In this document: piece after piece, positions 1-64,000 of the stretch
Layout: each line of letters starts with the position of its first letter
Numbering within the stretch: the first letter of the stretch is position 1
Assembly (NCBI GenBank): GCA_016787785.1
Contig: JAEUTO010000011.1
Coordinates: forward strand, 434,001 to 498,000
Source of the DNA: Bacteroidia bacterium
GTDB lineage: Bacteria > Bacteroidota > Bacteroidia > B-17B0 > Aurantibacillaceae
Direction: 5' to 3'
Length of the DNA stretch: 64,000 nucleotides
Program-made: the position numbers and the translations under genes
Notes under the pieces: generated by a model
Database searches by the model: none
Seen by the model: only the letters and a program-made list of their open reading frames with translations
Told to the model about the DNA's origin: nothing

Positions 1-1501
1 TAAGATCATCTGTTGAGGGAGCAATTTGATTAAAGTTGGTGATGCTTGCACATTTAAATCCGGTATAATAAGTTGTATTATCGTTTTGCCAAATGGCAGC
101 ATCGTTATTTTTGTTTACAGCAATCCAATCGGTATTAAAGGTTGCAGCGTTCTCAAAGCCTTCAAAAAAAGGCATTGGATAAGAGGCATTGGCGCTGTCT
201 TTTAAGATATAAACCTTGTTTGTGAAGGTGCTTGTTTTGCTTGCCGATAAATAATTTTTGGTGAGCATAACAGTGTATACTCCCGGCGTGTTGTACTTCA
301 CTTTTACAATGCTATCGGTTAAACTTGTTGCCGGATTTCCAGCAAAATTCCAAAGACGAGAAGTTGAATTGCCGCCGTAAGAGTAATCAGTAAATTTTAC
401 AGAATCGCTTATGCAGGCTACAATTGTACCAAATGGCAATACATCTGGAACTGCAGTACAAGCTACGGGATAATTATAAGGATCGTTGGTGCCGGTTGCA
501 TTTAAATTTGAGGTTGACCATAAATTATTCCTTCCTGATAATGGAGAATTAATTGCCGCTGTCATACGCGCAACCTGTCCTGCGGTGAACATATTTAAGC
601 AAGGCCCATTGGTATAGTCCATATAATCGGTAAACATTTCGCCGTCGGGCCCGCCACCGCAAGAATTATTTGCACGCCGCGGGAAGGTCGGGCAACCGCT
701 GTTATCATTAACATGTGGCGGTGTATCAGAAACCAGGTCATTACCACAATTTGCATCGCCCCAAATGTGGCGTAAGTTAAACCAATGCCCTAATTCGTGA
801 ATTAAATAACGCCCTTTAAAATTTCCCCAACCCGAGTTAGAAGCAGCGGTACCAATATTGCTAATAAGATCGCCACGAATATTTATTCCGTCTAATGTTG
901 GAGAGCCTCCGGGGAAAGTAGCATAACCGCCGCCGCCGCAACCACTTTGCCCGCTGTAATGCATGGATTGTACCAACCAGATATTTAAATATTTATTGCT
1001 TGGCCAGTAGGATAAAGACTTTACATCGTCTTCTTTAACCGAACAATTACTTATTGAATTATAAATGCGATTAATGCCATTTGTACAATTACCCGAAGGG
1101 TCGATGGTAGCTAAACGAAACTCAACATTAAAAGGCGCCGCAAAAGGTTTAAAGGCAGCAGGCGTTAAAACGGTATCGGCTTGTTGACGCGGAAATTCTT
1201 TATTTAAAATTTGTATCTGATCTATAATTTGCGCGTCAGAAATGTTGCCCGCAGCATTTGTATAAATAACATGAAACACAACAGGAATAATATAGGGAGC
1301 AGCAGTTGCCGATTTTGCGGCAGAATTATTTTTAATAAAATCTTGTGTAAAAACCTCTAAAGCTTCCTGGTTGTTTTTAAACTCAGGATCGGTTGCTAAT
1401 TGTTGTTTATAATATTCATCGCTAAAACAACCGTGTTGATTTTGTGCAACTGTTTTTAAAAGAAATAAAGTACAAACAAAAAGTAAAATTATTTTTTTCA
1501 T
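1..1501 (-). CDS. M43-family zinc metalloprotease with PKD-like domain (3' end outside window)
   Basis: Secreted metalloprotease of the pappalysin/cytophagalysin type (MEROPS M43), partial because the frame runs off the left edge without a stop. Translating the minus strand from the ATG at 1501 gives a signal peptide of about 20 residues ending in VAQ. A catalytic domain follows with HELGHWFNLRH (zinc ligands His235, His239, His245, catalytic Glu236). The Met-turn region reads YMDYTNGPCLNMF, typical of the family. The classical motif is HExxHxxGxxH; the Gly position is Asn here, a variant I believe occurs in Bacteroidota members. After about residue 330 a PKD/Ig-like segment follows, containing VPFGTIVACISDSVKFTDYS. 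Large multidomain enzymes like this usually end in a T9SS sorting domain, but that end is not visible. Confidence 0.88.
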   Translation of the reverse strand, partial: MKKIILLFVCTLFLLKTVAQNQHGCFSDEYYKQQLATDPEFKNNQEALEVFTQDFIKNNSAAKSATAAPYIIPVVFHVIYTNAAGNISDAQIIDQIQILNKEFPRQQADTVLTPAAFKPFAAPFNVEFRLATIDPSGNCTNGINRIYNSISNCSVKEDDVKSLSYWPSNKYLNIWLVQSMHYSGQSGCGGGGYATFPGGSPTLDGINIRGDLISNIGTAASNSGWGNFKGRYLIHELGHWFNLRHIWGDANCGNDLVSDTPPHVNDNSGCPTFPRRANNSCGGGPDGEMFTDYMDYTNGPCLNMFTAGQVARMTAAINSPLSGRNNLWSTSNLNATGTNDPYNYPVACTAVPDVLPFGTIVACISDSVKFTDYSYGGNSTSRLWNFAGNPATSLTDSIVKVKYNTPGVYTVMLTKNYLSASKTSTFTNKVYILKDSANASYPMPFFEGFENAATFNTDWIAVNKNNDAAIWQNDNTTYYTGFKCASITNFNQIAPSTDDL

Positions 1502-1511
1502 GTTTTTAATT

Positions 1512-2129
1512 TTATTTATTTAAGAATAATGCAAAGGCCCCGTAACCAATTCCCAAACCAATAGTTCCACCAATTACAGATTTTATTTTTCGTCGCTGCC
1601 GTGCCACGCGTTCATAACCTAAAATGTAAGCATCGCTTTCAACGTAGGTAGGATTGCTAATGGTGTTATGTCTTATTCTTACTTTTGGTATACCGCTCAA
1701 AGCCATAAAACCATAGGGTAAAACCGGTCCGTAAAAAGTTCCTGTCAATCCACCAGCCACACCTGCAAAAAAAGAACCGATCAAACAACCTCTGGCCTTA
1801 AAGCCCTTACGCGCATCATTTTCACCTTTCATATACATCCACATTTCATCGCGGGTAAACCAATTGCTTAAAAGAGAATCTTGTTTATAATAATAACGTT
1901 TATCGCCATTTGCATAACGCACCATAAAAAGCTGGTCCCACTCATAATGAATTTTTTTGTTAGGCTTTTTAGGATTTACAATTGTTACTGCACCTAAAAG
2001 CGTATCAATAACTTTTTCGCCAACAACCCGGCCATTCATTAAATAAATAGTATCCTGTACTTTAGCTTGAGAAAAAGCAGATTGGAACAAAAAATAAAAA
2101 ACGAGAAATAGAAGGCCCTTCTTAAGCAT
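1512..2129 (-). CDS. Hypothetical exported protein with C-terminal hydrophobic segments
   Basis: About 205 residues, not recognised. It begins with a Lys-Lys plus hydrophobic stretch ending in FSQA, a good signal peptide. A basic, Tyr-rich region of short beta-like segments follows (DTIYLMNGRVVGEKV), then two Gly-rich hydrophobic stretches (GCLIGSFFAGVAGG and IGGTIGLGIGYGAFAL) that may be membrane helices. This layout is common in Bacteroidota envelope proteins of unknown role. I use the ATG at 2129. A TTG two codons upstream lies inside a TATCTTTG sequence (2133-2140) that resembles a -7 promoter box, so it is unlikely to be translated. It sits head-to-tail upstream of the M43 protease gene, with 10 bases between the stop of this gene and the start of that one. 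Confidence 0.7.
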   Translation of the reverse strand: MLKKGLLFLVFYFLFQSAFSQAKVQDTIYLMNGRVVGEKVIDTLLGAVTIVNPKKPNKKIHYEWDQLFMVRYANGDKRYYYKQDSLLSNWFTRDEMWMYMKGENDARKGFKARGCLIGSFFAGVAGGLTGTFYGPVLPYGFMALSGIPKVRIRHNTISNPTYVESDAYILGYERVARQRRKIKSVIGGTIGLGIGYGAFALFLNK

Positions 2130-2173
2130 AGCCAAAGATAAAATTTTAATTACAAAATTAGTCGTTGGGGGTG

Positions 2174-3301
2174 TTAATAGTTAACTATCTGCTCTTCGAT
2201 ATTCTCAGGAATTTCCCTGAACTCGTATTGCTGGTTGCGCAATTGCGGCTCGAAACCTGCTTCACGAATAGCATCTTGTATAGTTTTGTAAGTAAAACGA
2301 TGTGGGGCTCCCGCAGCACTTACAACATTTTCCTCGATCATAATACTTCCAAAATCGTTGGCGCCGGCCTGCAAACAAATTTGTGCCGTAGCCTTGCCAA
2401 CCGTTAACCAACTGGCTTGTATGTTTATGATATTAGGAAGCATAATGCGGCTCAATGCTATCATGCGAATATATTCATCTGATGTTACTGTATTTTTTAC
2501 ACCTTTTACGCGTTTTAATAACGTGCCGTCATCCATAAATGGCCATGGAATAAATGCTAAAAAGCCTTTTGATGTAGCAGGTTTTTGCGCCTGCACTTCA
2601 CGGATCCACACTAAATGCTCAAAGCGTTCATAAATGGTCTCAACGTGGCCAAACATCATTGTAGCACTGGTTGTAATATTTAACTGGTGGCAGGCCTTCA
2701 TAACCTCTAACCATTCGCGGCCGGTACATTTGCCCTTACTAATCAACCGGCGAACGCGGTCGTTCAAAATTTCGGCGCCCGCGCCGGGTAAACTGTCTAA
2801 GCCCGCTTCTACAAGGGCTTTTAAAACTTCGGTGTGCGTGCTTTTTTCAAGTTTGGTAATGTGCGCAATCTCTGGCGGACCAAGAGAGTGCAATTTTATT
2901 TGCGGAAAAAGCGACTTTATTTCTTTAAAAAGATTTACATAGAATGAAAGGCCAAGATCGGGGTGGTGCCCGCCCTGCAGCAATAACTGATCGCCACCAT
3001 ATTTAATGGTTTCCTCTATTTTTTTCTTGTAAGTAGCAATATCAGTTATGTAGGATTCTTTGTGACCGGGAATACGGTAAAAATTACAGAATTTGCAGTT
3101 GGCAATACACACATTAGTGGTATTTAGGTTCCTATCAATTTGCCAGGTAACTTTATTCGAATTTTTTTTCTGGATCTTTTTAAGTTCGTTGGCAACAAAC
3201 ATCAATTCTGCTGTTGGCGCGTTTTCGTATAAGAAAACACCTTCTTCAATACTTAAAAACTCAAATTTTAATGCGCGTGATAAAAGCTCGTTTACGTTCA
3301 T
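2174..3301 (-). CDS. mqnC: Cyclic dehypoxanthinyl futalosine synthase (radical SAM)
   Basis: Radical SAM enzyme of the futalosine route to menaquinone; it closes dehypoxanthine futalosine to its cyclic form. The 375-residue length fits the family. The iron-sulfur motif is CxxxCxxC at Cys65, Cys69 and Cys72, within NVCIANCKFCNFYR. Other hallmarks are LLQGGHHPDLGL, the SLPGAGAEIL segment, the TTSATMMFGHVET-like block and FIPWPF. These separate it from MqnE, which shares the fold. The ATG at 3301 gives a normal N terminus. No other mqn gene is in the window, so the pathway is scattered, as is usual. Its presence implies menaquinone is made by the futalosine rather than the classical men pathway (inference). 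Confidence 0.93.
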   Translation of the reverse strand: MNVNELLSRALKFEFLSIEEGVFLYENAPTAELMFVANELKKIQKKNSNKVTWQIDRNLNTTNVCIANCKFCNFYRIPGHKESYITDIATYKKKIEETIKYGGDQLLLQGGHHPDLGLSFYVNLFKEIKSLFPQIKLHSLGPPEIAHITKLEKSTHTEVLKALVEAGLDSLPGAGAEILNDRVRRLISKGKCTGREWLEVMKACHQLNITTSATMMFGHVETIYERFEHLVWIREVQAQKPATSKGFLAFIPWPFMDDGTLLKRVKGVKNTVTSDEYIRMIALSRIMLPNIINIQASWLTVGKATAQICLQAGANDFGSIMIEENVVSAAGAPHRFTYKTIQDAIREAGFEPQLRNQQYEFREIPENIEEQIVNY

Positions 3302-3326
3302 TTTTGCGACAATAAAGGTACTAAAA

Positions 3327-3683
3327 TTACGACTTCAAAAACGCCTCTTTTTGCTTTTTTGGCAATGATTGCACGATAAGATCGTAAGAATCATCTATCC
3401 AGGCATAAATAAGCTTTTTAGAGGTTCTTCCCTCACAGATGATCGTATTCCAATGTGCTTTGCTCATATGGTAGCCGGGCCGAACAAAATCGTATTTTTC
3501 GCGCAGCTCAATAGCCTTTTGCGGGTCGCACTTCACATTGAATTGCACGGGATTGGAATCTAAACCTATTAGAAGGAACATTTTACCGGCAACTTTAAAC
3601 ACCAACGTTTCAGAATCAAAGGGAAAACCCTCTGTTACTCCTTTTTTTGAAATGCAATATTCCCTTATTTCTTCTGCACTCAT
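3327..3683 (-). CDS. MmcQ/YjbR-family protein
   Basis: A 118-residue protein of the MmcQ/YjbR family (a CyaY-like, double-wing fold), whose cellular role is unclear. Recognisable features are the N-terminal GVTEGFPFDSETLVFKV, a central FNVKCDP and the C-terminal block VRPGYHMSKAHWNTI with the conserved Trp-Asn. I start at the ATG at 3683; a TTG three codons earlier is possible but adds nothing. It lies 25 bases upstream of mqnC on the same strand and may be co-transcribed. It has no signal peptide and is expected in the cytoplasm. Confidence 0.88.
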   Translation of the reverse strand: MSAEEIREYCISKKGVTEGFPFDSETLVFKVAGKMFLLIGLDSNPVQFNVKCDPQKAIELREKYDFVRPGYHMSKAHWNTIICEGRTSKKLIYAWIDDSYDLIVQSLPKKQKEAFLKS

Positions 3684-3842
3684 GCTTAACAATTTGTTAA
3701 TATACTTGCCAAATATGCTAAAAATTATGCCAGATGTAAAACAGAGCGTTTTTTATCGGGGAAAGATGAGAATATTTGTGCTCAAATGCCGTTAAACCGT
3801 AAAAATAGTTACTAATAGATTTTTTCTTCGGAACTATTTTAT

Positions 3843-3850
3843 TAAGTTTG
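3843..3850 (+). promoter_or_regulatory. Candidate -7 promoter element for exbB operon
   Basis: TAAGTTTG matches the Bacteroidota -7 consensus TAnnTTTG and lies about 50 bases before the exbB ATG. The region about 19-22 bases upstream is T-rich but has no clear TTG, so the -33 half is weak. Confidence 0.4.
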
Positions 3851-3901
3851 GCATTCATTTTAAATTAAGAAAAATAACTAAATAATAAAATAACAACAAC
3901 T

Positions 3902-4705
3902 ATGAGCACAAAAAAAACATCGGGAGGATTCCCATTGGTAGTATCGTTTTTAGCAATTGTAATCTGTATTGGCATTGGCTGGTTTATTTACAAAACAATT
4001 TTGGGTTCGGCTGCCAACTTTGAAGGTGGAGATTCTGAAAAAGGTCACCCGCACAACATCTTAGGAACTATGTACAAAGGTGGTTTCATTGTGCCTATTT
4101 TAATTGGCTTTTTATTAACTGTAATTACTTTTGCTATTGAGCGTTTCATCACTATCATGAAAGCCGGCGGAAGCGGTGCAACTGATAAATTTGTTGCTAA
4201 AATTAAGTCGTTGATCGGAAATCACGATTTTGAAGCGGCCGTTGCTGAGTGCGATCGTCAAAAAGGTTCATTAGCTAACGTTGTTCGCGAAGGAATTTTA
4301 AAATACCAATTCGTGCAAAACGATTCAGCTATGGATAAAGAAGCAAAAGTACACGCTATCCAAAAAGCAATTGAAGAAGCTACAGCTTTAGAATTGCCAA
4401 TGTTATCAAAAAACATGGTGGTTATTTCAACAATGGCCTCAATTGGTACACTGGCCGGTCTTATCGGAACGGTTGTGGGTATGATCCGTGCCTTTGCCGC
4501 TTTGTCTGCCGCAGGTGCGCCCGATACTTCAGCTCTTGCAACTGGTATCTCTGAAGCTCTTGTAAACACATTGGTTGGTATCTTAACTTCTGCATTTGCG
4601 ATCATTTTCTATAACTATTTCAGCAATAGAATTGACCAAATTACTTATGCAATGGATGAAGCAGGATTCTCAATTATCCAGGAATTTCAGGCTACCGGAA
4701 AATAA
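3902..4705 (+). CDS. exbB: MotA/TolQ/ExbB proton channel family protein
   Basis: Inner-membrane proton channel subunit that powers TonB. The 267-residue protein has an N-terminal hydrophobic helix (about 14-32), a second helix near 58-80, a cytoplasmic segment to about 160, then two helices containing the family signature (STMASIGTLAGLIGTVVGMI) and ALATGISEALVNTLVGI. The extra N-terminal helix relative to E. coli ExbB is usual in Bacteroidota. It is the first of a tightly ordered exbB-exbD-exbD-tonB run, so all four probably form one complex that energises SusC-type and other TonB-dependent receptors. There is no Shine-Dalgarno before the ATG, only A-rich sequence. Confidence 0.96.
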   Translation: MSTKKTSGGFPLVVSFLAIVICIGIGWFIYKTILGSAANFEGGDSEKGHPHNILGTMYKGGFIVPILIGFLLTVITFAIERFITIMKAGGSGATDKFVAKIKSLIGNHDFEAAVAECDRQKGSLANVVREGILKYQFVQNDSAMDKEAKVHAIQKAIEEATALELPMLSKNMVVISTMASIGTLAGLIGTVVGMIRAFAALSAAGAPDTSALATGISEALVNTLVGILTSAFAIIFYNYFSNRIDQITYAMDEAGFSIIQEFQATGK

Positions 4706-4801
4706 TGGTTCGACACCGCTCACCACGCGGTTTTGATAATTATTTTAAAAATATTTATGGAATTTAAATAAAGTATTCATCTTAATTAAAAACAACGAAC
4801 A

Positions 4802-5485
4802 ATGTCAAAAAAACCATCAAAAGGAGGAGCCCCGGCGTTAGATATGACGCCAATGGTGGATCTTGCCTTCCTACTGGTAACATTTTTTATGTTGACGGCG
4901 TCATTTCGTATGGCAGAGCCAGTTGTGGTTGATCCTCCCTCGTCAATTGGCCAGGTAGACTTACCAGATAATCACATCATGGTTACCATTGATAAGGACG
5001 GTCGCGCGTTTTTCGGGATCTCTAACTCAACTGCTAAAATGAACGCATTGCGTCAAATGGCAGCAAAATATAAAGTACCTTTTACAGAACAGCAAATTGT
5101 TAAGTTTAGCGGTTTGCCAAGTTTTGGTGTAGATATAAAAGATCTTCCGGCATATATTGATGCCAAGGAAGAAGCCAGGCAAAACTTTAAAGGTCAAAAA
5201 GGCGTTCCGTTAGATACTATAACACCAAACAATCAGTTAAAGGACTGGATAAGTATTGGGGGTACCGAAGCCGTTAAAATGTATGAAGAAGCAAAACTAA
5301 AAGCAGCAGATGCAGGAGGCGAATTTAAAGCCGAAAAGCCACGCTATGCTATTAAATGTGCCGCTACAACAAAATACATTTTTGTAAAAGACGTTATAAA
5401 AACATTTACAGATCTTAAATTGTATCAGTTCAACCTTATTACTTCCTTGGAAGGCGGAGGCACTGTAATTGATCCAACGAAATAA
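4802..5485 (+). CDS. exbD: ExbD/TolR family biopolymer transport protein (first copy)
   Basis: Single-pass inner-membrane partner of ExbB, 227 residues. A short Lys-rich cytoplasmic tail leads into the helix LDMTPMVDLAFLLVTFFML. Asp20 is the membrane-embedded acid that carries protons in this family. The periplasmic domain is longer than in E. coli ExbD and includes a Lys/Glu-rich insertion (about 85-170). It is the first of two non-identical exbD genes; two ExbD subunits per cluster are common in this phylum. It lies 96 bases after exbB with no terminator between. Confidence 0.95.
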   Translation: MSKKPSKGGAPALDMTPMVDLAFLLVTFFMLTASFRMAEPVVVDPPSSIGQVDLPDNHIMVTIDKDGRAFFGISNSTAKMNALRQMAAKYKVPFTEQQIVKFSGLPSFGVDIKDLPAYIDAKEEARQNFKGQKGVPLDTITPNNQLKDWISIGGTEAVKMYEEAKLKAADAGGEFKAEKPRYAIKCAATTKYIFVKDVIKTFTDLKLYQFNLITSLEGGGTVIDPTK

Positions 5486-5522
5486 TTATTAATTTTTTTA
5501 ATTAGTATAAAAACTTAAAAAA

Positions 5523-6164
5523 ATGGCAGAGATACAAGAAGGCGGCGGCGGAGGCAAAAAAGGCGGCAAGAAAAGAGCCAAGAAGCAAAGCACCCGTATA
5601 GATATGACGCCCATGGTGGATTTAGCGTTTTTGTTATTAACGTTCTTCGTTTTAACGGCAACCTTTAGTAAACCAAAATCAATGGAATTAACCTTTCCAG
5701 CTCCTCCAGACCCAAATCAAAAAGTAGAGGAAGTAAAAAAAGGTATTACGTTCCTGTTATCTAAAGACGATCGCATTTTTTATTACGAAGGTCAGTTTAG
5801 AGCTGCAGATGATGAAAAAGGAACAAAAACAACTTTAACTGAATTAAGTTTTTCTCAAGACAAAAATGGTTTACACAAATTTTTACTTGACAAAAACAAA
5901 GAAATGCAAGATCAGGTAAGGGCTTTAGACATAAAGCATAAAAACAAACAATTAGCTGATACAACCTTTAAGCGTATGGTAAGAGAGGTTAAAGCAAATA
6001 AAGAATCATACACATATTTAATTAAAACCGACGATAAAGCAACTTACAAAAATGTAATTGACGTTATTGATGAGTTAAACGTAAATGTTGTTGGTAAATA
6101 TGTAATGGTAGATATTTTAAAACCGGAAATGGATCTGGTGACTGAAAAAGTTGGAACAAATTAA
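5523..6164 (+). CDS. exbD: ExbD/TolR family biopolymer transport protein (second copy)
   Basis: Second ExbD of the cluster, 213 residues. A cytoplasmic tail rich in Gly and Lys (residues 7-21) precedes the transmembrane segment IDMTPMVDLAFLLLTFFVL, with the proton-carrying Asp at position 33. The helix is nearly identical to the first copy, but the periplasmic domains differ in sequence and length. This suggests an old duplication with different partners (inference). It is 37 bases downstream of the first exbD and 15 bases upstream of tonB. Confidence 0.95.
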   Translation: MAEIQEGGGGGKKGGKKRAKKQSTRIDMTPMVDLAFLLLTFFVLTATFSKPKSMELTFPAPPDPNQKVEEVKKGITFLLSKDDRIFYYEGQFRAADDEKGTKTTLTELSFSQDKNGLHKFLLDKNKEMQDQVRALDIKHKNKQLADTTFKRMVREVKANKESYTYLIKTDDKATYKNVIDVIDELNVNVVGKYVMVDILKPEMDLVTEKVGTN

Positions 6165-6166
6165 TA

Positions 6167-6175
6167 AAAGGAGGT
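6167..6175 (+). promoter_or_regulatory. Strong Shine-Dalgarno sequence of tonB
   Basis: AAAGGAGGT ends four bases before the tonB ATG and is fully complementary to the canonical anti-Shine-Dalgarno core. The other three genes of this operon have only A-rich leaders, and Bacteroidota genes generally lack such sites. Confidence 0.75.
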
Positions 6176-6179
6176 AAAC

Positions 6180-6980
6180 ATGTTACAGAACTGGAATGAT
6201 TTAACCCTTGACGCCCGTAACGACTTAGTTTTTGAAGGAAGAAATCAAAACTATGGGGCCTTTGAGTTAAGAAGAAATTATAACAAGCGCGTCACATTCA
6301 TTATTGGCGGTATGTTGGTATTTTCTTTAGCATTGCTTGGATTAAAAAAATTTATGGATCGTCCGAAAGACGAAGTTGAGGTTGAAAAGATCGTTAATAC
6401 ACAAATAGATCTTACACCGCCGCCGCCTATCGAAGACGTGCCACCGCCGCCACCACCGCCACCACCACCGCCAATGGTTGAGATGGTGAAATTTACACCA
6501 CCCGTAATTAAAGACGATGCTGTTGAAGAAGAGCCTCAAAAATTACAGGAAGATGTAAAGGATGTGAATGTAAGTACTAAAGATCAGGAAGGTGAGAAAG
6601 ACATTGTTGCTCCACCAACCGAGATCAAAGGGCCTACCGAAGCAGCTGCACCGGAGATCTTTACGATCGTGGAAGAACAAGCTGAATTCCCGGGCGGAAT
6701 TGCTGAATTAGGGAAATATTTGGTTAGCAAAATACAGCCAAACTATCCTCAAATGGCACGTGAAGCAGGTATCAGTGGAAAATGTTTCTTAAAATTTGTT
6801 GTTAACGAAGATGGTTCTATCAGCAATGTAGAAGTTCTTAAAGGAGTTGCTGGTTGCCCGGATTGCGATAAATTAGCAATGAACACTGTTAAGAATATGC
6901 CAAAATGGAAAGCAGCAAAAATGACCGGTCGTGCAGTAAAATGTTACTTCAATTTACCGATCAGCTTTAAAGCACAATAA
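6180..6980 (+). CDS. tonB: Energy transducer TonB
   Basis: Links the ExbB/ExbD motor to outer-membrane receptors. The 266-residue protein has a cytoplasmic head with the Bacteroidota motif NQNYGAFELRR, one transmembrane helix (about 38-55), a Pro-rich periplasmic spacer (79-98, including a run of Pro) and an acidic Lys/Glu/Pro linker. A TonB C-terminal domain (about 165-266) follows, with YPQMAREAGISGKCFLKFVV and WKAAKMTGRAVKCYFNLPI. Cys residues in GVAGCPDCDK recur in the small TonB-like protein at 8282. It is the last gene of the operon, followed by a clear terminator, and has a strong Shine-Dalgarno. Confidence 0.96.
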   Translation: MLQNWNDLTLDARNDLVFEGRNQNYGAFELRRNYNKRVTFIIGGMLVFSLALLGLKKFMDRPKDEVEVEKIVNTQIDLTPPPPIEDVPPPPPPPPPPPMVEMVKFTPPVIKDDAVEEEPQKLQEDVKDVNVSTKDQEGEKDIVAPPTEIKGPTEAAAPEIFTIVEEQAEFPGGIAELGKYLVSKIQPNYPQMAREAGISGKCFLKFVVNEDGSISNVEVLKGVAGCPDCDKLAMNTVKNMPKWKAAKMTGRAVKCYFNLPISFKAQ

Positions 6981-6996
6981 TAAAATTTTAATAATT

Positions 6997-7033
6997 AAAA
7001 AGCCATAACACCTTGCGCGTTGTGGCTTTTTTT
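6997..7033 (+). terminator. Rho-independent terminator after tonB
   Basis: AAAAAGCCA and TGGCTTTTT form a stem extended by AAC/GTT pairing, closing on a GC-rich loop and followed by a T-run. Confidence 0.85.
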
Positions 7034-7099
7034 GTAAATCTAAACTAACTAAACAAGAATATAGTTGTTTAAAACTGTAGTTAAATAACAAACGCAAAA

Positions 7100-7321
7100 A
7101 TGAAATTAGGATTAAATACACTTTCGGCCTGGCTGGGCATTTTTATGATAATTTTAGTTTTAGCCGGCGCTATTGCATTTTCTGTAACCGATGTTATGAG
7201 CGATAAATTATATGGCGGTAAGCGCACAGGTTTTATTGTTATGCTGTTTGCTTATGCTGTTTACAGGGGTTTCAGACTTTATCAGAATTTAAAACAAAAT
7301 AGCAGAAGTGAAGAAGAGTAA
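7100..7321 (+). CDS. Small two-helix membrane protein
   Basis: A 73-residue protein with two predicted membrane helices (about 10-32 and 42-58) and a charged tail ending RSEEE. I do not recognise the family. Its stop overlaps the start of the PstS-like lipoprotein gene by 14 bases, so the two are translationally linked. It is the first gene after the tonB terminator and has its own leader of about 65 bases. The role is unknown; by position it could help assembly of the following exported proteins. Confidence 0.75.
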   Translation: MKLGLNTLSAWLGIFMIILVLAGAIAFSVTDVMSDKLYGGKRTGFIVMLFAYAVYRGFRLYQNLKQNSRSEEE

Positions 7322-8282
7322 AAAACATTTTGGGTTTCGGGCTTCGGCTTTTTTTGGCGCATTGTCTTGCGTCTTATGTCTTTTGTCGTTGATAATGGTT
7401 TATGGATGCGACAATTATTTTAAGAACGATTACGCAGATAACTCGCCTACTTCCGGAAAATTAAAAGTGTTTTATGACGAGGGATTAGAACTTCACGTAA
7501 AAAATCAGGTATATACTTTTGAAGCACATTATGCCAACGCACATTTAGAAAAATTTTGCAGGAACGATGCACAGGCCGTAGAAGCCTTGTATAATGACAG
7601 CTGCGAGGCTATTGTTATTTCTAGGGAATTAAATGCAAAAGAAGTGCAAGCCTTTGCATCAAAAAATTATACAGTAATGCCAACTGCCGTTGCAAAAAGT
7701 GGTGTTGCTTTAATCACAAATATAAACACACCGCTTACAAAATTATCATACGAACAAATTATTGATCTATTAACCAAACCCTTTGTTTGTATGGATTCTC
7801 TAAGTAATCAAACTAAAATAAACGTGTTGTTCGATAAAAATAATTCAAGCATTATGCATTATTTACGCGACTCGCTTTTAAAAGGAAAAGCCTTTTCTGA
7901 AAACTGCAGCGTATTTAATTCAACTTTAGAGAGTATAAATTACGTTGCAAAAAACAAGAACACTGTTGCCTTTATTGATTTTGCCTGGTTAAGCGATGTT
8001 GACGATTCTATTACAAAAGCAAATACCGATAAAATAAAATTCGTTGCTGTCAGCAAACAAAACAGTTCTAGCTTTGAATATCCAAGCCAAAGCAGTTTTA
8101 AATTGAACTCTTATCCTTTTACAAGAACAATTTATGTTATTAAAAAAACCGGAGAGTTTAGCCTGGCAAAAGGCTTTGAGACCTTTGTGGCCGGACCAAA
8201 AGGGCAAACAGCCTTTTTAAAGCAGGGTTTATTGCCCGCAAAGCAGCAAGAACGCGCCATACAGGTTAAAACGGGGTCTTGA
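7308..8282 (+). CDS. PstS-like substrate-binding lipoprotein
   Basis: A 324-residue periplasmic-binding-protein fold of the PstS/phosphate type. The N terminus is a basic hydrophobic signal ending in VYGC, an imperfect lipobox with Cys at about residue 34. Family-like segments are EAIVISRELNAKE, SGVALITN, LSYEQIIDLLTKPF, VAFIDFAWL and the C-terminal FVAGPKGQTAFLKQGLLPA. No Pst permease or ATPase is nearby. Instead it is followed by a TonB C-terminal domain protein and a TPR protein, so it may serve TonB-linked envelope work rather than classical ABC uptake (inference). The ligand cannot be told from the sequence. Confidence 0.85.
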   Translation: MKKSKKHFGFRASAFFGALSCVLCLLSLIMVYGCDNYFKNDYADNSPTSGKLKVFYDEGLELHVKNQVYTFEAHYANAHLEKFCRNDAQAVEALYNDSCEAIVISRELNAKEVQAFASKNYTVMPTAVAKSGVALITNINTPLTKLSYEQIIDLLTKPFVCMDSLSNQTKINVLFDKNNSSIMHYLRDSLLKGKAFSENCSVFNSTLESINYVAKNKNTVAFIDFAWLSDVDDSITKANTDKIKFVAVSKQNSSSFEYPSQSSFKLNSYPFTRTIYVIKKTGEFSLAKGFETFVAGPKGQTAFLKQGLLPAKQQERAIQVKTGS

Positions 8283-8701
8283 TGAAAAAAATTATTGCAA
8301 TAATTTTCATTTTTAATTGTTTGTTTTGTTTTTCACAAACCAAAACTATACACGTAGCCAAAGAAAATGAGTCTGAAGTTTATACAGTAGTAGAAGAGCC
8401 GGCTGAATTCCCTGGCGGTACTCAAGAAATGTATAAATATATTGCGAATAATATAGTTTTTCCAAATAGCGCCCGACAGGATACCACTTTTTCTGGCTGC
8501 AAAACATATGTAAAATTTATTGTAGGACAAGAAGGATCTGTTTATAATGTTGAGCTGATAAAAGGGTGTAAAGGCTGTTCAGACTGTGACAAAGAAGCTA
8601 TTAGGGTTGTTAAAGCTATGCCAAAATGGAAGCCCGCAAAACTAAAGGGAGAGCAGGTACAGGTTTATTACAATCTGCCTATAAATTTTAAGATGAAATA
8701 A
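8282..8701 (+). CDS. Secreted TonB C-terminal domain protein without membrane anchor
   Basis: A 139-residue protein made only of a signal peptide (about 18 residues, ending CFSQ) and a TonB C-terminal domain. It lacks the cytoplasmic head, transmembrane helix and Pro-rich spacer of a true TonB. The domain closely resembles that of TonB at 6180: VEEPAEFPGG, the Cys pair in GCKGCSDCDKEA, and MPKWKPAKLKG. The start is the ATG at 8282, which shares its A with the upstream stop codon (TGATG), indicating translational coupling to the PstS-like gene. It may bind TonB-box segments of receptors or oppose TonB; this is inference. Confidence 0.88.
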   Translation: MKKIIAIIFIFNCLFCFSQTKTIHVAKENESEVYTVVEEPAEFPGGTQEMYKYIANNIVFPNSARQDTTFSGCKTYVKFIVGQEGSVYNVELIKGCKGCSDCDKEAIRVVKAMPKWKPAKLKGEQVQVYYNLPINFKMK

Positions 8702-8802
8702 AACCCCTTAAAAAATGCTAAAATCTCCCTTTCTTAATTTATTGGTACTTAACTTGCAATACAGATTATTGTGTTATTTTTACAACGATTTACAAATAGA
8801 CA

Positions 8803-10500
8803 ATGAAAAAAACGATCATACTTAGTGCAATTGCCTTTACGGGTTTTTTAAACGCACAAACTTTACAAGAAGCTGTTACTAAAACAGAGAACGAACGCTT
8901 TGCAGCAGCGGCAGTTGATTTTCGCGCATTAATTGCAAAAGATGCCGGCAAAGGCGAGAATTATTACTACTATGGCGAGAATTTTTTTAAGAACGATCAA
9001 ATAGATAGCGCCAATATCTTTTACGCTAAAGGTGCTGAGGTGAATGCTACTTACCCATTAAACTATGTTGGGCAAGGAAAAGTACTATTAACCAAAGGCA
9101 ATGTTGCCGAAGCAAAAACGCTTTTTTATAAAGCAATAGCTTTAGGCGCCAATAAAAATGCAGAGTTGTTGCGTAAAGTAGCAGAGGCTTGGTTAGCAAC
9201 CGATACAAAAAATGCTGACGAAGCTTTATTACAAATAAACGCAGCCATTAAATTAGAACCAAAAAATCCGGAGAATTATATCATTTTGGGCGACGCGCAA
9301 TTGGAAAAGAACCCAACAGATGGAAGCGGCCCAATTAAAAGCTACAAACAAGCAACCACTTTAAACCCTAAAAATGTAAAAGGTATTTTGCGTGAAGGAA
9401 AGTTATATCAACGCGGCCGTAACTATCAACTAGGTGTAGATAAGTATAAGGAAGCGATTGCTATTGATCCAACATTTGCGCCCGCCCACAGAGCAATCGC
9501 TGAAGTATATTCTCTTGCTGGCCAACCAGCGAAAGCAATTGAAAGTTGGAAAAAATATTTAGAATTAAATAATAGTGATGATGCACGTTATAAATTTATG
9601 AGTGATTTATATTTGAATAAGCAGTATTTAGACGCAACAACGGAATACGAAGGCTTACTAAAACAAAACTTCAAAAGCGTTTACACCCATCGTTTAGCCG
9701 GTTATAGTTATTATGAAAACGGAAAAGGCGATACTTTAATTTATCGCAAAGGCATAAACGCGATAAACAAATTTTTCGAATTGGCAGGCCCTAATTTTAA
9801 GTATTTATATGGTGATTATAGGTACAAAGGCTTGTTGCTTGCAAAACTTGGAAAAGACTCTTTAGCAGTTTTGGAAATGGAAAAAGCTATTGCGCTTGAT
9901 CCTTCAGCTAGCGGGGAGTTAAATACAGAGATCGCTAACATTTACATGAAAGCAAAAAAATACGACAAAGCCATTAAAGCTTTTGAACGTAAAATGAATG
10001 GCGATCTTAAGAATTTAAACAATAATGATTTTTATAGCCTTGGTCGCGCGTATTATTATTCGGGCGGAAATGTATATAAGGAGGCCGCTTTAATAAAAGA
10101 TGCAAAAGCGAAAGAGAAAAAAGAACAAGAAGCAAAACCATTCTTTATTAGTGCCGACTCTGCTTTTTCACAGTTAACACGATTAAACCCAACATGGCCT
10201 GTTGGTTATTTCTGGAGAGGAAAAGCAAATTCTTATATTGATCCAACAAGCGAAAAAGGTTTGGCAAAACCACACTTTGAAAATGCTTTATCAAAATTAA
10301 AACCCGAAGAAAAAACTTCTCCAACATACAAGAACAATGTAATTGAAGCATTAGAATATCTTGGAGGGTATCACACTTCGGTTGCAAAAGACAAAGCAAA
10401 AGCTGATGAATACTGGAAACAAGTTCAGGAAATAGATCCTGCTAACCAAAAAGCAAAAATTTATTTTAATCCGCCAAAACAAGCCCCTAAAAAGCCTTAA
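8803..10500 (+). CDS. Exported tetratricopeptide repeat protein
   Basis: A 565-residue protein with a signal peptide (about 18 residues, ending LNAQ) and at least eight TPR-like helical pairs, e.g. around PLNYVGQGKVLLTKGNVAEA, YKEAIAIDPTFAPAHRAIAE and EMEKAIALDPSASGELN. TPR arrays are protein-binding scaffolds; this one should lie in the periplasm or on the inner face of the outer membrane. It closes the run that starts with exbB, an arrangement I associate with Bacteroidota TonB loci. A terminator follows directly. No enzymatic domain is visible. Confidence 0.9.
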   Translation: MKKTIILSAIAFTGFLNAQTLQEAVTKTENERFAAAAVDFRALIAKDAGKGENYYYYGENFFKNDQIDSANIFYAKGAEVNATYPLNYVGQGKVLLTKGNVAEAKTLFYKAIALGANKNAELLRKVAEAWLATDTKNADEALLQINAAIKLEPKNPENYIILGDAQLEKNPTDGSGPIKSYKQATTLNPKNVKGILREGKLYQRGRNYQLGVDKYKEAIAIDPTFAPAHRAIAEVYSLAGQPAKAIESWKKYLELNNSDDARYKFMSDLYLNKQYLDATTEYEGLLKQNFKSVYTHRLAGYSYYENGKGDTLIYRKGINAINKFFELAGPNFKYLYGDYRYKGLLLAKLGKDSLAVLEMEKAIALDPSASGELNTEIANIYMKAKKYDKAIKAFERKMNGDLKNLNNNDFYSLGRAYYYSGGNVYKEAALIKDAKAKEKKEQEAKPFFISADSAFSQLTRLNPTWPVGYFWRGKANSYIDPTSEKGLAKPHFENALSKLKPEEKTSPTYKNNVIEALEYLGGYHTSVAKDKAKADEYWKQVQEIDPANQKAKIYFNPPKQAPKKP

Positions 10501-10521
10501 GGGTATAAACCAATAAAATTT

Positions 10522-10553
10522 AAAAACCCATTGTATTTCGCGATGGGTTTTTT
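10522..10553 (+). terminator. Rho-independent terminator after TPR gene
   Basis: AAAAACCCAT and ATGGGTTTTTT pair around an 11-base loop, 22 bases after the stop codon. Confidence 0.85.
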
Positions 10554-10562
10554 GTTGCATAA

Positions 10563-10708
10563 AAATTTAGCCACATAGGTCACATAGAATAAGATTAAAC
10601 AAATTCTCCTAAAGTTGCACATAGGGTTGAAGCGCAGCTTCAACTATGTTTATCTTTAATTTCTTTTCAAAACCCGAATAAAACCTATGTTTCTATGTGG
10701 TTCAAATT
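10563..10708 (+). repeat. REP-like element: nested inverted repeats
   Basis: Noncoding element between the TPR gene terminator and uppS. The outer arms are CCACATAGGTCACATAG (near 10571) and its imperfect complement CTATGTTTCTATGTGG (near 10686). Inside lies a strong hairpin at 10620-10648: GTTGAAGC and GCTTCAAC around a GCA loop, extended by CATA/TATG with a two-base bulge. The architecture resembles interspersed palindromic elements, but only one copy is in the window. Confidence 0.6.
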
Positions 10709-10774
10709 GTTCACGTAAACCTGTTAAAATAAGCAAAACAACCTAAATTAAAGTACTCATTTTGACTATTTTAC

Positions 10775-10782
10775 TATCTTTG
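10775..10782 (+). promoter_or_regulatory. Candidate -7 element for uppS
   Basis: TATCTTTG matches TAnnTTTG, 16 bases before the uppS ATG. No clear -33 TTG at the expected distance. Confidence 0.4.
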
Positions 10783-10798
10783 TCTGCCTAGCCAACTC

Positions 10799-11545
10799 AT
10801 GGATTTAAAGCAATCGATCAATAAAAATAACATTCCTCAGCACGTGGCCATTATTATGGATGGAAACGGCCGTTGGGCCAAACAACAGGGCGAAGACCGT
10901 ATTTTTGGTCACCACGAGGGCGTTAACTCTGTTCGCGAAATAGTTGAGGCCTGTGGTGAGATAGGTGTAAAATACCTTACACTTTATGCTTTTAGCACCG
11001 AGAACTGGAACAGGCCAAAAGATGAAGTGGATGCTTTAATGGAATTATTAGTGGCAACCATAAGTATGGAAACACCTAACCTCAACAAAAAAGGTGTAAA
11101 GTTGCAAGCTATTGGCGACATTAAGAGTTTACCGGAATCTTGCCAACAAGAATTACAGGAGTCTATAGACATTACCGCAAACAACAGCACAGTTACATTG
11201 ATCCTGGCTTTAAGTTATTCGAGTAAGTGGGAGATTACCAATTCTGTAAAAGAAATTGCAAAACAGGTTGAAGAAGGAAAATTAAAAGCTTCTGATATTA
11301 CACCCAAACACATTGAAAAACATTTGAACACAAATATTTTTCCCGACCCCGAATTAATGATCCGCACCAGTGGCGAACACCGCATCAGTAATTTTTTATT
11401 GTGGCAATTAGCCTACGCCGAATTTTATTTTACCGACACGTTATGGCCGGATTTTAGAAAAGACGATTTTTTTAAAGCAATTTTATCGTATCAAAACCGT
11501 GAGCGTCGTTTCGGAAAAACAAGCGAACAAATTTCAAAAAACTAA
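10799..11545 (+). CDS. uppS: Polyprenyl (undecaprenyl) diphosphate synthase
   Basis: cis-Prenyltransferase that builds the C55 lipid carrier for peptidoglycan and O-antigen, cytosolic at the membrane surface. The 248-residue length is normal. The catalytic N-terminal motif IIMDGNGRWA contains Asp21. Further hallmarks are HHEGVNSVR, YAFSTENWNRP and the C-terminal dimer and substrate motif MIRTSGEHRISNFLLWQ followed by AYAEFYFTDTLWPDF. bamA begins one base after its stop, so the two envelope genes are co-transcribed, as is common in Bacteroidota. Confidence 0.97.
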   Translation: MDLKQSINKNNIPQHVAIIMDGNGRWAKQQGEDRIFGHHEGVNSVREIVEACGEIGVKYLTLYAFSTENWNRPKDEVDALMELLVATISMETPNLNKKGVKLQAIGDIKSLPESCQQELQESIDITANNSTVTLILALSYSSKWEITNSVKEIAKQVEEGKLKASDITPKHIEKHLNTNIFPDPELMIRTSGEHRISNFLLWQLAYAEFYFTDTLWPDFRKDDFFKAILSYQNRERRFGKTSEQISKN

Positions 11546-11546
11546 A

Positions 11547-14129
11547 ATGGGAAAACGGATCATAAAACTTGTTTTTCTATTTGTAATTTGCCTAAAAGGT
11601 TTTTCACAAAGCGATTCTTTATTTTTAGAAGGAGTAAAAAACCCAAAAAAATATACCATTGGTGGCATTGTAATTGATGGTGCCGATAATACAGATAAGA
11701 ATGTTGTAAGCCTTTTATCAGGTCTTGCGCAAGGTGATGAGATCACCGTTCCAGGCGATAAGATCAGCGAAGCCATAAAAGCACTTTGGAAACAAAGTAT
11801 ATTCGAAGACGTTCAAATTATCCAGGATAAAATTGTTGGTAACGATATTTTTTTAATTATTAAAGTTGTTGAACGCCCACGCTTATCTAAATTCTCTTTT
11901 AAAGGCGACGTTAAAAAAAGCGATGCAGATGAAATAAGAACTAAGATCCGTTTACTGCAAGGCCGCGTGGTTACTGATTACATGATAGGTACAATTAAAA
12001 ATACCGTAAGAGATCATTATTTAGACAAAGGGTATTATTTTAATAAAGTAGATATTACTCAGGTAAGAGATACTTCCAAAAAAATACCATTTACCATTGT
12101 AACTATTACCGTTAACAAAGGAAAAAAAGTGCGTATACAGGATGTATTCATAAACGGCAACACGGTTTTTAAAGACTGGCAGCTTCGTCGTAAGTTGGAG
12201 GATAGCAAACGCCGCCGCTGGTACAACCCGTTTAACTCCGGAAAATACTTAGAAGATAATTTAAAGAAAGATCTTCCGGCAATTGCAACAAAATACAACG
12301 CAAAAGGATACCGCGATGCGCGCGTTGTAAAAGACACCGTATATTTTGTGAGCGATAATCGTGTGGCGGTTGATATTACGATAGACGAGGGACATAAATA
12401 TTATTTCGGAAACTTTAAATGGTTTGGTAACAGTAAATACCGTAGCGGACAATTAGATACTATTTTAAATATTCCTGCCGGAAGCGTTTACGATCAAAAT
12501 AAACTGGAGCAAAAATTATTTATGAATCCTAACGGTTACGACATTTCCAGTTTGTATATGGACGATGGCTATTTATTCTTCCAGGTAAACCCACAGGAAA
12601 GTAATATTCATAACGATACTATTGATTTTGATATTTTAATGTACGAGGGCAAACAGGCCACCATCAATAAAGTTACCGTTAAAGGGAATGATAAAACAAA
12701 CGACCATGTAATTTATCGCGAGATCTTTACCAAGCCCGGCCAGCTTTTTAGGCGTTCGGATATTATTCGTACGGTTCGTCAATTAGCACAATTAGGATAC
12801 TTCGATCCCGAAAAAACAGTGCCGTTGCCAATGCCAAACGCAGCCGATGGAACAGTTGATATAGAATACACTGTTGAAGAAAAACCAAGCGACCAGATAG
12901 AATTAAGCGGTGGCTGGGGCGGAAGAAACTCGCTTAATAACCAAACAGGCCAGGGCGGCATTGGTATTATTGGTACACTGGGCGTAACGTTCAACAACTT
13001 CTCTGCAAGAAATTTATTTAAAGGCCCAGCATGGCGTCCACTGCCAAGTGGCGATGGACAACGACTAAGCGTTCGTGCGCAAACAAATGGTATTTACTAT
13101 CAATCGTATAACTTCTCGTTTACCGAACCTTATTTGGGCGGTAAAAAACCAAATGCACTAACGGTTTCGGCCTTTCACTCGTTATTTAGCAACGGACAAA
13201 AAAAGTATACCGATAGCGAGATCGGAAGAATATCTAACCCAAAACGCCAGAGCATGAGTATTATTGGCGGCTCGGTAGGATTAGGAAGACGTTTAAAATG
13301 GCCCGATAATTATTTTAATATGTTCACCAACATCAACTATAATTATTACGACTTAAAAAACTATAACGCGTTTATCTTTTCTAATGGTTATGCCAACGAT
13401 CTTAACTTCAGTCTTAATCTTTCGCGTAATTCCATCGATCAACCTATTTATCCAAAAACAGGATCTAACTTTACATTCTTAGGTCAGTTTACTCCACCGT
13501 ATTCATTGGTGAATAACAAAGATTATACAAGCCTTCCTGCATCAGAGCGTTATAAATTTATCGAGTATCAGAAATATAAAATCACTGCAGAGTGGTTTAC
13601 ACAATTAACCAACAAAAAAGCGGCAGAAGGTAAAGAGGCCCGCAATTTAGTGTTGCGTACAAAAGTAGGGTATGGCTTTTTAGCGCGTTATAACAAAACG
13701 GTAGGTTACTCGCCATTTGAACGTTTTTATTTAGGCGGTAGTGGTATTAGTGGTTTTCAAAACTTTGTGGCAAGAGAGATCATTGCTTTAAGAGGTTATC
13801 CTGATAACAGTTTATCTTCTTCGGTGGGCGATCCAATTTGCGCGCGTTATACAATGGAATTACGTTATCCAATTAGCTTAAACCCACAGGCAACCATATT
13901 TGTATTAGGTTTTGCAGAGGCGGGTAACTCATGGACAGACTATAAAAAATTCAATCCCTTCCAGGTTAAACGCAGCGCCGGTTTTGGTTTACGCGTGTTT
14001 TTACCAATGTTTGGTTTATTGGGTATTGATTACGGCTGGGGCTTTGATAATGTGCCGGGCCAGCCGGGTATTGGTAATGGCAAAGGTCAGTTCCACTTCA
14101 CTATTGGCGGGGTATTGGGCGAATTATAA
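11547..14129 (+). CDS. bamA: Outer membrane protein assembly factor BamA
   Basis: Omp85-family insertase for outer-membrane beta-barrels, 860 residues. A signal peptide (about 21 residues, ending CLKGFSQ) is followed by POTRA repeats to about residue 440 (segments such as GGIVIDGADNTDKNVV, RIQDVFINGNTVF and INKVTVKGNDKTNDHV) and then the barrel. Barrel hallmarks are FTEPYLGGKKPN, FERFYLGGSGISGF and ALRGYPDNSLS. The C terminus is GGVLGEL rather than a terminal Phe. The ATG at 11547 is chosen because it begins the signal peptide; a GTG 48 bases upstream is inside uppS. The next genes are two Skp-like chaperones, partners in barrel delivery. Confidence 0.96.
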   Translation: MGKRIIKLVFLFVICLKGFSQSDSLFLEGVKNPKKYTIGGIVIDGADNTDKNVVSLLSGLAQGDEITVPGDKISEAIKALWKQSIFEDVQIIQDKIVGNDIFLIIKVVERPRLSKFSFKGDVKKSDADEIRTKIRLLQGRVVTDYMIGTIKNTVRDHYLDKGYYFNKVDITQVRDTSKKIPFTIVTITVNKGKKVRIQDVFINGNTVFKDWQLRRKLEDSKRRRWYNPFNSGKYLEDNLKKDLPAIATKYNAKGYRDARVVKDTVYFVSDNRVAVDITIDEGHKYYFGNFKWFGNSKYRSGQLDTILNIPAGSVYDQNKLEQKLFMNPNGYDISSLYMDDGYLFFQVNPQESNIHNDTIDFDILMYEGKQATINKVTVKGNDKTNDHVIYREIFTKPGQLFRRSDIIRTVRQLAQLGYFDPEKTVPLPMPNAADGTVDIEYTVEEKPSDQIELSGGWGGRNSLNNQTGQGGIGIIGTLGVTFNNFSARNLFKGPAWRPLPSGDGQRLSVRAQTNGIYYQSYNFSFTEPYLGGKKPNALTVSAFHSLFSNGQKKYTDSEIGRISNPKRQSMSIIGGSVGLGRRLKWPDNYFNMFTNINYNYYDLKNYNAFIFSNGYANDLNFSLNLSRNSIDQPIYPKTGSNFTFLGQFTPPYSLVNNKDYTSLPASERYKFIEYQKYKITAEWFTQLTNKKAAEGKEARNLVLRTKVGYGFLARYNKTVGYSPFERFYLGGSGISGFQNFVAREIIALRGYPDNSLSSSVGDPICARYTMELRYPISLNPQATIFVLGFAEAGNSWTDYKKFNPFQVKRSAGFGLRVFLPMFGLLGIDYGWGFDNVPGQPGIGNGKGQFHFTIGGVLGEL

Positions 14130-14200
14130 CCAAAATTTTGTTAATTGAACGATATTTTTTTGATTGGCACGTTTTATGATTAAATTTAAAAACTCAAAAT

Positions 14201-14731
14201 ATGAAATTAAGAAATAGTATAATTTGTTTTTTGTTTGTGATCCTTTCAGGATTTGCAATGGCGCAAAGCGGTGCGGCAAAATTTGGTTACGTTGATACCG
14301 ATTACATTTTATCTCAAATTCCGGAATATAAGGCTGCGCAAAGCGAGTTAGATAAAACAAGCGTGCAATGGCAAAAAGAAATAGAAACAAAATATGCTGA
14401 AATTGATAAGTTGTATAAAGCTTACCAGGCCGACGCTATTTTATTGACGGATGAAATGAAAAAGAAGCGTGAGAATGAGATCGTGAACAAAGAAAAAGAA
14501 GCAAAAGACCTTCAAAAATCACGTTTTGGCGTTGATGGAGAGTTATTTAAAAAACGCCAGGAGTTGGTAAAACCTATACAGGACAAGGTTTATAACGCCA
14601 TTAAGGCAGTTGCAGAAAAATCGGGACTTGGTTTTATTTTAGATAAAAGCGGTCAGGTTTCTATTTTATATGCAAATAGTAAATACGATAAAAGCGATGA
14701 CATTTTAGTTTATCTCGGATACAAAAAGTAA
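14201..14731 (+). CDS. OmpH/Skp family periplasmic chaperone (first copy)
   Basis: Periplasmic holdase for unfolded outer-membrane proteins. It has 176 residues: a signal peptide of about 21 residues, then the conserved start FGYVDTDYILSQIPEY. A long charged coiled coil (about 45-110, Lys/Glu-rich) forms the tentacles, and the C-terminal GLGFILDKSGQVSILYAN closes the trimer body. It lies 70 bases after bamA and is followed by a paralogue, the usual order in this phylum. Confidence 0.94.
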   Translation: MKLRNSIICFLFVILSGFAMAQSGAAKFGYVDTDYILSQIPEYKAAQSELDKTSVQWQKEIETKYAEIDKLYKAYQADAILLTDEMKKKRENEIVNKEKEAKDLQKSRFGVDGELFKKRQELVKPIQDKVYNAIKAVAEKSGLGFILDKSGQVSILYANSKYDKSDDILVYLGYKK

Positions 14732-14762
14732 TTTTAAAAAATAAATAAATCAAAAAACAAGT

Positions 14763-15356
14763 ATGAAATCTACATTTAAAAAAGTAGCCTTAATTATTGC
14801 AGCAAGTGGATTATTTTCTTTTGCAAATGCACAAAAAATAGCGCACCTGAGTTTGGATTCTTTGATCAGCTTAATGCCTGAAACAAAAATTGCAAAAGAA
14901 ACAGCGCAAAATTATCTAAAAGGAATTGATGCTGAATCTATAAGCATGCAAACAGAATTAGAGACCAAGTATAAAGACTACATGGATAAACAAGCTACCA
15001 TGAGCGACCTGGTTAAAAAAACCAAGGAAGACGAGCTTAACGGCTTACAACGCCGTATCGAAGATTTTAAACAACAAGCGCAACAAGACTACCAACGTAA
15101 AACAGCTGAGCTAACGGCTCCTATTATGGAAAAAGCAAAAAAAGGAATTGAAGCAGTTGCAAAAGAAGGCGGTTATAAATATGTGTTAGATACAAGTGCT
15201 GGAAGCGTTTTATATAGCGAGCCATCTGATGATGTTTTAATGGCAGTTAAAAAGAAATTAGACTCTATGCCGGCAGCAGTTATTCCCGGAGCTTTACAAA
15301 CAGGCGGTGTTAAAACCCCACAGGGCGGCGGCAAAACTCCTCCAAAAGGAAAATAA
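14763..15356 (+). CDS. OmpH/Skp family periplasmic chaperone (second copy)
   Basis: Paralogue of the preceding gene, 197 residues. A signal peptide ending in FANAQ leads into KIAHLSLDSLISLMPET. A Lys/Gln-rich coiled coil (about 50-120) and the body-closing segment GGYKYVLDTSAGSVLYSEPSDDV follow. It differs by a C-terminal tail rich in Gly, Pro and Lys (about 170-197) that is absent from the first copy. Two Skp variants beside BamA suggest different client sets (inference). A strong terminator ends the uppS-bamA-ompH-ompH unit. Confidence 0.93.
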   Translation: MKSTFKKVALIIAASGLFSFANAQKIAHLSLDSLISLMPETKIAKETAQNYLKGIDAESISMQTELETKYKDYMDKQATMSDLVKKTKEDELNGLQRRIEDFKQQAQQDYQRKTAELTAPIMEKAKKGIEAVAKEGGYKYVLDTSAGSVLYSEPSDDVLMAVKKKLDSMPAAVIPGALQTGGVKTPQGGGKTPPKGK

Positions 15357-15372
15357 TTAAACCAACATTTTT

Positions 15373-15407
15373 AAAACCCTCTGTGTGTAAAACGCAGAGG
15401 GTTTTTT
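15373..15407 (+). terminator. Rho-independent terminator after second ompH
   Basis: AAAACCCTCTG and CAGAGGGTTTTTT form an 11-bp stem with a T-run. The remaining bases to the next gene at 15645 are A+T-rich and show no other feature. Confidence 0.9.
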
Positions 15408-15644
15408 ATTTTAATAATATGCAGTTAAGCCGTTTTAAATCGTAGTGTTTTTTAAGATATAAAATGGACATAATTCCCGAAAACCATTAGAAATCAGGCA
15501 TTTTGCCAAATATTTCATCGGGTATTTCGCTCAATTCGTCTAATTTATGCCAAATTTCCCTACAATTGTTAATAACTCTAGGTTACGCATAAGTTAATTA
15601 AACACGCGAATTACTTAACTTCAATATAACAAAAACTATATTAA

Positions 15645-16526
15645 ATGAGATTCACACTATTTTTCGCATTAAGTCTTGGGTATATAAGTACCCAATTTGC
15701 GCAATCTTATGAAGTGATCCCTAATACTAACGATACTATTAACTTTATTGACGAACTTGGAAAGAAACAAGGTAAATGGGTTTTGTTCGGAAAACACAAA
15801 CCTAACACGTGTTATGCGCCTAGTCAAAAAGCAGAAGAAGGGGCTTACAACGAGAACCGTAAAACCGGTATCTGGATGGAATATTTTTGCAACGGTAATA
15901 CCAAAAATAAAGTAACATTTGTAAACGGTCGTCCGGATGGCTACGCCGTTATTTTTCATGAAAATGGTAAGGTAGAAGAGGAAGGACAATGGAAGAACAA
16001 CCGTTGGGTTGGCGGCTACAAGCAATATTACGAGAACGGACAAGTACAGCACGAATTTAAATTTAATGCTTCAGGAAAGCGCGAGGGCGTTCAAACATAC
16101 ATACATCCAAATGGGGAAGTTGCCATACAAGGTAATTTTGTGAACGGAAAAGAAGCAGGCACTGTTAAAGAATTTTACGAGAACGGAGAATTAAAAGCAG
16201 AGAAAAAATACGATAACGGTAATGTAGATGTTGCTTCAATTAAAACTTACGAATCAAAAGAAAAGATAGTTAAGAAAGTAGAAGTACCTGATAACGCGCC
16301 AAAAATTACCATTAAAGACGAAAAGCCTGCTACCTCAGGCCCAATGGTGCTTAACGGTAAACAAACATTGTATAACAAAAGCAAACAAATTACAAAAGAC
16401 GGTATCTTTAAAGACAACCGTTTTATGGAAGGCAAAGCCTACATCTATAACGATAATGGCATCTTAACACAAATTGCTGTTTACAAAGGCGGTATCTACG
16501 TTGGCGATGCGCCAATTGAAAACTAA
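15645..16526 (+). CDS. MORN-repeat / YwqK-like exported protein
   Basis: A 293-residue secreted protein with a signal peptide (about 19 residues, ending FAQ). Several MORN-like repeats of the form ENGKxEEEGxWKNxxxxG follow, e.g. GRPDGYAVIFHENGKVEEEG, YENGQVQHEF, HPNGEVAIQGNFVNG and FYENGELKAEKKY. Databases often name this family toxin-antitoxin YwqK family antitoxin, but nothing here indicates a toxin pair. MORN repeats form an extended beta structure and often bind lipids or proteins. The C-terminal third carries KQTLYNKSKQITKDG, also repeat-like. The next gene is a shorter paralogue. Confidence 0.85.
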   Translation: MRFTLFFALSLGYISTQFAQSYEVIPNTNDTINFIDELGKKQGKWVLFGKHKPNTCYAPSQKAEEGAYNENRKTGIWMEYFCNGNTKNKVTFVNGRPDGYAVIFHENGKVEEEGQWKNNRWVGGYKQYYENGQVQHEFKFNASGKREGVQTYIHPNGEVAIQGNFVNGKEAGTVKEFYENGELKAEKKYDNGNVDVASIKTYESKEKIVKKVEVPDNAPKITIKDEKPATSGPMVLNGKQTLYNKSKQITKDGIFKDNRFMEGKAYIYNDNGILTQIAVYKGGIYVGDAPIEN

Positions 16527-16546
16527 GAAACATTTTAAAATCATAT

Positions 16547-16574
16547 AAGGCGGGGTTTTTACTCCGCCTTTTTT
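16547..16574 (+). terminator. Rho-independent terminator between MORN genes
   Basis: AAGGCGG pairs with CCGCCTT and runs into six T residues, directly ahead of the next ATG at 16581. It should separate transcription of the two MORN genes, at least in part. Confidence 0.8.
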
Positions 16575-16580
16575 GTCTTC

Positions 16581-17186
16581 ATGAAATTTTATAATTACAT
16601 ATTTTGTTTTGTAGCGATGTCTTTTTTGGGCATTGCTCAAACCTTTGAGATCTATAATGGCGATACGATTAACAGGCTCGATCAAAATTACTGCAAGGAT
16701 GGCAAATGGCGCGTTACAGGAAAATTAAAGCCAGGAACTTGTTATCAAAAAGACCAAGTCGTTGAAGAAGGGAAATATATTGGCAACAGAAAAACCGGTT
16801 TATGGACGGAGTATTTTTGTAACGGCAATATCAGAAACAAAATAAACTTTATTGATGGCCGACCAAATGGACATAGCATTATGTACCACGAAAACGGGAA
16901 AAAAAAGGAAGAAGGGGACTGGAGTAAAGGCAAATATAATGGCACTTTTAAGATTTTTGATAGCACTGGAGTTCAATTTTGGGAAATTGATCTTGACTCT
17001 TTGGGACAATACAGAACTGTGATAAGTAATAACGGACAAACTTTCAGCCAAGGAGTCTTTAGGTATAGAGATCAAGTAGACTTAATGAATGGCATTGAGT
17101 ATACTTATGACCAAAAAAAAGCGCCAGTTAAAATAAAAATGTATCAAAACGGGAATTACATCAATGATTTACCATTAAAAAAATAA
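16581..17186 (+). CDS. MORN-repeat exported protein (shorter paralogue)
   Basis: A 201-residue paralogue of the protein at 15645. The N-terminal halves match closely: DTINRLDQNYCKDGKWRVTG, KPGTCYQKDQVVEEGKY, NRKTGLWTEYFCNGN and GRPNGHSIMYHENGKK appear in both in the same order. The C-terminal half has fewer repeats and diverges. The start is 7 bases after a terminator T-run, so it must be read from read-through or from a promoter inside that hairpin region; I see no clear promoter. The function is unknown. Confidence 0.85.
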   Translation: MKFYNYIFCFVAMSFLGIAQTFEIYNGDTINRLDQNYCKDGKWRVTGKLKPGTCYQKDQVVEEGKYIGNRKTGLWTEYFCNGNIRNKINFIDGRPNGHSIMYHENGKKKEEGDWSKGKYNGTFKIFDSTGVQFWEIDLDSLGQYRTVISNNGQTFSQGVFRYRDQVDLMNGIEYTYDQKKAPVKIKMYQNGNYINDLPLKK

Positions 17187-17257
17187 CAGGCCATTAAACT
17201 ATTTTAAGACTTAAATATCCTTCCTTCCTCTTTATTTTCTTATTTTTACTTCTCCTT

Positions 17258-18721
17258 ATGCAAACATTATTTTTATACAACACCCTCACGCGTAAAAAAG
17301 AAGAATTTAAGCCCATTAAGCCACCATTGGTTGGTTTATACGTTTGCGGCCCAACGGTTTACAGCGATGTGCATTTAGGCAATTGTCGCACCTTTATTTC
17401 TTTTGATATGATCTACCGTTACCTGGTGCACATTGGTTACAAAGTGCGCTATGTGCGTAATATAACTGATGCTGGCCATTTGGAAGGCGACCGCGATGAA
17501 GGGGATGATAAATTCGCGAAAAAAGCAAAGTTGGAACAGGTAGAGCCAATGGAAATTGTGCAAAAATACACCGTTGGTTTTCATGATGTAATGCAGGCAT
17601 TTAATAATTTACCACCAAGCATTGAGCCCACAGCCACCGGACACATCTGCGAGCAAATAGAAATGATTAAAGAAATTATTGCTAAAGGGTTTGCATATGT
17701 TGTTGATGGCACCGTTTATTTTGATGTAGAAAAATATAATAAAGATTTTTCTTACGGTCAGCTAACGAATAGAAAATTAGAAGAACTTTTAGAAGGCACA
17801 CGCGAATTAAGCGGGCAAGATGAAAAACGTGGTCGTTTGGATTTTGCACTATGGATAAATGCAAAGCCTGAAACATTGATGCGCTGGCCATCGCCGTGGG
17901 GCTGGGGCTTCCCGGGTTGGCATATTGAGTGCTCGGCTATGAGCAGCAAATATTTAGGAGATGTTTTTGATATACACGGTGGCGGTATGGACCTACAGGC
18001 AACGCATCACACAAACGAAATTGCGCAATCACAGGCCTGCAATCATAAAGCGCCGGTAAATTACTGGATGCATACAAACATGTTAACAGTAAACGGTGTG
18101 CGCATGTCTAAATCTGCAGGCAATGGTTTTTTACCGGGAGAATTATTTACCGGCAACCATCCTTTATTAGAAAAGGGCTACAGCCCAATGGCTGTGCGTT
18201 TTTTCATGATGCAAACACATTACCACAGCACGCTCGATTTTTCGAACGAAGCTTTACAAGCAAGCGAAAAAGGGTTTGAGCGTTTGATGGAAAGTCATAA
18301 TACCTTACAAACATTAAAAGCAGGAACCACTTCATCAGAAGATATAAAAGCATTGCAACAAAAATGTTACGATGCTATGAACGATGATTTTAATACACCA
18401 ATTTTAATTGCACATTTATTTGAGGCCGCACGCATCGTTAATTCTGCCAACGATAATAAATTAACCGTTACGCAAAAGGATATTGATGTTTTAAAAGATA
18501 TCTACCAGCATTTTGTGTTTGATGTAATGGGTTTAAAGAAAGAAGAAGAGAATTCAAAAACAACAGCAGTATTGGATAAAGTAATTCATATGGTGTTAGA
18601 TATTCGCAACAAAGCAAAAGTAGAAAAGAACTTCCCTTTAAGCGATGAGATCCGCAACAAACTAACAGATGCAGGTGTTCAGATAAAAGATACAAAAGAA
18701 GGTTCTTCATGGAAAATATAA
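17258..18721 (+). CDS. cysS: Cysteinyl-tRNA synthetase
   Basis: Charges tRNA-Cys in the cytoplasm; class I enzyme of 487 residues, normal length. Visible motifs are the zinc-site Cys in [15 protein letters not shown] (HIGH-type motif HLGN), [10 protein letters not shown] with further zinc ligands, [14 protein letters not shown] and the KMSKS-type loop RMSKSAGN. The C terminus carries the DALR-like helical domain. The following glutaminyl cyclase gene starts three bases after the stop. Confidence 0.98.
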
Positions 18722-18723
18722 AA

Positions 18724-19566
18724 ATGATGAACAAAAAAATAATTTCATGTTTTGCAATTGCTCTTTCAATTGTTTCTTTTAGTTCTTGCGAACCGGAAGT
18801 AAAAAAAGATCCAGAAATAAAAACGGTTGTAGAAGAAAAACCAGTGATTCCGGTTTTAGAACATACTATAGTCGCTACCTTACCACATGATACAACAGCT
18901 TTTACAGAAGGACTTTTAATTCACGATAATAAATTATTCGAAAGCACCGGCTCGCCCGATCACATGCCGCAGTTAAAGTCTGTTTTTGGAATAGTAGATT
19001 GGAAAACAGGGAAATTGGATGTTAAAGGAGAGTTGGATAAAAAAACGTTTCCTTTTGGCGAGGGCATTGTTATTTTAAAAAATAAATTATATCAGGTTAC
19101 TTACCAAAATCAAACCGGTTTTATTTACGATGCAAAAACATTTAAAAAAATTGGGCAGTTCAATTACAGCAATAAAGAAGGTTGGGGCTTAACAACCGAC
19201 GGCACCAATATTATTATGAGCGATGGCACGAATAACTTAACGTATTTCGATCCCAAAGAAATGAAAGTACTTAAAGTTTTAGCCGTAAGCGAAAATGGTT
19301 ATGCTACCGATGCGCTTAACGAATTAGAATACATTAACGGATTTATTTATGCTAATATTTGGATGACCGGCTACGTTGTAAAGATCGATCCTGCTAGCGG
19401 CAAAGTACTTGCTAAAATTAACTTCACGCCTATCAGCTATCAAATGCGCAACCTTCATCCTAATACCTTAGAAATGAATGGCATTGCCTTCGATTCAATT
19501 GCCGATAAGATCTACGTTACAGGAAAACTCTGGCCAACTATTTACCAGGTTAATTTTCCGCATTAA
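18724..19566 (+). CDS. Glutaminyl-peptide cyclotransferase (lipoprotein)
   Basis: Converts N-terminal Gln of peptides to pyroglutamate; plant-type five-bladed beta-propeller glutamine cyclotransferase family. About 280 residues. The signal peptide ends in the lipobox FSSC, so it is probably a lipoprotein facing the periplasm. Family hallmarks are FTEGLLIHDNKLFESTG, FPFGEGIVIL, NKEGWGLTTDG, LNELEYINGFIYANIW and the C-terminal LEMNGIAFD and VTGKLWPTIYQV. The start is the ATG at 18724 (18727 is equivalent); an upstream ATG inside cysS would bury the signal. Pyroglutamate formation is relevant because many exported proteins here have Gln right after the signal cleavage site (inference). Confidence 0.93.
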   Translation: MMNKKIISCFAIALSIVSFSSCEPEVKKDPEIKTVVEEKPVIPVLEHTIVATLPHDTTAFTEGLLIHDNKLFESTGSPDHMPQLKSVFGIVDWKTGKLDVKGELDKKTFPFGEGIVILKNKLYQVTYQNQTGFIYDAKTFKKIGQFNYSNKEGWGLTTDGTNIIMSDGTNNLTYFDPKEMKVLKVLAVSENGYATDALNELEYINGFIYANIWMTGYVVKIDPASGKVLAKINFTPISYQMRNLHPNTLEMNGIAFDSIADKIYVTGKLWPTIYQVNFPH

Positions 19567-19645
19567 TTTATTCACACAGTTCTAACAACGCTTCTTTAAG
19601 AGCTAAAATTTCGGTTTCTTTATAAGCCCGTTTAAAAACCCGTTT

Positions 19646-20188
19646 ATGAAGACTACGCTCACCGCTTTACTGATAAGCCTTGTAACACTTTGCGCAAATG
19701 CACAAATAGCATTTGTAAAAGGATATATTGTTAACGAAAAAGGTGATACTGTAAAAGGGGAAGTAAAAATAAATCCAAAAAAAGAGCAGAGTAACTACGA
19801 CAAAGTTTTTTTTAAAGACGAAAGTGGTACACAAAAAAACTACAAGCCAAATAAAGTAAAGGCCTATGGTTTCGAAAAGCAACATTATATTACTATGGAT
19901 TACGAAGGCGAACCAAAATTTTACAAAGCACTTGTTCGCGGCGAAATCTCTCTTTACAAAATGATGTTCGAGGTAACCAATATGAATGCTGTAAGCTTTG
20001 ATGGCGAATATTTTATTGTGCGCAAGGACGATAAAAAAATGACATCAGTAAAAGAAGGAAAATTTAAAAAACAGTTGCAGGATATGATGAGCGGCGCTTC
20101 TGGATTTGCAAATGATTACGAAGACGAGAAAAAATTAAATGAAGAAAAAGCTGTTGAGGTAATTAGCAGCTACAATAACCGGAAATAA
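19646..20188 (+). CDS. Hypothetical exported protein
   Basis: A 180-residue protein not recognised by name. A signal peptide of 19 residues ends CANAQ. The mature part opens with VKGYIVNEKGDTVKGEVKIN, a phrase common in Bacteroidota envelope proteins of unknown function. Mixed beta-like segments follow (FFKDESGTQKNYKPNKVKAY), then a Lys/Glu-rich tail with a likely helix. It stands alone between the cyclase gene and polA. Confidence 0.75.
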   Translation: MKTTLTALLISLVTLCANAQIAFVKGYIVNEKGDTVKGEVKINPKKEQSNYDKVFFKDESGTQKNYKPNKVKAYGFEKQHYITMDYEGEPKFYKALVRGEISLYKMMFEVTNMNAVSFDGEYFIVRKDDKKMTSVKEGKFKKQLQDMMSGASGFANDYEDEKKLNEEKAVEVISSYNNRK

Positions 20189-20223
20189 ATTGTTCTGATC
20201 TATTTCCTCAAAAAAACTAAAAC

Positions 20224-23052
20224 ATGATCACAAAAGATACTGAAAAGAAATTATTTTTATTGGATGCCTACGCGTTGATCTATCGCGCATTTTTTGCTTT
20301 CAGTAATAGTCCGCGTATTAATTCAAAAGGTTTTAATACATCCGCTATTTTTGGATTTACAAATACCTTACTTGAAATTTTAAATAAAGAAAAACCAACG
20401 CACATTGCAGTAGTGTTTGATATGGAAGGACCAACGCAACGCCATGTTGAATTCGAAACCTACAAAGCAAATCGTGAAGAAATGCCGGAAGATCTTCAAA
20501 AATCCATACCCCTCATTATGGACCTTCTTAATGGGTTTAATATTCAGACCATGGGCATTAGCGGATTTGAAGCAGATGATCTCATTGGTACGTTAGCTAT
20601 TAAGGCAGAAAAAGCAGGGTTTACCACCTATATGATGACGCCCGATAAAGATTACGGTCAGCTGGTTGACGCAAATACATTTATTTATAAACCCGCAAGT
20701 TTTGGAAACGGCCCTTCTATTTTAGGGCCAGAAGAGATCTGCAAGAAGTGGGAAATACAAAATGTTTTGCAACTAATTGATATTTTAGGTTTAATGGGTG
20801 ATAAGGTGGATAACATTCCCGGCATTCCGGGCGTGGGCGAAAAAACAGCCATACAACTTATAAAAGACTTTGGAAGCATTGAAAATCTTTTAGAAAATAC
20901 AGATAAACTAAAAGGCAAGCTTAAAGAGAAGGTGGAGAATAACCGCGACATGGCCATTCAATCAAAACGCCTGGCAACAATTATTTTAGATTGCCCTGTT
21001 GAGTTAGAAGAAGAAAAACTAACCGTTAAACCGGTTAATAAAGAAATATTATCGGAGTTATTTAAAGAACTTGAGTTTAGAGCAATTGCAAAAAAAGTAC
21101 TAGGAGAAGATATTGGCGGAACTGAAAAATTGCCGGTAGAGAAACCCAAGGCTGAGAAAAAGCAAGATCTTTTTAGTGGCGACGATCTTTTCTCAGCCCA
21201 AAACGAAACCGTTGAGACAGAAGAGCCCGTTGTTAATTTTAAAACCATTAACGATGTAGAGCACAACTACGAATTAGTTGACTCTATGGAAAAAATAAAT
21301 GCGCTTGTTGCTGTTTTAGAAAAAGAGCCCGAATTTTGCTTTGATAGCGAAACAACAGGGTTAGATACCATTAACGCAGAGTTGGTTGGTTTATCTTTTT
21401 CTGTAAAGTCACATCACGCCTGGTATGTTCCAATAGCAGAAAATAAAGAGGAGGCGCTTAAACAACTGCAACCTTTCCGTAAAATTTTTGAAAACACATC
21501 TAAAGTATTAATAGGGCAAAATATTAAATACGATTACCAGATTTTGTTGAACTATGATATTGAAATAAAAAACAAATTATTTGATACCATGGTAGCGCAC
21601 TTTTTAATTATGCCGGATATGCGTCATGGTATGGATATTTTAGCACAAACCTATTTAAATTATTCACCGGTAAGCATTACCGAGCTAATTGGCAAAAAAG
21701 GCAAAGAGCAAATCAGCATGCGCGATGTGGATATAAACCTTATTAAGGACTATGCGGCCGAAGATGCCGATGTAACCATACAATTACAAAAACATTTTGC
21801 ACCTCTTCTTAAAGAGAACGAAGTAGAAAAATTATTTAACGAGGTTGAGGTGCCGTTGATAAAAGTATTGGCTAACATCGAACGTGAGGGAATTAATTTA
21901 GACGTGTCCGTATTAAAAGAATTTTCCGCGCAACTACAAACAGATATTGCACAGGTTGAAAAAGAGATACAGGAATTGGCAGGAACCAAATTCAACGTAT
22001 CGTCACCAAAACAAGTTGGCGAGATCTTATTTGAATATTTAAAGATCGTAGATAAAGCCAAGAAAACAAAAACAGGGCAGTATGCTACCGGCGAAGAAGT
22101 TTTAAGTAAGCTGGAAGGAACACATCCCATTGTTTCAAAAATTCTGGATTACCGGGAGTTGGTAAAATTAAAATCAACCTATGTAGATACGTTGCCCGAA
22201 CTGGTAAATAAAAAAACAAACCGCATTCACACTTCCTTTAATCAGGTTGTGGCTGTTACTGGACGTTTGAGTAGCGATAACCCTAATTTGCAAAACATTC
22301 CTATTAGAACAGAGCGCGGCAGACAAATTCGTAAAGCATTTATTCCCCGCGATAAAGATTATATTTTATTGAGCGCCGATTATTCGCAAATAGAATTAAG
22401 AATTGTTGCCAGCATTAGTGGCGATAAAAATATGTGTGAGGCCTTTAAGCTAGGAAAAGACATTCACACCGCTACAGCAGCAAAAGTATTTAATGTTGCA
22501 GAAAGCGACGTTACAAAAGAAATGCGTTACAAAGCTAAGAGTGTAAACTTTGGTATTATTTACGGGCAAGGAGCTTTTGGACTGGCAGAAAATTTGGGTA
22601 TTAGCAGAGGCGAAGCAAAAGAAATCATTGATAATTATAAAAAAGAATTTTCCGCAATAGACAAATACATGAGCGACTCCATCAATTTTGCGCGTGAGAA
22701 TGGCTATGTAAAAACATTATTGGGCCGCAAGCGTTGGTTGCGAGATATCACATCTAATAACGCAACGGTTCGCAGTTTTGCAGAACGAAATGCAATTAAT
22801 GCACCGATCCAGGGCAGCGCTGCCGATATGATAAAAGTGGCCATGATAAATATTTATAACGACCTGGAAAAACAAAATTTTAAAACTAAGATGTTGTTGC
22901 AGGTGCATGATGAATTAGTGTTTGATGTTTACAAACCCGAACTCGAAACCATAAAACCAATTATCGAAAAACATATGCGTGAAGCTTTGCCACTAAACGT
23001 TCCTGTTGAGGTTGGAATGGGTGTTGGCGAGAATTGGTTGCTGGCGCACTAG
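20224..23052 (+). CDS. polA: DNA polymerase I
   Basis: Repair and Okazaki-fragment polymerase, 942 residues, three domains. The 5'-3' exonuclease (about 1-290) shows FLLDAYALIYRAFFAF, GFEADDLIGTLA and DKVDNIPGIPGVGEKTA. The 3'-5' proofreading domain (about 345-530) keeps its acidic residues in FDSETTGLD, the IGQNIKYDYQIL block and YAAEDAD, so it should be active. The polymerase domain has LSADYSQIELR, KAKSVNFGIIYGQGAFGLA and LLQVHDELVFDV. An acidic linker with two near-repeats of SGDDLFSAQ type joins the first two domains. It converges with the T9SS gene, with one base between stops. Confidence 0.97.
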   Translation: MITKDTEKKLFLLDAYALIYRAFFAFSNSPRINSKGFNTSAIFGFTNTLLEILNKEKPTHIAVVFDMEGPTQRHVEFETYKANREEMPEDLQKSIPLIMDLLNGFNIQTMGISGFEADDLIGTLAIKAEKAGFTTYMMTPDKDYGQLVDANTFIYKPASFGNGPSILGPEEICKKWEIQNVLQLIDILGLMGDKVDNIPGIPGVGEKTAIQLIKDFGSIENLLENTDKLKGKLKEKVENNRDMAIQSKRLATIILDCPVELEEEKLTVKPVNKEILSELFKELEFRAIAKKVLGEDIGGTEKLPVEKPKAEKKQDLFSGDDLFSAQNETVETEEPVVNFKTINDVEHNYELVDSMEKINALVAVLEKEPEFCFDSETTGLDTINAELVGLSFSVKSHHAWYVPIAENKEEALKQLQPFRKIFENTSKVLIGQNIKYDYQILLNYDIEIKNKLFDTMVAHFLIMPDMRHGMDILAQTYLNYSPVSITELIGKKGKEQISMRDVDINLIKDYAAEDADVTIQLQKHFAPLLKENEVEKLFNEVEVPLIKVLANIEREGINLDVSVLKEFSAQLQTDIAQVEKEIQELAGTKFNVSSPKQVGEILFEYLKIVDKAKKTKTGQYATGEEVLSKLEGTHPIVSKILDYRELVKLKSTYVDTLPELVNKKTNRIHTSFNQVVAVTGRLSSDNPNLQNIPIRTERGRQIRKAFIPRDKDYILLSADYSQIELRIVASISGDKNMCEAFKLGKDIHTATAAKVFNVAESDVTKEMRYKAKSVNFGIIYGQGAFGLAENLGISRGEAKEIIDNYKKEFSAIDKYMSDSINFARENGYVKTLLGRKRWLRDITSNNATVRSFAERNAINAPIQGSAADMIKVAMINIYNDLEKQNFKTKMLLQVHDELVFDVYKPELETIKPIIEKHMREALPLNVPVEVGMGVGENWLLAH

Positions 23053-23053
23053 A

Positions 23054-24349
23054 TTACTTTTCAATAATAAACTTTTCTGCGATAGAAGGAGCGTTTGTTT
23101 TGTTATTTTTTAGTTCGGTTATTTTAAGAATATAAACAGCAGGAGGGAGGCCATAAACGTTAAGTGTAAGCACATTTTGTCCTTCAACAAGGTTCTTATT
23201 TTTTAAGATGGTTAATTGTTTTCCCCTCACGTCAAAAACTTCCGCATTTATTGATGTTGCGGTTGTAGATTTTAGTGTTGCAGTTAACACACCGTTCGAT
23301 ACAACTTTAGAGATCATAGAGAGGTTTTGTCCAGACAACGAAGAAGGCTCACTGGAAATTATCTTTGAAAAAGTATACTTACCATCTCTGTCAAACATTT
23401 TAAGCCTGTAATAAGATGTTTGCTCGTTGTTTTCAGAATCATAGAAACTGTAATCGGTTTTTGCATAAATAAGATTAGCCTTTGATGGCACCGAACCTAT
23501 GGTTTTAAAGAACACGGCATCGGTAGATCGTTCAATATCGTACCTGCTAAAATTTATTTCAGAAGTACTTGTCCAGTCTAATTTTATTTTGTTGCTTTCT
23601 TTGTTTAAAGTAAAATCAATTAGTTTTAACGGCAAAGGAACGGCTGATGTTATTCTAATATCATCTATAGCGGCAGAAGGATCTGTTCCCGAGCCGTTAC
23701 CATTATTTCTCCAATGAAAAGCAATTCTAACATTTGGATTATTATCAAAAGCGGCCGGCAATAACAACGAGTAAACGGTCCATTGACCCTGACTATAACC
23801 ATTACAGGCGCCACAGCAAACACTTGTTAAACAGTATTGAAATCCTACCGGCCAGGTAACTCCACCATCCGTACTGAGTCTTAACTGCACCCTGTCGTCA
23901 CTGCAAGCCGCACTGCCAAAAGCAATAAAATCAAACGCAAGGGTGTTTGAAGTATAACCAGTAGTATTAATTAGCGGAGACACCGCTAATTTGAAAGTGG
24001 CATTTACCGCTCCTGTTTCATTGAAAGTAGCGCCATTATCCCCACCACTACCAGGATCTGCACCTACATGTAAACAAGCGTCGCCAATACAAGTACTTCC
24101 GCAACCCGGAGGGGTAACGCCTTCTTCGGCACAACTTACAAACCAATTATTTGGCGAAGCACCATTTACTCCACCTACATTATTTAAAATGGTCCAACCG
24201 TTCCAGGTAGAAGCTAAACAATTTGCGGTACAGCCATTATTAAAATTCTCTGAATAAAAAATTTGTGCGTTTAGTGTGCTAAACACAAAACCAAAAAAGC
24301 AAAAGGCAATTATTTGTGTGAACCTGAAAATGAGAAGGGGTATTTTAAT
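23054..24349 (-). CDS. T9SS type A sorting-domain surface protein
   Basis: Secreted or cell-surface protein of about 431 residues. A hydrophobic signal ends in STLNAQ. A Cys-rich jelly-roll-like domain (about 35-235) carries CAEEGVTPPGCGSTC and CLTSVCCGACNGYSQGQW and resembles MAM/laminin-G-like folds. A beta-sandwich linker and a typical C-terminal sorting domain (about 350-431: VFDVRGKQLT, GLPPAVYILKI, FIIEK) follow. There is no ATG, GTG or usable TTG ahead of the signal peptide. The TTG at 24358 lies inside a consensus -7 box, so I place the start at ATT 24349, which gives M-K-I-P; this is an inference. The catalytic role, if any, is unknown. Confidence 0.8.
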   Translation of the reverse strand: MKIPLLIFRFTQIIAFCFFGFVFSTLNAQIFYSENFNNGCTANCLASTWNGWTILNNVGGVNGASPNNWFVSCAEEGVTPPGCGSTCIGDACLHVGADPGSGGDNGATFNETGAVNATFKLAVSPLINTTGYTSNTLAFDFIAFGSAACSDDRVQLRLSTDGGVTWPVGFQYCLTSVCCGACNGYSQGQWTVYSLLLPAAFDNNPNVRIAFHWRNNGNGSGTDPSAAIDDIRITSAVPLPLKLIDFTLNKESNKIKLDWTSTSEINFSRYDIERSTDAVFFKTIGSVPSKANLIYAKTDYSFYDSENNEQTSYYRLKMFDRDGKYTFSKIISSEPSSLSGQNLSMISKVVSNGVLTATLKSTTATSINAEVFDVRGKQLTILKNKNLVEGQNVLTLNVYGLPPAVYILKITELKNNKTNAPSIAEKFIIEK

Positions 24350-24355
24350 TACTAA

Positions 24356-24385
24356 CAAATATACCTTTTTTATCTAAAAACTCAA
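24356..24385 (-). promoter_or_regulatory. Consensus Bacteroidota promoter of the T9SS gene
   Basis: TTG, a 19-base spacer and TATATTTG match the primary sigma consensus TTG-N19-TAnnTTTG exactly, reading leftward. The -7 box ends seven bases before the proposed ATT start. Confidence 0.75.
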
Positions 24386-24416
24386 GGCAAAACAAGCAAT
24401 GTTAAAAGCAGGAGTG

Positions 24417-25844
24417 TTAATTAACATTTGTCAGTAAAACCAGGGCTGATAGCGGAAAGAAGCTAAGTATAAATAGCTGTTTGTATTGGTGTTTTAACCA
24501 AAAGAAAATAAGTGGGGGCAAGGCTGTAATTAATAGCCAATAATTAAAATGAAGTTGGCCAGAAACATCGTACATAAATAAAAACACGCTTAACAAAAAA
24601 CATAATGTGAGAAGAGTTTTAACGACAAACTTCGCGTCTTTTTTTTCGATCATAATTGAGCTAACGAAAACACCACTTAGCATTAAAAGTAGTATGTGTT
24701 TTGAAATGCCAACCATGGGGGCTCCAAAAGTTGAAAAGCCAAGCAAATTAATTGCAACAAATGCCATTGCAATTAACAGGTTTTTTAGTACAGGTATTTT
24801 TATTAAACGCAACGGCTTTTCGTATAACAAAAAAAGAATACCCCATAACAAGGCTGTTGTAAAAAAAGTTCGTGCCGATAGTAACGCGCTTATTAAAAGT
24901 ATTAATAGCAGCAACGTGTTTTCTATATAAAAAACGTTCTCAAAATAGTTTGTGTTAAGATCTTTTGTATTTACCAAACCAATGTAAAGCATAAAGCAAA
25001 GGCACAAAGCAACCAATAATGGAAACCAGAATAATGTAGTTGGATCTAACGTCCAGTTAAGAGGATAATCTTTTAACGCCATTTTTGCCCCATGAATTAA
25101 AAAAGTAAGCGCTATTAAAAAAGAAGCCCACGGCGCTTGTTTAAGTATAAATAAAATTTTGCCGATCGATCTTTTTGCCACTATCAAAAACAAGAATAAG
25201 ACATCTATTGTTAAGAGAAATAATAAGGTGGATTGATCATTGGCCTGATAGTGTAAATTAAATTTTTTAACGATCATCCCAAGAATAAAAGGAATAGCCC
25301 CCGACAAAAACACGACGGTATAAATACTGAACGAAGCAACTAAACCTTTAACAATGCTTTTTTGTTTTGTATAAACATAATTAAAACAGGCAATTACCAA
25401 TAACACAATTTCAATGCGTATACCAATGGTAGCGCCTCTTGTTAAACTAGAACCCCCAATACTTATATAGGCCCATAAAACATCTTTAAATGAATTTATT
25501 GAGAGATAATTCATTTTTGCACTATGCCCCCCGGAAACAATAAGGTCAATAACAGGAGCAGTTAAAGCAATTGTAAAGCAGGTAATAACAAGCTTGGCTA
25601 CTTTAATGGTGTCTTCACCCGAATATAGAAGTAATTGTAATAAAAAGGCGGTAACAATAAACACAAACCACAAACCAATATGCATCACATCAAAAAAAGT
25701 AAATAAGCGGTTGCTCGAAAAAAACTCAAGCGCCAGGCGTAATACCAGGATAGCAAAAAACAGAAAAATATAACGTTTAAAAGGCGCGTTATTGTTTTCT
25801 ATTTTGTTTACAGTTTCAACAAATATGTTTTGAATTTTTTTCAA
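24417..25844 (-). CDS. Polytopic membrane protein with UbiA-like C-terminal half
   Basis: About 475 residues with roughly 12-14 membrane helices and no recognised name. The C-terminal half lines up by eye with the UbiA protein encoded upstream. YEKPLRLIKIPVLKN sits where UbiA has YSCRPFRLKRIPFLSK, preceded in both by helices and a short polar loop. The first Asp-rich motif is reduced to VNTKDLNTN and the second is absent, so prenyltransferase chemistry is unlikely. The TTG at 25844 is chosen because it lies just after the upstream stop; the longest open frame would need 90 bases of overlap with an implausible Cys-rich start. It is the last gene of a four-gene run. It could be an accessory subunit or transporter; the function is unknown. 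Confidence 0.7.
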   Translation of the reverse strand: MKKIQNIFVETVNKIENNNAPFKRYIFLFFAILVLRLALEFFSSNRLFTFFDVMHIGLWFVFIVTAFLLQLLLYSGEDTIKVAKLVITCFTIALTAPVIDLIVSGGHSAKMNYLSINSFKDVLWAYISIGGSSLTRGATIGIRIEIVLLVIACFNYVYTKQKSIVKGLVASFSIYTVVFLSGAIPFILGMIVKKFNLHYQANDQSTLLFLLTIDVLFLFLIVAKRSIGKILFILKQAPWASFLIALTFLIHGAKMALKDYPLNWTLDPTTLFWFPLLVALCLCFMLYIGLVNTKDLNTNYFENVFYIENTLLLLILLISALLSARTFFTTALLWGILFLLYEKPLRLIKIPVLKNLLIAMAFVAINLLGFSTFGAPMVGISKHILLLMLSGVFVSSIMIEKKDAKFVVKTLLTLCFLLSVFLFMYDVSGQLHFNYWLLITALPPLIFFWLKHQYKQLFILSFFPLSALVLLTNVN

Positions 25845-25852
25845 TTTTTTGT

Positions 25853-26818
25853 TTATGGTTTGAAGATATACATATTTCCCGAACCTTTTTGAAGGCGCTT
25901 GTTTGCATCGAGCACAAAAACTGCACCCATCCAAAAGGAGCTTGTTTTTGAGAACAGCTCCTGATCTTGTTTCCTTGGAGAAATGATAAGCTCAGTTTTG
26001 TTAGTAAGCGTTATTATAAAGCCAAGTGGATATGTTTTGCCGCTTAAATTACTTTTCCAAACCGCAGAAGGAATGCCACTGATCTGTATATTCTGATCAT
26101 TTATAACTTTGTTTAATGAATCAAGAATTGTGTAGCCTTGTATTTGCGAACTTCCATCGGATAGCACATTAAACAAACATGAAAAAGAAAGACCGCTTTC
26201 TAGTTTTAAATTTGCCCATACAAGGTGGTGACTGTTTTTATTACTGATCAGCTTTTCTTTTTTATCTATTGTGTTTATAAAAAGTGCCGTTGTGCCTTTG
26301 CTGTTTTTTAAACCGCTTACCTTCGTTTTAGCGGTTATTGGAGCTACACAACTAAAAGAAGATGCATCACTGCTTTTGTAAACTGGAAATGGATATTGCG
26401 GATGATACTTTGTTTTGTGAGCGAAAGTAGTTGTATTCCAGATCATTTTCTTCCTGTTCAATTGCCAAAGCCAACCAGCCGAACTATCTGATTGCTGTGT
26501 AGAAAACACTATTGGAAATTTGTTGTCGCTTGTTAAATTTGTGTTTTGAGAACTTTTTTTCCAAAAGCAATAGGAACTATCTTTTTGCGACCAAACACTT
26601 GTAAAGCAACTTATGGTACTACCTGTTTTTAAAGTATCATAAACAACAAGCGCGCACATATGAAGATCTTTGCCCTGTGTATCTTTTGTAATGCTATTAA
26701 ATAGCCAGAGTTTTTCGGCAGCGCCATTAATAAATAACGGCATTTCTTTTTCAAGTCCCTGCCGGCGACTACAGGATAACACTAAAAGAAGCACAGCTCC
26801 TATATAGATCGACCTCAT
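25853..26818 (-). CDS. CrtC/AttH-type lipocalin-like lipoprotein (hydratase-like)
   Basis: A 321-residue lipoprotein: the signal ends in the lipobox VLSC at Cys16. The rest follows the order of the CrtC/AttH two-domain lipocalin family, which includes carotenoid 1,2-hydratase. EKLWLFNSITKDTQGK corresponds to the family's EWWYFNGHL start. SHHLVWANLKLESGLS and LSDG correspond to the W-W-lqL-dG block. VWKSNLSGKTYPLGF, KQDQEL and SFWMGAVFV correspond to the W-sP-sG-YP, DQEL and yWEGAV blocks. The family's DHEWG segment, thought to hold the catalytic Asp of CrtC, is not conserved. The ATG overlaps the stop of the QW-repeat gene (ATGA), so the two are co-translated. A substrate cannot be named. Confidence 0.72.
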   Translation of the reverse strand: MRSIYIGAVLLLVLSCSRRQGLEKEMPLFINGAAEKLWLFNSITKDTQGKDLHMCALVVYDTLKTGSTISCFTSVWSQKDSSYCFWKKSSQNTNLTSDNKFPIVFSTQQSDSSAGWLWQLNRKKMIWNTTTFAHKTKYHPQYPFPVYKSSDASSFSCVAPITAKTKVSGLKNSKGTTALFINTIDKKEKLISNKNSHHLVWANLKLESGLSFSCLFNVLSDGSSQIQGYTILDSLNKVINDQNIQISGIPSAVWKSNLSGKTYPLGFIITLTNKTELIISPRKQDQELFSKTSSFWMGAVFVLDANKRLQKGSGNMYIFKP

Positions 26819-27810
26819 TTTTTATGAATAAAATCGTTAATAACAATTAGTGAAAGTGCTGTAGAAAGTACATATTCTCTTTTTGAATAACGTTTATTTT
26901 TAATGGGAAAAGATCCTCCGTCCCAGGCGCCATCTTTTTTTTGAGCGTTGTACAAAAACTTTATTGCTTTATTTATTGCAGTGTCGTTCTTTAATGATCT
27001 ATCGATACTTTTTGCGCAAAACGCCGTTTGTAATTCGGAGGAAGGACCTTTATCAAATAATGTATCTGCGTAAAACCAGCTGCCATCTTTTTTTTGTGTG
27101 GCAAGAAAATGGTCATTCATTTTTTGTAAAGCTTTTTGTTGAGCCGGATCTTTTGATAAACACGATGTTATAGCCCAGGTTGCATAAGCGGGACAATTGT
27201 AATATTCCCAGGCTTTGCCCCAATTACCCTCTGCATTTTGTTTACTCAACAGCCAACTATATGCTTTTTTTTCATTTGGCGGCGTTACACCAGCCGCTTT
27301 ATAGACAGATAGAACAAATCCTGTTACGGATGGAAAATCTTTTTTTTCCGTCACATCAGGATTTCCAATTTCCCAATAACCCAATTTGTTTTGCAATGTG
27401 TCTATAAGTTTTAAACGAGCCTTAACTGTTTTTAAGTGCCCCATTTTTATAAGAAGTAAAAAATAAACAGCACTTGTTTCGAGGCAGTATTCTTTTTTAC
27501 ATTTTTGATTATGACAAATTAAACCCTTGTTGTTTTGGTTAAGGCGAACAAATGTAATTGCTTTTTTAAAGGTAACATCATTTGTGTCGTTTGTAAGATC
27601 GTAAATTGCTGTAGCGGCCATGATGGTTTCCCAAACATCAAATAACGAATTTGTTGTGTCGCAAATGGCACCGTCGCTTCTTTGAATATTCTTAAGAAAA
27701 AGCACTCCATTATTAATTGACAGCTGTAATTTTTCTTTCCCGGGCTCTTGCGAAAATGTGAGGCTAAAAAGCCCTAAAGACAATGCGAGAAAATAAACAA
27801 GCTTTTTCAT
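26815..27810 (-). CDS. Secreted prenyltransferase/squalene-cyclase-type QW-repeat protein
   Basis: A 331-residue exported protein with a 20-residue signal ending FSQ. The mature part is an alpha/alpha-toroid of the terpene cyclase/prenyltransferase-beta repeat class. Repeats are visible as QRSDGAI, KQNAEGNWG, QKKDGSWFY and QKKDGAWDGG, with helices such as FDVWETIMAATAIYDL between them. The DXDD acid motif of squalene-hopene and type II cyclases is not seen, and the protein is shorter than those enzymes. It may be a binding protein or a cyclase with other chemistry. Cys residues in CHNQKCKKEYC could form disulfides or bind metal. It follows the UbiA gene by 22 bases and overlaps the CrtC-like gene by four. 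Confidence 0.8.
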   Translation of the reverse strand: MKKLVYFLALSLGLFSLTFSQEPGKEKLQLSINNGVLFLKNIQRSDGAICDTTNSLFDVWETIMAATAIYDLTNDTNDVTFKKAITFVRLNQNNKGLICHNQKCKKEYCLETSAVYFLLLIKMGHLKTVKARLKLIDTLQNKLGYWEIGNPDVTEKKDFPSVTGFVLSVYKAAGVTPPNEKKAYSWLLSKQNAEGNWGKAWEYYNCPAYATWAITSCLSKDPAQQKALQKMNDHFLATQKKDGSWFYADTLFDKGPSSELQTAFCAKSIDRSLKNDTAINKAIKFLYNAQKKDGAWDGGSFPIKNKRYSKREYVLSTALSLIVINDFIHKK

Positions 27811-27832
27811 TGCGATCGTTTTTATTGAAAGA

Positions 27833-28813
27833 TCAACTTAAGTATAAAAGTACACTTAATCCAAAAATACCGCTAAGAAAAACAAAAAATACCGGCGCTT
27901 CTTTATACGGTTTTTTAAAAAGGAACCAGATATGCAATAAGGCAGATAAAATAACTAAAGGGTAGACCCAGAAAATATTTAAAATAACGGCGGCAAAAAT
28001 GTAAGTGATGAATGTAGATACTGAAATAATAATAAGGGCTCTTTTCTCTCCAAAAAATACAGGTAACGTTTTTATACCGGTTTGCCTGTCGCCTTCAATA
28101 TCTTTTAGATCAACAAAATTTGCTGAAAGCGAAAGAGGAAATAAAATAAAAATTAGCCATAAGAGCGGAAAATCAGTTAGCGTTCCCCCCGCAAGGCAAA
28201 ACGCACCCATAGCTACTATTAATGAATTAAGACCTATAATGAACTTTGATAGAAAAGGAATTCGCTTTAACCTGAAGGGCCTGCAAGAGTATATGTAATA
28301 GCCTACCGAAATTAAAAGAATGGAAGTAAATAGAACAACATCTACTAAAATAGCAGTAAGCAGCGCAACAACCAAACAAGTAACACCAGCCAAAAAATAG
28401 GGTTGCTGTTGTACGATGTTTTTAACCAGTGGCCGGTGGGGGTTTGTTATCTTATCTGCATCAATATCTTCAATGTTGTTTGTAACAATTGCGAATACCG
28501 CGGCATAAACCAATGTAACAGTAAAAAGAAAGAACAATAAGAGCGTATCTAAGCTAATTTTATCGTAGGCATAACTGGTTTTATAAAATAAAGAAGCACC
28601 AAAAACCATTAAAGCTACATAATGAAGTATCCTGCCCAAACGAATATCGTTTACTATAACATAAAGTAAATTTTTTTGAAGAATAAAAAATAACAGCGGT
28701 AAAATTACAATGGTAATTATTAAAAGAGAAAAGGTATATATATGTGACGACAAAATTACCGGTTGTTTTGCTAAATATAATAATAAAAGGGGCCAAAGAA
28801 AACGGACGAGCAA
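27833..28813 (-). CDS. UbiA-family prenyltransferase
   Basis: Integral membrane prenyltransferase of about 300-326 residues with around nine helices. Both Asp-rich motifs are present: NNIEDIDADKITNPHRPL (first) and DLKDIEGDRQTGIKTLP (second), so it should be active with a polyprenyl diphosphate donor. Annotators often label such proteins geranylgeranylglycerol-phosphate geranylgeranyltransferase, but the acceptor is not evident. The start is uncertain: the frame opens right after a stop with TTG at 28813, and another TTG about 20 codons in (before SSHIYTFSL) is equally possible; no ATG occurs before the third helix. It heads the cluster with the QW-repeat, CrtC-like and polytopic proteins. 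Confidence 0.88.
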   Translation of the reverse strand: MLVRFLWPLLLLYLAKQPVILSSHIYTFSLLIITIVILPLLFFILQKNLLYVIVNDIRLGRILHYVALMVFGASLFYKTSYAYDKISLDTLLLFFLFTVTLVYAAVFAIVTNNIEDIDADKITNPHRPLVKNIVQQQPYFLAGVTCLVVALLTAILVDVVLFTSILLISVGYYIYSCRPFRLKRIPFLSKFIIGLNSLIVAMGAFCLAGGTLTDFPLLWLIFILFPLSLSANFVDLKDIEGDRQTGIKTLPVFFGEKRALIIISVSTFITYIFAAVILNIFWVYPLVILSALLHIWFLFKKPYKEAPVFFVFLSGIFGLSVLLYLS

Positions 28814-28970
28814 CTATATGTGGCGCATAACGATAACACATATAAAGAGCGAACCACAGCCAATTCACTCAGCTAAACCTGTAGTTGGTCGCCCCTAAAT
28901 CAATTTAAACTTATTGACACATGTGTTTTATCTATTCATTGTTATATTTATCAATCTTAAAAATATAATT

Positions 28971-31187
28971 ATGAATAAAAATCTACTTGTAGCAATTTCT
29001 TCTTTATTTTTTCTTGGTGTAAACGCTCAAACCCCAACACCCAAAGATTGCTCCGTGGAGTTATGGGCAAATGTTCAGGTTAGTCCGCCAACGGTTACGC
29101 TTAACTGGTTACCAAATGTAGGAACCACAAATTATGCCATTTATAGAAAGCCAAAGAACAGTTCAACTTGGACAACTCTTTCGATAACTAATCCAAGCAC
29201 AACTACACAATATGTGGATAATACCGTTGCTGTTGGAACGCATTATGAATACCGTGTTACAAGGACTGCAGTTACGGGCACTTTAACTTACCCCGGTTAC
29301 GGTTATATTAATTCAGGAATTCAAATTCCTGTTGTAGAAGGTAGAGGAAAATTAATTTTATTAATTGCTAATACACACAGTGTTACTTTAGCGCCGGAAA
29401 TAAAACGTTTGCAGGATGATCTTGAAGGTGATGGCTGGGAAGTGCTGACAAGTTATGTTAGTCCAACATTAGCGGTTACTGCTGTTAAAACACAAATAGT
29501 AAACACGTATAATTTAGATCCCGCAAATACAAAAGCATTATTTTTATTAGGACATATTCCTGTACCTTACAGCGGCAATTTTGGTCCTGATGCACATGGT
29601 GATCATCAAGGTGCCTGGCCTGCAGATGTTTATTATGGCGATGTGAACGGTAGCTGGACAGACGTTTCGGTTACCTCAACAACGGCTTCTCCTGCGCGCA
29701 CTCAAAATATTCCAGGCGATGGTAAGTTCGACCAGTTCTTAATTCCAAGCGCCGTGGAGTTACAGGTTGGCCGTGTTGATCTTGGCGGCATGACCTCTTT
29801 TACTGCAACAGAAACCCAGCTCTTAAAAAATTATTTAGATAAAGACCACGATTACCGTAAAAAAGTTTTTACGCCGATAAAACGTGCAGTGCTCGATGAT
29901 AATTTTGGGTATTTTACACCGGGCGAAGCATTTGCCTCAAGTGGATTTAAAAACTTTGGCCCTTTAGTTACGCCAACTAATGTTGTTATAGGAGATTATT
30001 TTACAACCATGACAGGAAATAGTTATCAGTGGTCGTACGGTTGTGGTGGAGGAACTTTTACTAGTGCCGGCGGAATAGGTTCTACTTCTAATTTTGCGAC
30101 ATCAAATTTACAAGGTGTTTTCACAATGTTGTTTGGTAGTTATTTTGGAGACTGGGATGTGAATGATAATTTTTTACGCGCACCATTATGCCAGGGTAAA
30201 ACATTAACAAATGCCTGGGCCGGTCGTCCAAACTGGATGTTCCATCACATGGCTATGGGCGAGAATATTGGATACAGCACACAACTAACGCAAAACAATG
30301 TAAACGTTTATTTTGCGTCACCATATTCTACCGGTGCCGGAATAACAAACGCGGTGCATATTGCCTTAATGGGCGATCCAACATTGCGGAATGATATTGT
30401 TGCTCCTGTTTCAAATGTAGTTGCAACTAAAGTTGGTAATAATTGTAATATCTCATGGTCTGCTTCTACAGAAACGGCAATTGTAGGTTATAATATTTAC
30501 ATGAAAAATGCAACTAATACAAGTTATACAAAAATCAATCCTTCGCCAATAACAGGTACAACCTACACCGATAATTGTTTGGTTTATCCAGGCATTTATA
30601 AATACATGGTGCGTACGTTAAAATTAGAGACTACGCCAAGCGGCACATATTATAACATGAGTGAAGGTATTGCCGATACTGCAAACAACACAAGCAATTT
30701 TTTATCTATAGCTGCATTTACCAATTCGGTATTAGGGCCAACAGTTAACGTAACCAACACATCTACAAATGCAACAACTTATTCGTGGAATTTTGGGAAC
30801 TCAGTTACAAGCACTTCTATGAATCCGGGCCCGGTAACTTATACTGCCAATGGTACCTACACCATTACATTAGTTGCTTCAAATGTTTGTCATAGCTCTA
30901 CAACAACAGCTGTAGTAAATATCTTAAGCGTGGGCTTAAACGAAACAACATTTGATAACTCTGTTTTAGTTTGGCCAAATCCATCCACCGGAAAAATTAA
31001 AGTAGATAACGCGACAAATGAATTAATGGAAATTAGTGTTTATAGCCTGGAAGGAAGACAGGTTTATTACAGAAATAATGTAGCTAAGAACGAAGAGCTA
31101 AACATTAGCAAACTAAACAAAGGCCTTTACGAAATAAAGATCAAGGCTGGTGATAAAACAGTAAATAGAAAATTAGTAATAGAGTAA
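28971..31187 (+). CDS. T9SS surface protein with gingipain (C25)-like domain, Fn3 and PKD domains
   Basis: A 738-residue secreted protein. The signal ends VNAQ; the ATG at 28971 begins it (an upstream ATG at 28914 would bury it). An Fn3 domain (about 28-105) is followed by a region like C25 peptidases: LFLLGHIPVPY, WPADVYYGDVNGSW and VELQVGRVDL are in the family's order. The blocks that should hold the catalytic His and Cys read YGCGGG (Cys358) and MLFGSYFGDWD (386-396), so the usual dyad seems lost. A second Fn3 domain, a PKD domain (TYSWNFGNSVTST) and a sorting domain (from about 660: VWPNPSTGKIKV to the end) complete it. It is divergent from the UbiA cluster and followed by a terminator. 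Confidence 0.85.
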   Translation: MNKNLLVAISSLFFLGVNAQTPTPKDCSVELWANVQVSPPTVTLNWLPNVGTTNYAIYRKPKNSSTWTTLSITNPSTTTQYVDNTVAVGTHYEYRVTRTAVTGTLTYPGYGYINSGIQIPVVEGRGKLILLIANTHSVTLAPEIKRLQDDLEGDGWEVLTSYVSPTLAVTAVKTQIVNTYNLDPANTKALFLLGHIPVPYSGNFGPDAHGDHQGAWPADVYYGDVNGSWTDVSVTSTTASPARTQNIPGDGKFDQFLIPSAVELQVGRVDLGGMTSFTATETQLLKNYLDKDHDYRKKVFTPIKRAVLDDNFGYFTPGEAFASSGFKNFGPLVTPTNVVIGDYFTTMTGNSYQWSYGCGGGTFTSAGGIGSTSNFATSNLQGVFTMLFGSYFGDWDVNDNFLRAPLCQGKTLTNAWAGRPNWMFHHMAMGENIGYSTQLTQNNVNVYFASPYSTGAGITNAVHIALMGDPTLRNDIVAPVSNVVATKVGNNCNISWSASTETAIVGYNIYMKNATNTSYTKINPSPITGTTYTDNCLVYPGIYKYMVRTLKLETTPSGTYYNMSEGIADTANNTSNFLSIAAFTNSVLGPTVNVTNTSTNATTYSWNFGNSVTSTSMNPGPVTYTANGTYTITLVASNVCHSSTTTAVVNILSVGLNETTFDNSVLVWPNPSTGKIKVDNATNELMEISVYSLEGRQVYYRNNVAKNEELNISKLNKGLYEIKIKAGDKTVNRKLVIE

Positions 31188-31211
31188 GTTTAAAGTTTAA
31201 CGCTCAATGAG

Positions 31212-31240
31212 CTCTGTAACCTTTGGTTACGGAGTTTTTT
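31212..31240 (+). terminator. Rho-independent terminator after T9SS gene
   Basis: CTCTGTAACC and GGTTACGGAG pair around TTT and run into a T-run. It also lies just beyond rpoN on the other strand. Confidence 0.8.
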
Positions 31241-31250
31241 GTTTTTTGAA

Positions 31251-32741
31251 TCAGATCTCTTTACGCATTCGGCCAACCGGGATGTCTAACTGCTCACGAT
31301 ATTTTGCAACGGTGCGGCGCGCAATATTATAACCTTTTTCTTTTAAGATGTTGCAGAGTTCATCATCTGTGTGTGGATGCTTTTTGTCTTCCGCGGCAAT
31401 ACAATCCTGTAGTATTTTTTTGATCTCGCGGCTGCTCACCTCTTCGCCACTATCGGTGCTCATACTTTCACTAAAGAAAGTTTTTAATAAAAAAGTGCCG
31501 TAAGGCGTTTGTACATATTTGCTGTTTGCAACACGCGAAACAGTTGAAAGATCCAAATTAACCTTAGACGAAATGTCTTTTAAGATCATGGGCTTTAATT
31601 TACTTTCATCACCGGTTACAAAATAATCGTGCTGGTAATCCATGATCGTGTGCATGCATAACGCTAAAGTTGCGTGACGTTGTTGCAAAGCTTCGATGAA
31701 CCATTCGGCACTTTCTATTTTACTTTTAATAAAACCTGTAGCTTCTTTGGCAGATTTATCTTTATTTTTTGAATACTCTTTCAGCATGTCAAAATAATCA
31801 CGGCTTATTTTTAGATCTGGCAAATTACGACCATTAATACTCAGTTCGGGAATGCCGTCGTTTACTGCAATAATAAAATCCGGAATAACCGCGGTAAAAT
31901 TATTCTCTTTTGTTTCGCTGTTGCCCGGACGGGGATTTAAGTGTTTTATTACTTCAATAATATCTTTTAATTCTTCGTTCTCAATATGCAAACGTTTTAA
32001 GATCTTATCGTAATGTTTTTTAGAGAACTCTTCCATTTGATGTTTAATAACATCCATGGCCTGCACAATTTCTTTCGTTTTTTCGGGTTTTCTTTCCAGC
32101 TGCAACAACAAACATTCCTGTAAATTTCTTGCGCCTACACCTGGAGGATCGAAGGTTTGAATTAATTTTAAAATTTTTTCCAGCTCGGCAACTGTAGTTG
32201 TAATGTTATAATTAAAGGCCAAGTCGTCTACGATCAGCTCTAACTCCCTTCTTAAATAGCCATCCTCATCCAAACAACCAATTAAATAAACACCAATAGT
32301 GTATTCATTATCATGGGTATCTTTTAATCCCAATTGCTGTTCTAATTGTTCCTGGAAACCAATTCCTTCTACAACTACAAACTCACGGGTTTCGTCATCT
32401 GCACCTTTGTTAGAGATCTCGTACTTATATGAATCCAGTTCTTCGGCGTCCATGTAGTCTTCCATTACTACATCGTTCTCAATTACTTTGCTTTCATCTT
32501 CTTTTGCTTCACCCTGTTCATCAAACTCTACATCTTCTCCCAATTCGGGTTCTTCGTTGCTAAACAATTCTTCGTCTGTTGACGTATCCAGGTCTTCTTC
32601 AAGTGCAGGGTTAGCTTCTAATTCTTCTTTAATACGTTCTTCGAGGGCAAGCGTTGGCAACTGCAACAATTTCATTAACAGAATTTGTTGTGGTAATAAT
32701 TTTTGTGAGAGCCTAAGTTGTTGCGAGTGCTTGAGTGCCAT
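31251..32741 (-). CDS. rpoN: RNA polymerase sigma-54 factor
   Basis: Alternative sigma factor that needs AAA+ activators, 496 residues. Region I is Gln/Leu-rich (QQLRLSQKLLPQQILLMKLLQ). The acidic region II (about 50-110) is followed by the core-binding domain. The C-terminal RpoN box ARRTVAKYRE lies near residue 480, next to the helix-turn-helix DLSTVSRVANSKYV. It begins two bases after the tyrS stop, so it is transcribed with tyrS. No enhancer-binding activator is in the window. Confidence 0.97.
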   Translation of the reverse strand: MALKHSQQLRLSQKLLPQQILLMKLLQLPTLALEERIKEELEANPALEEDLDTSTDEELFSNEEPELGEDVEFDEQGEAKEDESKVIENDVVMEDYMDAEELDSYKYEISNKGADDETREFVVVEGIGFQEQLEQQLGLKDTHDNEYTIGVYLIGCLDEDGYLRRELELIVDDLAFNYNITTTVAELEKILKLIQTFDPPGVGARNLQECLLLQLERKPEKTKEIVQAMDVIKHQMEEFSKKHYDKILKRLHIENEELKDIIEVIKHLNPRPGNSETKENNFTAVIPDFIIAVNDGIPELSINGRNLPDLKISRDYFDMLKEYSKNKDKSAKEATGFIKSKIESAEWFIEALQQRHATLALCMHTIMDYQHDYFVTGDESKLKPMILKDISSKVNLDLSTVSRVANSKYVQTPYGTFLLKTFFSESMSTDSGEEVSSREIKKILQDCIAAEDKKHPHTDDELCNILKEKGYNIARRTVAKYREQLDIPVGRMRKEI

Positions 32742-32743
32742 AA

Positions 32744-34024
32744 TTAGTTAACAATGCAGAGAAAATAATTTTTCTTTCCCTTTTGTATTAAAATATATTT
32801 GTTGTTTATTAAGAACGAAGAATTAACGGCAAGTTCATGTGTTTCTACTTTTGATTTATTGATACTAACGCCGCCGCCTTGTATTAATTTTCTTGCTTCA
32901 CTTTTGCTGGGAAGCACCTGCGTTTTTTCTGCCAGAAGATCTAAAACATTAATAGAGTTTTCAAGTTCGCTTTTTACAATGTTAAATTGTGGTACGCCAT
33001 CAAACACATCCAAAAACGTTTCTTCATCCAGGTTAGACAGATCTTTTAATTCGCCATTAAACAGAATAGTGCTGGTTTCAATAGCAGCATTATAATCTGT
33101 TTCGCTGTGAACGATACATGTTAATTCTTTAGCCAGCGCTTTTTGCAACACGCGCTTACCCGGATCTTTATCATGCTCTGCAATTAAATTTTCAATTTCA
33201 TCTTTTGATAAAAAGGTAAACACTTTAATAAAATTTTTTGCGTCGGTATCTGAGGTGTTTATCCAATATTGAAAAAAGCGATAAGGCGAAGTTTTTGTTT
33301 TATCAAGCCAAATATTTCCACTTTCTGTTTTTCCGAATTTTGTGCCGTCAGCTTTTTTAATTAATTGTGTTGTTAGGCCATAGGCTTCGCCACTTGCTTT
33401 TCTTCGTATTAATTCTGTACCGCTGGTAATGTTTCCCCATTGGTCGCTACCACCCATTTGCAATTTGCAGTTCTTGTGTTTGTATAAATAGTAAAAATCG
33501 TAGGCCTGTAATAATTGATAGCTGAACTCTGTAAAACTCATTCCGTTCTCTAAACGGTTCTTTACAGAATCTTTTGCCATCATGTAACTAACGGTTAGGT
33601 GTTTGCCAATATCGCGAATAAAATTGATGAAGGAATAATCTTTCATCCAATCGTAATTATTTACCAACTCTGCACCGTTTGGACCAGAATTAAAATCTAA
33701 AAATTTTTGTAATTGATTTTTTATGCCGCTTACATTTTTATTTAATGCTTCTTCATCTAATAAATTACGTTCTGCCGATTTGCCACTTGGATCGCCCACC
33801 ATACCGGTAGCACCGCCAACAAGTGCAATGGGTTTGTGCCCCGCTTTTTGTAAACGCAACAAAGTAAAGATCTGCGTTAAGCTGCCAATGTGTAAAGAGT
33901 CGGCTGTTGGATCAAAGCCAATATAAGCGGTAACGGTTTCCTTTTTAAACAATTCTTCAGTACCGGGCATCATATCCTGTAGTAGCCCACGCCAGCGTAA
34001 TTCTTCTATAAAATCGGTCTTCAT
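32744..34024 (-). CDS. tyrS: Tyrosyl-tRNA synthetase
   Basis: Charges tRNA-Tyr; class I, 426 residues, bacterial TyrRS type. Motifs seen are [16 protein letters not shown] (HIGH motif), [26 protein letters not shown] and the KMSKS-type loop [10 protein letters not shown]-terminal S4 RNA-binding domain (about 350-426) includes [21 protein letters not shown]. It sits upstream of rpoN with a two-base gap. Upstream sequence has no T-box-like leader. Confidence 0.98.
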
Positions 34025-34110
34025 TTTTAATTAGTCTTTTTTACACAAAATGTACAGTGTAAGGTAAAATTACAAATATTATACCAAGGAATTTGAGTTT
34101 GGCACGATGT

Positions 34111-34118
34111 TATTTTTG
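34111..34118 (+). promoter_or_regulatory. Candidate -7 element for DUF4286 gene
   Basis: TATTTTTG matches TAnnTTTG and lies 27 bases before the ATG at 34146. A TTTG 15 bases upstream could act as a short-spaced -33 element. Confidence 0.4.
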
Positions 34119-34145
34119 CTTAATTATAGTTATATTTAGTGCTGC

Positions 34146-34448
34146 ATGTTCATATATAACGTTACCGTAAATATTAGTGATGAGATCCATAACGAATGGT
34201 TAAAATGGATGAAAGAAACGCATATACCCGATGTAATGAAGACGGGTTGTTTTATTGATAGTCAGATGCTAAAGGTGCTGTATGTGGATGATGAGGGCCA
34301 TACCTATTCTATACAGTATAAGTTTTTGGAGATGGTGGATATTGAAAAATATCAGAAAGAATTTGCGCCTGCGCTGCAAGCGGAATACAAAGTAAAGTTT
34401 GAGGGAAAATATGCGGCGTTTAGAACACTGCTGCAAATAATGGATTGA
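34146..34448 (+). CDS. DUF4286 family protein
   Basis: A 100-residue cytoplasmic protein of the Bacteroidota family DUF4286, a ferredoxin-like alpha/beta fold of unknown function. Family features are the N-terminal YNVTVNISDEIHNEWLKWMK, HIPDVMKTGCF, the short beta-strand TYSIQYKF and the C-terminal KFEGKYAAFRTLL. It is divergent from tyrS and has its own terminator. Confidence 0.9.
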   Translation: MFIYNVTVNISDEIHNEWLKWMKETHIPDVMKTGCFIDSQMLKVLYVDDEGHTYSIQYKFLEMVDIEKYQKEFAPALQAEYKVKFEGKYAAFRTLLQIMD

Positions 34449-34457
34449 AGAAAAACA

Positions 34458-34484
34458 AAAAAGTCGGTAACCAACCGACTTTTT
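34458..34484 (+). terminator. Bidirectional terminator after DUF4286 gene
   Basis: AAAAAGTCGGT and ACCGACTTTTT form an 11-bp stem around AACCA. A-run and T-run flanks allow use on both strands, serving also the minus-strand gene at 34559. Confidence 0.88.
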
Positions 34485-34558
34485 CAACCAAAGTAACTAA
34501 TTGTTTAACCCTTAATTATGACAATTGTGCTACTTACTCTCTTAAACAATAAACAACG

Positions 34559-34996
34559 CTAATTCATTTTAAAAGGTGGAATTTTTCCTTCCGCCATTAA
34601 TTGTAAACTTTTCTTTTTGTGAGCTTCAAAATTGCCAAACGCCAAAGCATCTAACATTTCGTTGCGGCTCATTTCCGGGTTACCAAATTGTTTGCGAATT
34701 TCTTCAGAACAACGGTCAACATATTTTTCAAACTTAAATGGTGCCCAAACGTATTCTTTTTTTACCGCATCTTTATTAAATGCAAATTCTTTTGGTAAAC
34801 CACCTTCAATTTTGGCCTTTATATCCAAACCCTCGTAGGTTTTTGGTAATAAACGGTTGTCAAACATAAATGGCTTACTAACCATAATTACATGTTTTTT
34901 ACGTTTTGGGTCTATCATTGATAAACCTTCAATACGCAAGCCTTTTTTCTTAAGGGTTCCGTATTTGCTTTCAAAGTGTTTTAGGATCTCGAACAT
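34559..34996 (-). CDS. Hypothetical cytoplasmic protein
   Basis: A 145-residue basic protein with no signal peptide or membrane helix; I do not recognise it. It opens with MFEILKHFESKYGTLKKKG, has a beta-like centre (KKHVIMVSKPFMFDNRLLP) and ends in a helical, charged region with EMLDALAFGNFEAHKKKSL. The composition suggests a small soluble protein, possibly nucleic-acid binding given its charge, but no motif supports that. It ends at the shared terminator and has about 260 noncoding bases upstream. Confidence 0.7.
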   Translation of the reverse strand: MFEILKHFESKYGTLKKKGLRIEGLSMIDPKRKKHVIMVSKPFMFDNRLLPKTYEGLDIKAKIEGGLPKEFAFNKDAVKKEYVWAPFKFEKYVDRCSEEIRKQFGNPEMSRNEMLDALAFGNFEAHKKKSLQLMAEGKIPPFKMN

Positions 34997-35259
34997 GATT
35001 ATGATATTAGATTACAAAGTTAACCATATAATTGTTAATAACTTTATTTATTAGACGAAAATTATTTATTAAATCGCGTTTGGGGTTTATAGCCTGTGAT
35101 TAACCCGTTAAAAAACTGTTAGTTATATCTTAATAACCCCATAAAGTATTGATTTAAAGCAACTTGCTAATTTTTCACTATTAACAAGGTATTGCCGCAG
35201 CCTAAAGCCAAAAATCCCAAAAAACCGACGAATTTTTTTGGCCTTAAAAAAGATAAGGT

Positions 35260-36336
35260 TTAGTCTTTTTTGTAAACCAACACGTTAAAAACGTATGGGT
35301 TAATGCGTTTTATCTGCTCGGTACGCTTTAGACCTTTAAGCGATTGCTTTTTAGGCGGGCTTAACAAATCAGTTTTAACACTATCAACGGTTAAAGCTGC
35401 AATTGACTTAAATATCTCGTTCGATTTTATAGCAAAACCGGTAGCTTCAGCACCTGTGATCTTTCCTCTGATAACACCAATAACATTTCCCTGATCGTTT
35501 AAAAGCGGACCACCACTATTACCTGGATTTACAGGAATTGAGATCTGGTACATGGTAGTATCATTATAATAACCACTTAACGAGCTTAACGAACCTTCGC
35601 CGTAAACAACGTCTTTTCTTGGATAACCAAGGGTATATACTTTTTCACCAATATCGGTTGGCTTTTCGCTAAAAGAAAAAGGCACTTCCCATGCTTTTAC
35701 AATTTTTGCATCGGCGATCTTTAATATGGCAATATCTAATTTTGTATCTATTAAAACAACTTCTGTTAATGTTCTTTCCAACGATCCGTTTTGCACGAAC
35801 ACGCTATCAGCACCATTAACCATGTGAGAACTGGTGATGATATAACCCTTGTTGTTAAAAGCAAAAGCACTTCCCTCTAAATTAGCAGGAGCCGGTAAAG
35901 GCTTTAAACGGTTACCCTCTTTAATACCTTCTACAACAGCATCGCTTGAAGCTTTTAATTTTAATCCTAACTCTGTAATTTCATTGTTGGTTTGTTTAAC
36001 CCCCGGGCTTATTGCAGCAACAGTGCTTAACACAACAATTGCGGCCGTGCTTGCGGCAACCAGAACGGTTCTGCCATAACGTTTCGCAAAACTTTCTTCT
36101 CTCGTAATTGAAATGATTTTTGCATCGTTTCCAAACGCAGATGTATGAATTGCTTTTAATTTATTTTTAAACGCATTTCTTTTTTCGTTACGGTTTAAAG
36201 TATCGATCAATGTTTTGTGTTGTTCAAATGCATTTGCAAATGTAGAATCGGAACTTAATCTCGCCTCAAACTCAGCAACATCCTGTGCACTTAGCTTTCC
36301 ACTTAAATAATCATCAAATAAATCTATCGGTCTCAT
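35260..36336 (-). CDS. Anti-sigma factor fused to a periplasmic trypsin-like serine protease
   Basis: A 358-residue membrane protein. Residues 1-88 resemble the cytoplasmic domain of Bacteroidota anti-sigma factors (DLFDDYLSGKLS, FEARLSSDSTFANAFEQH). A single transmembrane helix spans about 90-110. After a Lys/Glu linker comes an S1C/HtrA-like protease domain (about 148-315) with a complete triad: His171 in ITSSHMV, Asp201 in DTKLDIAIL and Ser274 in NPGNSGGPLL. No PDZ domain follows; a basic tail ends the protein. The ATG overlaps the stop of the ECF sigma gene (ATGA), a standard sigma/anti-sigma arrangement. The protease should face the periplasm and could sense envelope stress, cut partners, or control its own cleavage; these roles are inference. 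Confidence 0.85.
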   Translation of the reverse strand: MRPIDLFDDYLSGKLSAQDVAEFEARLSSDSTFANAFEQHKTLIDTLNRNEKRNAFKNKLKAIHTSAFGNDAKIISITREESFAKRYGRTVLVAASTAAIVVLSTVAAISPGVKQTNNEITELGLKLKASSDAVVEGIKEGNRLKPLPAPANLEGSAFAFNNKGYIITSSHMVNGADSVFVQNGSLERTLTEVVLIDTKLDIAILKIADAKIVKAWEVPFSFSEKPTDIGEKVYTLGYPRKDVVYGEGSLSSLSGYYNDTTMYQISIPVNPGNSGGPLLNDQGNVIGVIRGKITGAEATGFAIKSNEIFKSIAALTVDSVKTDLLSPPKKQSLKGLKRTEQIKRINPYVFNVLVYKKD

Positions 36337-36923
36337 TTTCTTTCTATTTGTTCAACTGGTAATAATTCAAAAAAACTTTTCTTTAATCGTTGTAAACATT
36401 TGTATTTCTGATTTTTTGCATTGTCGGCATTGGTGTAACCAAACTTTTCGGCTATCTCATCCATGCTTAACTTTTGCACGTAAAAATCTTTTATCAACGT
36501 GGCACAGGGTTCTCCAAGTTCTGCAAGACTTTGATTCATTTTTTCAAGTTCCGCTTCTTTGGTCTCGTACACAGTCATATCCTCTGTCACATCTACTACC
36601 TCATTCTCATCATCGTCTTTAAATAAAAAAGTTTTGCTGTTCTTTTTCAATTGCTTTAACCATAAACGTTTTGCAATAGAATAAATATAAGTTTGCAATT
36701 GACAATTTAATTCAAAGCCGGGCTTTTGCACATTTTCATATAAAACAATAATTGTTTCCTGGTAAATGTCTTGCGCCGCTTCTTGTGTGCCGCTGTTGTT
36801 TACAATAAATTTAAGAACGATGTTGTAGTACTTTTTATACAAAACATTTAATACTTCATTATTTCCGGTGCGTAAACCATCAATAAATTGACCTTCGGTA
36901 TACTGCACTTTGCTGCTGGACAT
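36333..36923 (-). CDS. ECF-type RNA polymerase sigma factor
   Basis: A sigma-70-family factor of about 196 residues with regions 2 and 4 only. Region 2 covers FIDGLRTGNNEVLNVLYKKY through AAQDIYQETIIVLYE and LQTYIYSIAKRLWLKQLKK. Region 4 carries CATLIKDFYVQKLSMDEIAE and the helix-turn-helix up to QRLKKSF. I use the ATG at 36923; the TTG at 36959 lies within a TACCTTTG box that resembles its promoter. Its last codon overlaps the anti-sigma-protease gene by four bases, so both are made together. Confidence 0.92.
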   Translation of the reverse strand: MSSSKVQYTEGQFIDGLRTGNNEVLNVLYKKYYNIVLKFIVNNSGTQEAAQDIYQETIIVLYENVQKPGFELNCQLQTYIYSIAKRLWLKQLKKNSKTFLFKDDDENEVVDVTEDMTVYETKEAELEKMNQSLAELGEPCATLIKDFYVQKLSMDEIAEKFGYTNADNAKNQKYKCLQRLKKSFFELLPVEQIERK

Positions 36924-36956
36924 AAACGCCTTGTTTGGATTAATACTGGTATTTGA

Positions 36957-37023
36957 CAAAGGTAACCTTTACCGAGGTTAAATTTTAGATGTTTGACGTA
37001 AAATTTTGGGTAACCTGCCCAAA
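36957..37023 (-). promoter_or_regulatory. Promoter/operator region of the ECF sigma operon
   Basis: TACCTTTG (36957-36964, minus strand) fits the -7 consensus and is part of the perfect inverted repeat AAAGGT-T-ACCTTT. A second inverted repeat, TTTGGG-N7-CCCAAA (37005-37023), encloses GGTAACC. GGTAACC or its complement recurs three times between the sigma gene and the divergent lipoprotein gene. Confidence 0.45.
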
Positions 37024-37151
37024 CATCAAAATTATTCGATTGATTATCAGTAACTTATAAAATTATTTCTAAAATCTTCATTTTTTTTGGGTTACTATTT
37101 CTAAAAAAAGGGATAAATGGGAAATTAACCAACAATTTAAAAAAAACTAAA

Positions 37152-37388
37152 ATGAAAAAAGTATTCTCAATCGTAATGGTAGCTGCTTTAGCTACTGCAT
37201 TTGTTTCTTGTGGTCCTTCAGCTGAAGAAAAAGCTAAAATGGAAGAAAGAGCAAAACAAGTTGCTGATTCAATCGCAGCTGCTATTAGCGAGTCTATGAA
37301 CCAAGTTCCTGCAGAAACTGCTCCAGTTGATTCAACTGCTGCTGCTGCAACTACTGAAACAGCTCCTGCTACAGAAGCAAAACATTAA
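37152..37388 (+). CDS. Small Ala-rich lipoprotein
   Basis: A 78-residue lipoprotein. The signal ends with the lipobox FVSCG (Cys20). The mature part is a short helix (EEKAKMEERAKQVADSIAAAI) followed by a Pro/Ala/Thr-rich tail. Codons are strongly biased to GCT/GTT-type forms, and a strong terminator follows, which together suggest high expression. The next gene is a paralogue. It is divergent from the ECF sigma operon and could be part of its regulon; that is inference. The size and helix recall murein lipoproteins, but no C-terminal Lys anchor of Lpp type is evident. Confidence 0.82.
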   Translation: MKKVFSIVMVAALATAFVSCGPSAEEKAKMEERAKQVADSIAAAISESMNQVPAETAPVDSTAAAATTETAPATEAKH

Positions 37389-37416
37389 TTATTTGTGTTT
37401 AGTTAGTTAGCTGATT

Positions 37417-37446
37417 GGCCTCAAAGCAATGCTTTGGGGCCTTTCT
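37417..37446 (+). terminator. Rho-independent terminator after first small lipoprotein
   Basis: GGCCTCAAAGC and GCTTTGGGGCC form an 11-bp stem with one G-T pair around AAT, followed by a T-rich run. Confidence 0.85.
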
Positions 37447-37487
37447 GTTTTTAACCTTAGTTTAGTTTTAGCCGCTGTTTTATTTCC

Positions 37488-37495
37488 TATCTTTG
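37488..37495 (+). promoter_or_regulatory. Candidate -7 element for second small lipoprotein
   Basis: TATCTTTG matches TAnnTTTG, 19 bases before the ATG at 37515 and downstream of the terminator, so the second lipoprotein has its own promoter. Confidence 0.45.
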
Positions 37496-37514
37496 TAAAC
37501 CAATTTACCTCAAT

Positions 37515-37727
37515 ATGAAAAAAGTTTTTTTATTTGCTAGTTTGATCATTTTAGTATCATTTACATCTTGTGGCCCTGCTGCCGAAAGTCGCGATTCAAT
37601 GATGACAAGAGCAAAACAGGTTCAGGATTCAATTGCTAACTCTATTAAAGCGGCTATTGCTGAAGTTGAAGCAATACCTCCTCCGGTAGTTGCTCCAAAA
37701 GATACAACAAAAACAAAACCTCAATAA
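37515..37727 (+). CDS. Small lipoprotein (paralogue of 37152)
   Basis: A 70-residue lipoprotein with lipobox FTSCG (Cys19). It shares the mature N terminus with its neighbour: CGPxAE, then RAKQVxDSIAxxI in a short helix. It then switches to a Pro-rich stretch (IPPPVVAPKD) and a Lys/Thr tail. The two genes are separated by a terminator and a new promoter, so they can be set to different levels. The function is unknown. The lack of other domains argues for a structural or anchoring part in the outer membrane (inference). Confidence 0.8.
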   Translation: MKKVFLFASLIILVSFTSCGPAAESRDSMMTRAKQVQDSIANSIKAAIAEVEAIPPPVVAPKDTTKTKPQ

Positions 37728-37791
37728 AAATATTTATTTGTTTCAACAAATAAGTTATTCTCTAAGGGAAAATTGCCCTTAAATTTTAATT

Positions 37792-38871
37792 ATGGAAATT
37801 ACAGTTCAAAAAGTTTTAGATGCTTTAAAATATGTTGATGATCCGGATCTTAAAAAAGATCTGGTAACCCTTAACATGATAAAAGATGTTGTGGTTGAGG
37901 GAAAGAATATTGCTTTTACCGTTGTACTTACAACTCCCGCCTGTCCGATGAAGGATATGATACATAATGCCTGCATGAATGCGGTTTTACATTATGTGGA
38001 TAAAGAGGCGAAGGTTAAAATAAACATGACCGCAACCGTTACCTCTAAAAAGGAAAAAGACGAAACAACATTAAAAGATGTAAAAAATATTATTGCCGTT
38101 GCCAGTGGTAAAGGCGGTGTTGGTAAAAGTACCGTTGCCGCCAATTTAGCACTCGGTCTTGCGCGTCAGGGTGCAAAGGTTGGCCTGGTTGATGCAGATA
38201 TTTATGGACCATCGCAACACATTATGTTTGGTGTTGAGCGTGATGCACCCGGCCCCGGCGAATTTAACGGACAAAAGAAAATGGCGCCCGTAGAAAGTTA
38301 CGGTGTAAAAATAAATTCAATTGGTTTTTTGGCAGGCCCGGGGCAGGTAGTTGCACTACGCGGACCAATGGCCAGCAAGGCGCTCTCGCAATTATTTTAT
38401 GATACTGTTTGGGGAGAGTTAGATTATTTAATTGTTGATCTTCCTCCGGGAACAGGTGATATACAAATTAGTTTATGCAGCCAGGTTCCATTAACCGGCG
38501 CCGTAATTGTTTGTACGCCGCAACCCGTGGCGCTTGCAGATGCACGTAAGGGAATTTCATTATTTCAATTGCCTGCGCTAAACGTTCCGATATTAGGATT
38601 GATTGAGAATATGGCCTGGTTTACACCGGCAGAATTGCCTGAAAACAAGTATTATATTTTTGGAAAAGACGGCGTTAAAGATCTTGCTGAAGAACTGCAG
38701 ATGCCGTTGTTAGGACAAATACCTTTGGTACAAAGTGTGCGCGAAGCTGCTGACGCCGGTCGTCCAGCGGTTATGCAGGAAAACACGCCACAGGCTATAA
38801 CGTTTATGGAATTGGCGCAAAATGTGGCGCAGCAAGTTGCAATTCTAAACGCAAATACGGTTATGGTTTAA
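37792..38871 (+). CDS. mrp: Mrp/NBP35-type ATPase (iron-sulfur carrier family)
   Basis: A 359-residue P-loop ATPase of the Mrp/ApbC family that loads iron-sulfur clusters on targets. The N-terminal MIP18-like domain (about 1-85) has DDPDLKKDLVTLNMIKDV and TTPACPMKDMI. The ATPase domain follows, with the deviant Walker A SGKGGVGKST (about 104-113), DADIYGPSQH, DYLIVDLPPGTGD and ENMAWFTPAELPENKYYIFG. In E. coli ApbC the region after ENM holds a CxxC pair; here it is absent, as I recall for many Bacteroidota homologues. Its stop overlaps the convergent gene by 11 bases. Confidence 0.93.
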   Translation: MEITVQKVLDALKYVDDPDLKKDLVTLNMIKDVVVEGKNIAFTVVLTTPACPMKDMIHNACMNAVLHYVDKEAKVKINMTATVTSKKEKDETTLKDVKNIIAVASGKGGVGKSTVAANLALGLARQGAKVGLVDADIYGPSQHIMFGVERDAPGPGEFNGQKKMAPVESYGVKINSIGFLAGPGQVVALRGPMASKALSQLFYDTVWGELDYLIVDLPPGTGDIQISLCSQVPLTGAVIVCTPQPVALADARKGISLFQLPALNVPILGLIENMAWFTPAELPENKYYIFGKDGVKDLAEELQMPLLGQIPLVQSVREAADAGRPAVMQENTPQAITFMELAQNVAQQVAILNANTVMV

Positions 38872-39589
38872 CCGCTTTTTGTTTATCGCGAACCTCTTTT
38901 TTATAATTGAACCTGAAAACAAGACCACCTTGAACAATAGCCCCTTTCTCGTAACCCAACTCAAAATTTAATCCAATAAACGGGTTGAAATAGTGCCTGT
39001 AACCAATGCTTGGCGCAAAATAAAAACCACCCGGTAAGGATAGGTCGTAGGCTAAACCTTTATTAAAGATGCCAACAAATCTGCCTGCATCAGTACTACT
39101 AAAATCTATTGTTAATTGATTCTTCGTAAAACCAAGGCCCAAGGCTAAATAAAAATCATTTTTATAACTCTCTAACGGAAAATTAAAAACAGGACGGATA
39201 CCAAAAGAAGAACTCGCGATCTTAATTTTATAAATATCAACGCTGTCTTCATATATTGAGCCGTAACTTATATTTTGGGCGTTGTAATGATCTTCTACAT
39301 CAAAACTTAAGCTCCAGTATGAATAATTTAAACCCAGCGTAAAGTTCTTATCCAGAGCAAGACCCGCTTTTAAAGAGATGGGGTTGATGCCTTTGATAGA
39401 CGAGATCTCAATTATTCCGTCAAAATTCTCTTTAAAAATATTACTGTTGGTGGCTAGTTTTACAATGCCTTTAAATAAGTGGGGCGCACCAATATTTGCA
39501 TTTAAAGTAATATCTCCTTTGTTAACGGATTGCGACTTGCCGCAAAGCGTAACTAAACACAAAAAAAAGACCGCAAAACTTGTTTTCAT
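38861..39589 (-). CDS. Outer-membrane beta-barrel protein, hypothetical
   Basis: A 242-residue protein with a signal peptide ending CGKSQ. The mature part alternates amphipathic strands (GLNYSYWSLSFDV, FYLALGLGFTKNQLTIDF) and ends in Phe-rich strands near GGLVFRFNYK, so an 8-10-strand barrel is likely. It lies four bases downstream of the threonine dehydrogenase gene on the same strand and overlaps mrp tail-to-tail. The function is unknown. Confidence 0.78.
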   Translation of the reverse strand: MKTSFAVFFLCLVTLCGKSQSVNKGDITLNANIGAPHLFKGIVKLATNSNIFKENFDGIIEISSIKGINPISLKAGLALDKNFTLGLNYSYWSLSFDVEDHYNAQNISYGSIYEDSVDIYKIKIASSSFGIRPVFNFPLESYKNDFYLALGLGFTKNQLTIDFSSTDAGRFVGIFNKGLAYDLSLPGGFYFAPSIGYRHYFNPFIGLNFELGYEKGAIVQGGLVFRFNYKKEVRDKQKAVKP

Positions 39590-39592
39590 CTA

Positions 39593-40549
39593 TTAAGCGG
39601 GCTTTAAACTTTTAAGATTTACCAACATATTCTCTACCAGTTTTGGCAGATCGTAATGTTCCTTCCAACCCCAGTCTTTACGGGCCTCTTCATCGTTAAT
39701 GCTTTTTGGCCAACTATCAGCAATAGCTTGTCTGAAATCGGGTTTGTATGTGATCGTAAAATCAGGAATGTGTTTTTTTATTTCTGCTGCAATATCTTTT
39801 GGACTAAAACTAATGCCCGATAAATTATAAGCGCCGCGAATTTTAATGTTTTCTGAAGGCGCATGCATAATTTCGATAGTTGCACGAATAGCGTCTTCCA
39901 TATGCATCATAGGTAAAGCGGTATGCTCACTTAAAAAACTTTCGTAGCTGCCCTTTTTTAATGCTTCGTGAAAGATATGAACCGCGTAATCTGTAGTGCC
40001 CCCGCCAGGAGCGCTTTTCCAGCCTATTAGTCCCGGGTAACGAATACTTCTCGTGTCAACACCATGTTTTTTAAAGTACCACTCGCACCAGCGCTCGCCG
40101 GCTTGTTTGCTAATACCATAAATGGTTGATGGCTCCATAACTGTATATTGCGGTGTGTTTTCGCGCGGCGTTGTAGGCCCAAAAACTGCAATAGAACTTG
40201 GCCAGTATATTTGTTTTATGTGTTTTTCTTTTCCAAGATCTAAAACATGAAACAGACTTTCCATATTTAATTTCCAGGCAAACATAGGGTTTTGCTCGCC
40301 GGTAGCAGAAAGCATAGCGGCTAAATGATAAACATGTGTAATACCGTGTTTTTTAACGATCTCAAAAAGTGCTTTACCATCAAGAGCGTCTAATACTTCA
40401 AAAGGATTTTCGCTGGCAGCTAACGGCGCTTTTAAGTCAGAGGGAACAACATTTTTATGACCATAAATTTTAGACAGTTCGGCCGTTAATTCAACGCCAA
40501 TTTGCCCGCCGGCACCAATAATTAATACTTTTTCGTTCTTCGTCGCCAT
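39593..40549 (-). CDS. L-threonine 3-dehydrogenase, SDR type
   Basis: NAD-dependent short-chain dehydrogenase/epimerase-fold enzyme of about 318 residues. The Rossmann motif is IIGAGGQIG; the catalytic Tyr-Lys pair lies in IYGISKQAGERWCEWYF, and the Ser region is PSSIAVFGPTTP. These segments match the short-chain threonine dehydrogenases known from flavobacteria, which oxidise threonine to 2-amino-3-oxobutyrate; an epimerase role cannot be excluded. The ATG at 40549 is chosen over a TTG two codons earlier. It is divergent from trhO. Confidence 0.88.
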   Translation of the reverse strand: MATKNEKVLIIGAGGQIGVELTAELSKIYGHKNVVPSDLKAPLAASENPFEVLDALDGKALFEIVKKHGITHVYHLAAMLSATGEQNPMFAWKLNMESLFHVLDLGKEKHIKQIYWPSSIAVFGPTTPRENTPQYTVMEPSTIYGISKQAGERWCEWYFKKHGVDTRSIRYPGLIGWKSAPGGGTTDYAVHIFHEALKKGSYESFLSEHTALPMMHMEDAIRATIEIMHAPSENIKIRGAYNLSGISFSPKDIAAEIKKHIPDFTITYKPDFRQAIADSWPKSINDEEARKDWGWKEHYDLPKLVENMLVNLKSLKPA

Positions 40550-40699
40550 GATCAATATCAGTTAAATGTTTACAAACAATTTTGTATCTTTACAAACGTA
40601 ATTATAATTTTTGAAACTGCCTACAATGTACGCTGTACAAAGTATAAAGCCAAAAATAAATTACAAATGATAATATAAACTGCAATTATTTTTATCGTT

Positions 40700-41770
40700 A
40701 TGGCCTTATTGGTAAACCGAGAAAACAAAGACGTTTTAAAACAACGTTTAAAAGAAGAGAACATTGAGCGTAAAACAATTTCGTTTTACCGTTATGTTAC
40801 AATCCCCAACCCACAAGAGTTAAGAGATGAGCTTTTTAAGACCTGGAGCAGCTGGAACTGCTTTGGCAGGATCTATATTGCCCACGAAGGCATTAATGCT
40901 CAGATGAGTGTTCCTTCCGGGCGCTGGGATGAGTTTGTTAAGTATGTTTATAGCTTAGCATATTTTAAAGATGTGCCTTTTAAACACGCGGTGGATGGCA
41001 ACGGAAAATCGTTTTACAAACTGGTAATTAAAGTAAAAGAAAAAATTGTTTCTGACGGAATAAACGATCCAAAGTTTGACCCGGCAAAAACCGGAACTTA
41101 CCTAAATGCGGTGGAGTTTAATAAGGCATTGGAAGATCCAAATACCATTGTTGTTGATATGCGCAACCATTACGAAAGTGAAGTGGGTAGATTTGAAGGG
41201 GCGTTTACGCCTGATGCAGATACGTTTAGAGAAGAATTACCCCTGGTAATTGACCATTTGAGTGGACAAGAAGACAAAAAGATATTGATGTATTGTACTG
41301 GCGGCATACGTTGCGAAAAGGCAAGCGCCTATTTTAAATATAAGGGTTTTAAAGACGTTAATCATCTGCATGGCGGCATTATTCAATATGCAAAAGAAGT
41401 AAAAGAACAAGGCATTGAAAGCAAATTTAAAGGCATAAACTTTGTGTTTGACGAGAGAATAGGTGAGCGAGTTACCGATGATATTTTAAGTGAATGCCAT
41501 CAATGCGGCAAGCCTTGCGATACACACGTGAATTGTAAAAACGACGATTGCCATTTATTATTTATTCAGTGCGCGGATTGTGCAGAAAAAATGAAAGGCT
41601 GCTGTACACCTGAATGTGTTACCATTGCTGCTTTGCCTATTGAGGAACAGCGGGCTTTGCGAAAAGGAAGGGTGAAAAACGGGCCAGAGTGTTTGGCTGT
41701 TTATAAAAGCAGGTTAAGACCAAATCTTAAAGAGATTATAAAAAATAATTTATCTTTAAAGAATATTTAA
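40700..41770 (+). CDS. trhO: tRNA uridine(34) hydroxylase (rhodanese-like)
   Basis: A 356-residue member of the YceA/TrhO family, which makes 5-hydroxyuridine at wobble position 34 of tRNA. The N-terminal domain shows FGRIYIAHEGINAQMS. A rhodanese domain (about 130-235) carries VVDMRNHYESEVGRFEGA and the active-site Cys199 in MYCTGGIRCEKAS. A Cys-rich C-terminal segment (CHQCGKPCDTHVNC and further CxxC pairs) is usual for the longer members and probably binds zinc. It precedes a small lipoprotein gene by nine bases. Confidence 0.94.
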   Translation: MALLVNRENKDVLKQRLKEENIERKTISFYRYVTIPNPQELRDELFKTWSSWNCFGRIYIAHEGINAQMSVPSGRWDEFVKYVYSLAYFKDVPFKHAVDGNGKSFYKLVIKVKEKIVSDGINDPKFDPAKTGTYLNAVEFNKALEDPNTIVVDMRNHYESEVGRFEGAFTPDADTFREELPLVIDHLSGQEDKKILMYCTGGIRCEKASAYFKYKGFKDVNHLHGGIIQYAKEVKEQGIESKFKGINFVFDERIGERVTDDILSECHQCGKPCDTHVNCKNDDCHLLFIQCADCAEKMKGCCTPECVTIAALPIEEQRALRKGRVKNGPECLAVYKSRLRPNLKEIIKNNLSLKNI

Positions 41771-41779
41771 GTTAAGAGT

Positions 41780-42304
41780 ATGAAAAAAATTCTTGGAGCA
41801 TTAATTATTCTATCATTGGTAACACTTAATCTTTCATGTAAAAAAGACAAGCCAACAGAATTTGACATTGATTACACAAGCACGCTTACAATTCCTTCAA
41901 CAAGCATTACTATTAATGTGCCAGCAGATTTTGACAGCCCGGAGATCCCAACAAATTCTAAAGATAAATTTACCTCCGAAAAAACGGTTCAAAATTTGGT
42001 TGACGAAATTAAGCTTAGTAAGTTCGACCTTTCGGTTGCTAACGGTAATTTAAATTTTTTAAAATCACTTAGCATATATTTAAAAACAAGCGGCCTGGGC
42101 GATATTTTAATTGCATCCAAAACATCCATTCCCCAGGGCGTTTCATCTCTTGCAATGGATCTGCAGGATATAAATATTAAAGAATATATTTTTAAAGATA
42201 AGATACAGTTCAGGGTTACCGTTACCATTCAAACCGGTTTGGCGGCAACGCAACAATTAAAAATGGACCAAACGGTTCATGTAAAAGCGAAACTGGTTAA
42301 ATAA
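41780..42304 (+). CDS. Hypothetical lipoprotein
   Basis: A 174-residue lipoprotein with lipobox LNLSC (Cys20) followed by Lys-Lys. The mature part is mostly beta: TLTIPSTSITINV, LSVANGNLNFLKSLSIYL and FRVTVTIQTGLAATQQLKM. Such folds resemble Bacteroidota lipoproteins of the LEA/immunoglobulin-like kind, but I cannot assign a family. It is sandwiched between trhO and hmgA with short gaps, so it is probably in their operon. Confidence 0.72.
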   Translation: MKKILGALIILSLVTLNLSCKKDKPTEFDIDYTSTLTIPSTSITINVPADFDSPEIPTNSKDKFTSEKTVQNLVDEIKLSKFDLSVANGNLNFLKSLSIYLKTSGLGDILIASKTSIPQGVSSLAMDLQDINIKEYIFKDKIQFRVTVTIQTGLAATQQLKMDQTVHVKAKLVK

Positions 42305-42319
42305 TTTAAAACAAAAAAG

Positions 42320-43477
42320 ATGCCGATCTATCATAAACTAGGAAAAATTCCACCAAAGCGTCACACCATTTTCAAAAGCGAAAAAGGAGATCATTATTAC
42401 GAACAGCTGTTTGGAACCGAAGGTTTTAGCGGCATGGACTCTTTGTTGTACCACACACACAGGCCAACACAGGTAAAAGAAATTTTAAAGAGTTATTCTG
42501 TTGAACCAAAAATTGCAATAGGCAAGAATATTAAGGCGTTATTACTTAAAGGATTTGAAATAAAACCAGTAGCAGATTATTTAGAAAGCAGAAAGACCCT
42601 TTTGATAAATAGCGATTGCGCTATTGGCTTGGCGGCTCCAACAAAAAGTCAGACAGAATATTTTTACAAAAACGCCGATGCTGATGAAATGCTTTTTATT
42701 CATAAAGGTAAGGGCACGTTAAAAACCTTTATGGGGAACATTCCCTTTGAGTATGGTGATTACTTAATTATTCCGCGTGGAATGATCTACCAAATGCATT
42801 TTGAGACCACCGACAACCGCTTATTGTTCTGCGAAAGCAAATCGCCTTACTACACACCAAAACGCTATAAGAACTCACAGGGACAATTATTAGAGCACTC
42901 ACCTTTTTGTGAGCGCGATTATAAATTACCTACGGAGTTGGAGGTTCATGATGAAAAAGGCGACTTTATAATTAAAACAAAAAAAGAAGGCATGATGCAC
43001 GAAATTGTTTATGCCACACACCCTTTTGATGTTGTTGGATGGGACGGTTATAATTTTCCTTGGGGCTTTTCTATTCATAATTTTGAACCTATTACAGGGC
43101 GTGTACACCAACCGCCACCAGTACACCAAACATTTGAAACAAATAGTTTTGTAGTGTGCAGTTTTTGTCCTCGGGTTTATGATTATCACCCTTTGGCAAT
43201 TCCGGCGCCATATAATCATAGCAATATTGATAGTGATGAAGTATTGTATTATGTTGATGGCGATTTTATGAGTCGCAATAATATTGAACAAGGTCATATT
43301 ACTTTACATCCTAAAGGCATTCCACACGGCCCGGCGCCAGGGGCAATGGAGCGTAGTATTGGCCAAAAAGAAACACAAGAGTTAGCTGTAATGATCGATA
43401 CATTTAGACCATTAATGGTAACTGAGGAAGCGATAGCAATTGATGATGGGAAATATTATAAGAGCTGGGTGGAGTAA
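42320..43477 (+). CDS. hmgA: Homogentisate 1,2-dioxygenase
   Basis: Opens the ring of homogentisate in tyrosine and phenylalanine breakdown; iron enzyme of about 385 residues, somewhat shorter than the usual 430. Landmarks are YYEQLFGTEGFSGMDSLLYH, FEYGDYLIIPRGMIYQM, YNFPWGFSIHNFEPITGRVH, PPPVHQTFETNSFV with the His and Glu metal-ligand region, and LHPKGIPHGPAPGAMERS. No other gene of the pathway is next to it. It converges with trpS with no gap. Confidence 0.95.
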   Translation: MPIYHKLGKIPPKRHTIFKSEKGDHYYEQLFGTEGFSGMDSLLYHTHRPTQVKEILKSYSVEPKIAIGKNIKALLLKGFEIKPVADYLESRKTLLINSDCAIGLAAPTKSQTEYFYKNADADEMLFIHKGKGTLKTFMGNIPFEYGDYLIIPRGMIYQMHFETTDNRLLFCESKSPYYTPKRYKNSQGQLLEHSPFCERDYKLPTELEVHDEKGDFIIKTKKEGMMHEIVYATHPFDVVGWDGYNFPWGFSIHNFEPITGRVHQPPPVHQTFETNSFVVCSFCPRVYDYHPLAIPAPYNHSNIDSDEVLYYVDGDFMSRNNIEQGHITLHPKGIPHGPAPGAMERSIGQKETQELAVMIDTFRPLMVTEEAIAIDDGKYYKSWVE

Positions 43478-44452
43478 TTAATTATACCCAAGCACTTCTC
43501 TTACCTGTTTTAACTTTTCGTTCGCCATTTTGCTGGCTTTTGCTTCGCCAATGCCCAATTCTTTTTCTAAAATATCTGTATTGGCCATTAAACGATCGTA
43601 AGTTACACGTTGCTCTTTAAATTTATCAAGTATTAATTCTAATAATGCTGTTTTTGCATGGCCGTAACCAAAATTGCCTTTAAGATAGTTTTGTCGAAGT
43701 GCTTCGGTTTGGGCTTCGCTTCCTAATAGCTTATATAATTTAAATACATTGTCTGTATTTGGATCTTTTGGCTCTTCCAAAGCCTTGCTATCAGTTACAA
43801 TGCTCATCACCACTTTTTTTAGTTCTTTTTCAGGTAAAAAAATGTTTATAAAGTTGTTGTATGACTTGCTCATTTTTTGCCCATCAATTCCCGGAACGAT
43901 CATTACCCTTTCATCTATTTTACCTTCCGGTATAATAAAAACTTCTTGCCCGATCTTATGATTAAAGGCTTTTGCAATATCGGCGGTGATCTCTAAATGT
44001 TGCATTTGATCTTTGCCAACCGGAACGTATTTAGCATCATATAATAAAATATCTGCTGCCATTAATACCGGGTAAATAAATACACCCGCATTTACCTCGC
44101 TTAAGCGATTCATCCTGTCTTTAAACGAATGCGCGTTAGCAAGCATTGGATAAGGTGTAAAACAATTTAAATACCAGGTAAGCTCTGTAACCTGAGGTAT
44201 GCGGCTCTGGCGGTAGAATATGGTATTATTGGGGTCTAAACCAAACGCTAACCAGGTGGCCGCAACCGCGTGCGTACATTGTTTTATGAAAGCCGCATCT
44301 TTTATAGCCGTTAGCGTGTGCATGTCTGCAATAAAAAAAAGACTATCATTTTTTGCATCACGGCTTAATTCAATAGCCGGTAAAATAGCACCAAGTAAAT
44401 TACCAAGGTGCGGAACGTTAGTTGCTTGTATGCCTGTTAAAATGCGTGCCAT
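43478..44452 (-). CDS. trpS: Tryptophanyl-tRNA synthetase
   Basis: Class I synthetase of 324 residues. The HIGH-like motif is NVPHLGNLLGAI and the KMSKS loop is GQKMSKSYNN. Others are FIADMHTLTAI, VYPVLMAADILLYDAKYVPVGKDQ (shown here in parts: AADILLYDA, PVGKDQMQHLE) and TPYPMLANAHSFKD. The N terminus MARILTGIQATN is typical. The start lies 10 bases after a TACATTTG promoter box. Confidence 0.97.
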   Translation of the reverse strand: MARILTGIQATNVPHLGNLLGAILPAIELSRDAKNDSLFFIADMHTLTAIKDAAFIKQCTHAVAATWLAFGLDPNNTIFYRQSRIPQVTELTWYLNCFTPYPMLANAHSFKDRMNRLSEVNAGVFIYPVLMAADILLYDAKYVPVGKDQMQHLEITADIAKAFNHKIGQEVFIIPEGKIDERVMIVPGIDGQKMSKSYNNFINIFLPEKELKKVVMSIVTDSKALEEPKDPNTDNVFKLYKLLGSEAQTEALRQNYLKGNFGYGHAKTALLELILDKFKEQRVTYDRLMANTDILEKELGIGEAKASKMANEKLKQVREVLGYN

Positions 44453-44462
44453 AATTGTATTA

Positions 44463-44470
44463 CAAATGTA
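44463..44470 (-). promoter_or_regulatory. Candidate -7 element for trpS
   Basis: TACATTTG on the minus strand matches TAnnTTTG and ends 10 bases before the trpS ATG, leaving room for only a very short leader. Confidence 0.5.
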
Positions 44471-44504
44471 ATATTTTTAATGGTTGAAAAGAGAAGAATA
44501 TTTT

Positions 44505-46598
44505 TTAAGATAAGCGGATGGACACCAATGTTACATCATCGGTTTGTTCTGTCTCGCTTTGCCACGATTCAAAAACGGTTTTAAAGCGCTGCTCTTGTTC
44601 GATCACGGGAAGAGAAGCTGTTTCCAACAAAAGCTCCTGCAATTGTTTAGTCATAAATTTCTTACCCTTGGGGCCGCCAAACTGGTCGGGCACACCATCT
44701 GTAAACATATAGAATTGTGTAAGCGTATCTACTTTAATCTCATGAAGGCGATAAGAAACTTCGGTTGTATCATAAATGCCACCAATAGAATATTTATCGG
44801 CTTTACAAATTACAAGCTCGTTATTTTTGATAAGGTATAAAGGCCGGCCAGCGCCAGAATAGGCTACTAATTTATTCTTTACATCAATTCTTATCAATGC
44901 AATATCCATTCCATCCTTAGAGTGGCGCTGCTGCATGTTTTCATTTAATGTTCTTACGATGTGAAAATGCAACTCTTTTAATATGTCGTCCGGCGAATTT
45001 ATTTTCGAATTAAGTACGATCTGGTTCAACAAACTGGTGCCCAGCATACTCATCATAGCGCCCGGAACGCCGTGGCCGGTGCAATCGGCAACAGCGTAAT
45101 AAACATAGTTACTATTTTGGGCTATCCAATAAAAATCACCACTCACAATATCTTTTGGTTGGAAATAAATGAACGAATCCGGGAATAGTGTTTTTATAAG
45201 CTTTGTAGAAGGAAGCACAGAGCCTTGTATGCGCTTGGCATAATTTATACTATCTGTAATTTCTTTGTTTTTATGCTGTAATTCTTCTTTCTGGTTCTCT
45301 ATTTTATTTTTTTGCGACGCTAATAAATTATTATCTTTTTTCTTTTCCCTGAAACGATAAATAAAAATAATACTTAATAGTAAAAGCAAGCAGGCAACAA
45401 TTGCAATAAATATTTTCGCGTAACGGTCTTTTTCAATGGTGTGTTCTTTTATTTGTTTGTCTTGTTTAAGTAATTGAATTTCCTGTTGTTTTTTTTCAGT
45501 TTCATATTGTGCTGAAAGCTCGTTTATGGCTTTTGTATTTTCCTGATCAAAAAGCTCTTGTGTAACATTTACTACAATGCCAAAATAATAGGTGGCTTTT
45601 TTATATTCCCCTAGGGTATCATAAACGTCGGTGAGGCTTAATGCCGCTTCTTTTATTTGTGCAGGTATTTTTAATTTGCTGGCAATTGCATATGCTTTTT
45701 CCATGTAAGGCAAGGCCTGCCTGAATTTTCCTGTATTAAGCAATACGCGGCCCATATATAAATTAGAAAGCTGAAGCGCGTAATCGTTACCCAATTTTTC
45801 GTTTATATCATAGGCTTTTTTTAAATACAATTCTGCCTCTTTAAACTTTTTGAGGTTTAATAAAGTAGAGCCGATGTTAATATAGCTTTCGGCAAGAAAT
45901 GAGGAATCGTTGAGTTGTTCAATAACCTTAACGGCCTTTTGCTGATAGAAGAGCGCGGAGTCATATTTTTTTAAATTGGAAAAGCCCAAACCAACATTAT
46001 CCAAAGTGGAAATATAGCGCCGCATAGTTTTTTTTTGGGATATAAAATTTAGAGCCTTTTTATAATTAACGATAGCCGTTTTATAATCGTGACGATAGAA
46101 GCTAACAGTTCCTAAATGATCAAAACCATCGCAAATACCCGCAGAATCTTTTTCTTTTTCGGCCGCTGCAATACTTTTATAAAAGAACTCTGTTGCCGCG
46201 CCGTAATCGCCCATGCGCATTTGAATAAGACCTTGAAGGTCGTAAACGGAAGCAAATTGATCGTGTAGGTTATTCGTTACTGCAATTGCTTTAGCGCTAT
46301 CAGCAAATATAAGCGCAGAATCGAACAAGGATTTTGCTCGGTAAGTTTTGCTTATTGTTGAAAATATCTTTAACCGGTTCACCGGCTTTTCCTGCCTGGC
46401 TAAATGTAAACAATACCTTGATAAAATAAGGGACAACTCAAAATCATCGTTGCGGTATTTTTTTGCAAGTGAATCAAGTAAGATTATTTGTGTTTTTGTC
46501 GCTTTGCCTTCTATAATTTGTAAAATATTCTTAGGTACCGTTTGGCTGCTAATAAAATACGCCGCAAACAAAAACAGTATGAATAAAATGCGCTTCAT
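44505..46598 (-). CDS. SpoIIE-family protein phosphatase with TPR sensor domain
   Basis: A 697-residue signalling protein. A signal peptide (ending FISSQ) is followed by about seven TPRs (roughly 45-360; e.g. GYFGIVVNVTQEL region and YINIGSTLLNLKKFKEAE). A transmembrane helix lies near 403-420 (FIAIVACLLLLLSIIFIY), then a coiled coil and a cytoplasmic PP2C/SpoIIE domain. Catalytic-metal motifs are PKDIVSGDFYWI, VADCTGHGVPGAMMSMLG, FTDGVPDQFGG and TDDVTLVSIRL. Such proteins dephosphorylate anti-sigma-factor antagonists or related serines. The partner is not nearby. The start is the ATG at 46598, just after a TAAGTTTG box. Confidence 0.93.
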   Translation of the reverse strand: MKRILFILFLFAAYFISSQTVPKNILQIIEGKATKTQIILLDSLAKKYRNDDFELSLILSRYCLHLARQEKPVNRLKIFSTISKTYRAKSLFDSALIFADSAKAIAVTNNLHDQFASVYDLQGLIQMRMGDYGAATEFFYKSIAAAEKEKDSAGICDGFDHLGTVSFYRHDYKTAIVNYKKALNFISQKKTMRRYISTLDNVGLGFSNLKKYDSALFYQQKAVKVIEQLNDSSFLAESYINIGSTLLNLKKFKEAELYLKKAYDINEKLGNDYALQLSNLYMGRVLLNTGKFRQALPYMEKAYAIASKLKIPAQIKEAALSLTDVYDTLGEYKKATYYFGIVVNVTQELFDQENTKAINELSAQYETEKKQQEIQLLKQDKQIKEHTIEKDRYAKIFIAIVACLLLLLSIIFIYRFREKKKDNNLLASQKNKIENQKEELQHKNKEITDSINYAKRIQGSVLPSTKLIKTLFPDSFIYFQPKDIVSGDFYWIAQNSNYVYYAVADCTGHGVPGAMMSMLGTSLLNQIVLNSKINSPDDILKELHFHIVRTLNENMQQRHSKDGMDIALIRIDVKNKLVAYSGAGRPLYLIKNNELVICKADKYSIGGIYDTTEVSYRLHEIKVDTLTQFYMFTDGVPDQFGGPKGKKFMTKQLQELLLETASLPVIEQEQRFKTVFESWQSETEQTDDVTLVSIRLS

Positions 46599-46606
46599 TT
46601 CCAATA

Positions 46607-46614
46607 CAAACTTA
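46607..46614 (-). promoter_or_regulatory. Candidate -7 element for the SpoIIE-family gene
   Basis: TAAGTTTG on the minus strand matches TAnnTTTG and ends eight bases before the ATG at 46598. Confidence 0.45.
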
Positions 46615-46669
46615 AGAAAATATGTAAGGAGCTAAAATATTTTGCTAACAGAAAATAACGGGAAAATGT

Positions 46670-48244
46670 TTAAACGAAAAGTTTATCAGCACAACGCTCA
46701 CCATCCATTGCTGCGCTAACAATACCTCCTGCATATCCGGCACCCTCACCACACGGATAAAGATTTTTTAATTGAGGGTGGTTTAAAAGATCTTTATCAC
46801 GCGGAATACGAACCGGCGTTGAGGTCCTTGATTCTACACCAACTACAACGGCGTCGTTGGTTAAATAGCCCCGCATTTTGCCACCAAAGGCCTTTAAACC
46901 CTCTTTTAAAGTTGGGCCAATCAATTTCCCTAACACCTGTTGCATATCTACGCTTTTTAAGCCGGGTTGATAACTGCAATCGGGTAGGGAAGAGCTAAAT
47001 TTGCCGTTTATAAAATCTTGTAAACGTTGTGCGGGGGCAGTTTGTGTTTTGCCTCCAAAGCTCCAGGCCTTTTTTTCAATTTGCTTTTGAAATTCTAAAC
47101 CCGCTAATGCACCAAACTCTTTAAAGGGCTCAAAATCCGCTAACTCTAAACCCACCACAATGCCGCTATTGGCATATGGATTATTTCGTTTGCTGGGGCT
47201 CCAGCCGTTAGTAACTACTTCTTGCTGTGCCGTTGCGCAAGGCGCAATAATGCCACCTGGGCACATGCAGAAGGAATAAACGCCGCGCCCTTTTACCTGG
47301 TGCACAAGGCTATAACTTGCGGCAGGTAAAAACTCTCGCTTGGTTATAACCTCTTCCATACTGCCGCAATGGTATTGTATCTTATCAATTAATTGCTGCG
47401 GATGCTCTACTCTAATACCTAAAGCAAAGGGTTTGGCTTCAATTAAAATGTTCTTCGCGTTTAAAAGCTCGTAAATGTCACGTGCAGAGTGACCTGTAGC
47501 CAATATTAATTTTTGAACAGGAATTTGCTGTTCTCCTTTTTCGTTTAAAATGGTAATAGTAGCAATAGTTTCTTTTTCTGTTTTTAGATCTGTGAGTTTG
47601 GAATTGAAATGTATCTCACCACCAAAACTTAAAATGGTGCCTCGTATTTGCTCAATAAGCTGAGGCAATTTATTGGTACCAATATGGGGATGTGCATCCA
47701 CTAAAATTTCACGGCTGGCGCCATGCGATACAAAAGTTCTTAGTATCTTATCAATGTCACCGCGTTTACTCGAACGCGTGTAAAGCTTGCCGTCGCTATA
47801 TGTGCCGGCACCACCCTCACCAAAACAATAGTTGCTTTCCGGATTTACAATATGCTCTTTGTTAATAGCGGCAAGATCTCTTCTTCTGTCTTTAATATTT
47901 TTTCCGCGTTCAAAGATTATGGGTTTAATTCCTAATTCCAAACAACGTAATGCCGCAAACAACCCTGCAGGACCACTACCAATAATGTGGCAAGTTTTTT
48001 TTGAAGATGTTACATCAAGGTAATTGAGTTCAATTTTTTCTTCCTGAAATTCTTCGTCTACAACGGCCAAAACCGTTAAATTAATTTCAATACTCCGAGA
48101 ACGGGCGTCTATACTTCGTTTCAGAACCTTTATAAATAAACCGGAACTGTTTTTGAGTTGCAGCTGATGTTTTACTTCTTCTTTTAAAAGCTGTTCGTTA
48201 ACAGCAATTTGTGGACTAACCTTAAGTTGTAATTTTGTTTGCAT
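46670..48244 (-). CDS. FAD-dependent oxidoreductase of unknown substrate
   Basis: A 524-residue flavoprotein of the NAD(P)/FAD-dependent oxidoreductase superfamily. The FAD-binding site is HIIGSGPAGLFAALRCLELG (about 88-107). Further conserved blocks are EGGAGTYSDGKLYTRS, ILATGHSARDIYELL, CPGGIIAPCATAQ and CGEGAGYAGGIVSAAMDGE. The N-terminal ~80 residues form a small alpha/beta domain typical of this uncharacterised family. The ATG at 48244 is chosen; an earlier TTG lies within a leader hairpin. It stands 39 bases downstream of the PorT-like gene at 48284. The physiological reaction is unknown. Confidence 0.9.
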   Translation of the reverse strand: MQTKLQLKVSPQIAVNEQLLKEEVKHQLQLKNSSGLFIKVLKRSIDARSRSIEINLTVLAVVDEEFQEEKIELNYLDVTSSKKTCHIIGSGPAGLFAALRCLELGIKPIIFERGKNIKDRRRDLAAINKEHIVNPESNYCFGEGGAGTYSDGKLYTRSSKRGDIDKILRTFVSHGASREILVDAHPHIGTNKLPQLIEQIRGTILSFGGEIHFNSKLTDLKTEKETIATITILNEKGEQQIPVQKLILATGHSARDIYELLNAKNILIEAKPFALGIRVEHPQQLIDKIQYHCGSMEEVITKREFLPAASYSLVHQVKGRGVYSFCMCPGGIIAPCATAQQEVVTNGWSPSKRNNPYANSGIVVGLELADFEPFKEFGALAGLEFQKQIEKKAWSFGGKTQTAPAQRLQDFINGKFSSSLPDCSYQPGLKSVDMQQVLGKLIGPTLKEGLKAFGGKMRGYLTNDAVVVGVESRTSTPVRIPRDKDLLNHPQLKNLYPCGEGAGYAGGIVSAAMDGERCADKLFV

Positions 48245-48252
48245 AATGAGTG

Positions 48253-48269
48253 GAAGGATTTTATCCTTC
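48253..48269 (-). other. Perfect hairpin in leader of the flavoprotein gene
   Basis: GAAGGAT-AAA-ATCCTTC, a 7-bp stem with three-base loop, lies eight bases upstream of the ATG. It has no T-run, so it is more likely a translation-affecting leader hairpin or processing site than a terminator. Confidence 0.45.
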
Positions 48270-48283
48270 AAATTTTAAATGTA

Positions 48284-49042
48284 TTAGCCCTCAAACGTAA
48301 CCGTAAAAACTACCATCCGCGAGCGCACTTTTTCTATACTATTGGTAAAGATACTATTTTCGGGGCGCAATAAATTTTTTGTGCCTATTAATAATTTTAA
48401 TTCGATGCCGAGCTTAAAAAACTCTAAATAAAAATCGGTACCTGCTCCGGCACTATAATAAATGTCGTCACGTTTCAATTTTACATTATCATCTAATTGG
48501 TTTGGTCCGCCTGTACTAACGCCAGCTGCTTTTTTTCGCGAAGCAAGGTCTAAGGAGTAACCACCGCCACCAATTACATAGGCGCTAAAATTGCCCAGAC
48601 GTTTAGATTGGATCTTTGCTTCTAAAGGAAAAAGCAGAAATGCGGATTCAACCAATTTTTGAAAAACCTTAGAGCTATCGCGCGCTTCGTTTGACAAACG
48701 GTATTCTATTTTGCGCGAGGCGAAACTAATGCTTGGTGTAAAACGAATGCGTAAGTAATCGTGTAAACGCGCATCGCTAACAATACCAATGGCAAAACCC
48801 GGAGCCGGTTGCGAGTAAACCGTTTTTATGCGATAGCGCGTGGTTCCAATTACGGTATCAGGAAATTGAGAGGTTGGTTTTGTGTTTATTCTAAAATCGG
48901 TAGAGTTGCCGGCAATGGTAAAACCAAAATGTAGTTTTTGTTTGTAAAATTTAGGTAAATGCACGCCATAACCGTCATTTTCTTGTGAAAAAGAGGTAAA
49001 AGAAATTAAAAAAGCAATGATTATAAAGGCGAGTCTTTTCAG
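48284..49042 (-). CDS. PorT-like outer-membrane protein, copy 1
   Basis: A 252-residue outer-membrane beta-barrel protein of the PorT family, a part of the T9SS/gliding machinery. Matching segments are QPAPGFAIGIVSDARLHDYL, FTPSISFASRKIEYRL and FPLEAKIQSKRLGNF. The frame extends upstream of the first GTG through a good signal peptide ending SFTSFSQ. The only codons between an upstream TAA and that signal are TTT and CTG, so I place the start at CTG 49042. The second copy has the same arrangement. The two copies are about 90 percent identical in protein. Whether both act in secretion is unknown. Confidence 0.82.
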   Translation of the reverse strand: MKRLAFIIIAFLISFTSFSQENDGYGVHLPKFYKQKLHFGFTIAGNSTDFRINTKPTSQFPDTVIGTTRYRIKTVYSQPAPGFAIGIVSDARLHDYLRIRFTPSISFASRKIEYRLSNEARDSSKVFQKLVESAFLLFPLEAKIQSKRLGNFSAYVIGGGGYSLDLASRKKAAGVSTGGPNQLDDNVKLKRDDIYYSAGAGTDFYLEFFKLGIELKLLIGTKNLLRPENSIFTNSIEKVRSRMVVFTVTFEG

Positions 49043-49153
49043 AAATTATATAACGTTTTTAAATAATAAACTTTTGTAAAGTTATTGATTTAGTTGGGTT
49101 TTATAATCTGAAAAGGGACAAAAAAGCTTAAATCTGCCCGATGTTGTAGAAAA

Positions 49154-49915
49154 TCAGGAGCCCTCAAAGGTAACGGTAAAAACCACCATGCGCGAACGTA
49201 CTTTATCTAAACTGTTGGTAAAGATGCTATTTTCGGGGCGTAACAGATTTTTTGTACCTATTAATAATTTTAATTCTAACCCTAATTTAAAATATTGTAG
49301 ATAAAAATCGGTGCCAGCACCTGCGCTATAAAAAATATCATCACGTTTTAATTTTACATTATCGTCTAATTGGTTTGGCCCACCACTGCGAACACCAGCC
49401 GCTTTTTTTCGTGAGGCCAGATCCAAAGAATAGCCAACGCCACCGATAACGTAGGCACTAAAATTGCCAAGGCGTTTAGATTGGATCTTCGCTTCTAACG
49501 GAAAAAGCAGGAAGGCGGATTCAACCAATTTTTGAAATACTTTAGAACTATCGCGGGTGTCGTTTGACAAACGGTATTCTATTTTGCGCGAGGCGAAACT
49601 AATGCTTGGTGTAAAACGAATGCGTAAGTAATCGTGTAAACGCGCATCACTCACAATGCCAATGGCAAAGCCAGGTGCGGGTTGCGAATAAACTGTTTTT
49701 ATGCGATAACGCGTTGTACCAATTACTGTATCCGGAAACGCTGAATTAGGTTTTGGATTTAATCTAAAGTCGGTTGAGTTAGCAGCAATGGTAAAACCAA
49801 ACTGTATTTTCTGTTTATAATACTTTGGCAAGTATATACCATAGCCATCATTTTCTTGCGAAATGGAGGTAAAATAAACTAAAAGAAAGAAGAATATTGC
49901 AGCGAGCCTTTTCAG
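49154..49915 (-). CDS. PorT-like outer-membrane protein, copy 2
   Basis: Tandem duplicate of the previous gene, 253 residues. The signal peptide (CTG start at 49915, ending FTSISQ) differs more than the barrel, and the sequences flanking the start (TATATAATTTCTGAAAAG) are the same in both copies. Differences include one residue inserted in the loop KKAAGVRSGGPNQ and changes in the N-terminal strand. It is the upstream copy and is divergent from panD. Subfunctionalisation after duplication is possible. Confidence 0.82.
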   Translation of the reverse strand: MKRLAAIFFFLLVYFTSISQENDGYGIYLPKYYKQKIQFGFTIAANSTDFRLNPKPNSAFPDTVIGTTRYRIKTVYSQPAPGFAIGIVSDARLHDYLRIRFTPSISFASRKIEYRLSNDTRDSSKVFQKLVESAFLLFPLEAKIQSKRLGNFSAYVIGGVGYSLDLASRKKAAGVRSGGPNQLDDNVKLKRDDIFYSAGAGTDFYLQYFKLGLELKLLIGTKNLLRPENSIFTNSLDKVRSRMVVFTVTFEGS

Positions 49916-50003
49916 AAATTATATAACGGGTTTAAATTGCTAAAATTGTGTAAAGAGGCCGATTTTGGGGACTTTAATAATGTGTCAAACAAATAAAAAA
50001 CCC

Positions 50004-50011
50004 TAAATTTG
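50004..50011 (+). promoter_or_regulatory. Candidate -7 element for panD
   Basis: TAAATTTG matches TAnnTTTG and ends seven bases before the panD ATG; TGTG lies 19 bases upstream as a -33-like element. The transcript should be almost leaderless. Confidence 0.55.
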
Positions 50012-50018
50012 AGCAGTT

Positions 50019-50369
50019 ATGGAAATTCAGGTTATTAAATCCAAGTTGCACTGTGTAACTGTTACGCAGGCAGAGTTGGATTATATTGGCAGCGTTACTA
50101 TTGATGAAGATCTGATGGAGGCTGCAAATTTAATTGAGAACGAGCAGGTACATATTTTAAATAAAAATAATGGCGAGCGTTTTATAACGTATGTAATAAA
50201 GGGCGAAAGGGGCAGTGGTGTAATTTGTTTAAACGGCCCTGCAGCTTTAAGAGTAAAGTTGGGAGACGTGGTTATTATTATTTCTTACGCCAACATGGAT
50301 TTTGAAAAAGCTAAGAGCTTCCGTCCATGGGTTGTTTTTCCTGATACAAAAACCAATAAATTAAAATAA
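50019..50369 (+). CDS. panD: Aspartate 1-decarboxylase
   Basis: Makes beta-alanine for pantothenate and CoA; pyruvoyl enzyme of 116 residues. The self-cleavage site is Gly24-Ser25 in DYIGSVTID, exactly at the usual position. KLHCVTVTQ precedes it and [16 protein letters not shown] with [21 protein letters not shown] follows, all family hallmarks. The following flippase-like gene starts one base after the stop. Confidence 0.97.
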
Positions 50370-50370
50370 A

Positions 50371-51408
50371 GTGGCCACAGCAAAAAGCACCAAATCCATA
50401 ATTCAATTTATTGTTTTACTTGGCATAGGTGTTTTGTTTATTTGGTTATCAATAAGGTCAATTACCCCCGAACAAAAAGTAAAGATAATTGACGCGTTTA
50501 AAGAAGCTGATTATTTTTGGGTTGGTATTTCGCTTGTGATTTCTTTTTTCAGCCATTTTCTACGCGCATACCGCTGGAATTATTTGCTAAAGCCAGCAGG
50601 CTATAAAATAAATTTAGTGAACGCCAATTGCCACGTGTTGATTGGATATCTGGCAAATTATGGTATACCACGCATGGGCGAAATATCGCGCTGTACTTTG
50701 GCCACTAAATATGATGACGTGCCGTTTGAAGTTGCTCTTGGGACAGTGATTACAGAACGGGTAATTGATTTTATTTTGTTCTTACTGATTTTTGCATTTA
50801 CATTTTTAGTTCAATTCAATGAGCTTATTGGTTTAGCTAATCAATATATTTTTGATCCCGCTATGTCGCGCTTGTCTGGAATAAGCGAAAGTCCCACCAA
50901 AATTATAATACTTAGCGTTGTAGCTTTAGTAATGATAGTAGCCTTTTTTGTATTGAGGAAAAAATTCTCGTCACTTTTGAAAGGAAAATTGGGAGGAATA
51001 TTAAGAGGTATGGGACAAGGACTTGGTTCTATTGCAAAAATGGATAAGCCATTTCAATTTATAGTACTTAGTTTTATGATCTGGGCTTGTTATTTTTATT
51101 CATTATACGTTTGTTTTTTTGCTTTAAATGGCACATCGCACTTAGGACAGAAGGAATGCTTAGCGTTGCTTATTTTTGGCACCTTTGGCGTTATTTTTTC
51201 TCCAGGAGGTCTTGGCGCTTACCCAGCAATTGTTGGGGGCATACTATTGGTCACTTATCATGTAGATGAGGTGTCTTCTTTTGCATTACCTTGGTTATCA
51301 TGGACCAGCCAGTTTGTTTTGATCCTATTTTTAGGCTTAGTAAGTTTAATTGTTTTACCGTTGTATAACCGCAATAAAAATGTCGTTTCACCAACAGCTG
51401 AAAAATAA
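50371..51408 (+). CDS. YbhN/LPG-synthase-type flippase-like membrane protein
   Basis: A 345-residue membrane protein of the lysylphosphatidylglycerol synthase transmembrane (UPF0104) family, with about eight helices. Family segments are SFFSHFLRAYRWNYLLKPAG, LIGYLANYGIPRMGEISRC and FGVIFSPGGLGAYPAIVGGI. It lacks the C-terminal aminoacyl-transferase domain of MprF, so only the flippase-like part is present. It starts with GTG one base after panD. The downstream heptose adenylyltransferase start lies within its 3' end, so the three genes form one unit. Confidence 0.88.
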   Translation: MATAKSTKSIIQFIVLLGIGVLFIWLSIRSITPEQKVKIIDAFKEADYFWVGISLVISFFSHFLRAYRWNYLLKPAGYKINLVNANCHVLIGYLANYGIPRMGEISRCTLATKYDDVPFEVALGTVITERVIDFILFLLIFAFTFLVQFNELIGLANQYIFDPAMSRLSGISESPTKIIILSVVALVMIVAFFVLRKKFSSLLKGKLGGILRGMGQGLGSIAKMDKPFQFIVLSFMIWACYFYSLYVCFFALNGTSHLGQKECLALLIFGTFGVIFSPGGLGAYPAIVGGILLVTYHVDEVSSFALPWLSWTSQFVLILFLGLVSLIVLPLYNRNKNVVSPTAEK

Positions 51409-51871
51409 AATAGTTTCTAAAGAAGCGGCTTTGCAAACTATAAATTTGTTGAAGCAAAAAGGTAAAAAAATCGTTTTTACAAACGGTTGTTTTGATATAC
51501 TTCATCCGGGACATGTAGATTATTTGAGCCAGGCGCGCGATCTTGGAGACTTCCTGATATTAGGGTTGAACACTGATAACTCTGTAAAGCGTTTGAATAA
51601 AGCGCCCAACAGACCCATTAATAAAGAACTGGAGCGCGCTATGGTACTGGCGGCCTTAGGTTGTATTGATGCAATTGTTTTGTTTGATGAAGAAACACCT
51701 TACGATCTGATAAATTATTTACAGCCAAATGTTTTAGTAAAAGGCAACGATTATAAAGCAGAAGAAATTGTTGGCTATGATATAGTAACTAAAGGTGGTG
51801 GCAAAGTAATTACCATTCCTTTTTTAGAGGGCTTTTCTACAACCAATCTTATTAAAAGAATTAATTCTTAA
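51380..51871 (+). CDS. rfaE2: D-glycero-beta-D-manno-heptose 1-phosphate adenylyltransferase
   Basis: Nucleotidyltransferase of 163 residues that makes ADP-heptose for the LPS core; this is the stand-alone equivalent of the C-terminal half of HldE. The HxGH motif is in GCFDILHPGHVDYL, with LGLNTDNSVKRLNK, the RAMVLAALGCIDAIVLFDE block and VLVKGNDYKAEEIVG. The ATG at 51380 overlaps the end of the flippase-like gene by 29 bases. It converges with the gene at 51868, overlapping four bases. Confidence 0.94.
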   Translation: MSFHQQLKNKIVSKEAALQTINLLKQKGKKIVFTNGCFDILHPGHVDYLSQARDLGDFLILGLNTDNSVKRLNKAPNRPINKELERAMVLAALGCIDAIVLFDEETPYDLINYLQPNVLVKGNDYKAEEIVGYDIVTKGGGKVITIPFLEGFSTTNLIKRINS

Positions 51872-52440
51872 TTCTGCTTAAGGGGGATGTATGTTTTCCC
51901 ATTCTCAATAACAATGTGGTTGGATGCAGACAGAACTTCAATTGCTTCCAGAAATAGTTTTTTTAGCAAAACCCTGTCCTGCTCCCAGAACTTATCCATA
52001 ACGGCTTTCAGAGAGTCTTCTATCTTTTCTATTTTACATGCAGCAATTCTTCCTAAATAGAAAATAACTATTTCTGATTTTAGTTTTAATTGTCCGTCAT
52101 CTGTGCGAAGCTCTTCTTCAGAAATTTTTGTTTTTAGAAGAACTTCTTTATGCGGTTTTAATGTTTCAACAATTTTGTGATTGGCTTGAATAGTAGATTC
52201 TATGCGCTTTACAGCCCATCCTTGTCCGTTCATTAATTCACCGCAAGTAAATTTTAATTGATGTGTTCTTTCAATATATTTTACTAACGTGCTCGGGCTT
52301 GCCTTACGATTCCAGTCCTTTTTCTCAATAAGAATAGCCTCTCCAACGTTTAGGTTGACAATTGAATTAAAAATTGGCGAACTTCTGCCTTTACCTTTAA
52401 GTGCGAGGCGGTTAAACTCTTCTTCTTTAAGAATTCTCAT
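51868..52440 (-). CDS. Hypothetical soluble protein
   Basis: A 190-residue protein with no signal peptide. The N-terminal third has the form SIVNLNVGEAILIEKKDW followed by PSTLVKYIERTHQLKFT and GQGWAVKRIE, a pattern I have seen in Bacteroidota proteins of unknown role. The middle is Lys/Glu-rich and helical (KTKISEEELRTDDG), and the C-terminal part includes two helices with DKFWEQDRVLLKKLFLEA. Nucleic-acid binding is possible but unsupported. It overlaps rfaE2 tail-to-tail by four bases. Confidence 0.7.
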   Translation of the reverse strand: MRILKEEEFNRLALKGKGRSSPIFNSIVNLNVGEAILIEKKDWNRKASPSTLVKYIERTHQLKFTCGELMNGQGWAVKRIESTIQANHKIVETLKPHKEVLLKTKISEEELRTDDGQLKLKSEIVIFYLGRIAACKIEKIEDSLKAVMDKFWEQDRVLLKKLFLEAIEVLSASNHIVIENGKTYIPLKQN

Positions 52441-52795
52441 AATTTTAGTGCAAAAATGTTGTTTATAATAGCTTTAAACGTGCATTTACAGAAAAAGTTA
52501 CGTGTTTGGCCTCCTATCGATGTCTAATAGATGTTGTATAAACGTTGTTTAAAAGCTAATTAAATTTGCATTAAACAGAATATATGCTAAGTAAAACTTT
52601 ATAAATCAACAATTTATGAAAGTTAATAGATTGTTCATTACGCATAATTTGCCTCTTGCTTTATTAACAAAAAAATGTGGTTATTAACAATTTTAAGGCG
52701 ATTTGACGTTGTTTTAAGCCGAGGTTTAGCTAAGTTAACCCAAAAAAAGAACTTGCTTTAAAACGCATTTAATAAAGCCAAAATCTTTGGAAAAT
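52441..52795. other. Noncoding gap with direct repeats
   Basis: About 355 bases with no plausible gene. The notable content is two exact copies of TTATTAACAA at 52661-52670 and 52681-52690, 20 bases apart (about two helical turns). The rest is A+T-rich without clear promoter or RNA structure. Confidence 0.6.
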
Positions 52796-52824
52796 AAAAA
52801 AGTCCGCCTAAACGCGGACTTTTT
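52796..52824 (-). terminator. Rho-independent terminator after infB
   Basis: GTCCGC and GCGGAC form the core of an 11-12-bp stem with A/T flanks and a six-base loop; the T-run on the minus strand ends the rimP-nusA-infB unit. Confidence 0.9.
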
Positions 52825-52844
52825 ACTTTATAAATGAATAAATT

Positions 52845-55625
52845 TTAAAGTTTTGCTTTGATCTCGATCATATCGTAGCCCTCAATAATGTCTCCTACTT
52901 TGATATCATCAAAATTTTCGATGTTCAAACCGCATTCGTAACCTGATGTAACTTCTTTCACATCATCTTTAAAGCGTTTCAAAGAACCCAGCGAACCTGT
53001 GTGAACAACAATGCCCTCGCGGATCACACGCACTTTAGTATTACGTGTAACTTTTCCATCCAACACATAACAACCTGCAATTGTACCAACACGCGTAATA
53101 TTAAACACATCGCGTATCTCGATATTACAGACGATCTTCTCTTCAAACTCAGGAGCCAACATGCCTTCCATTGCTGCTTTGATTTCGTTGATAGCATCGT
53201 AAATAATAGAATATAAACGAATATCAATCTCTTCAACTTCTGCTAATTTTCTTGCACTTGTACTTGGTCTTACCTGGAAACCAATGATGATGGCATTAGA
53301 CGCAGATGCTAATAGAACATCACTCTCGCTAATTGCACCAACTGATTTATGAATAATATTTACAGCAACTTTTTCTGTAGATAATTTTAATAATGAATCT
53401 GATAACGCTTCAATAGAACCATCCACATCACCTTTAACGATCACATTTAATTCTTTAAAATCACCTATTGCTAAACGACGGCCGATCTCATCTAATGTAA
53501 TATGTTTGTGCGTACGAATTCCTTGCTCACGTTGTAATTGTAAACGTTTGTTTGCTATCTCACGCGCTTCGCGTTCGTCACTCATTACGTTAAACTTATC
53601 ACCCGCTGTTGGCGCACCACTTAAGCCTAATACTTTAACAGGATGTGATGGTCCGGCAGTTTCTACTTTTTGGCCGCGCTCGTTAAACATAGCACGTACA
53701 CGTCCGCTAAACGAACCAGCCAACATTACATCACCAACTTTTAACGTTCCGTTTTGAACTAAAATTGTTGCAACATAACCGCGGCCTTCTTCCATACTGG
53801 CTTCAATTACCGAACCTATTGCATTTCTATTAGGATTTGCTTTTAGGTCCATCATATCTGCTTCAAGAATTACTTTTTCTAAAAGCAGATCAATGTTCTT
53901 ACCCATTTTAGCTGATACTTCCTGGCACTGGTATTTACCGCCCCATTCTTCTACTAAAATATTCATTACAGATAAAGCTTCGCGTATTTTATCAGGATTT
54001 GCTCCCGGCTTATCAATTTTATTTATGGCAAAGATCATCGAAACACCCGCAGCTTGCGCGTGATTAATGGCTTCTTTTGTTTGAGGCATGATACTGTCGT
54101 CTGCAGCAATTACAATAATGGCAATATCGGTTAATTTAGCCCCACGTGCACGCATAGCGGTAAACGCTTCGTGACCGGGAGTATCTAAGAACGTCATACT
54201 TTTGCCATTTGCCATCTTTACATTGTAGGCACCAATATGTTGTGTGATACCTCCGGCTTCACCGGCAACCACATTGGCTTTACGAATAAAGTCAAGTAAA
54301 GATGTTTTACCATGATCTACGTGACCCATTACAGTAACAACCGGCGCGCGTGAGATAAGATCTTCAGGAGCATCTTTTTCATCTTCCTTAATGGTCTCAA
54401 TATCTTCTGCACTTGCAAATTCTACTTTGTAGCCAAATTCTTCGGCAACAATAGAGATCGTTTCCGCATCCAAACGTTGGTTAATAGAAACGAATAAACC
54501 TAAAGACATACAGGTGGAAATAATTTGCGTTACCTGCACACTCATCATTTGCGCTAACTGATTTGCACTTACGAATTCGGCTACTTTTAATATTTTTCTG
54601 TCTGCCTCATCAATAACAGCTTTTTCAGCCATTTTCTCACGAATATCGTCACGTTTTTCACGACGGTATTTAGATGTTTTTGATTTGGTTCCTTTATTAC
54701 TTAAACGCGCTAAGGTTTCTTTAATTTGTGCCTGGATCTCCTCTTCAGTTAATTCATGACGAGGTTTGCCGGGCGTACTTACAGGTTTTTTAGCACGAGG
54801 ATCGCCATATTTTTCTTTTGCTTTTTCGCGAGCAATGGCAGATTGTTCTTTACCAACTTTTTTAATTTCTTCTTGAGAAAGACCACCTTTACGAATACGT
54901 TTACGCTTTTTCTTATCGGCGTTTGGATCGTTAATTACTTTTTTAGGGGTTTCTTTAACAACAGGTAATTCAATACTTCTTAAAATTTTAGGGCCTTCAA
55001 GTTTTTCATACTTTGTTTCTAAGAATTCTTCTTTTTGCTCTTCTTTAACAATTGGCTCTTCTGCAACACTTTCAACTTCAGGAGTAATTTCTGTTTCCTC
55101 TTTATCTTTTTTGCCTTTAGTATCCTTTTTCTCTGTGTCTTTCTTTGTTTTCTTATCTGGCTTTGTTTTAAGGTTCATCGAATCTAAATCGAGTTTACCT
55201 AATACCTTAGGGCCATCGGTTGTTTCTTTTTTAACAACCTCAACTTCTTTTGCTTTTGGAACTTCTTTTGTAGTTTCGGTTTTTTCGGAAGTAACCGTTT
55301 TAATTTTCGGAGTAAGGTCCTTTATCATGAACTCATCCGAATCCTCTTCTTCTTTTTGTCTTTTACCTTTAATGTCAGATAAAATAATGGTCTCACGCTT
55401 AACTTTAGAAATGTTTTGGGCAACGTTCTCGGCCTCTTCTCTGGCTGATTTATCGCTTGAAAATTCTTTCAGTAATAGATTGTATTCCCCATCACCAATT
55501 TTGGCGTTAGGATTACTCTCTACCTTGTGGCCCTTAGACGCAAGAAATTCAACTATCTTTCCTAAAGACAGGTTAAATTCTTTGGCCACCTTACTTAATC
55601 GAAGTGTTTTAGCTCCTTCTGACAT
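52845..55625 (-). CDS. infB: Translation initiation factor IF-2
   Basis: GTPase that places initiator tRNA on the ribosome, 926 residues. The N-terminal half (about 1-330) is a charged, Lys/Glu/Pro-rich linker following a winged-helix start ([19 protein letters not shown]). The G domain has [12 protein letters not shown] (about 430), [15 protein letters not shown] and [12 protein letters not shown]. Domains II-IV follow with [14 protein letters not shown]-like sequence ([16 protein letters not shown]) and the C-terminal [14 protein letters not shown]. The gene order rimP-nusA-infB is the standard bacterial one. Confidence 0.98.
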
Positions 55626-55686
55626 ATTTTATTTTATCCTTTTTTATTTAATTTTTATTTGTGAAGATCAAAAGCAAAATGCTTTT

Positions 55687-56946
55687 TTAATCTTCAAACT
55701 CAGAAGCCAATACATCGCGCACGCTTTGAATTGTTTCTTCTGCAATTCCGGTACGACGCACTAATTCCTCTGTACTTAATTCTAACACAGCTTTGGCAGT
55801 ATCGCAACCAATTGTTTTTAACTGCTCAATAATATCTGCTTCAATTTCATCTGAAAATTCTTCTAAGTCAACATCTTCTGTTTCAACGTCAATATCAGTA
55901 TCACGGAAAACATCAATTTCGTAACCGGTTAATTTGCCAGCTAATTTAATATTGAAACCACCTTTACCAATAGCTAAGCTAATTTGATCAGGTTTTAAAA
56001 ACACTTCAGCACGTTTAGTTTCTTCATCAATTTTGATTGAAGTAATTTTTGCAGGACTTAAAGTACGTTGAATTAATAATTGAGCATTATTTGTAAAGTT
56101 AATTACGTCAATATTCTCATTTTTTAATTCGCGAACGATACCATGGATACGGGAACCTTTCATACCAACACAAGCACCAACCGGGTCAATACGATCATCA
56201 TAAGACTCAACAGCAACTTTTGCTCTTTCGCCAGGCTCACGAACGATCTTTTTAATAGTAATTAAACCATCAAAAATTTCAGGTACTTCATTCTCAAATA
56301 AACGCTCTAAGAAAACCGGCGATGTTCTTGAAACAACAATTGAAGGTGTTCCGTTCTTAAGATCAACTTTAGAAACTACTGCTTTAACAGTATCTCCTTT
56401 TTTGAAGAAATCAGAAGGGATTTGTTCTGTTTTTGGCAATAAAAGCTCATTGCCTTCATCATCCATTAACATAATTTCTTTTTTCCAAACCTGATAAACT
56501 TCGGCAGTAATAATATCACCAACTTTTTCTTTGTATTTATTATAAATCTCGCTTTTCTCAAGTTCAAGAATTTTTTGAACTAAGTTCTGGCGCACGGATA
56601 ATACGGCGCGACGGCCAAAGTCCTCTAATTTTACTTTTTCTGAAAGATCTTCACCAATTTCAAAATCCGGTTCAATTTTTTGAGCGGCCGAAAAACTGAT
56701 GTGTTTGTTCTCATCGTAATCAAAAGAATCTTCTGCAAATTCGTCATCAACGATCTTGCGGTTCTTGTATATCTCTACGTCGCCTTTATCAGGGTTAACG
56801 ATGATGTCAAAATTTTTATCGCTTCCGTATTTCTTGATCAACATGCTTCTAAAAACATCTTCAATAATGCTCATTAACGTAGCACGATCAATGTTCTTAT
56901 TGTCTTTAAATTCTGAAAACGATTCAATTAGGTTAACAGCTTCCAT
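55687..56946 (-). CDS. nusA: Transcription termination/antitermination factor NusA
   Basis: RNA polymerase-associated factor, 419 residues. The N-terminal domain (1-125) starts ESFSEFKDNKNIDRATLMSIIEDVFRS in two halves, followed by an S1 domain (about 133-200, VGDIITAEVYQVWKKEIMLM) and two KH domains (about 235-350; VGACVGMKGSRIHGIVREL, SLAIGKGGFNIKLAGKLTG). A short C-terminal helical region (DTAKAVLELSTEELVRRTG) remains of the acidic repeats. It sits between rimP and infB with small gaps. Confidence 0.97.
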   Translation of the reverse strand: MEAVNLIESFSEFKDNKNIDRATLMSIIEDVFRSMLIKKYGSDKNFDIIVNPDKGDVEIYKNRKIVDDEFAEDSFDYDENKHISFSAAQKIEPDFEIGEDLSEKVKLEDFGRRAVLSVRQNLVQKILELEKSEIYNKYKEKVGDIITAEVYQVWKKEIMLMDDEGNELLLPKTEQIPSDFFKKGDTVKAVVSKVDLKNGTPSIVVSRTSPVFLERLFENEVPEIFDGLITIKKIVREPGERAKVAVESYDDRIDPVGACVGMKGSRIHGIVRELKNENIDVINFTNNAQLLIQRTLSPAKITSIKIDEETKRAEVFLKPDQISLAIGKGGFNIKLAGKLTGYEIDVFRDTDIDVETEDVDLEEFSDEIEADIIEQLKTIGCDTAKAVLELSTEELVRRTGIAEETIQSVRDVLASEFED

Positions 56947-56958
56947 GGCTTTTCTTTT

Positions 56959-57423
56959 TTAAAATTTGAGTTTAACTTTTGATTCTTTGATTTGATTATA
57001 TTTTATTATTTGTTTTTTTACTACTGTAATTTTTCCTTTTCCTATTGGCTTATTCTCTCTAACACTATTCTCTAACACTATTTCGTCGCCATTAAATTCA
57101 ACCAGGCTACCTTCAGTTTTTGTTCCATCTTCCAGTTTTATCTCAAATTCGCGCCCAATATGTTTTTTGTACTGTCGCGGCATTATCAATGGCGTTGTAG
57201 CACCGTGCGAGCTAACATCTAAGGCAAAATCAAGCCCTTTTTCGTCTAAACTCTTTTCAATGTGCCTGCTTAAACCAACACAATCTTTAATTGTAACCCC
57301 ATCATCACCATCTAAAAAAACATTTATCTGGTTATCTGATCCAATTTTTACTCCTGTGGCAAAAATAGGTCCGTTGCCCAAATGCTCTGCTATCAGTGCT
57401 AAAATATGTTCTTTTGTTATCAA
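56959..57423 (-). CDS. rimP: Ribosome maturation factor RimP
   Basis: Helps assemble the 30S subunit; 154 residues from the TTG at 57423, a normal RimP length. The frame is open back to an ATG at 57498, but that ATG lies upstream of a good -7 box and the extra 25 codons cover a GC-rich hairpin, so I prefer the TTG. Family segments are KDCVGLSRHIEKSLDEKGLD, FALDVSSHGATTPLIMPRQY and the KKHIGREFEIKLEDG-type SH3 domain. It is the first gene of the rimP-nusA-infB operon, 12 bases before nusA. Confidence 0.9.
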   Translation of the reverse strand: MITKEHILALIAEHLGNGPIFATGVKIGSDNQINVFLDGDDGVTIKDCVGLSRHIEKSLDEKGLDFALDVSSHGATTPLIMPRQYKKHIGREFEIKLEDGTKTEGSLVEFNGDEIVLENSVRENKPIGKGKITVVKKQIIKYNQIKESKVKLKF

Positions 57424-57438
57424 TTTTTTAACAATAAA

Positions 57439-57460
57439 AGAGGGGACTGCTGTCCCCTCT
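57439..57460 (-). promoter_or_regulatory. Leader hairpin/attenuator of rimP operon
   Basis: AGAGGGGAC and GTCCCCTCT form a perfect 9-bp stem with a four-base loop, 15 bases before the TTG start. On the minus strand it is followed by TTTTATTGTT, so it resembles an attenuator. Confidence 0.6.
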
Positions 57461-57485
57461 ATTTCCTTAGTTATTTTTTCGGATA

Positions 57486-57493
57486 CAAATATA
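57486..57493 (-). promoter_or_regulatory. Candidate -7 element for rimP operon
   Basis: TATATTTG matches TAnnTTTG. It lies inside the longest rimP reading frame, which argues against an ATG 57498 start. A TTG 24 bases upstream is a poorly spaced -33. Confidence 0.5.
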
Positions 57494-57607
57494 AGCATAA
57501 ATTATTTAATAAAAAAACAAAAAAACCGTTAAATAGGCATAGGTTTTGCCAACCAATAGATAGCGCAAAGCGTTTATATAAGTAGAAAACAATTAAAACA
57601 GATCTAT

Positions 57608-57922
57608 ATGAAAACAACTAAATTTAAAGCATTTTTGATCCTGGTGGGATCAGTGCTTATGAACATCCAAAGCATGAATGCCGGTACTATTGACGAAGTG
57701 AAGAAATTTGCCGGCGACCAAGTATCAAACTTTAATATGCAGGGTTTACTGGTAATTGGGGGGATAGTAGGCGCAGGCTTGCTCATTTACATCATTTCAA
57801 ACCATCTTATTAAAGATAAAGGTGAGGAAACTGTTGGTCATTTGGGGCAAAACGGCAACATTAGCCGCCACAGTCATCACAGACACCACCATACGCGCCA
57901 TATCGTGAAAAAAACTTCTTAA
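57608..57922 (+). CDS. Small exported membrane protein with His-rich tail
   Basis: A 104-residue protein, not recognised. It has a signal peptide (ending MNAG), one transmembrane helix (about 46-64, LLVIGGIVGAGLLIYIISN) and a charged tail with a His/Arg cluster (SHHRHHHTRH at about 88-97). The tail could bind metal ions or act as a pH switch; this is inference. It is divergent from rimP and followed by a structured noncoding stretch before acpP. Confidence 0.75.
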   Translation: MKTTKFKAFLILVGSVLMNIQSMNAGTIDEVKKFAGDQVSNFNMQGLLVIGGIVGAGLLIYIISNHLIKDKGEETVGHLGQNGNISRHSHHRHHHTRHIVKKTS

Positions 57923-57930
57923 GAAATCGG

Positions 57931-58008
57931 AGGCTGTTTATTGCTAGTTTTCAGTAAGTTAACGTATTTTTAACGTTAGTAGCTGATAATTTATCAAAAA
58001 AACAGCCT
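57931..58008 (+). other. Nested inverted repeats between the His-rich gene and acpP
   Basis: AGGCTGTTT (57931-57939) pairs with AAACAGCCT (58000-58008), then TATTTTT follows. Inside, TAACGT (57960-57965) pairs with ACGTTA (57973-57978). The fold could be a long-loop terminator or a small RNA. Confidence 0.4.
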
Positions 58009-58026
58009 TATTTTTAAGTTTAAATT

Positions 58027-58055
58027 TTGTTTTAGCTGCGATATAATTATTTTTG
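58027..58055 (+). promoter_or_regulatory. Promoter of acpP operon
   Basis: TTG, an 18-base spacer and TATTTTTG fit the Bacteroidota consensus. The -7 box ends 24 bases before the acpP ATG. Confidence 0.65.
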
Positions 58056-58079
58056 TGCAAAATTTAAAAAGAAATTATA

Positions 58080-58319
58080 ATGTCAGACATTGCAAACAAA
58101 GTAAAATCGATCATCGTTGACAAATTAGGAGTTGACGAAAAAGAAGTAACACCAACAGCAAGCTTTACTAATGATTTAGGAGCTGACTCGTTAGATACAG
58201 TTGAATTGATTATGGAATTTGAAAAAGAATTTAACATCGCAATTCCTGATGAACAAGCTGAAAAGATCGGTACAGTTGGTGATGCAATTGCTTACATTGA
58301 AGCAAACGCAAAAAACTAA
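58080..58319 (+). CDS. acpP: Acyl carrier protein
   Basis: Carrier for growing fatty acids, 79 residues, acidic. The phosphopantetheine Ser is Ser37 in [11 protein letters not shown]. The rest ([20 protein letters not shown]) is canonical. fabF follows after nine bases and rnc after that, the usual order. Its promoter is one of the clearest in the window, consistent with high expression. Confidence 0.98.
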
Positions 58320-58328
58320 TTTTATTTT

Positions 58329-59582
58329 ATGCAATTAAAACGTGTAGTTGTTACCGGCCTTGGGGCCATAACGCCGCTTGGCAATAATGTAAATGATTAT
58401 TGGAATAACCTGATAAACGGGGTTAGTGGAGCAGCGCCTATTACACGTTTTGATGCATCAAAATTTAAAACACGCTTTGCCTGCGAAGTAAAAGGCTTTA
58501 ACCCTGAAGATTATTTTGACAAAAAGGAAGCACGCAAACTTGATGCTTATTCGTGGTACGGTATTGCCGCCAGCGAACAAGCCTTTAAAGACAGTGGGCT
58601 TGATGCCGAAGGCATTGATAAGAACGAGATCGGTGTTATCTGGGGTAGCGGTATTGGTGGGTTAGATACTTTTCAAACAGAAACTTTTGCTTTTGCAAAA
58701 GGCGATGGCACACCGCGTTTCAATCCTTTTTTTATTCCTAAAATGATCGCCGATATTTGCAGCGGTCACATTTCTATTCGTTTTGGTTTACGTGGCCCTA
58801 ACTTTACAACGGTTTCGGCTTGTGCGTCATCTACAAACGCATTAATTGATGCTTTTAATTATATCCGTTTAGGAAAAGCTAACGCTATTATTAGTGGTGG
58901 AAGTGAAGCAGCAATTAACGAAAGTGGAATTGGGGGCTTTAACGCTTGTCAGGCTATGAGCCAACGCAATGATGATCCCGCAGGAGCATCCCGCCCTTAT
59001 GACAAAGAAAGAGATGGATTTGTTTTAGGCGAAGGCGGTGGCGCAATTGTATTAGAAGAATTGGAACACGCTTTAAAACGTGGCGCAAAAATTTATGCTG
59101 AAATTATTGGCGGCGGTATGAGCGCAGATGCTCACCACATTACAGCACCACACCCGGAAGGGTTAGGAGCAACTTTAGTAATGGCCCGCGCTTTAAAAGA
59201 CGCAGAAATTAATGCAACCGAAATAGATTACATTAATACACACGGTACAAGCACACCGCTTGGCGATACTGCCGAATTAAAAGCGATTGTGAATATTTTT
59301 GGCGAACACGCGTATAAAATAAACATAAGCTCAACAAAGAGTATGACCGGCCACTTATTAGGTGCAGCAGGTGCTATAGAAGGCATTGCTACTATCTTGG
59401 CGGTTAAGAACGATATTATTCCTCCAACAATAAATCACACAACTACCGATCCGGAAGTTGACCCTAAACTAAACCTTACATTTAATAAATCGCAAAAACG
59501 CGTGGTTAATGCGGCAATTAGCAATACGTTTGGTTTTGGTGGACACAACGCAGCTGTTGTGATCAAAAAATTTAAAGCGTAA
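58329..59582 (+). CDS. fabF: 3-oxoacyl-ACP synthase II
   Basis: Condensing enzyme of fatty acid elongation, 417 residues. The Cys-His-His triad is visible: Cys165 in VSACASSTNALI, His305 in NTHGTSTPLGD and His342 in SMTGHLLGAAG. Other blocks are RVVVTGLGAITPLGN at the N terminus, GPNFTTVSAC and NTFGFGGHNAAVV at the C terminus. It lies between acpP and rnc and is probably co-transcribed with both. Confidence 0.98.
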   Translation: MQLKRVVVTGLGAITPLGNNVNDYWNNLINGVSGAAPITRFDASKFKTRFACEVKGFNPEDYFDKKEARKLDAYSWYGIAASEQAFKDSGLDAEGIDKNEIGVIWGSGIGGLDTFQTETFAFAKGDGTPRFNPFFIPKMIADICSGHISIRFGLRGPNFTTVSACASSTNALIDAFNYIRLGKANAIISGGSEAAINESGIGGFNACQAMSQRNDDPAGASRPYDKERDGFVLGEGGGAIVLEELEHALKRGAKIYAEIIGGGMSADAHHITAPHPEGLGATLVMARALKDAEINATEIDYINTHGTSTPLGDTAELKAIVNIFGEHAYKINISSTKSMTGHLLGAAGAIEGIATILAVKNDIIPPTINHTTTDPEVDPKLNLTFNKSQKRVVNAAISNTFGFGGHNAAVVIKKFKA

Positions 59583-59587
59583 AAATC

Positions 59588-60328
59588 TTGGCAATTAAAA
59601 AATTATTATCGCAATTTAATTTTAAAAAAACTAAAAGCGATAAAGATTTTGAAGCATGGATAAAAACCACTACCGGTTACAGTCCCAAAAATTTAGTACT
59701 ATACCAACAAGCTTTCTTACACAGCAGCGCTGCCGCTAAAAAACACAACACGCCTATTAGCAACGAACGCCTCGAGTTTTTGGGTGATGCCGTGCTTGGT
59801 GCTATTATAGCCGAATATCTATTCAGGATATATCCCTACAAAGACGAAGGTTTTTTAACCCAGTTAAGAAGTAAAATTGTAAATGGCCAGAATTTAAAAG
59901 AGCTGTCTTTAAAATTTGGATTTAATAACCAATTAAAGGCCAATTTAACCAAAGACGAAAAACTAAAATCAAGCGCTTTTGGCGATGCCTTTGAAGCCTT
60001 TATTGGCGCAGTTTACCTTGATCTTGGATACGACAAGACAAAAAAATTCGTTACCTCTAAGATCATAAAATTTCATGTGGATATTACCGAGTTGGTAAAT
60101 ACCGACACTGATTTTAAGAGCCAACTGCAGATCTACTGTCAAAAAAATAAACTTAACCTAGAGTACAAACTTATAAGCGAAGAAAAACAAGGCGCTAATA
60201 AAATTTACACCATTCAGGTTTTTATAAATGAAAAACCGTACATAAAATTTGAAAACTTTAGCAAACGCGTTGCCGAACAAAAGGCCGCGCAACTTACCTT
60301 AGAGGAACTACAAAAAGAAATTGGCTAA
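59588..60328 (+). CDS. rnc: Ribonuclease III
   Basis: Double-strand-specific endoribonuclease that matures rRNA, 246 residues. The catalytic signature is NERLEFLGDAVLGAIIAEYL, with LKSSAFGDAFEAFIGAVYLD supplying the second acidic pair. The C-terminal dsRNA-binding domain covers about 165-246 (DFKSQLQIYCQKNKLNLEY to EQKAAQLTLEEL). The start is a TTG six bases after the fabF stop; no ATG fits. It overlaps the next gene by eight bases. Confidence 0.96.
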   Translation: MAIKKLLSQFNFKKTKSDKDFEAWIKTTTGYSPKNLVLYQQAFLHSSAAAKKHNTPISNERLEFLGDAVLGAIIAEYLFRIYPYKDEGFLTQLRSKIVNGQNLKELSLKFGFNNQLKANLTKDEKLKSSAFGDAFEAFIGAVYLDLGYDKTKKFVTSKIIKFHVDITELVNTDTDFKSQLQIYCQKNKLNLEYKLISEEKQGANKIYTIQVFINEKPYIKFENFSKRVAEQKAAQLTLEELQKEIG

Positions 60329-60806
60329 ACATGTTTTAAATACAAGCGAAGATGATTTTGATTTTGTACTCATTGGGCTTGTTTGTCTCGAAAATCAATA
60401 TCATTTAATAAACGCAGTAAATGATGCGTTAAAAATAAACCTTTGTCTTGCCGATTTTTTGCCCTTTAATTTAAAGGATGGAAAACTTTTTAAATTTTCG
60501 CTTTATAGTTTTGTTGACGAAGAGTTAGGCATTGAATATCACCTTATCCCAAATACAAGTAATTTTGAAGAACCCGACTTGAATGGAAATAAAACAGAAG
60601 ACCTCTTTGCAAGTGTTGACGTGGATGAAAGTGTGAAACTCATAAAAGAATTACCTAAAACCGATTATTTTATCTTGCTAAAGGGCGAAGACCTGCATAA
60701 TTATCAGTTCAAGATCATCGATAGATTAAAGACCATTCCCGAGATGATACAGGTGCAGTCTATTGAAGCAAAAGAGCTGGGCAGTAAGCGTAATCTCATC
60801 TTTTAG
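60321..60806 (+). CDS. IPExxxVDY family protein
   Basis: A 161-residue cytoplasmic protein of the Bacteroidota IPExxxVDY family, named for its C-terminal motif. Here the motif reads IPEMIQVQSIE, so the final Asp-Tyr is changed. Typical features are the acidic N terminus, VCLENQYHLINAVNDAL and KTDYFILLKGE. The start is a TTG overlapping the rnc stop by eight bases. Neighbourhood to rnc is common in this phylum. The function is unknown. Confidence 0.85.
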   Translation: MAKHVLNTSEDDFDFVLIGLVCLENQYHLINAVNDALKINLCLADFLPFNLKDGKLFKFSLYSFVDEELGIEYHLIPNTSNFEEPDLNGNKTEDLFASVDVDESVKLIKELPKTDYFILLKGEDLHNYQFKIIDRLKTIPEMIQVQSIEAKELGSKRNLIF

Positions 60807-60857
60807 TTATAAAATGTAAAATTTACTGCTTTTCAAATTTCTCTCTATCTTTACGTG

Positions 60858-61508
60858 ATGGATGAATTAAAAGACCATATTAATAAATTGCGCGAGGATT
60901 TTACAAAAGGCACTTTAAACGAGGCAGATGTAAATAAAGATCCCGCACTTCAATTTGAATTGTGGTTGCAACAGGCTGTTGAATCAAAAATAAACGAAGT
61001 ACAGGCGGTGCATTTAAGTTCCGTTTCTTTGGAGGGGAAACCTTCATCACGTATTGTTTATTTAAGAGAATTTCAAAACAATAATTACTCATTCTACACA
61101 AATTATAATTCTAAAAAAGCACAACAACTTTTTAAGAACCCTAATGCCGCATTTACTTTTTTTTGGCCCGATCTTGAAAGACAGGTGCGCATGGAAGGTG
61201 TTGTTGTAAAAGCAAGCGCTGCGCAAAGCGATTCTTATTTTAACCAGCGCCCTTTCGAATCTAAAATTGGCGCCTGGGCAAGCGAGCAAAGCCACGTTTT
61301 AAATTCGCGCGAAGAGCTGGAAAAAAAAGTAGCGGAATTAAAAAAACAGTATACTCCCGAAACAATTAAAAGGCCGGAGTTTTGGGGCGGCTTAATATTA
61401 AAAGTAAATTATTATGAATTCTGGCAAGGGCGTAAGAGTCGTTTGCACGATAGAATTTGTTACGAACTAAAAAACGGTAGCTGGAAAATTAATCGCCTGG
61501 CACCATAA
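60858..61508 (+). CDS. pdxH: Pyridoxamine 5'-phosphate oxidase
   Basis: FMN enzyme that makes pyridoxal phosphate, 216 residues. Family blocks are MDELKDHINKLREDFTKG at the N terminus, GKPSSRIVYLREFQNNNYSF, NPNAAFTFFWPDLERQVRMEG and RPFESKIGAWASEQS. The C-terminal EFWQGRKSRLHDRI is the substrate-binding motif. I use ATG 60858; a GTG one codon earlier is also in frame. Confidence 0.97.
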   Translation: MDELKDHINKLREDFTKGTLNEADVNKDPALQFELWLQQAVESKINEVQAVHLSSVSLEGKPSSRIVYLREFQNNNYSFYTNYNSKKAQQLFKNPNAAFTFFWPDLERQVRMEGVVVKASAAQSDSYFNQRPFESKIGAWASEQSHVLNSREELEKKVAELKKQYTPETIKRPEFWGGLILKVNYYEFWQGRKSRLHDRICYELKNGSWKINRLAP

Positions 61509-61514
61509 ACAATT

Positions 61515-62570
61515 ATGACGAAACAAGAAAAAATAAAAAATTTTGACGCCAACGGAATTGGCCAGCTTAACGATGGTATGTTTGGTTTGCCTTTTACTTT
61601 AGACGAGTGCGAAACAGTTCTAATTCCAGTGCCATGGGAAGTTACCGTAAGTTACGGTGGCGGCACGGCTAATGGCCCGCAAGCCATATTGGACGCCAGT
61701 TACCAAGTTGATCTTTATGACCCCATTGTAAAAGACGCCTGGCAAAATGGTATCGCCATGGATGAGATAAGCGTTGAGGTAAAAGAAAAAAGTTTGGCAC
61801 TTCGCGAGAAAGCAGAAAAATACATTAATGCTTTAGCAGAAGGAGCCGACGAAAATAATGAAGAACTTAAAAAAGTTTCGGCACAAATAAAACAAGAATG
61901 TTTGTGGTTAAACAAGTGGGTAAAAGAGCGCGTTTTACATTTTATAAATAAAAACAAATATGTTGGTTTAATTGGAGGCGATCACTCAACACCTCTTGGT
62001 ATGATGGAAGCACTGGCAACTAAATTCGATAATTTTTGCATTCTGCAAATTGATGCGCATGCCGATCTTAGAAATGCATACGAAGGCTTTGAGTTTTCGC
62101 ACGCGTCCATTATGTACAATGCGTTAAAAATTAAACAGTTAGAAAAATTAGTGCAGGTTGGTATTCGCGATTATTGCGAAGAAGAGTTAAATTTAATTAA
62201 TAACAGTAACGGCCGTATAAAAACTTTTTTTGACCGCGATATTAAGTATGCCCAATACAATGGGGATAGCTGGAACAGAATTTGCGACAGGATCATTAAA
62301 GAACTACCCCAAAATATTTATTTAAGTTTTGATATTGATGGCCTTGATCCAAAATTATGCCCGCACACCGGAACGCCTGTAGCAGGGGGATTTGAGACCG
62401 AGCAGATCTTATTTTTATTAGAAAAAGTGGTAAAGAGTGGCCGTAAAATAATTGCTTTTGATATTAATGAGGTTACACCGGGACCCGAAGGCGATGAATG
62501 GGATGCAAATGTAGCAGCGCGTTTATTATACAGGATCGCCAATATGGCTGCTATGAGTAGTGGCAAATAA
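61515..62570 (+). CDS. Agmatinase/arginase-family ureohydrolase
   Basis: Binuclear manganese hydrolase of 351 residues. Metal-binding motifs are GGDHSTPLG, QIDAHADLRNAYEG and SFDIDGLDPKLCPHTGTPV, all intact. PVPWEVTVSYGGGTANGPQA is the family's N-terminal block. A Lys/Glu-rich insertion of about 50 residues (about 85-140) makes it longer than most agmatinases and fits the Bacteroidota subgroup. Agmatine is the likely substrate, but formiminoglutamate or arginine cannot be excluded by eye. It starts six bases after pdxH. Confidence 0.9.
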   Translation: MTKQEKIKNFDANGIGQLNDGMFGLPFTLDECETVLIPVPWEVTVSYGGGTANGPQAILDASYQVDLYDPIVKDAWQNGIAMDEISVEVKEKSLALREKAEKYINALAEGADENNEELKKVSAQIKQECLWLNKWVKERVLHFINKNKYVGLIGGDHSTPLGMMEALATKFDNFCILQIDAHADLRNAYEGFEFSHASIMYNALKIKQLEKLVQVGIRDYCEEELNLINNSNGRIKTFFDRDIKYAQYNGDSWNRICDRIIKELPQNIYLSFDIDGLDPKLCPHTGTPVAGGFETEQILFLLEKVVKSGRKIIAFDINEVTPGPEGDEWDANVAARLLYRIANMAAMSSGK

Positions 62571-62573
62571 AAA

Positions 62574-63806
62574 ATGCGTTTATTTAAAATTACATATTTC
62601 TTAATTTTATTTTTTGTGAGCTCATCTTTGTTTTCAAAAAAACTGAAGGAAGGTTATTATCGTGGCGTATTAACGTTAAATGAGGAAAACAATATTGAAC
62701 TGCCTTTTACCTTTGAAGTAAAATACAAAGGAAAAAAACCAACAATCGTAATTAAAAACGCAGATGAGCGTATTGTGGTTGATGAGATAACGATAAAAGG
62801 AGATTCGGTGAACTTTAAAATGCCGGTGTTTGATACGGAATTTAAAACCGTTTTTGTTGGCGATGATTTGGAAGGGCTTTGGATAAATAATTACAAGACC
62901 ACAAAAAATAAAATAAAATTTAAAGCTACTTTCGGTCAATCCAACCGTTTTCCATTTGTGCCGGGCAAAGCCAATCCCTATTTTGAAGGTAGATGGGAAA
63001 CCACATTTTCTCCGAATACAAAAGATAGCTCTAAGGCCATCGGGATCTTTCACCACGAGGAACAAACGGACTATATGAGCGCTACTTTTTTAACAGAGAC
63101 CGGGGATTACAGATATTTGGAAGGCATGAAAGTGATGAACAAATTGTACCTTTCGTGTTTTGATGGGAGCCATGCTTTTTTATTTATTGCAGAACATAAA
63201 GACGATAAGTTTACGGGAACTTTTTATAGCGGTGCCAGTTGGCAGGAACCCTGGACTGCAAAACTGAACGAGAATTTTAAACTTGCTAATGCCGAAGAAA
63301 TAACGTTTGTAAAAGATAAAGAAGCAAAAATAAACTTTTCTTTTCCCGATCTAAATAAAAAACCGGTTACATTAAACGATAAAAAATTTGAGAATAAACC
63401 TGTTATCATACAAGTGATGGGAAGCTGGTGCCCAAATTGCATGGATGAGAGCGCTTATTTGGCAGGCGTTTACAAGCAATATAAAAATGATGGCCTCGAA
63501 ATTATTGCATTAGCTTTCGAAAAAACAAATGATTTTGAAAAAGCAAAGAACCAATTGCTGCGCTTAAAAAAGAAATTTAATATGGACTACGATATTTTAG
63601 TGACGCAACAAACAGGGAAAGAAAAAGCGAGTGAAATTCTTTCAGCCTTAAATAAGATAACAGCTTTTCCCACAACTATTTTTTTAAACAAACAGCATAA
63701 GGTAGTAAAAGTTCATACCGGCTTTAGTGGCCCGGCCACAGGTAAAGAGTATGAGGATTTTAAACAAAGCACAGAAAGCTTTATTAAGCAGCTATTAAAA
63801 GAATAG
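62574..63806 (+). CDS. TlpA-like exported thiol-disulfide oxidoreductase
   Basis: A 410-residue exported protein. A signal peptide (about 20 residues, SSSLFSK) leads to a beta-rich domain of about 240 residues, also seen in other Bacteroidota TlpA-like proteins (GYYRGVLTLNEENNIELPF at the start). A thioredoxin-fold domain (about 265-410) follows, with the active site GSWCPNCMDESAYL (Cys at about 286 and 289) and the cis-Pro loop TAFPTTIFLNK. It probably reduces disulfides in periplasmic partners. It follows the agmatinase gene by three bases and is ended by a terminator. Confidence 0.9.
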   Translation: MRLFKITYFLILFFVSSSLFSKKLKEGYYRGVLTLNEENNIELPFTFEVKYKGKKPTIVIKNADERIVVDEITIKGDSVNFKMPVFDTEFKTVFVGDDLEGLWINNYKTTKNKIKFKATFGQSNRFPFVPGKANPYFEGRWETTFSPNTKDSSKAIGIFHHEEQTDYMSATFLTETGDYRYLEGMKVMNKLYLSCFDGSHAFLFIAEHKDDKFTGTFYSGASWQEPWTAKLNENFKLANAEEITFVKDKEAKINFSFPDLNKKPVTLNDKKFENKPVIIQVMGSWCPNCMDESAYLAGVYKQYKNDGLEIIALAFEKTNDFEKAKNQLLRLKKKFNMDYDILVTQQTGKEKASEILSALNKITAFPTTIFLNKQHKVVKVHTGFSGPATGKEYEDFKQSTESFIKQLLKE

Positions 63807-63815
63807 CTTCGGCGC

Positions 63816-63842
63816 GTTAGCTACAAGTACAGCTAACTTTTT
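63816..63842 (+). terminator. Rho-independent terminator after TlpA-like gene
   Basis: GTTAGCT and AGCTAAC form a 7-bp stem with an eight-base loop, then TTTTT. Confidence 0.75.
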
Positions 63843-63868
63843 AATATAAATAAGATTAAATTTAAAAG

Positions 63869-64000
63869 ATGTTTACAGGAATAATAGAAACACTTGCTAA
63901 AGTAGAAAAAATTGAAAAGGAAGGTAGCAATGTGCACTTTACTTTTTCGAGTTCAATTACGCAGGAACTAAAGATCGATCAAAGCGTGGCGCACAACGGC
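63869..64000 (+). CDS. ribE: Riboflavin synthase alpha subunit (5' part only)
   Basis: The first 44 codons of riboflavin synthase, which dismutates two lumazines to riboflavin. The diagnostic N terminus MFTGIIETLAKV is followed by SSSITQELKIDQSVAHNG, part of the first lumazine-binding repeat. It runs off the right edge. It starts 26 bases after the preceding terminator. Confidence 0.93.
   Translation, partial: MFTGIIETLAKVEKIEKEGSNVHFTFSSSITQELKIDQSVAHNG

Follow-up and report, generated by a model that had tools for sequence, protein, structure and literature searches.

Five neighbouring genes on the minus strand of a Bacteroidia bacterium form a unit that is rare and patchily distributed in Bacteroidota, and which we tentatively read as one horizontally mobile operon that would make a putative prenylated lipid (a meroterpenoid or an isoprenoid lipid) moved outward through the envelope. 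The window, i.e., the whole stretch of DNA analyzed, comprises 64,000 nt of assembly GCA_016787785.1 (contig JAEUTO010000011.1, positions 434,001-498,000 of the forward strand). An earlier note on this DNA had described four collinear genes; all four reading frames were present on the minus strand, and the claimed intergenic gaps of 22, -4, and 8 bases were reproduced on recount. The unit is made up of five genes, since it includes one that is absent from the list of that note and follows gene 4, in the same orientation, after 58 bases. The operon structure was inferred from gene spacing. The features, in window coordinates, are:

27833-28813, minus strand: gene 1, UbiA-superfamily prenyltransferase (Pfam UbiA)
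26815-27810, minus strand: gene 2, QW protein (Pfam SQHop_cyclase_C)
25853-26818, minus strand: gene 3, AttH/CrtC-type lipocalin lipoprotein (Pfam Lipocalin_9)
24417-25844, minus strand: gene 4, membrane protein (hhalign and structural match to the UbiA fold)
23054-24358, minus strand: gene 5, T9SS-type surface protein (position and Por_Secre_tail match)
23053-28884 (.): whole five-gene unit (G020 site aligned to the window by blastn; gene maps)

The start of gene 1 is ambiguous (TTG at 28813 or TTG at 28753), the second codon being favoured by its better agreement with the lengths of the homologues.

The earlier note had proposed looking for the families together in other Bacteroidota, and they did co-occur. 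When the membrane protein, the QW protein, and the lipoprotein were used as queries in 120 relatives, the first two were matched in the identical six genomes (6/120) and the lipoprotein in seven, i.e., those six plus G075, whose weak match (66 residues interrupted by two stops, 19.6 bits) was set aside. Genes 1-4 kept an identical order in 9/9 genomes and gene 5 came next after gene 4 in 8/8 contigs of sufficient length. Gene maps showed that all five genes were missing from the same chromosomal site in the four informative close relatives (G020, G034, G006, and G011); in blastn against the window, the G020 site presented 67 bases where the window has 23053-28884. Both the constant order and this joint absence argue for a single mobile operon. 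In the phylum sample, the QW profile (E of 1e-20 or better) matched 1/395 and the N-terminal domain of gene 4 matched 1/390, in both cases the window's own genome, and the class sample gave 5/395 matches, G517 among them; the genome collection was scanned with short exact peptide patterns, by which relatives can be missed. The dN/dS ratios between the window and G018 (0.09-0.17 across the five genes) also favour the operon reading, whereas the faster evolution of these genes relative to three flanking ones (0.02-0.03) counts against it.

A distant locus in G517 repeats the same gene combination in another arrangement, minus the QW protein. There, the N-terminal domain of gene 4 is fused to a UbiA with intact motifs, and the neighbours are a lipocalin lipoprotein, a methyltransferase whose best fit was to the cyclopropane-synthase and sarcosine/dimethylglycine families, and T9SS proteins (two of the three T9SS-type frames near the cluster carry a gene 5-type domain). 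This recurrence supports the preferred explanation, against which stands the fact that the QW protein was not found at the G517 cluster.

Gene 1 clearly exceeded the cut-off of PF01040 (123.3 vs. 34.2 bits; E 1.3e-35). The motifs NNxxDxxxD and DxKDxxxD were retained in all 10 UbiA sequences, G517 fusion included, always with Asn rather than Asp as the second residue of the first motif. Thus, the description of this prenyltransferase as active-looking was borne out, and gene 1 probably encodes an active member of the UbiA superfamily, in line with the production of a prenylated lipid. It was far under every curated NCBIfam subfamily cut-off among the best 25 of 27 families (top score 73 bits vs. 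313 for ChlG); its profile matches included homogentisate phytyltransferase (5.6e-17). Other UbiA paralogues in the genome fit housekeeping roles, which makes such a role less likely for gene 1: heme O synthase, an MqnP-type enzyme, and DPPR synthase surpassed an NCBIfam cut-off, a DGGGPS-like paralogue (L064) fell below its own, and two more matched no NCBIfam family at E 1e-10. An archaeal-type ether lipid (cf. PMC7852524, in the part available) was rejected as product, given that the genome holds PcrB and the separate L064 enzyme, for which no tie to the cluster was found.

Gene 4, previously described as polytopic, encodes a membrane protein whose UbiA-like C-terminal half had been overlooked. 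Residues 1 to ~215 form a membrane domain and residues ~226-435 a UbiA-like fold. There was no Pfam match; hhalign against gene 1 gave E values of 6.2e-6 and 4.7e-7. Structure models were made for genes 2 and 4, and residues 231-429 of the latter matched UbiA 4tq5 (VIA) with Z 15.9 (187 residues, 2.7 A), whilst Foldseek alone retrieved no UbiA match at E 0.001 or better. DxxxD appeared in the C-terminal part of none of eight sequences. No solved relative of the N-terminal domain came up among structural matches that scarcely covered residues 1-217, a negative of little weight.

Gene 2, with a signal-peptide-like N terminus and predicted to be exported, is the only SQHop_cyclase_C match (E 7.1e-15) in the window's genome. 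Its predicted structure (pLDDT 87.3) was an alpha6-alpha6 toroid matching 8paj (VIA) with Z 30.1 (2.9 A, 295 residues); in general, one-domain prenyl-chain cyclases gave Z of ~28-30 vs. ~21-22 for sugar-active toroids, a closeness that favours a prenylated product, although the fold also matches sugar-active enzymes. The literature search yielded no description of 8paj/8pak among the matches listed. At least three QW repeats (Q-x3-G-x-[WFYL]) occurred in 9/9 gene 2 proteins, and four with Trp in that of the window. The squalene-cyclase-type toroid proposed earlier is therefore supported both by the one-domain cyclase fold of the model (MstE type) and by profiles, which assigned neither gene 2 nor gene 3 to unrelated families: the former grouped with squalene-hopene cyclases, the latter with AttH/CrtC lipocalins.

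Canonical cyclization was unsupported, since DxDD was absent throughout the nine proteins and replaced by CxET (residues 109-112). CxET shares its 12-residue spacing, without gaps, with the DxDD of 3/3 references, unstudied Bacteroidota proteins from three of the seven other phylum-sample loci (the remaining four lacked DxDD in the frames examined). Against this register, MAFFT under three settings put DxDD opposite residue 98, within a gapped stretch; we prefer the CxET register on the basis of its ungapped spacing. The profile alignment and the spacing test led us to discard WET (residues 60-62), another candidate acid motif. Hopanoid or sterol synthesis was discarded as well, the sole SQHop_cyclase_C match in the genome being a single toroid; the hopene cyclase cut-off was passed by 0/198 sampled genomes of the phylum.

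Gene 3 surpassed the Lipocalin_9 cut-off (38.5 vs. 26.2 bits; E 1.5e-9), its profile matched 2ich (E 2.7e-6), and Cys16 of the lipobox was invariant. The carotenoid-hydratase-type lipocalin of the earlier note thus stands as regards the family, through AttH/CrtC lipocalin profiles, but not as regards hydratase activity: of the catalytic motifs of the CrtC carotenoid 1,2-hydratase, His-x-Trp and Tyr-x-Asp (PMC4717167), the former was found in 0/10 lipoproteins and the latter in only 2/10. Likewise, the reading of the cluster as terpenoid chemistry holds for the UbiA enzyme only and fails for canonical cyclase and hydratase activities. Gene 3 was weakly conserved (12 invariant columns over nine sequences, with no invariant His or Asp across them; His53, Asp80, Asp111, and Asp304 were constant in the six closest copies), and the L029 copy, without a blastp match to that of the window at 1e-3, was assigned from position; both facts weigh against the preferred explanation, whereas the lipocalin fold, for which a lipid role has been argued, speaks for it.

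Gene 5 encodes a Cys-rich, choice-of-anchor-J-like protein with a T9SS sorting tail (27.9 bits for PF18962 Por_Secre_tail, cut-off 27; 22.7 bits for NCBIfam TIGR04183, just below the cut-off of 23). PF18962 was matched in 6/6 gene 5 members at E 0.1. The domain was found in 104/120 relatives, the six cluster copies being the top six matches, which rules out a cluster-specific family; hence the tie of gene 5 to the unit rests on position and joint absence, another point against the single-operon explanation.

According to the mechanism that we propose, an inner-membrane UbiA would join a prenyl diphosphate to an acceptor, as its family and motifs suggest. Gene 4, with its Asp-less UbiA-fold half, may partner this enzyme, and its N-terminal domain could handle the acceptor or the product, e.g., by flipping it across the membrane. 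The exported cyclase-fold toroid would bind the prenyl chain in the periplasm, either as a carrier only or in a reaction without the classical DxDD acid; the lipocalin lipoprotein would ferry the lipid toward the outer membrane, and the T9SS-type protein might cooperate with the product on the cell surface or further out. A bolder version of this scheme, which we consider doubtful, is that the genes represent a new envelope-spanning class, in which a prenyl lipid made by a UbiA/pseudo-UbiA pair undergoes chemistry outside the cytoplasm through a periplasmic terpene-cyclase-fold protein with a remodelled acid site (CxET together with the invariant C-H-N-x2-C-x4-C stretch), is taken by the lipocalin lipoprotein to the outer membrane, and at the surface is either displayed by the T9SS protein or used to modify it. 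To our knowledge, chemistry of the terpene-cyclase type has not been described in the periplasm, nor has a prenyl lipid been linked with type IX secretion. In a full-text literature search no paper on such a combination was found, nor any such cluster among the matches listed, as far as titles and the start of abstracts reveal.

The cyclase fold brings up a meroterpenoid pathway in which UbiA prenylates an acceptor and the QW protein cyclizes the chain in the periplasm, with Glu111 acting as the middle Asp of DxDD. Glu111 is invariant in 9/9 proteins at the matching position, the closest folds are those of one-domain class II cyclases, MstE among them, and invariant polar and aromatic residues are numerous at the inner-helix ends. 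We nevertheless regard such a pathway as unlikely: the two other Asp are Cys and Thr in all nine, the cyclase His451 aligns with the invariant Phe165, the QW protein is absent in G517, and, to judge from PDB entry titles, drimenyl diphosphate synthase could be crystallized with its substrate as a D303E variant, a hint that Glu works poorly there. Protein farnesyltransferase and LanC, toroidal metal-using Cys enzymes, would be other possible analogues of gene 2. With them in mind, UbiA could make a lipid donor, to be transferred by the periplasmic toroid onto the Cys-rich T9SS protein or another exported protein; the invariant C-H-N-x2-C-x4-C stretch in the toroid and the constant downstream position of Cys-rich gene 5 (8/8) are consistent with this idea. 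Its chances seem slim, as the toroid, a putative metal binder, is lacking in G517, and the same type of domain is present in 2/3 of the G517 T9SS-type frames and in many unit-less relatives, so that the Cys of gene 5 probably form ordinary disulfides.

Even less probable is a tocopherol-like pathway, with UbiA prenylating an aromatic acceptor, the lipocalin closing the ring like tocopherol cyclase, and a methyltransferase finishing the product where present. The homogentisate phytyltransferase match of gene 1 and the lipocalin and methyltransferase adjoining UbiA in G517 agree with it; however, gene 3 matched no tocopherol cyclase family in Pfam at E up to 1, it carries a lipobox and no His or Asp invariant over the nine sequences, and the families best fitted by the G517 methyltransferase are others. 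Finally, the genes might have no common isoprenoid role, performing separate envelope tasks, or with toroid and lipocalin acting on sugars or proteins, so that linkage reflects shared transfer. The loss of DxDD, the poorly conserved lipocalin, the matches to sugar-active toroids, and the common domain of gene 5 leave some room for this possibility, but the order conserved in nine genomes, the joint absence at one site, and the G517 recurrence make us think it improbable. The mobile operon for a prenylated lipid is the reading that we tentatively retain.

In the mst pathway a UbiA prenyltransferase acts ahead of the cyclase. The toroid of its cyclase MstE (Scytonema; PDB 6sbb-6sbg), whose substrate is a geranylgeranyl dihydroxybenzoate according to the PDB entry titles, is common to gene 2 (Z 28.6-28.9). 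In contrast to MstE, gene 2 is predicted to be exported and presents CxET rather than the DxDD of one-domain cyclases, and the unit adds a lipocalin lipoprotein, a UbiA-like partner, and a T9SS protein. DGGGP synthase and chlorophyll synthase are the best solved-structure relatives of gene 1 (6m31, 5.4e-14, and 9sau, 1.3e-13, respectively), but the first motif begins with Asn-Asn in 10/10 unit-type UbiA sequences vs. Asn-Asp in these two structures. AttH (NE1406, PDB 2ich) and CrtC share the Lipocalin_9 domain with gene 3, which differs from them in being a lipoprotein and in the motifs indicated above. The ebo cluster of Bacteroidota, cyanobacteria, and others is, in the parts available of PMC5133447 and PMC9235831, a small conserved group around its own kind of UbiA-superfamily enzyme (EboC/UbiA-297), and the present unit resembles it in being a small conserved gene group around such an enzyme. 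Its partners are, however, of other kinds than eboA, B, D, E, and F; with EboC, the sole Ebo profile run, the G517 UbiA reached 23.1 bits (cut-off 250), and EboC was not among the best 25 of 27 families for the UbiA of the window. The unit provides a UbiA-like protein without catalytic motifs, a probable partner of an active UbiA, as well as a membrane domain that belongs to no known family and occurs in G517 as a natural fusion with UbiA; its small size and the empty site in close relatives make it amenable to deletion or transfer tests.

The four reading frames of the earlier note and the gaps between them were all found as it had stated, and Pfam agreed with its family calls (UbiA, 1.3e-35; squalene-hopene cyclase C-terminal domain, 7.1e-15; Lipocalin_9, 1.5e-9). 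All four genes are genuine, but the cluster extends to a fifth:

27833-28813, minus strand: gene 1, UbiA
26815-27810, minus strand: gene 2, QW protein
25853-26818, minus strand: gene 3, lipoprotein
24417-25844, minus strand: gene 4, membrane protein
23054-24358, minus strand: gene 5, T9SS-type protein

Of 120 relatives, six encode the QW protein, and exactly these six also encode the membrane protein; the lipoprotein was matched in all of them and, weakly, in one more genome, a hit that was set aside. When a collection of public genomes was scanned with the profile of the membrane protein, eight loci emerged, five of which correspond to genomes of the relatives set, as all 25 gene sequences compared were identical; these loci and the window make up nine genomes. 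The co-occurrence check proposed earlier was positive, with UbiA, QW protein, lipoprotein and membrane protein in one order and on one strand in 9/9 genomes (the lipoprotein of locus L029 was placed by position, with no blastp match to that of the window at 1e-3). A T9SS-sorted, Cys-rich, choice-of-anchor-J-like gene lay 15-108 bases downstream in all eight loci with a continuing contig (that of L032 stops within the membrane-protein gene, before the position of gene 5), and choice_anch_J was matched by two of the six copies scanned, from six of the eight loci. The unit thus comprises five genes (23054-28813), and is real and conserved.

In the window and in the genome G018, the five genes have a DNA polymerase I-like gene on one side and the gene for a 757-residue protein on the other. 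The corresponding sites were examined in six relatives. In G020, 67 bases separate the matched flanks vs. 5832 in the window; in G034, G006, and G011 none of the five genes was present at the site, which held a single other reading frame without match to the window proteins; G025 (contig end) and G035 (other neighbors) were uninformative. A tree built from the UbiA, QW and membrane proteins, concatenated, did not unite the genus of the window: its members grouped together in 0% of 200 bootstrap trees, and the starred branches require at least two changes. The spread was patchy (5/395 in the class sample; 1/395 and 1/390 in the phylum samples). The ungrouped genus members and this spread point to horizontal transfer of the unit, with repeated loss as the alternative, and the unit is probably mobile. 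Values of dN/dS between the window and G018 were well below 1 in the five genes (0.09 to 0.17) and lower in three flanking genes (0.02-0.03). The site by the polymerase gene is itself variable (window 23053-28884 and matching sites L008, L090, L092, and L093): the other frame has 298, 392 or 302 residues in G034, G006 and G011, and G018 holds both a 298-residue frame and the five-gene unit.

The motifs NNxxDxxxD and DxKDxxxD were kept in 10/10 UbiA sequences. The closest solved relatives of gene 1 were DGGGP synthase and chlorophyll synthase, and among the NCBIfam matches listed it fell far below the curated subfamily cut-offs. The genome contains six further UbiA genes:

heme O synthase
MqnP-type
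DPPR synthase
L064 931-1905, plus strand: DGGGPS-like, below cut-off
L065 1003-1857, minus strand: without family (no NCBIfam match at E 1e-10)
L066 1056-1922, minus strand: likewise without family

A PcrB homologue is also encoded (2.1e-35; L040, G000:C14:179713-180339); together with the DGGGPS-like UbiA it makes up the pair of genes that one would expect behind archaeal-type ether lipids.

The start of the QW protein resembles a signal peptide, and a simple hydrophobicity scan placed the strongest hydrophobic stretch close to the N-terminus in 8/9 QW proteins; in the exception, from G026, the N-terminus still carries Arg-Arg, hydrophobic residues and HAQ. The AlphaFold model of gene 2 (pLDDT 87.3) is an alpha6-alpha6 toroid, aligned by VIA-align to the one-domain cyclase 8paj (Z 30.1, 2.9 A, 295 residues), drimenyl diphosphate synthase (Z 28.7-30.0), MstE, the one-domain class II cyclase of the meroterpenoid (mst) pathway (Z 28.6-28.9), and sugar-active toroids (Z about 21-22). 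Profile alignment with squalene-hopene cyclase matched the third inner helix (query PSVTAF / PPSEDVTAH), so that the DxDD helix corresponds to the modeled inner helix beginning at residue 110. Exactly 12 residues separate the Trp of GGW from the first Asp in three Bacteroidota DxDD references, and exactly 12 separate the matching Leu or Trp from the Cys of C[LIV]ET in the nine cluster proteins; by this equal spacing the DxDD position reads CxET in 9/9, with Glu in the middle. With MAFFT alone, the motif fell eleven residues closer to the N-terminus, within a gap, in disagreement with the spacing register. The cyclase His451 aligned to the invariant Phe165. Fold and Pfam family uphold the squalene-cyclase-type toroid proposed earlier, but CxET for DxDD and Phe165 for His make canonical proton-started cyclization unlikely; a Glu variant is possible. 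An invariant C-H-N-x2-C-x4-C stretch leading up to the CxET helix may serve disulfides or metal. Elsewhere, proteins of >670 residues at L067 (G206) and L068 (G165) carry a C-terminal cyclase region with DxDD and an N-terminal region resembling, by eye, prenyl-diphosphate synthase (FVDDIQDIIED and FIDDFVDWKDD); they are possible bifunctional terpene synthases of Bacteroidota.

Family and profile searches identified gene 3 as an AttH-type lipocalin, the Pfam match in the window being limited to the C-terminal domain. The lipobox Cys16 was invariant in 9/9 lipoproteins, with 12 invariant columns across the nine sequences and more constant residues in the six closest copies, including His53, Asp80, Asp111, and Asp304. 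His-x-Trp and Tyr-x-Asp are required by CrtC, according to excerpts of PMC4717167. The former was found in 0/10 lipoproteins and the latter in 2/10, so that of the suggested carotenoid-hydratase-type lipocalin the AttH/CrtC-type family stands, but not the hydratase motifs. Excerpts of the NE1406 structure paper favor lipid metabolism, perhaps transport (PMC2954199), and gene 3 is more likely a carrier than an enzyme.

Neither Pfam nor NCBIfam has a family that matched gene 4 of the window at E values of 1 or below. By hhalign, its C-terminal half matched gene 1 (E 6.2e-6 and 4.7e-7); its profile matched the UbiA gene of G018 (E 7.9e-6), and residues 231-429 of its model (pLDDT 76) aligned by VIA-align with UbiA 4tq5 (Z 15.9). 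Foldseek alone gave nothing at E 0.001, the best match being UbiA (0.21). The C-terminal half is, as predicted from profiles and model, a UbiA-like fold without Asp motifs. The N-terminal 215 residues matched no family and are strongly conserved (59-96% identity to the window's among cluster copies).

In G517 the gene 4 N-terminal domain (23% identical) is joined to a UbiA with intact motifs in one 511-residue protein. On a single strand lie a T9SS-type protein, a lipocalin lipoprotein (Lipocalin_9, 7.8e-14; CrtC, 3.8e-5), a CMAS/UbiE-like methyltransferase and this fusion UbiA, separated in turn by 32, 10, and 12 bases; the stretch examined contained no QW protein. The recurrence of the same families in a different arrangement is the best indication of a joint function. 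The methyltransferase in place of the toroid suggests, from this one locus, that both would be tailoring steps. Three T9SS-type frames lie near this variant (L060 276-6880), two of them on the opposite strand; in this assembly, a frame change appears to split the one that opens the cluster.

The analysis shows which genes are present and in what order, their export-like signals, the folds predicted for them, their motifs, and their joint presence or absence. We propose that the unit may be a prenyl-lipid factory with an export line: it would produce a lipid, toroid and lipocalin would bind it, and the gene 5 protein would encounter it at the cell surface. Set against this proposal are a Glu-based cyclase acting in the periplasm; lipidation of the gene 5 protein; and a tocopherol-like pathway. 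A further rival, that the five genes have no common isoprenoid role, is to be weighed beside the joint working to which G517 points.

Among the papers listed by a literature search, none concerned such a cluster, judging by titles and abstract openings. Of known arrangements, the mst pathway and the ebo cluster (EboC/UbiA-297) come closest. The mst pathway pairs a UbiA with MstE and, in the titles of structure entries, is not described with a lipocalin lipoprotein, UbiA-like partner or T9SS protein. Excerpted descriptions of the ebo cluster (PMC5133447, PMC9235831) likewise lack all three. The composition of the unit is new, and its parts are known folds together with one membrane domain without a family match.
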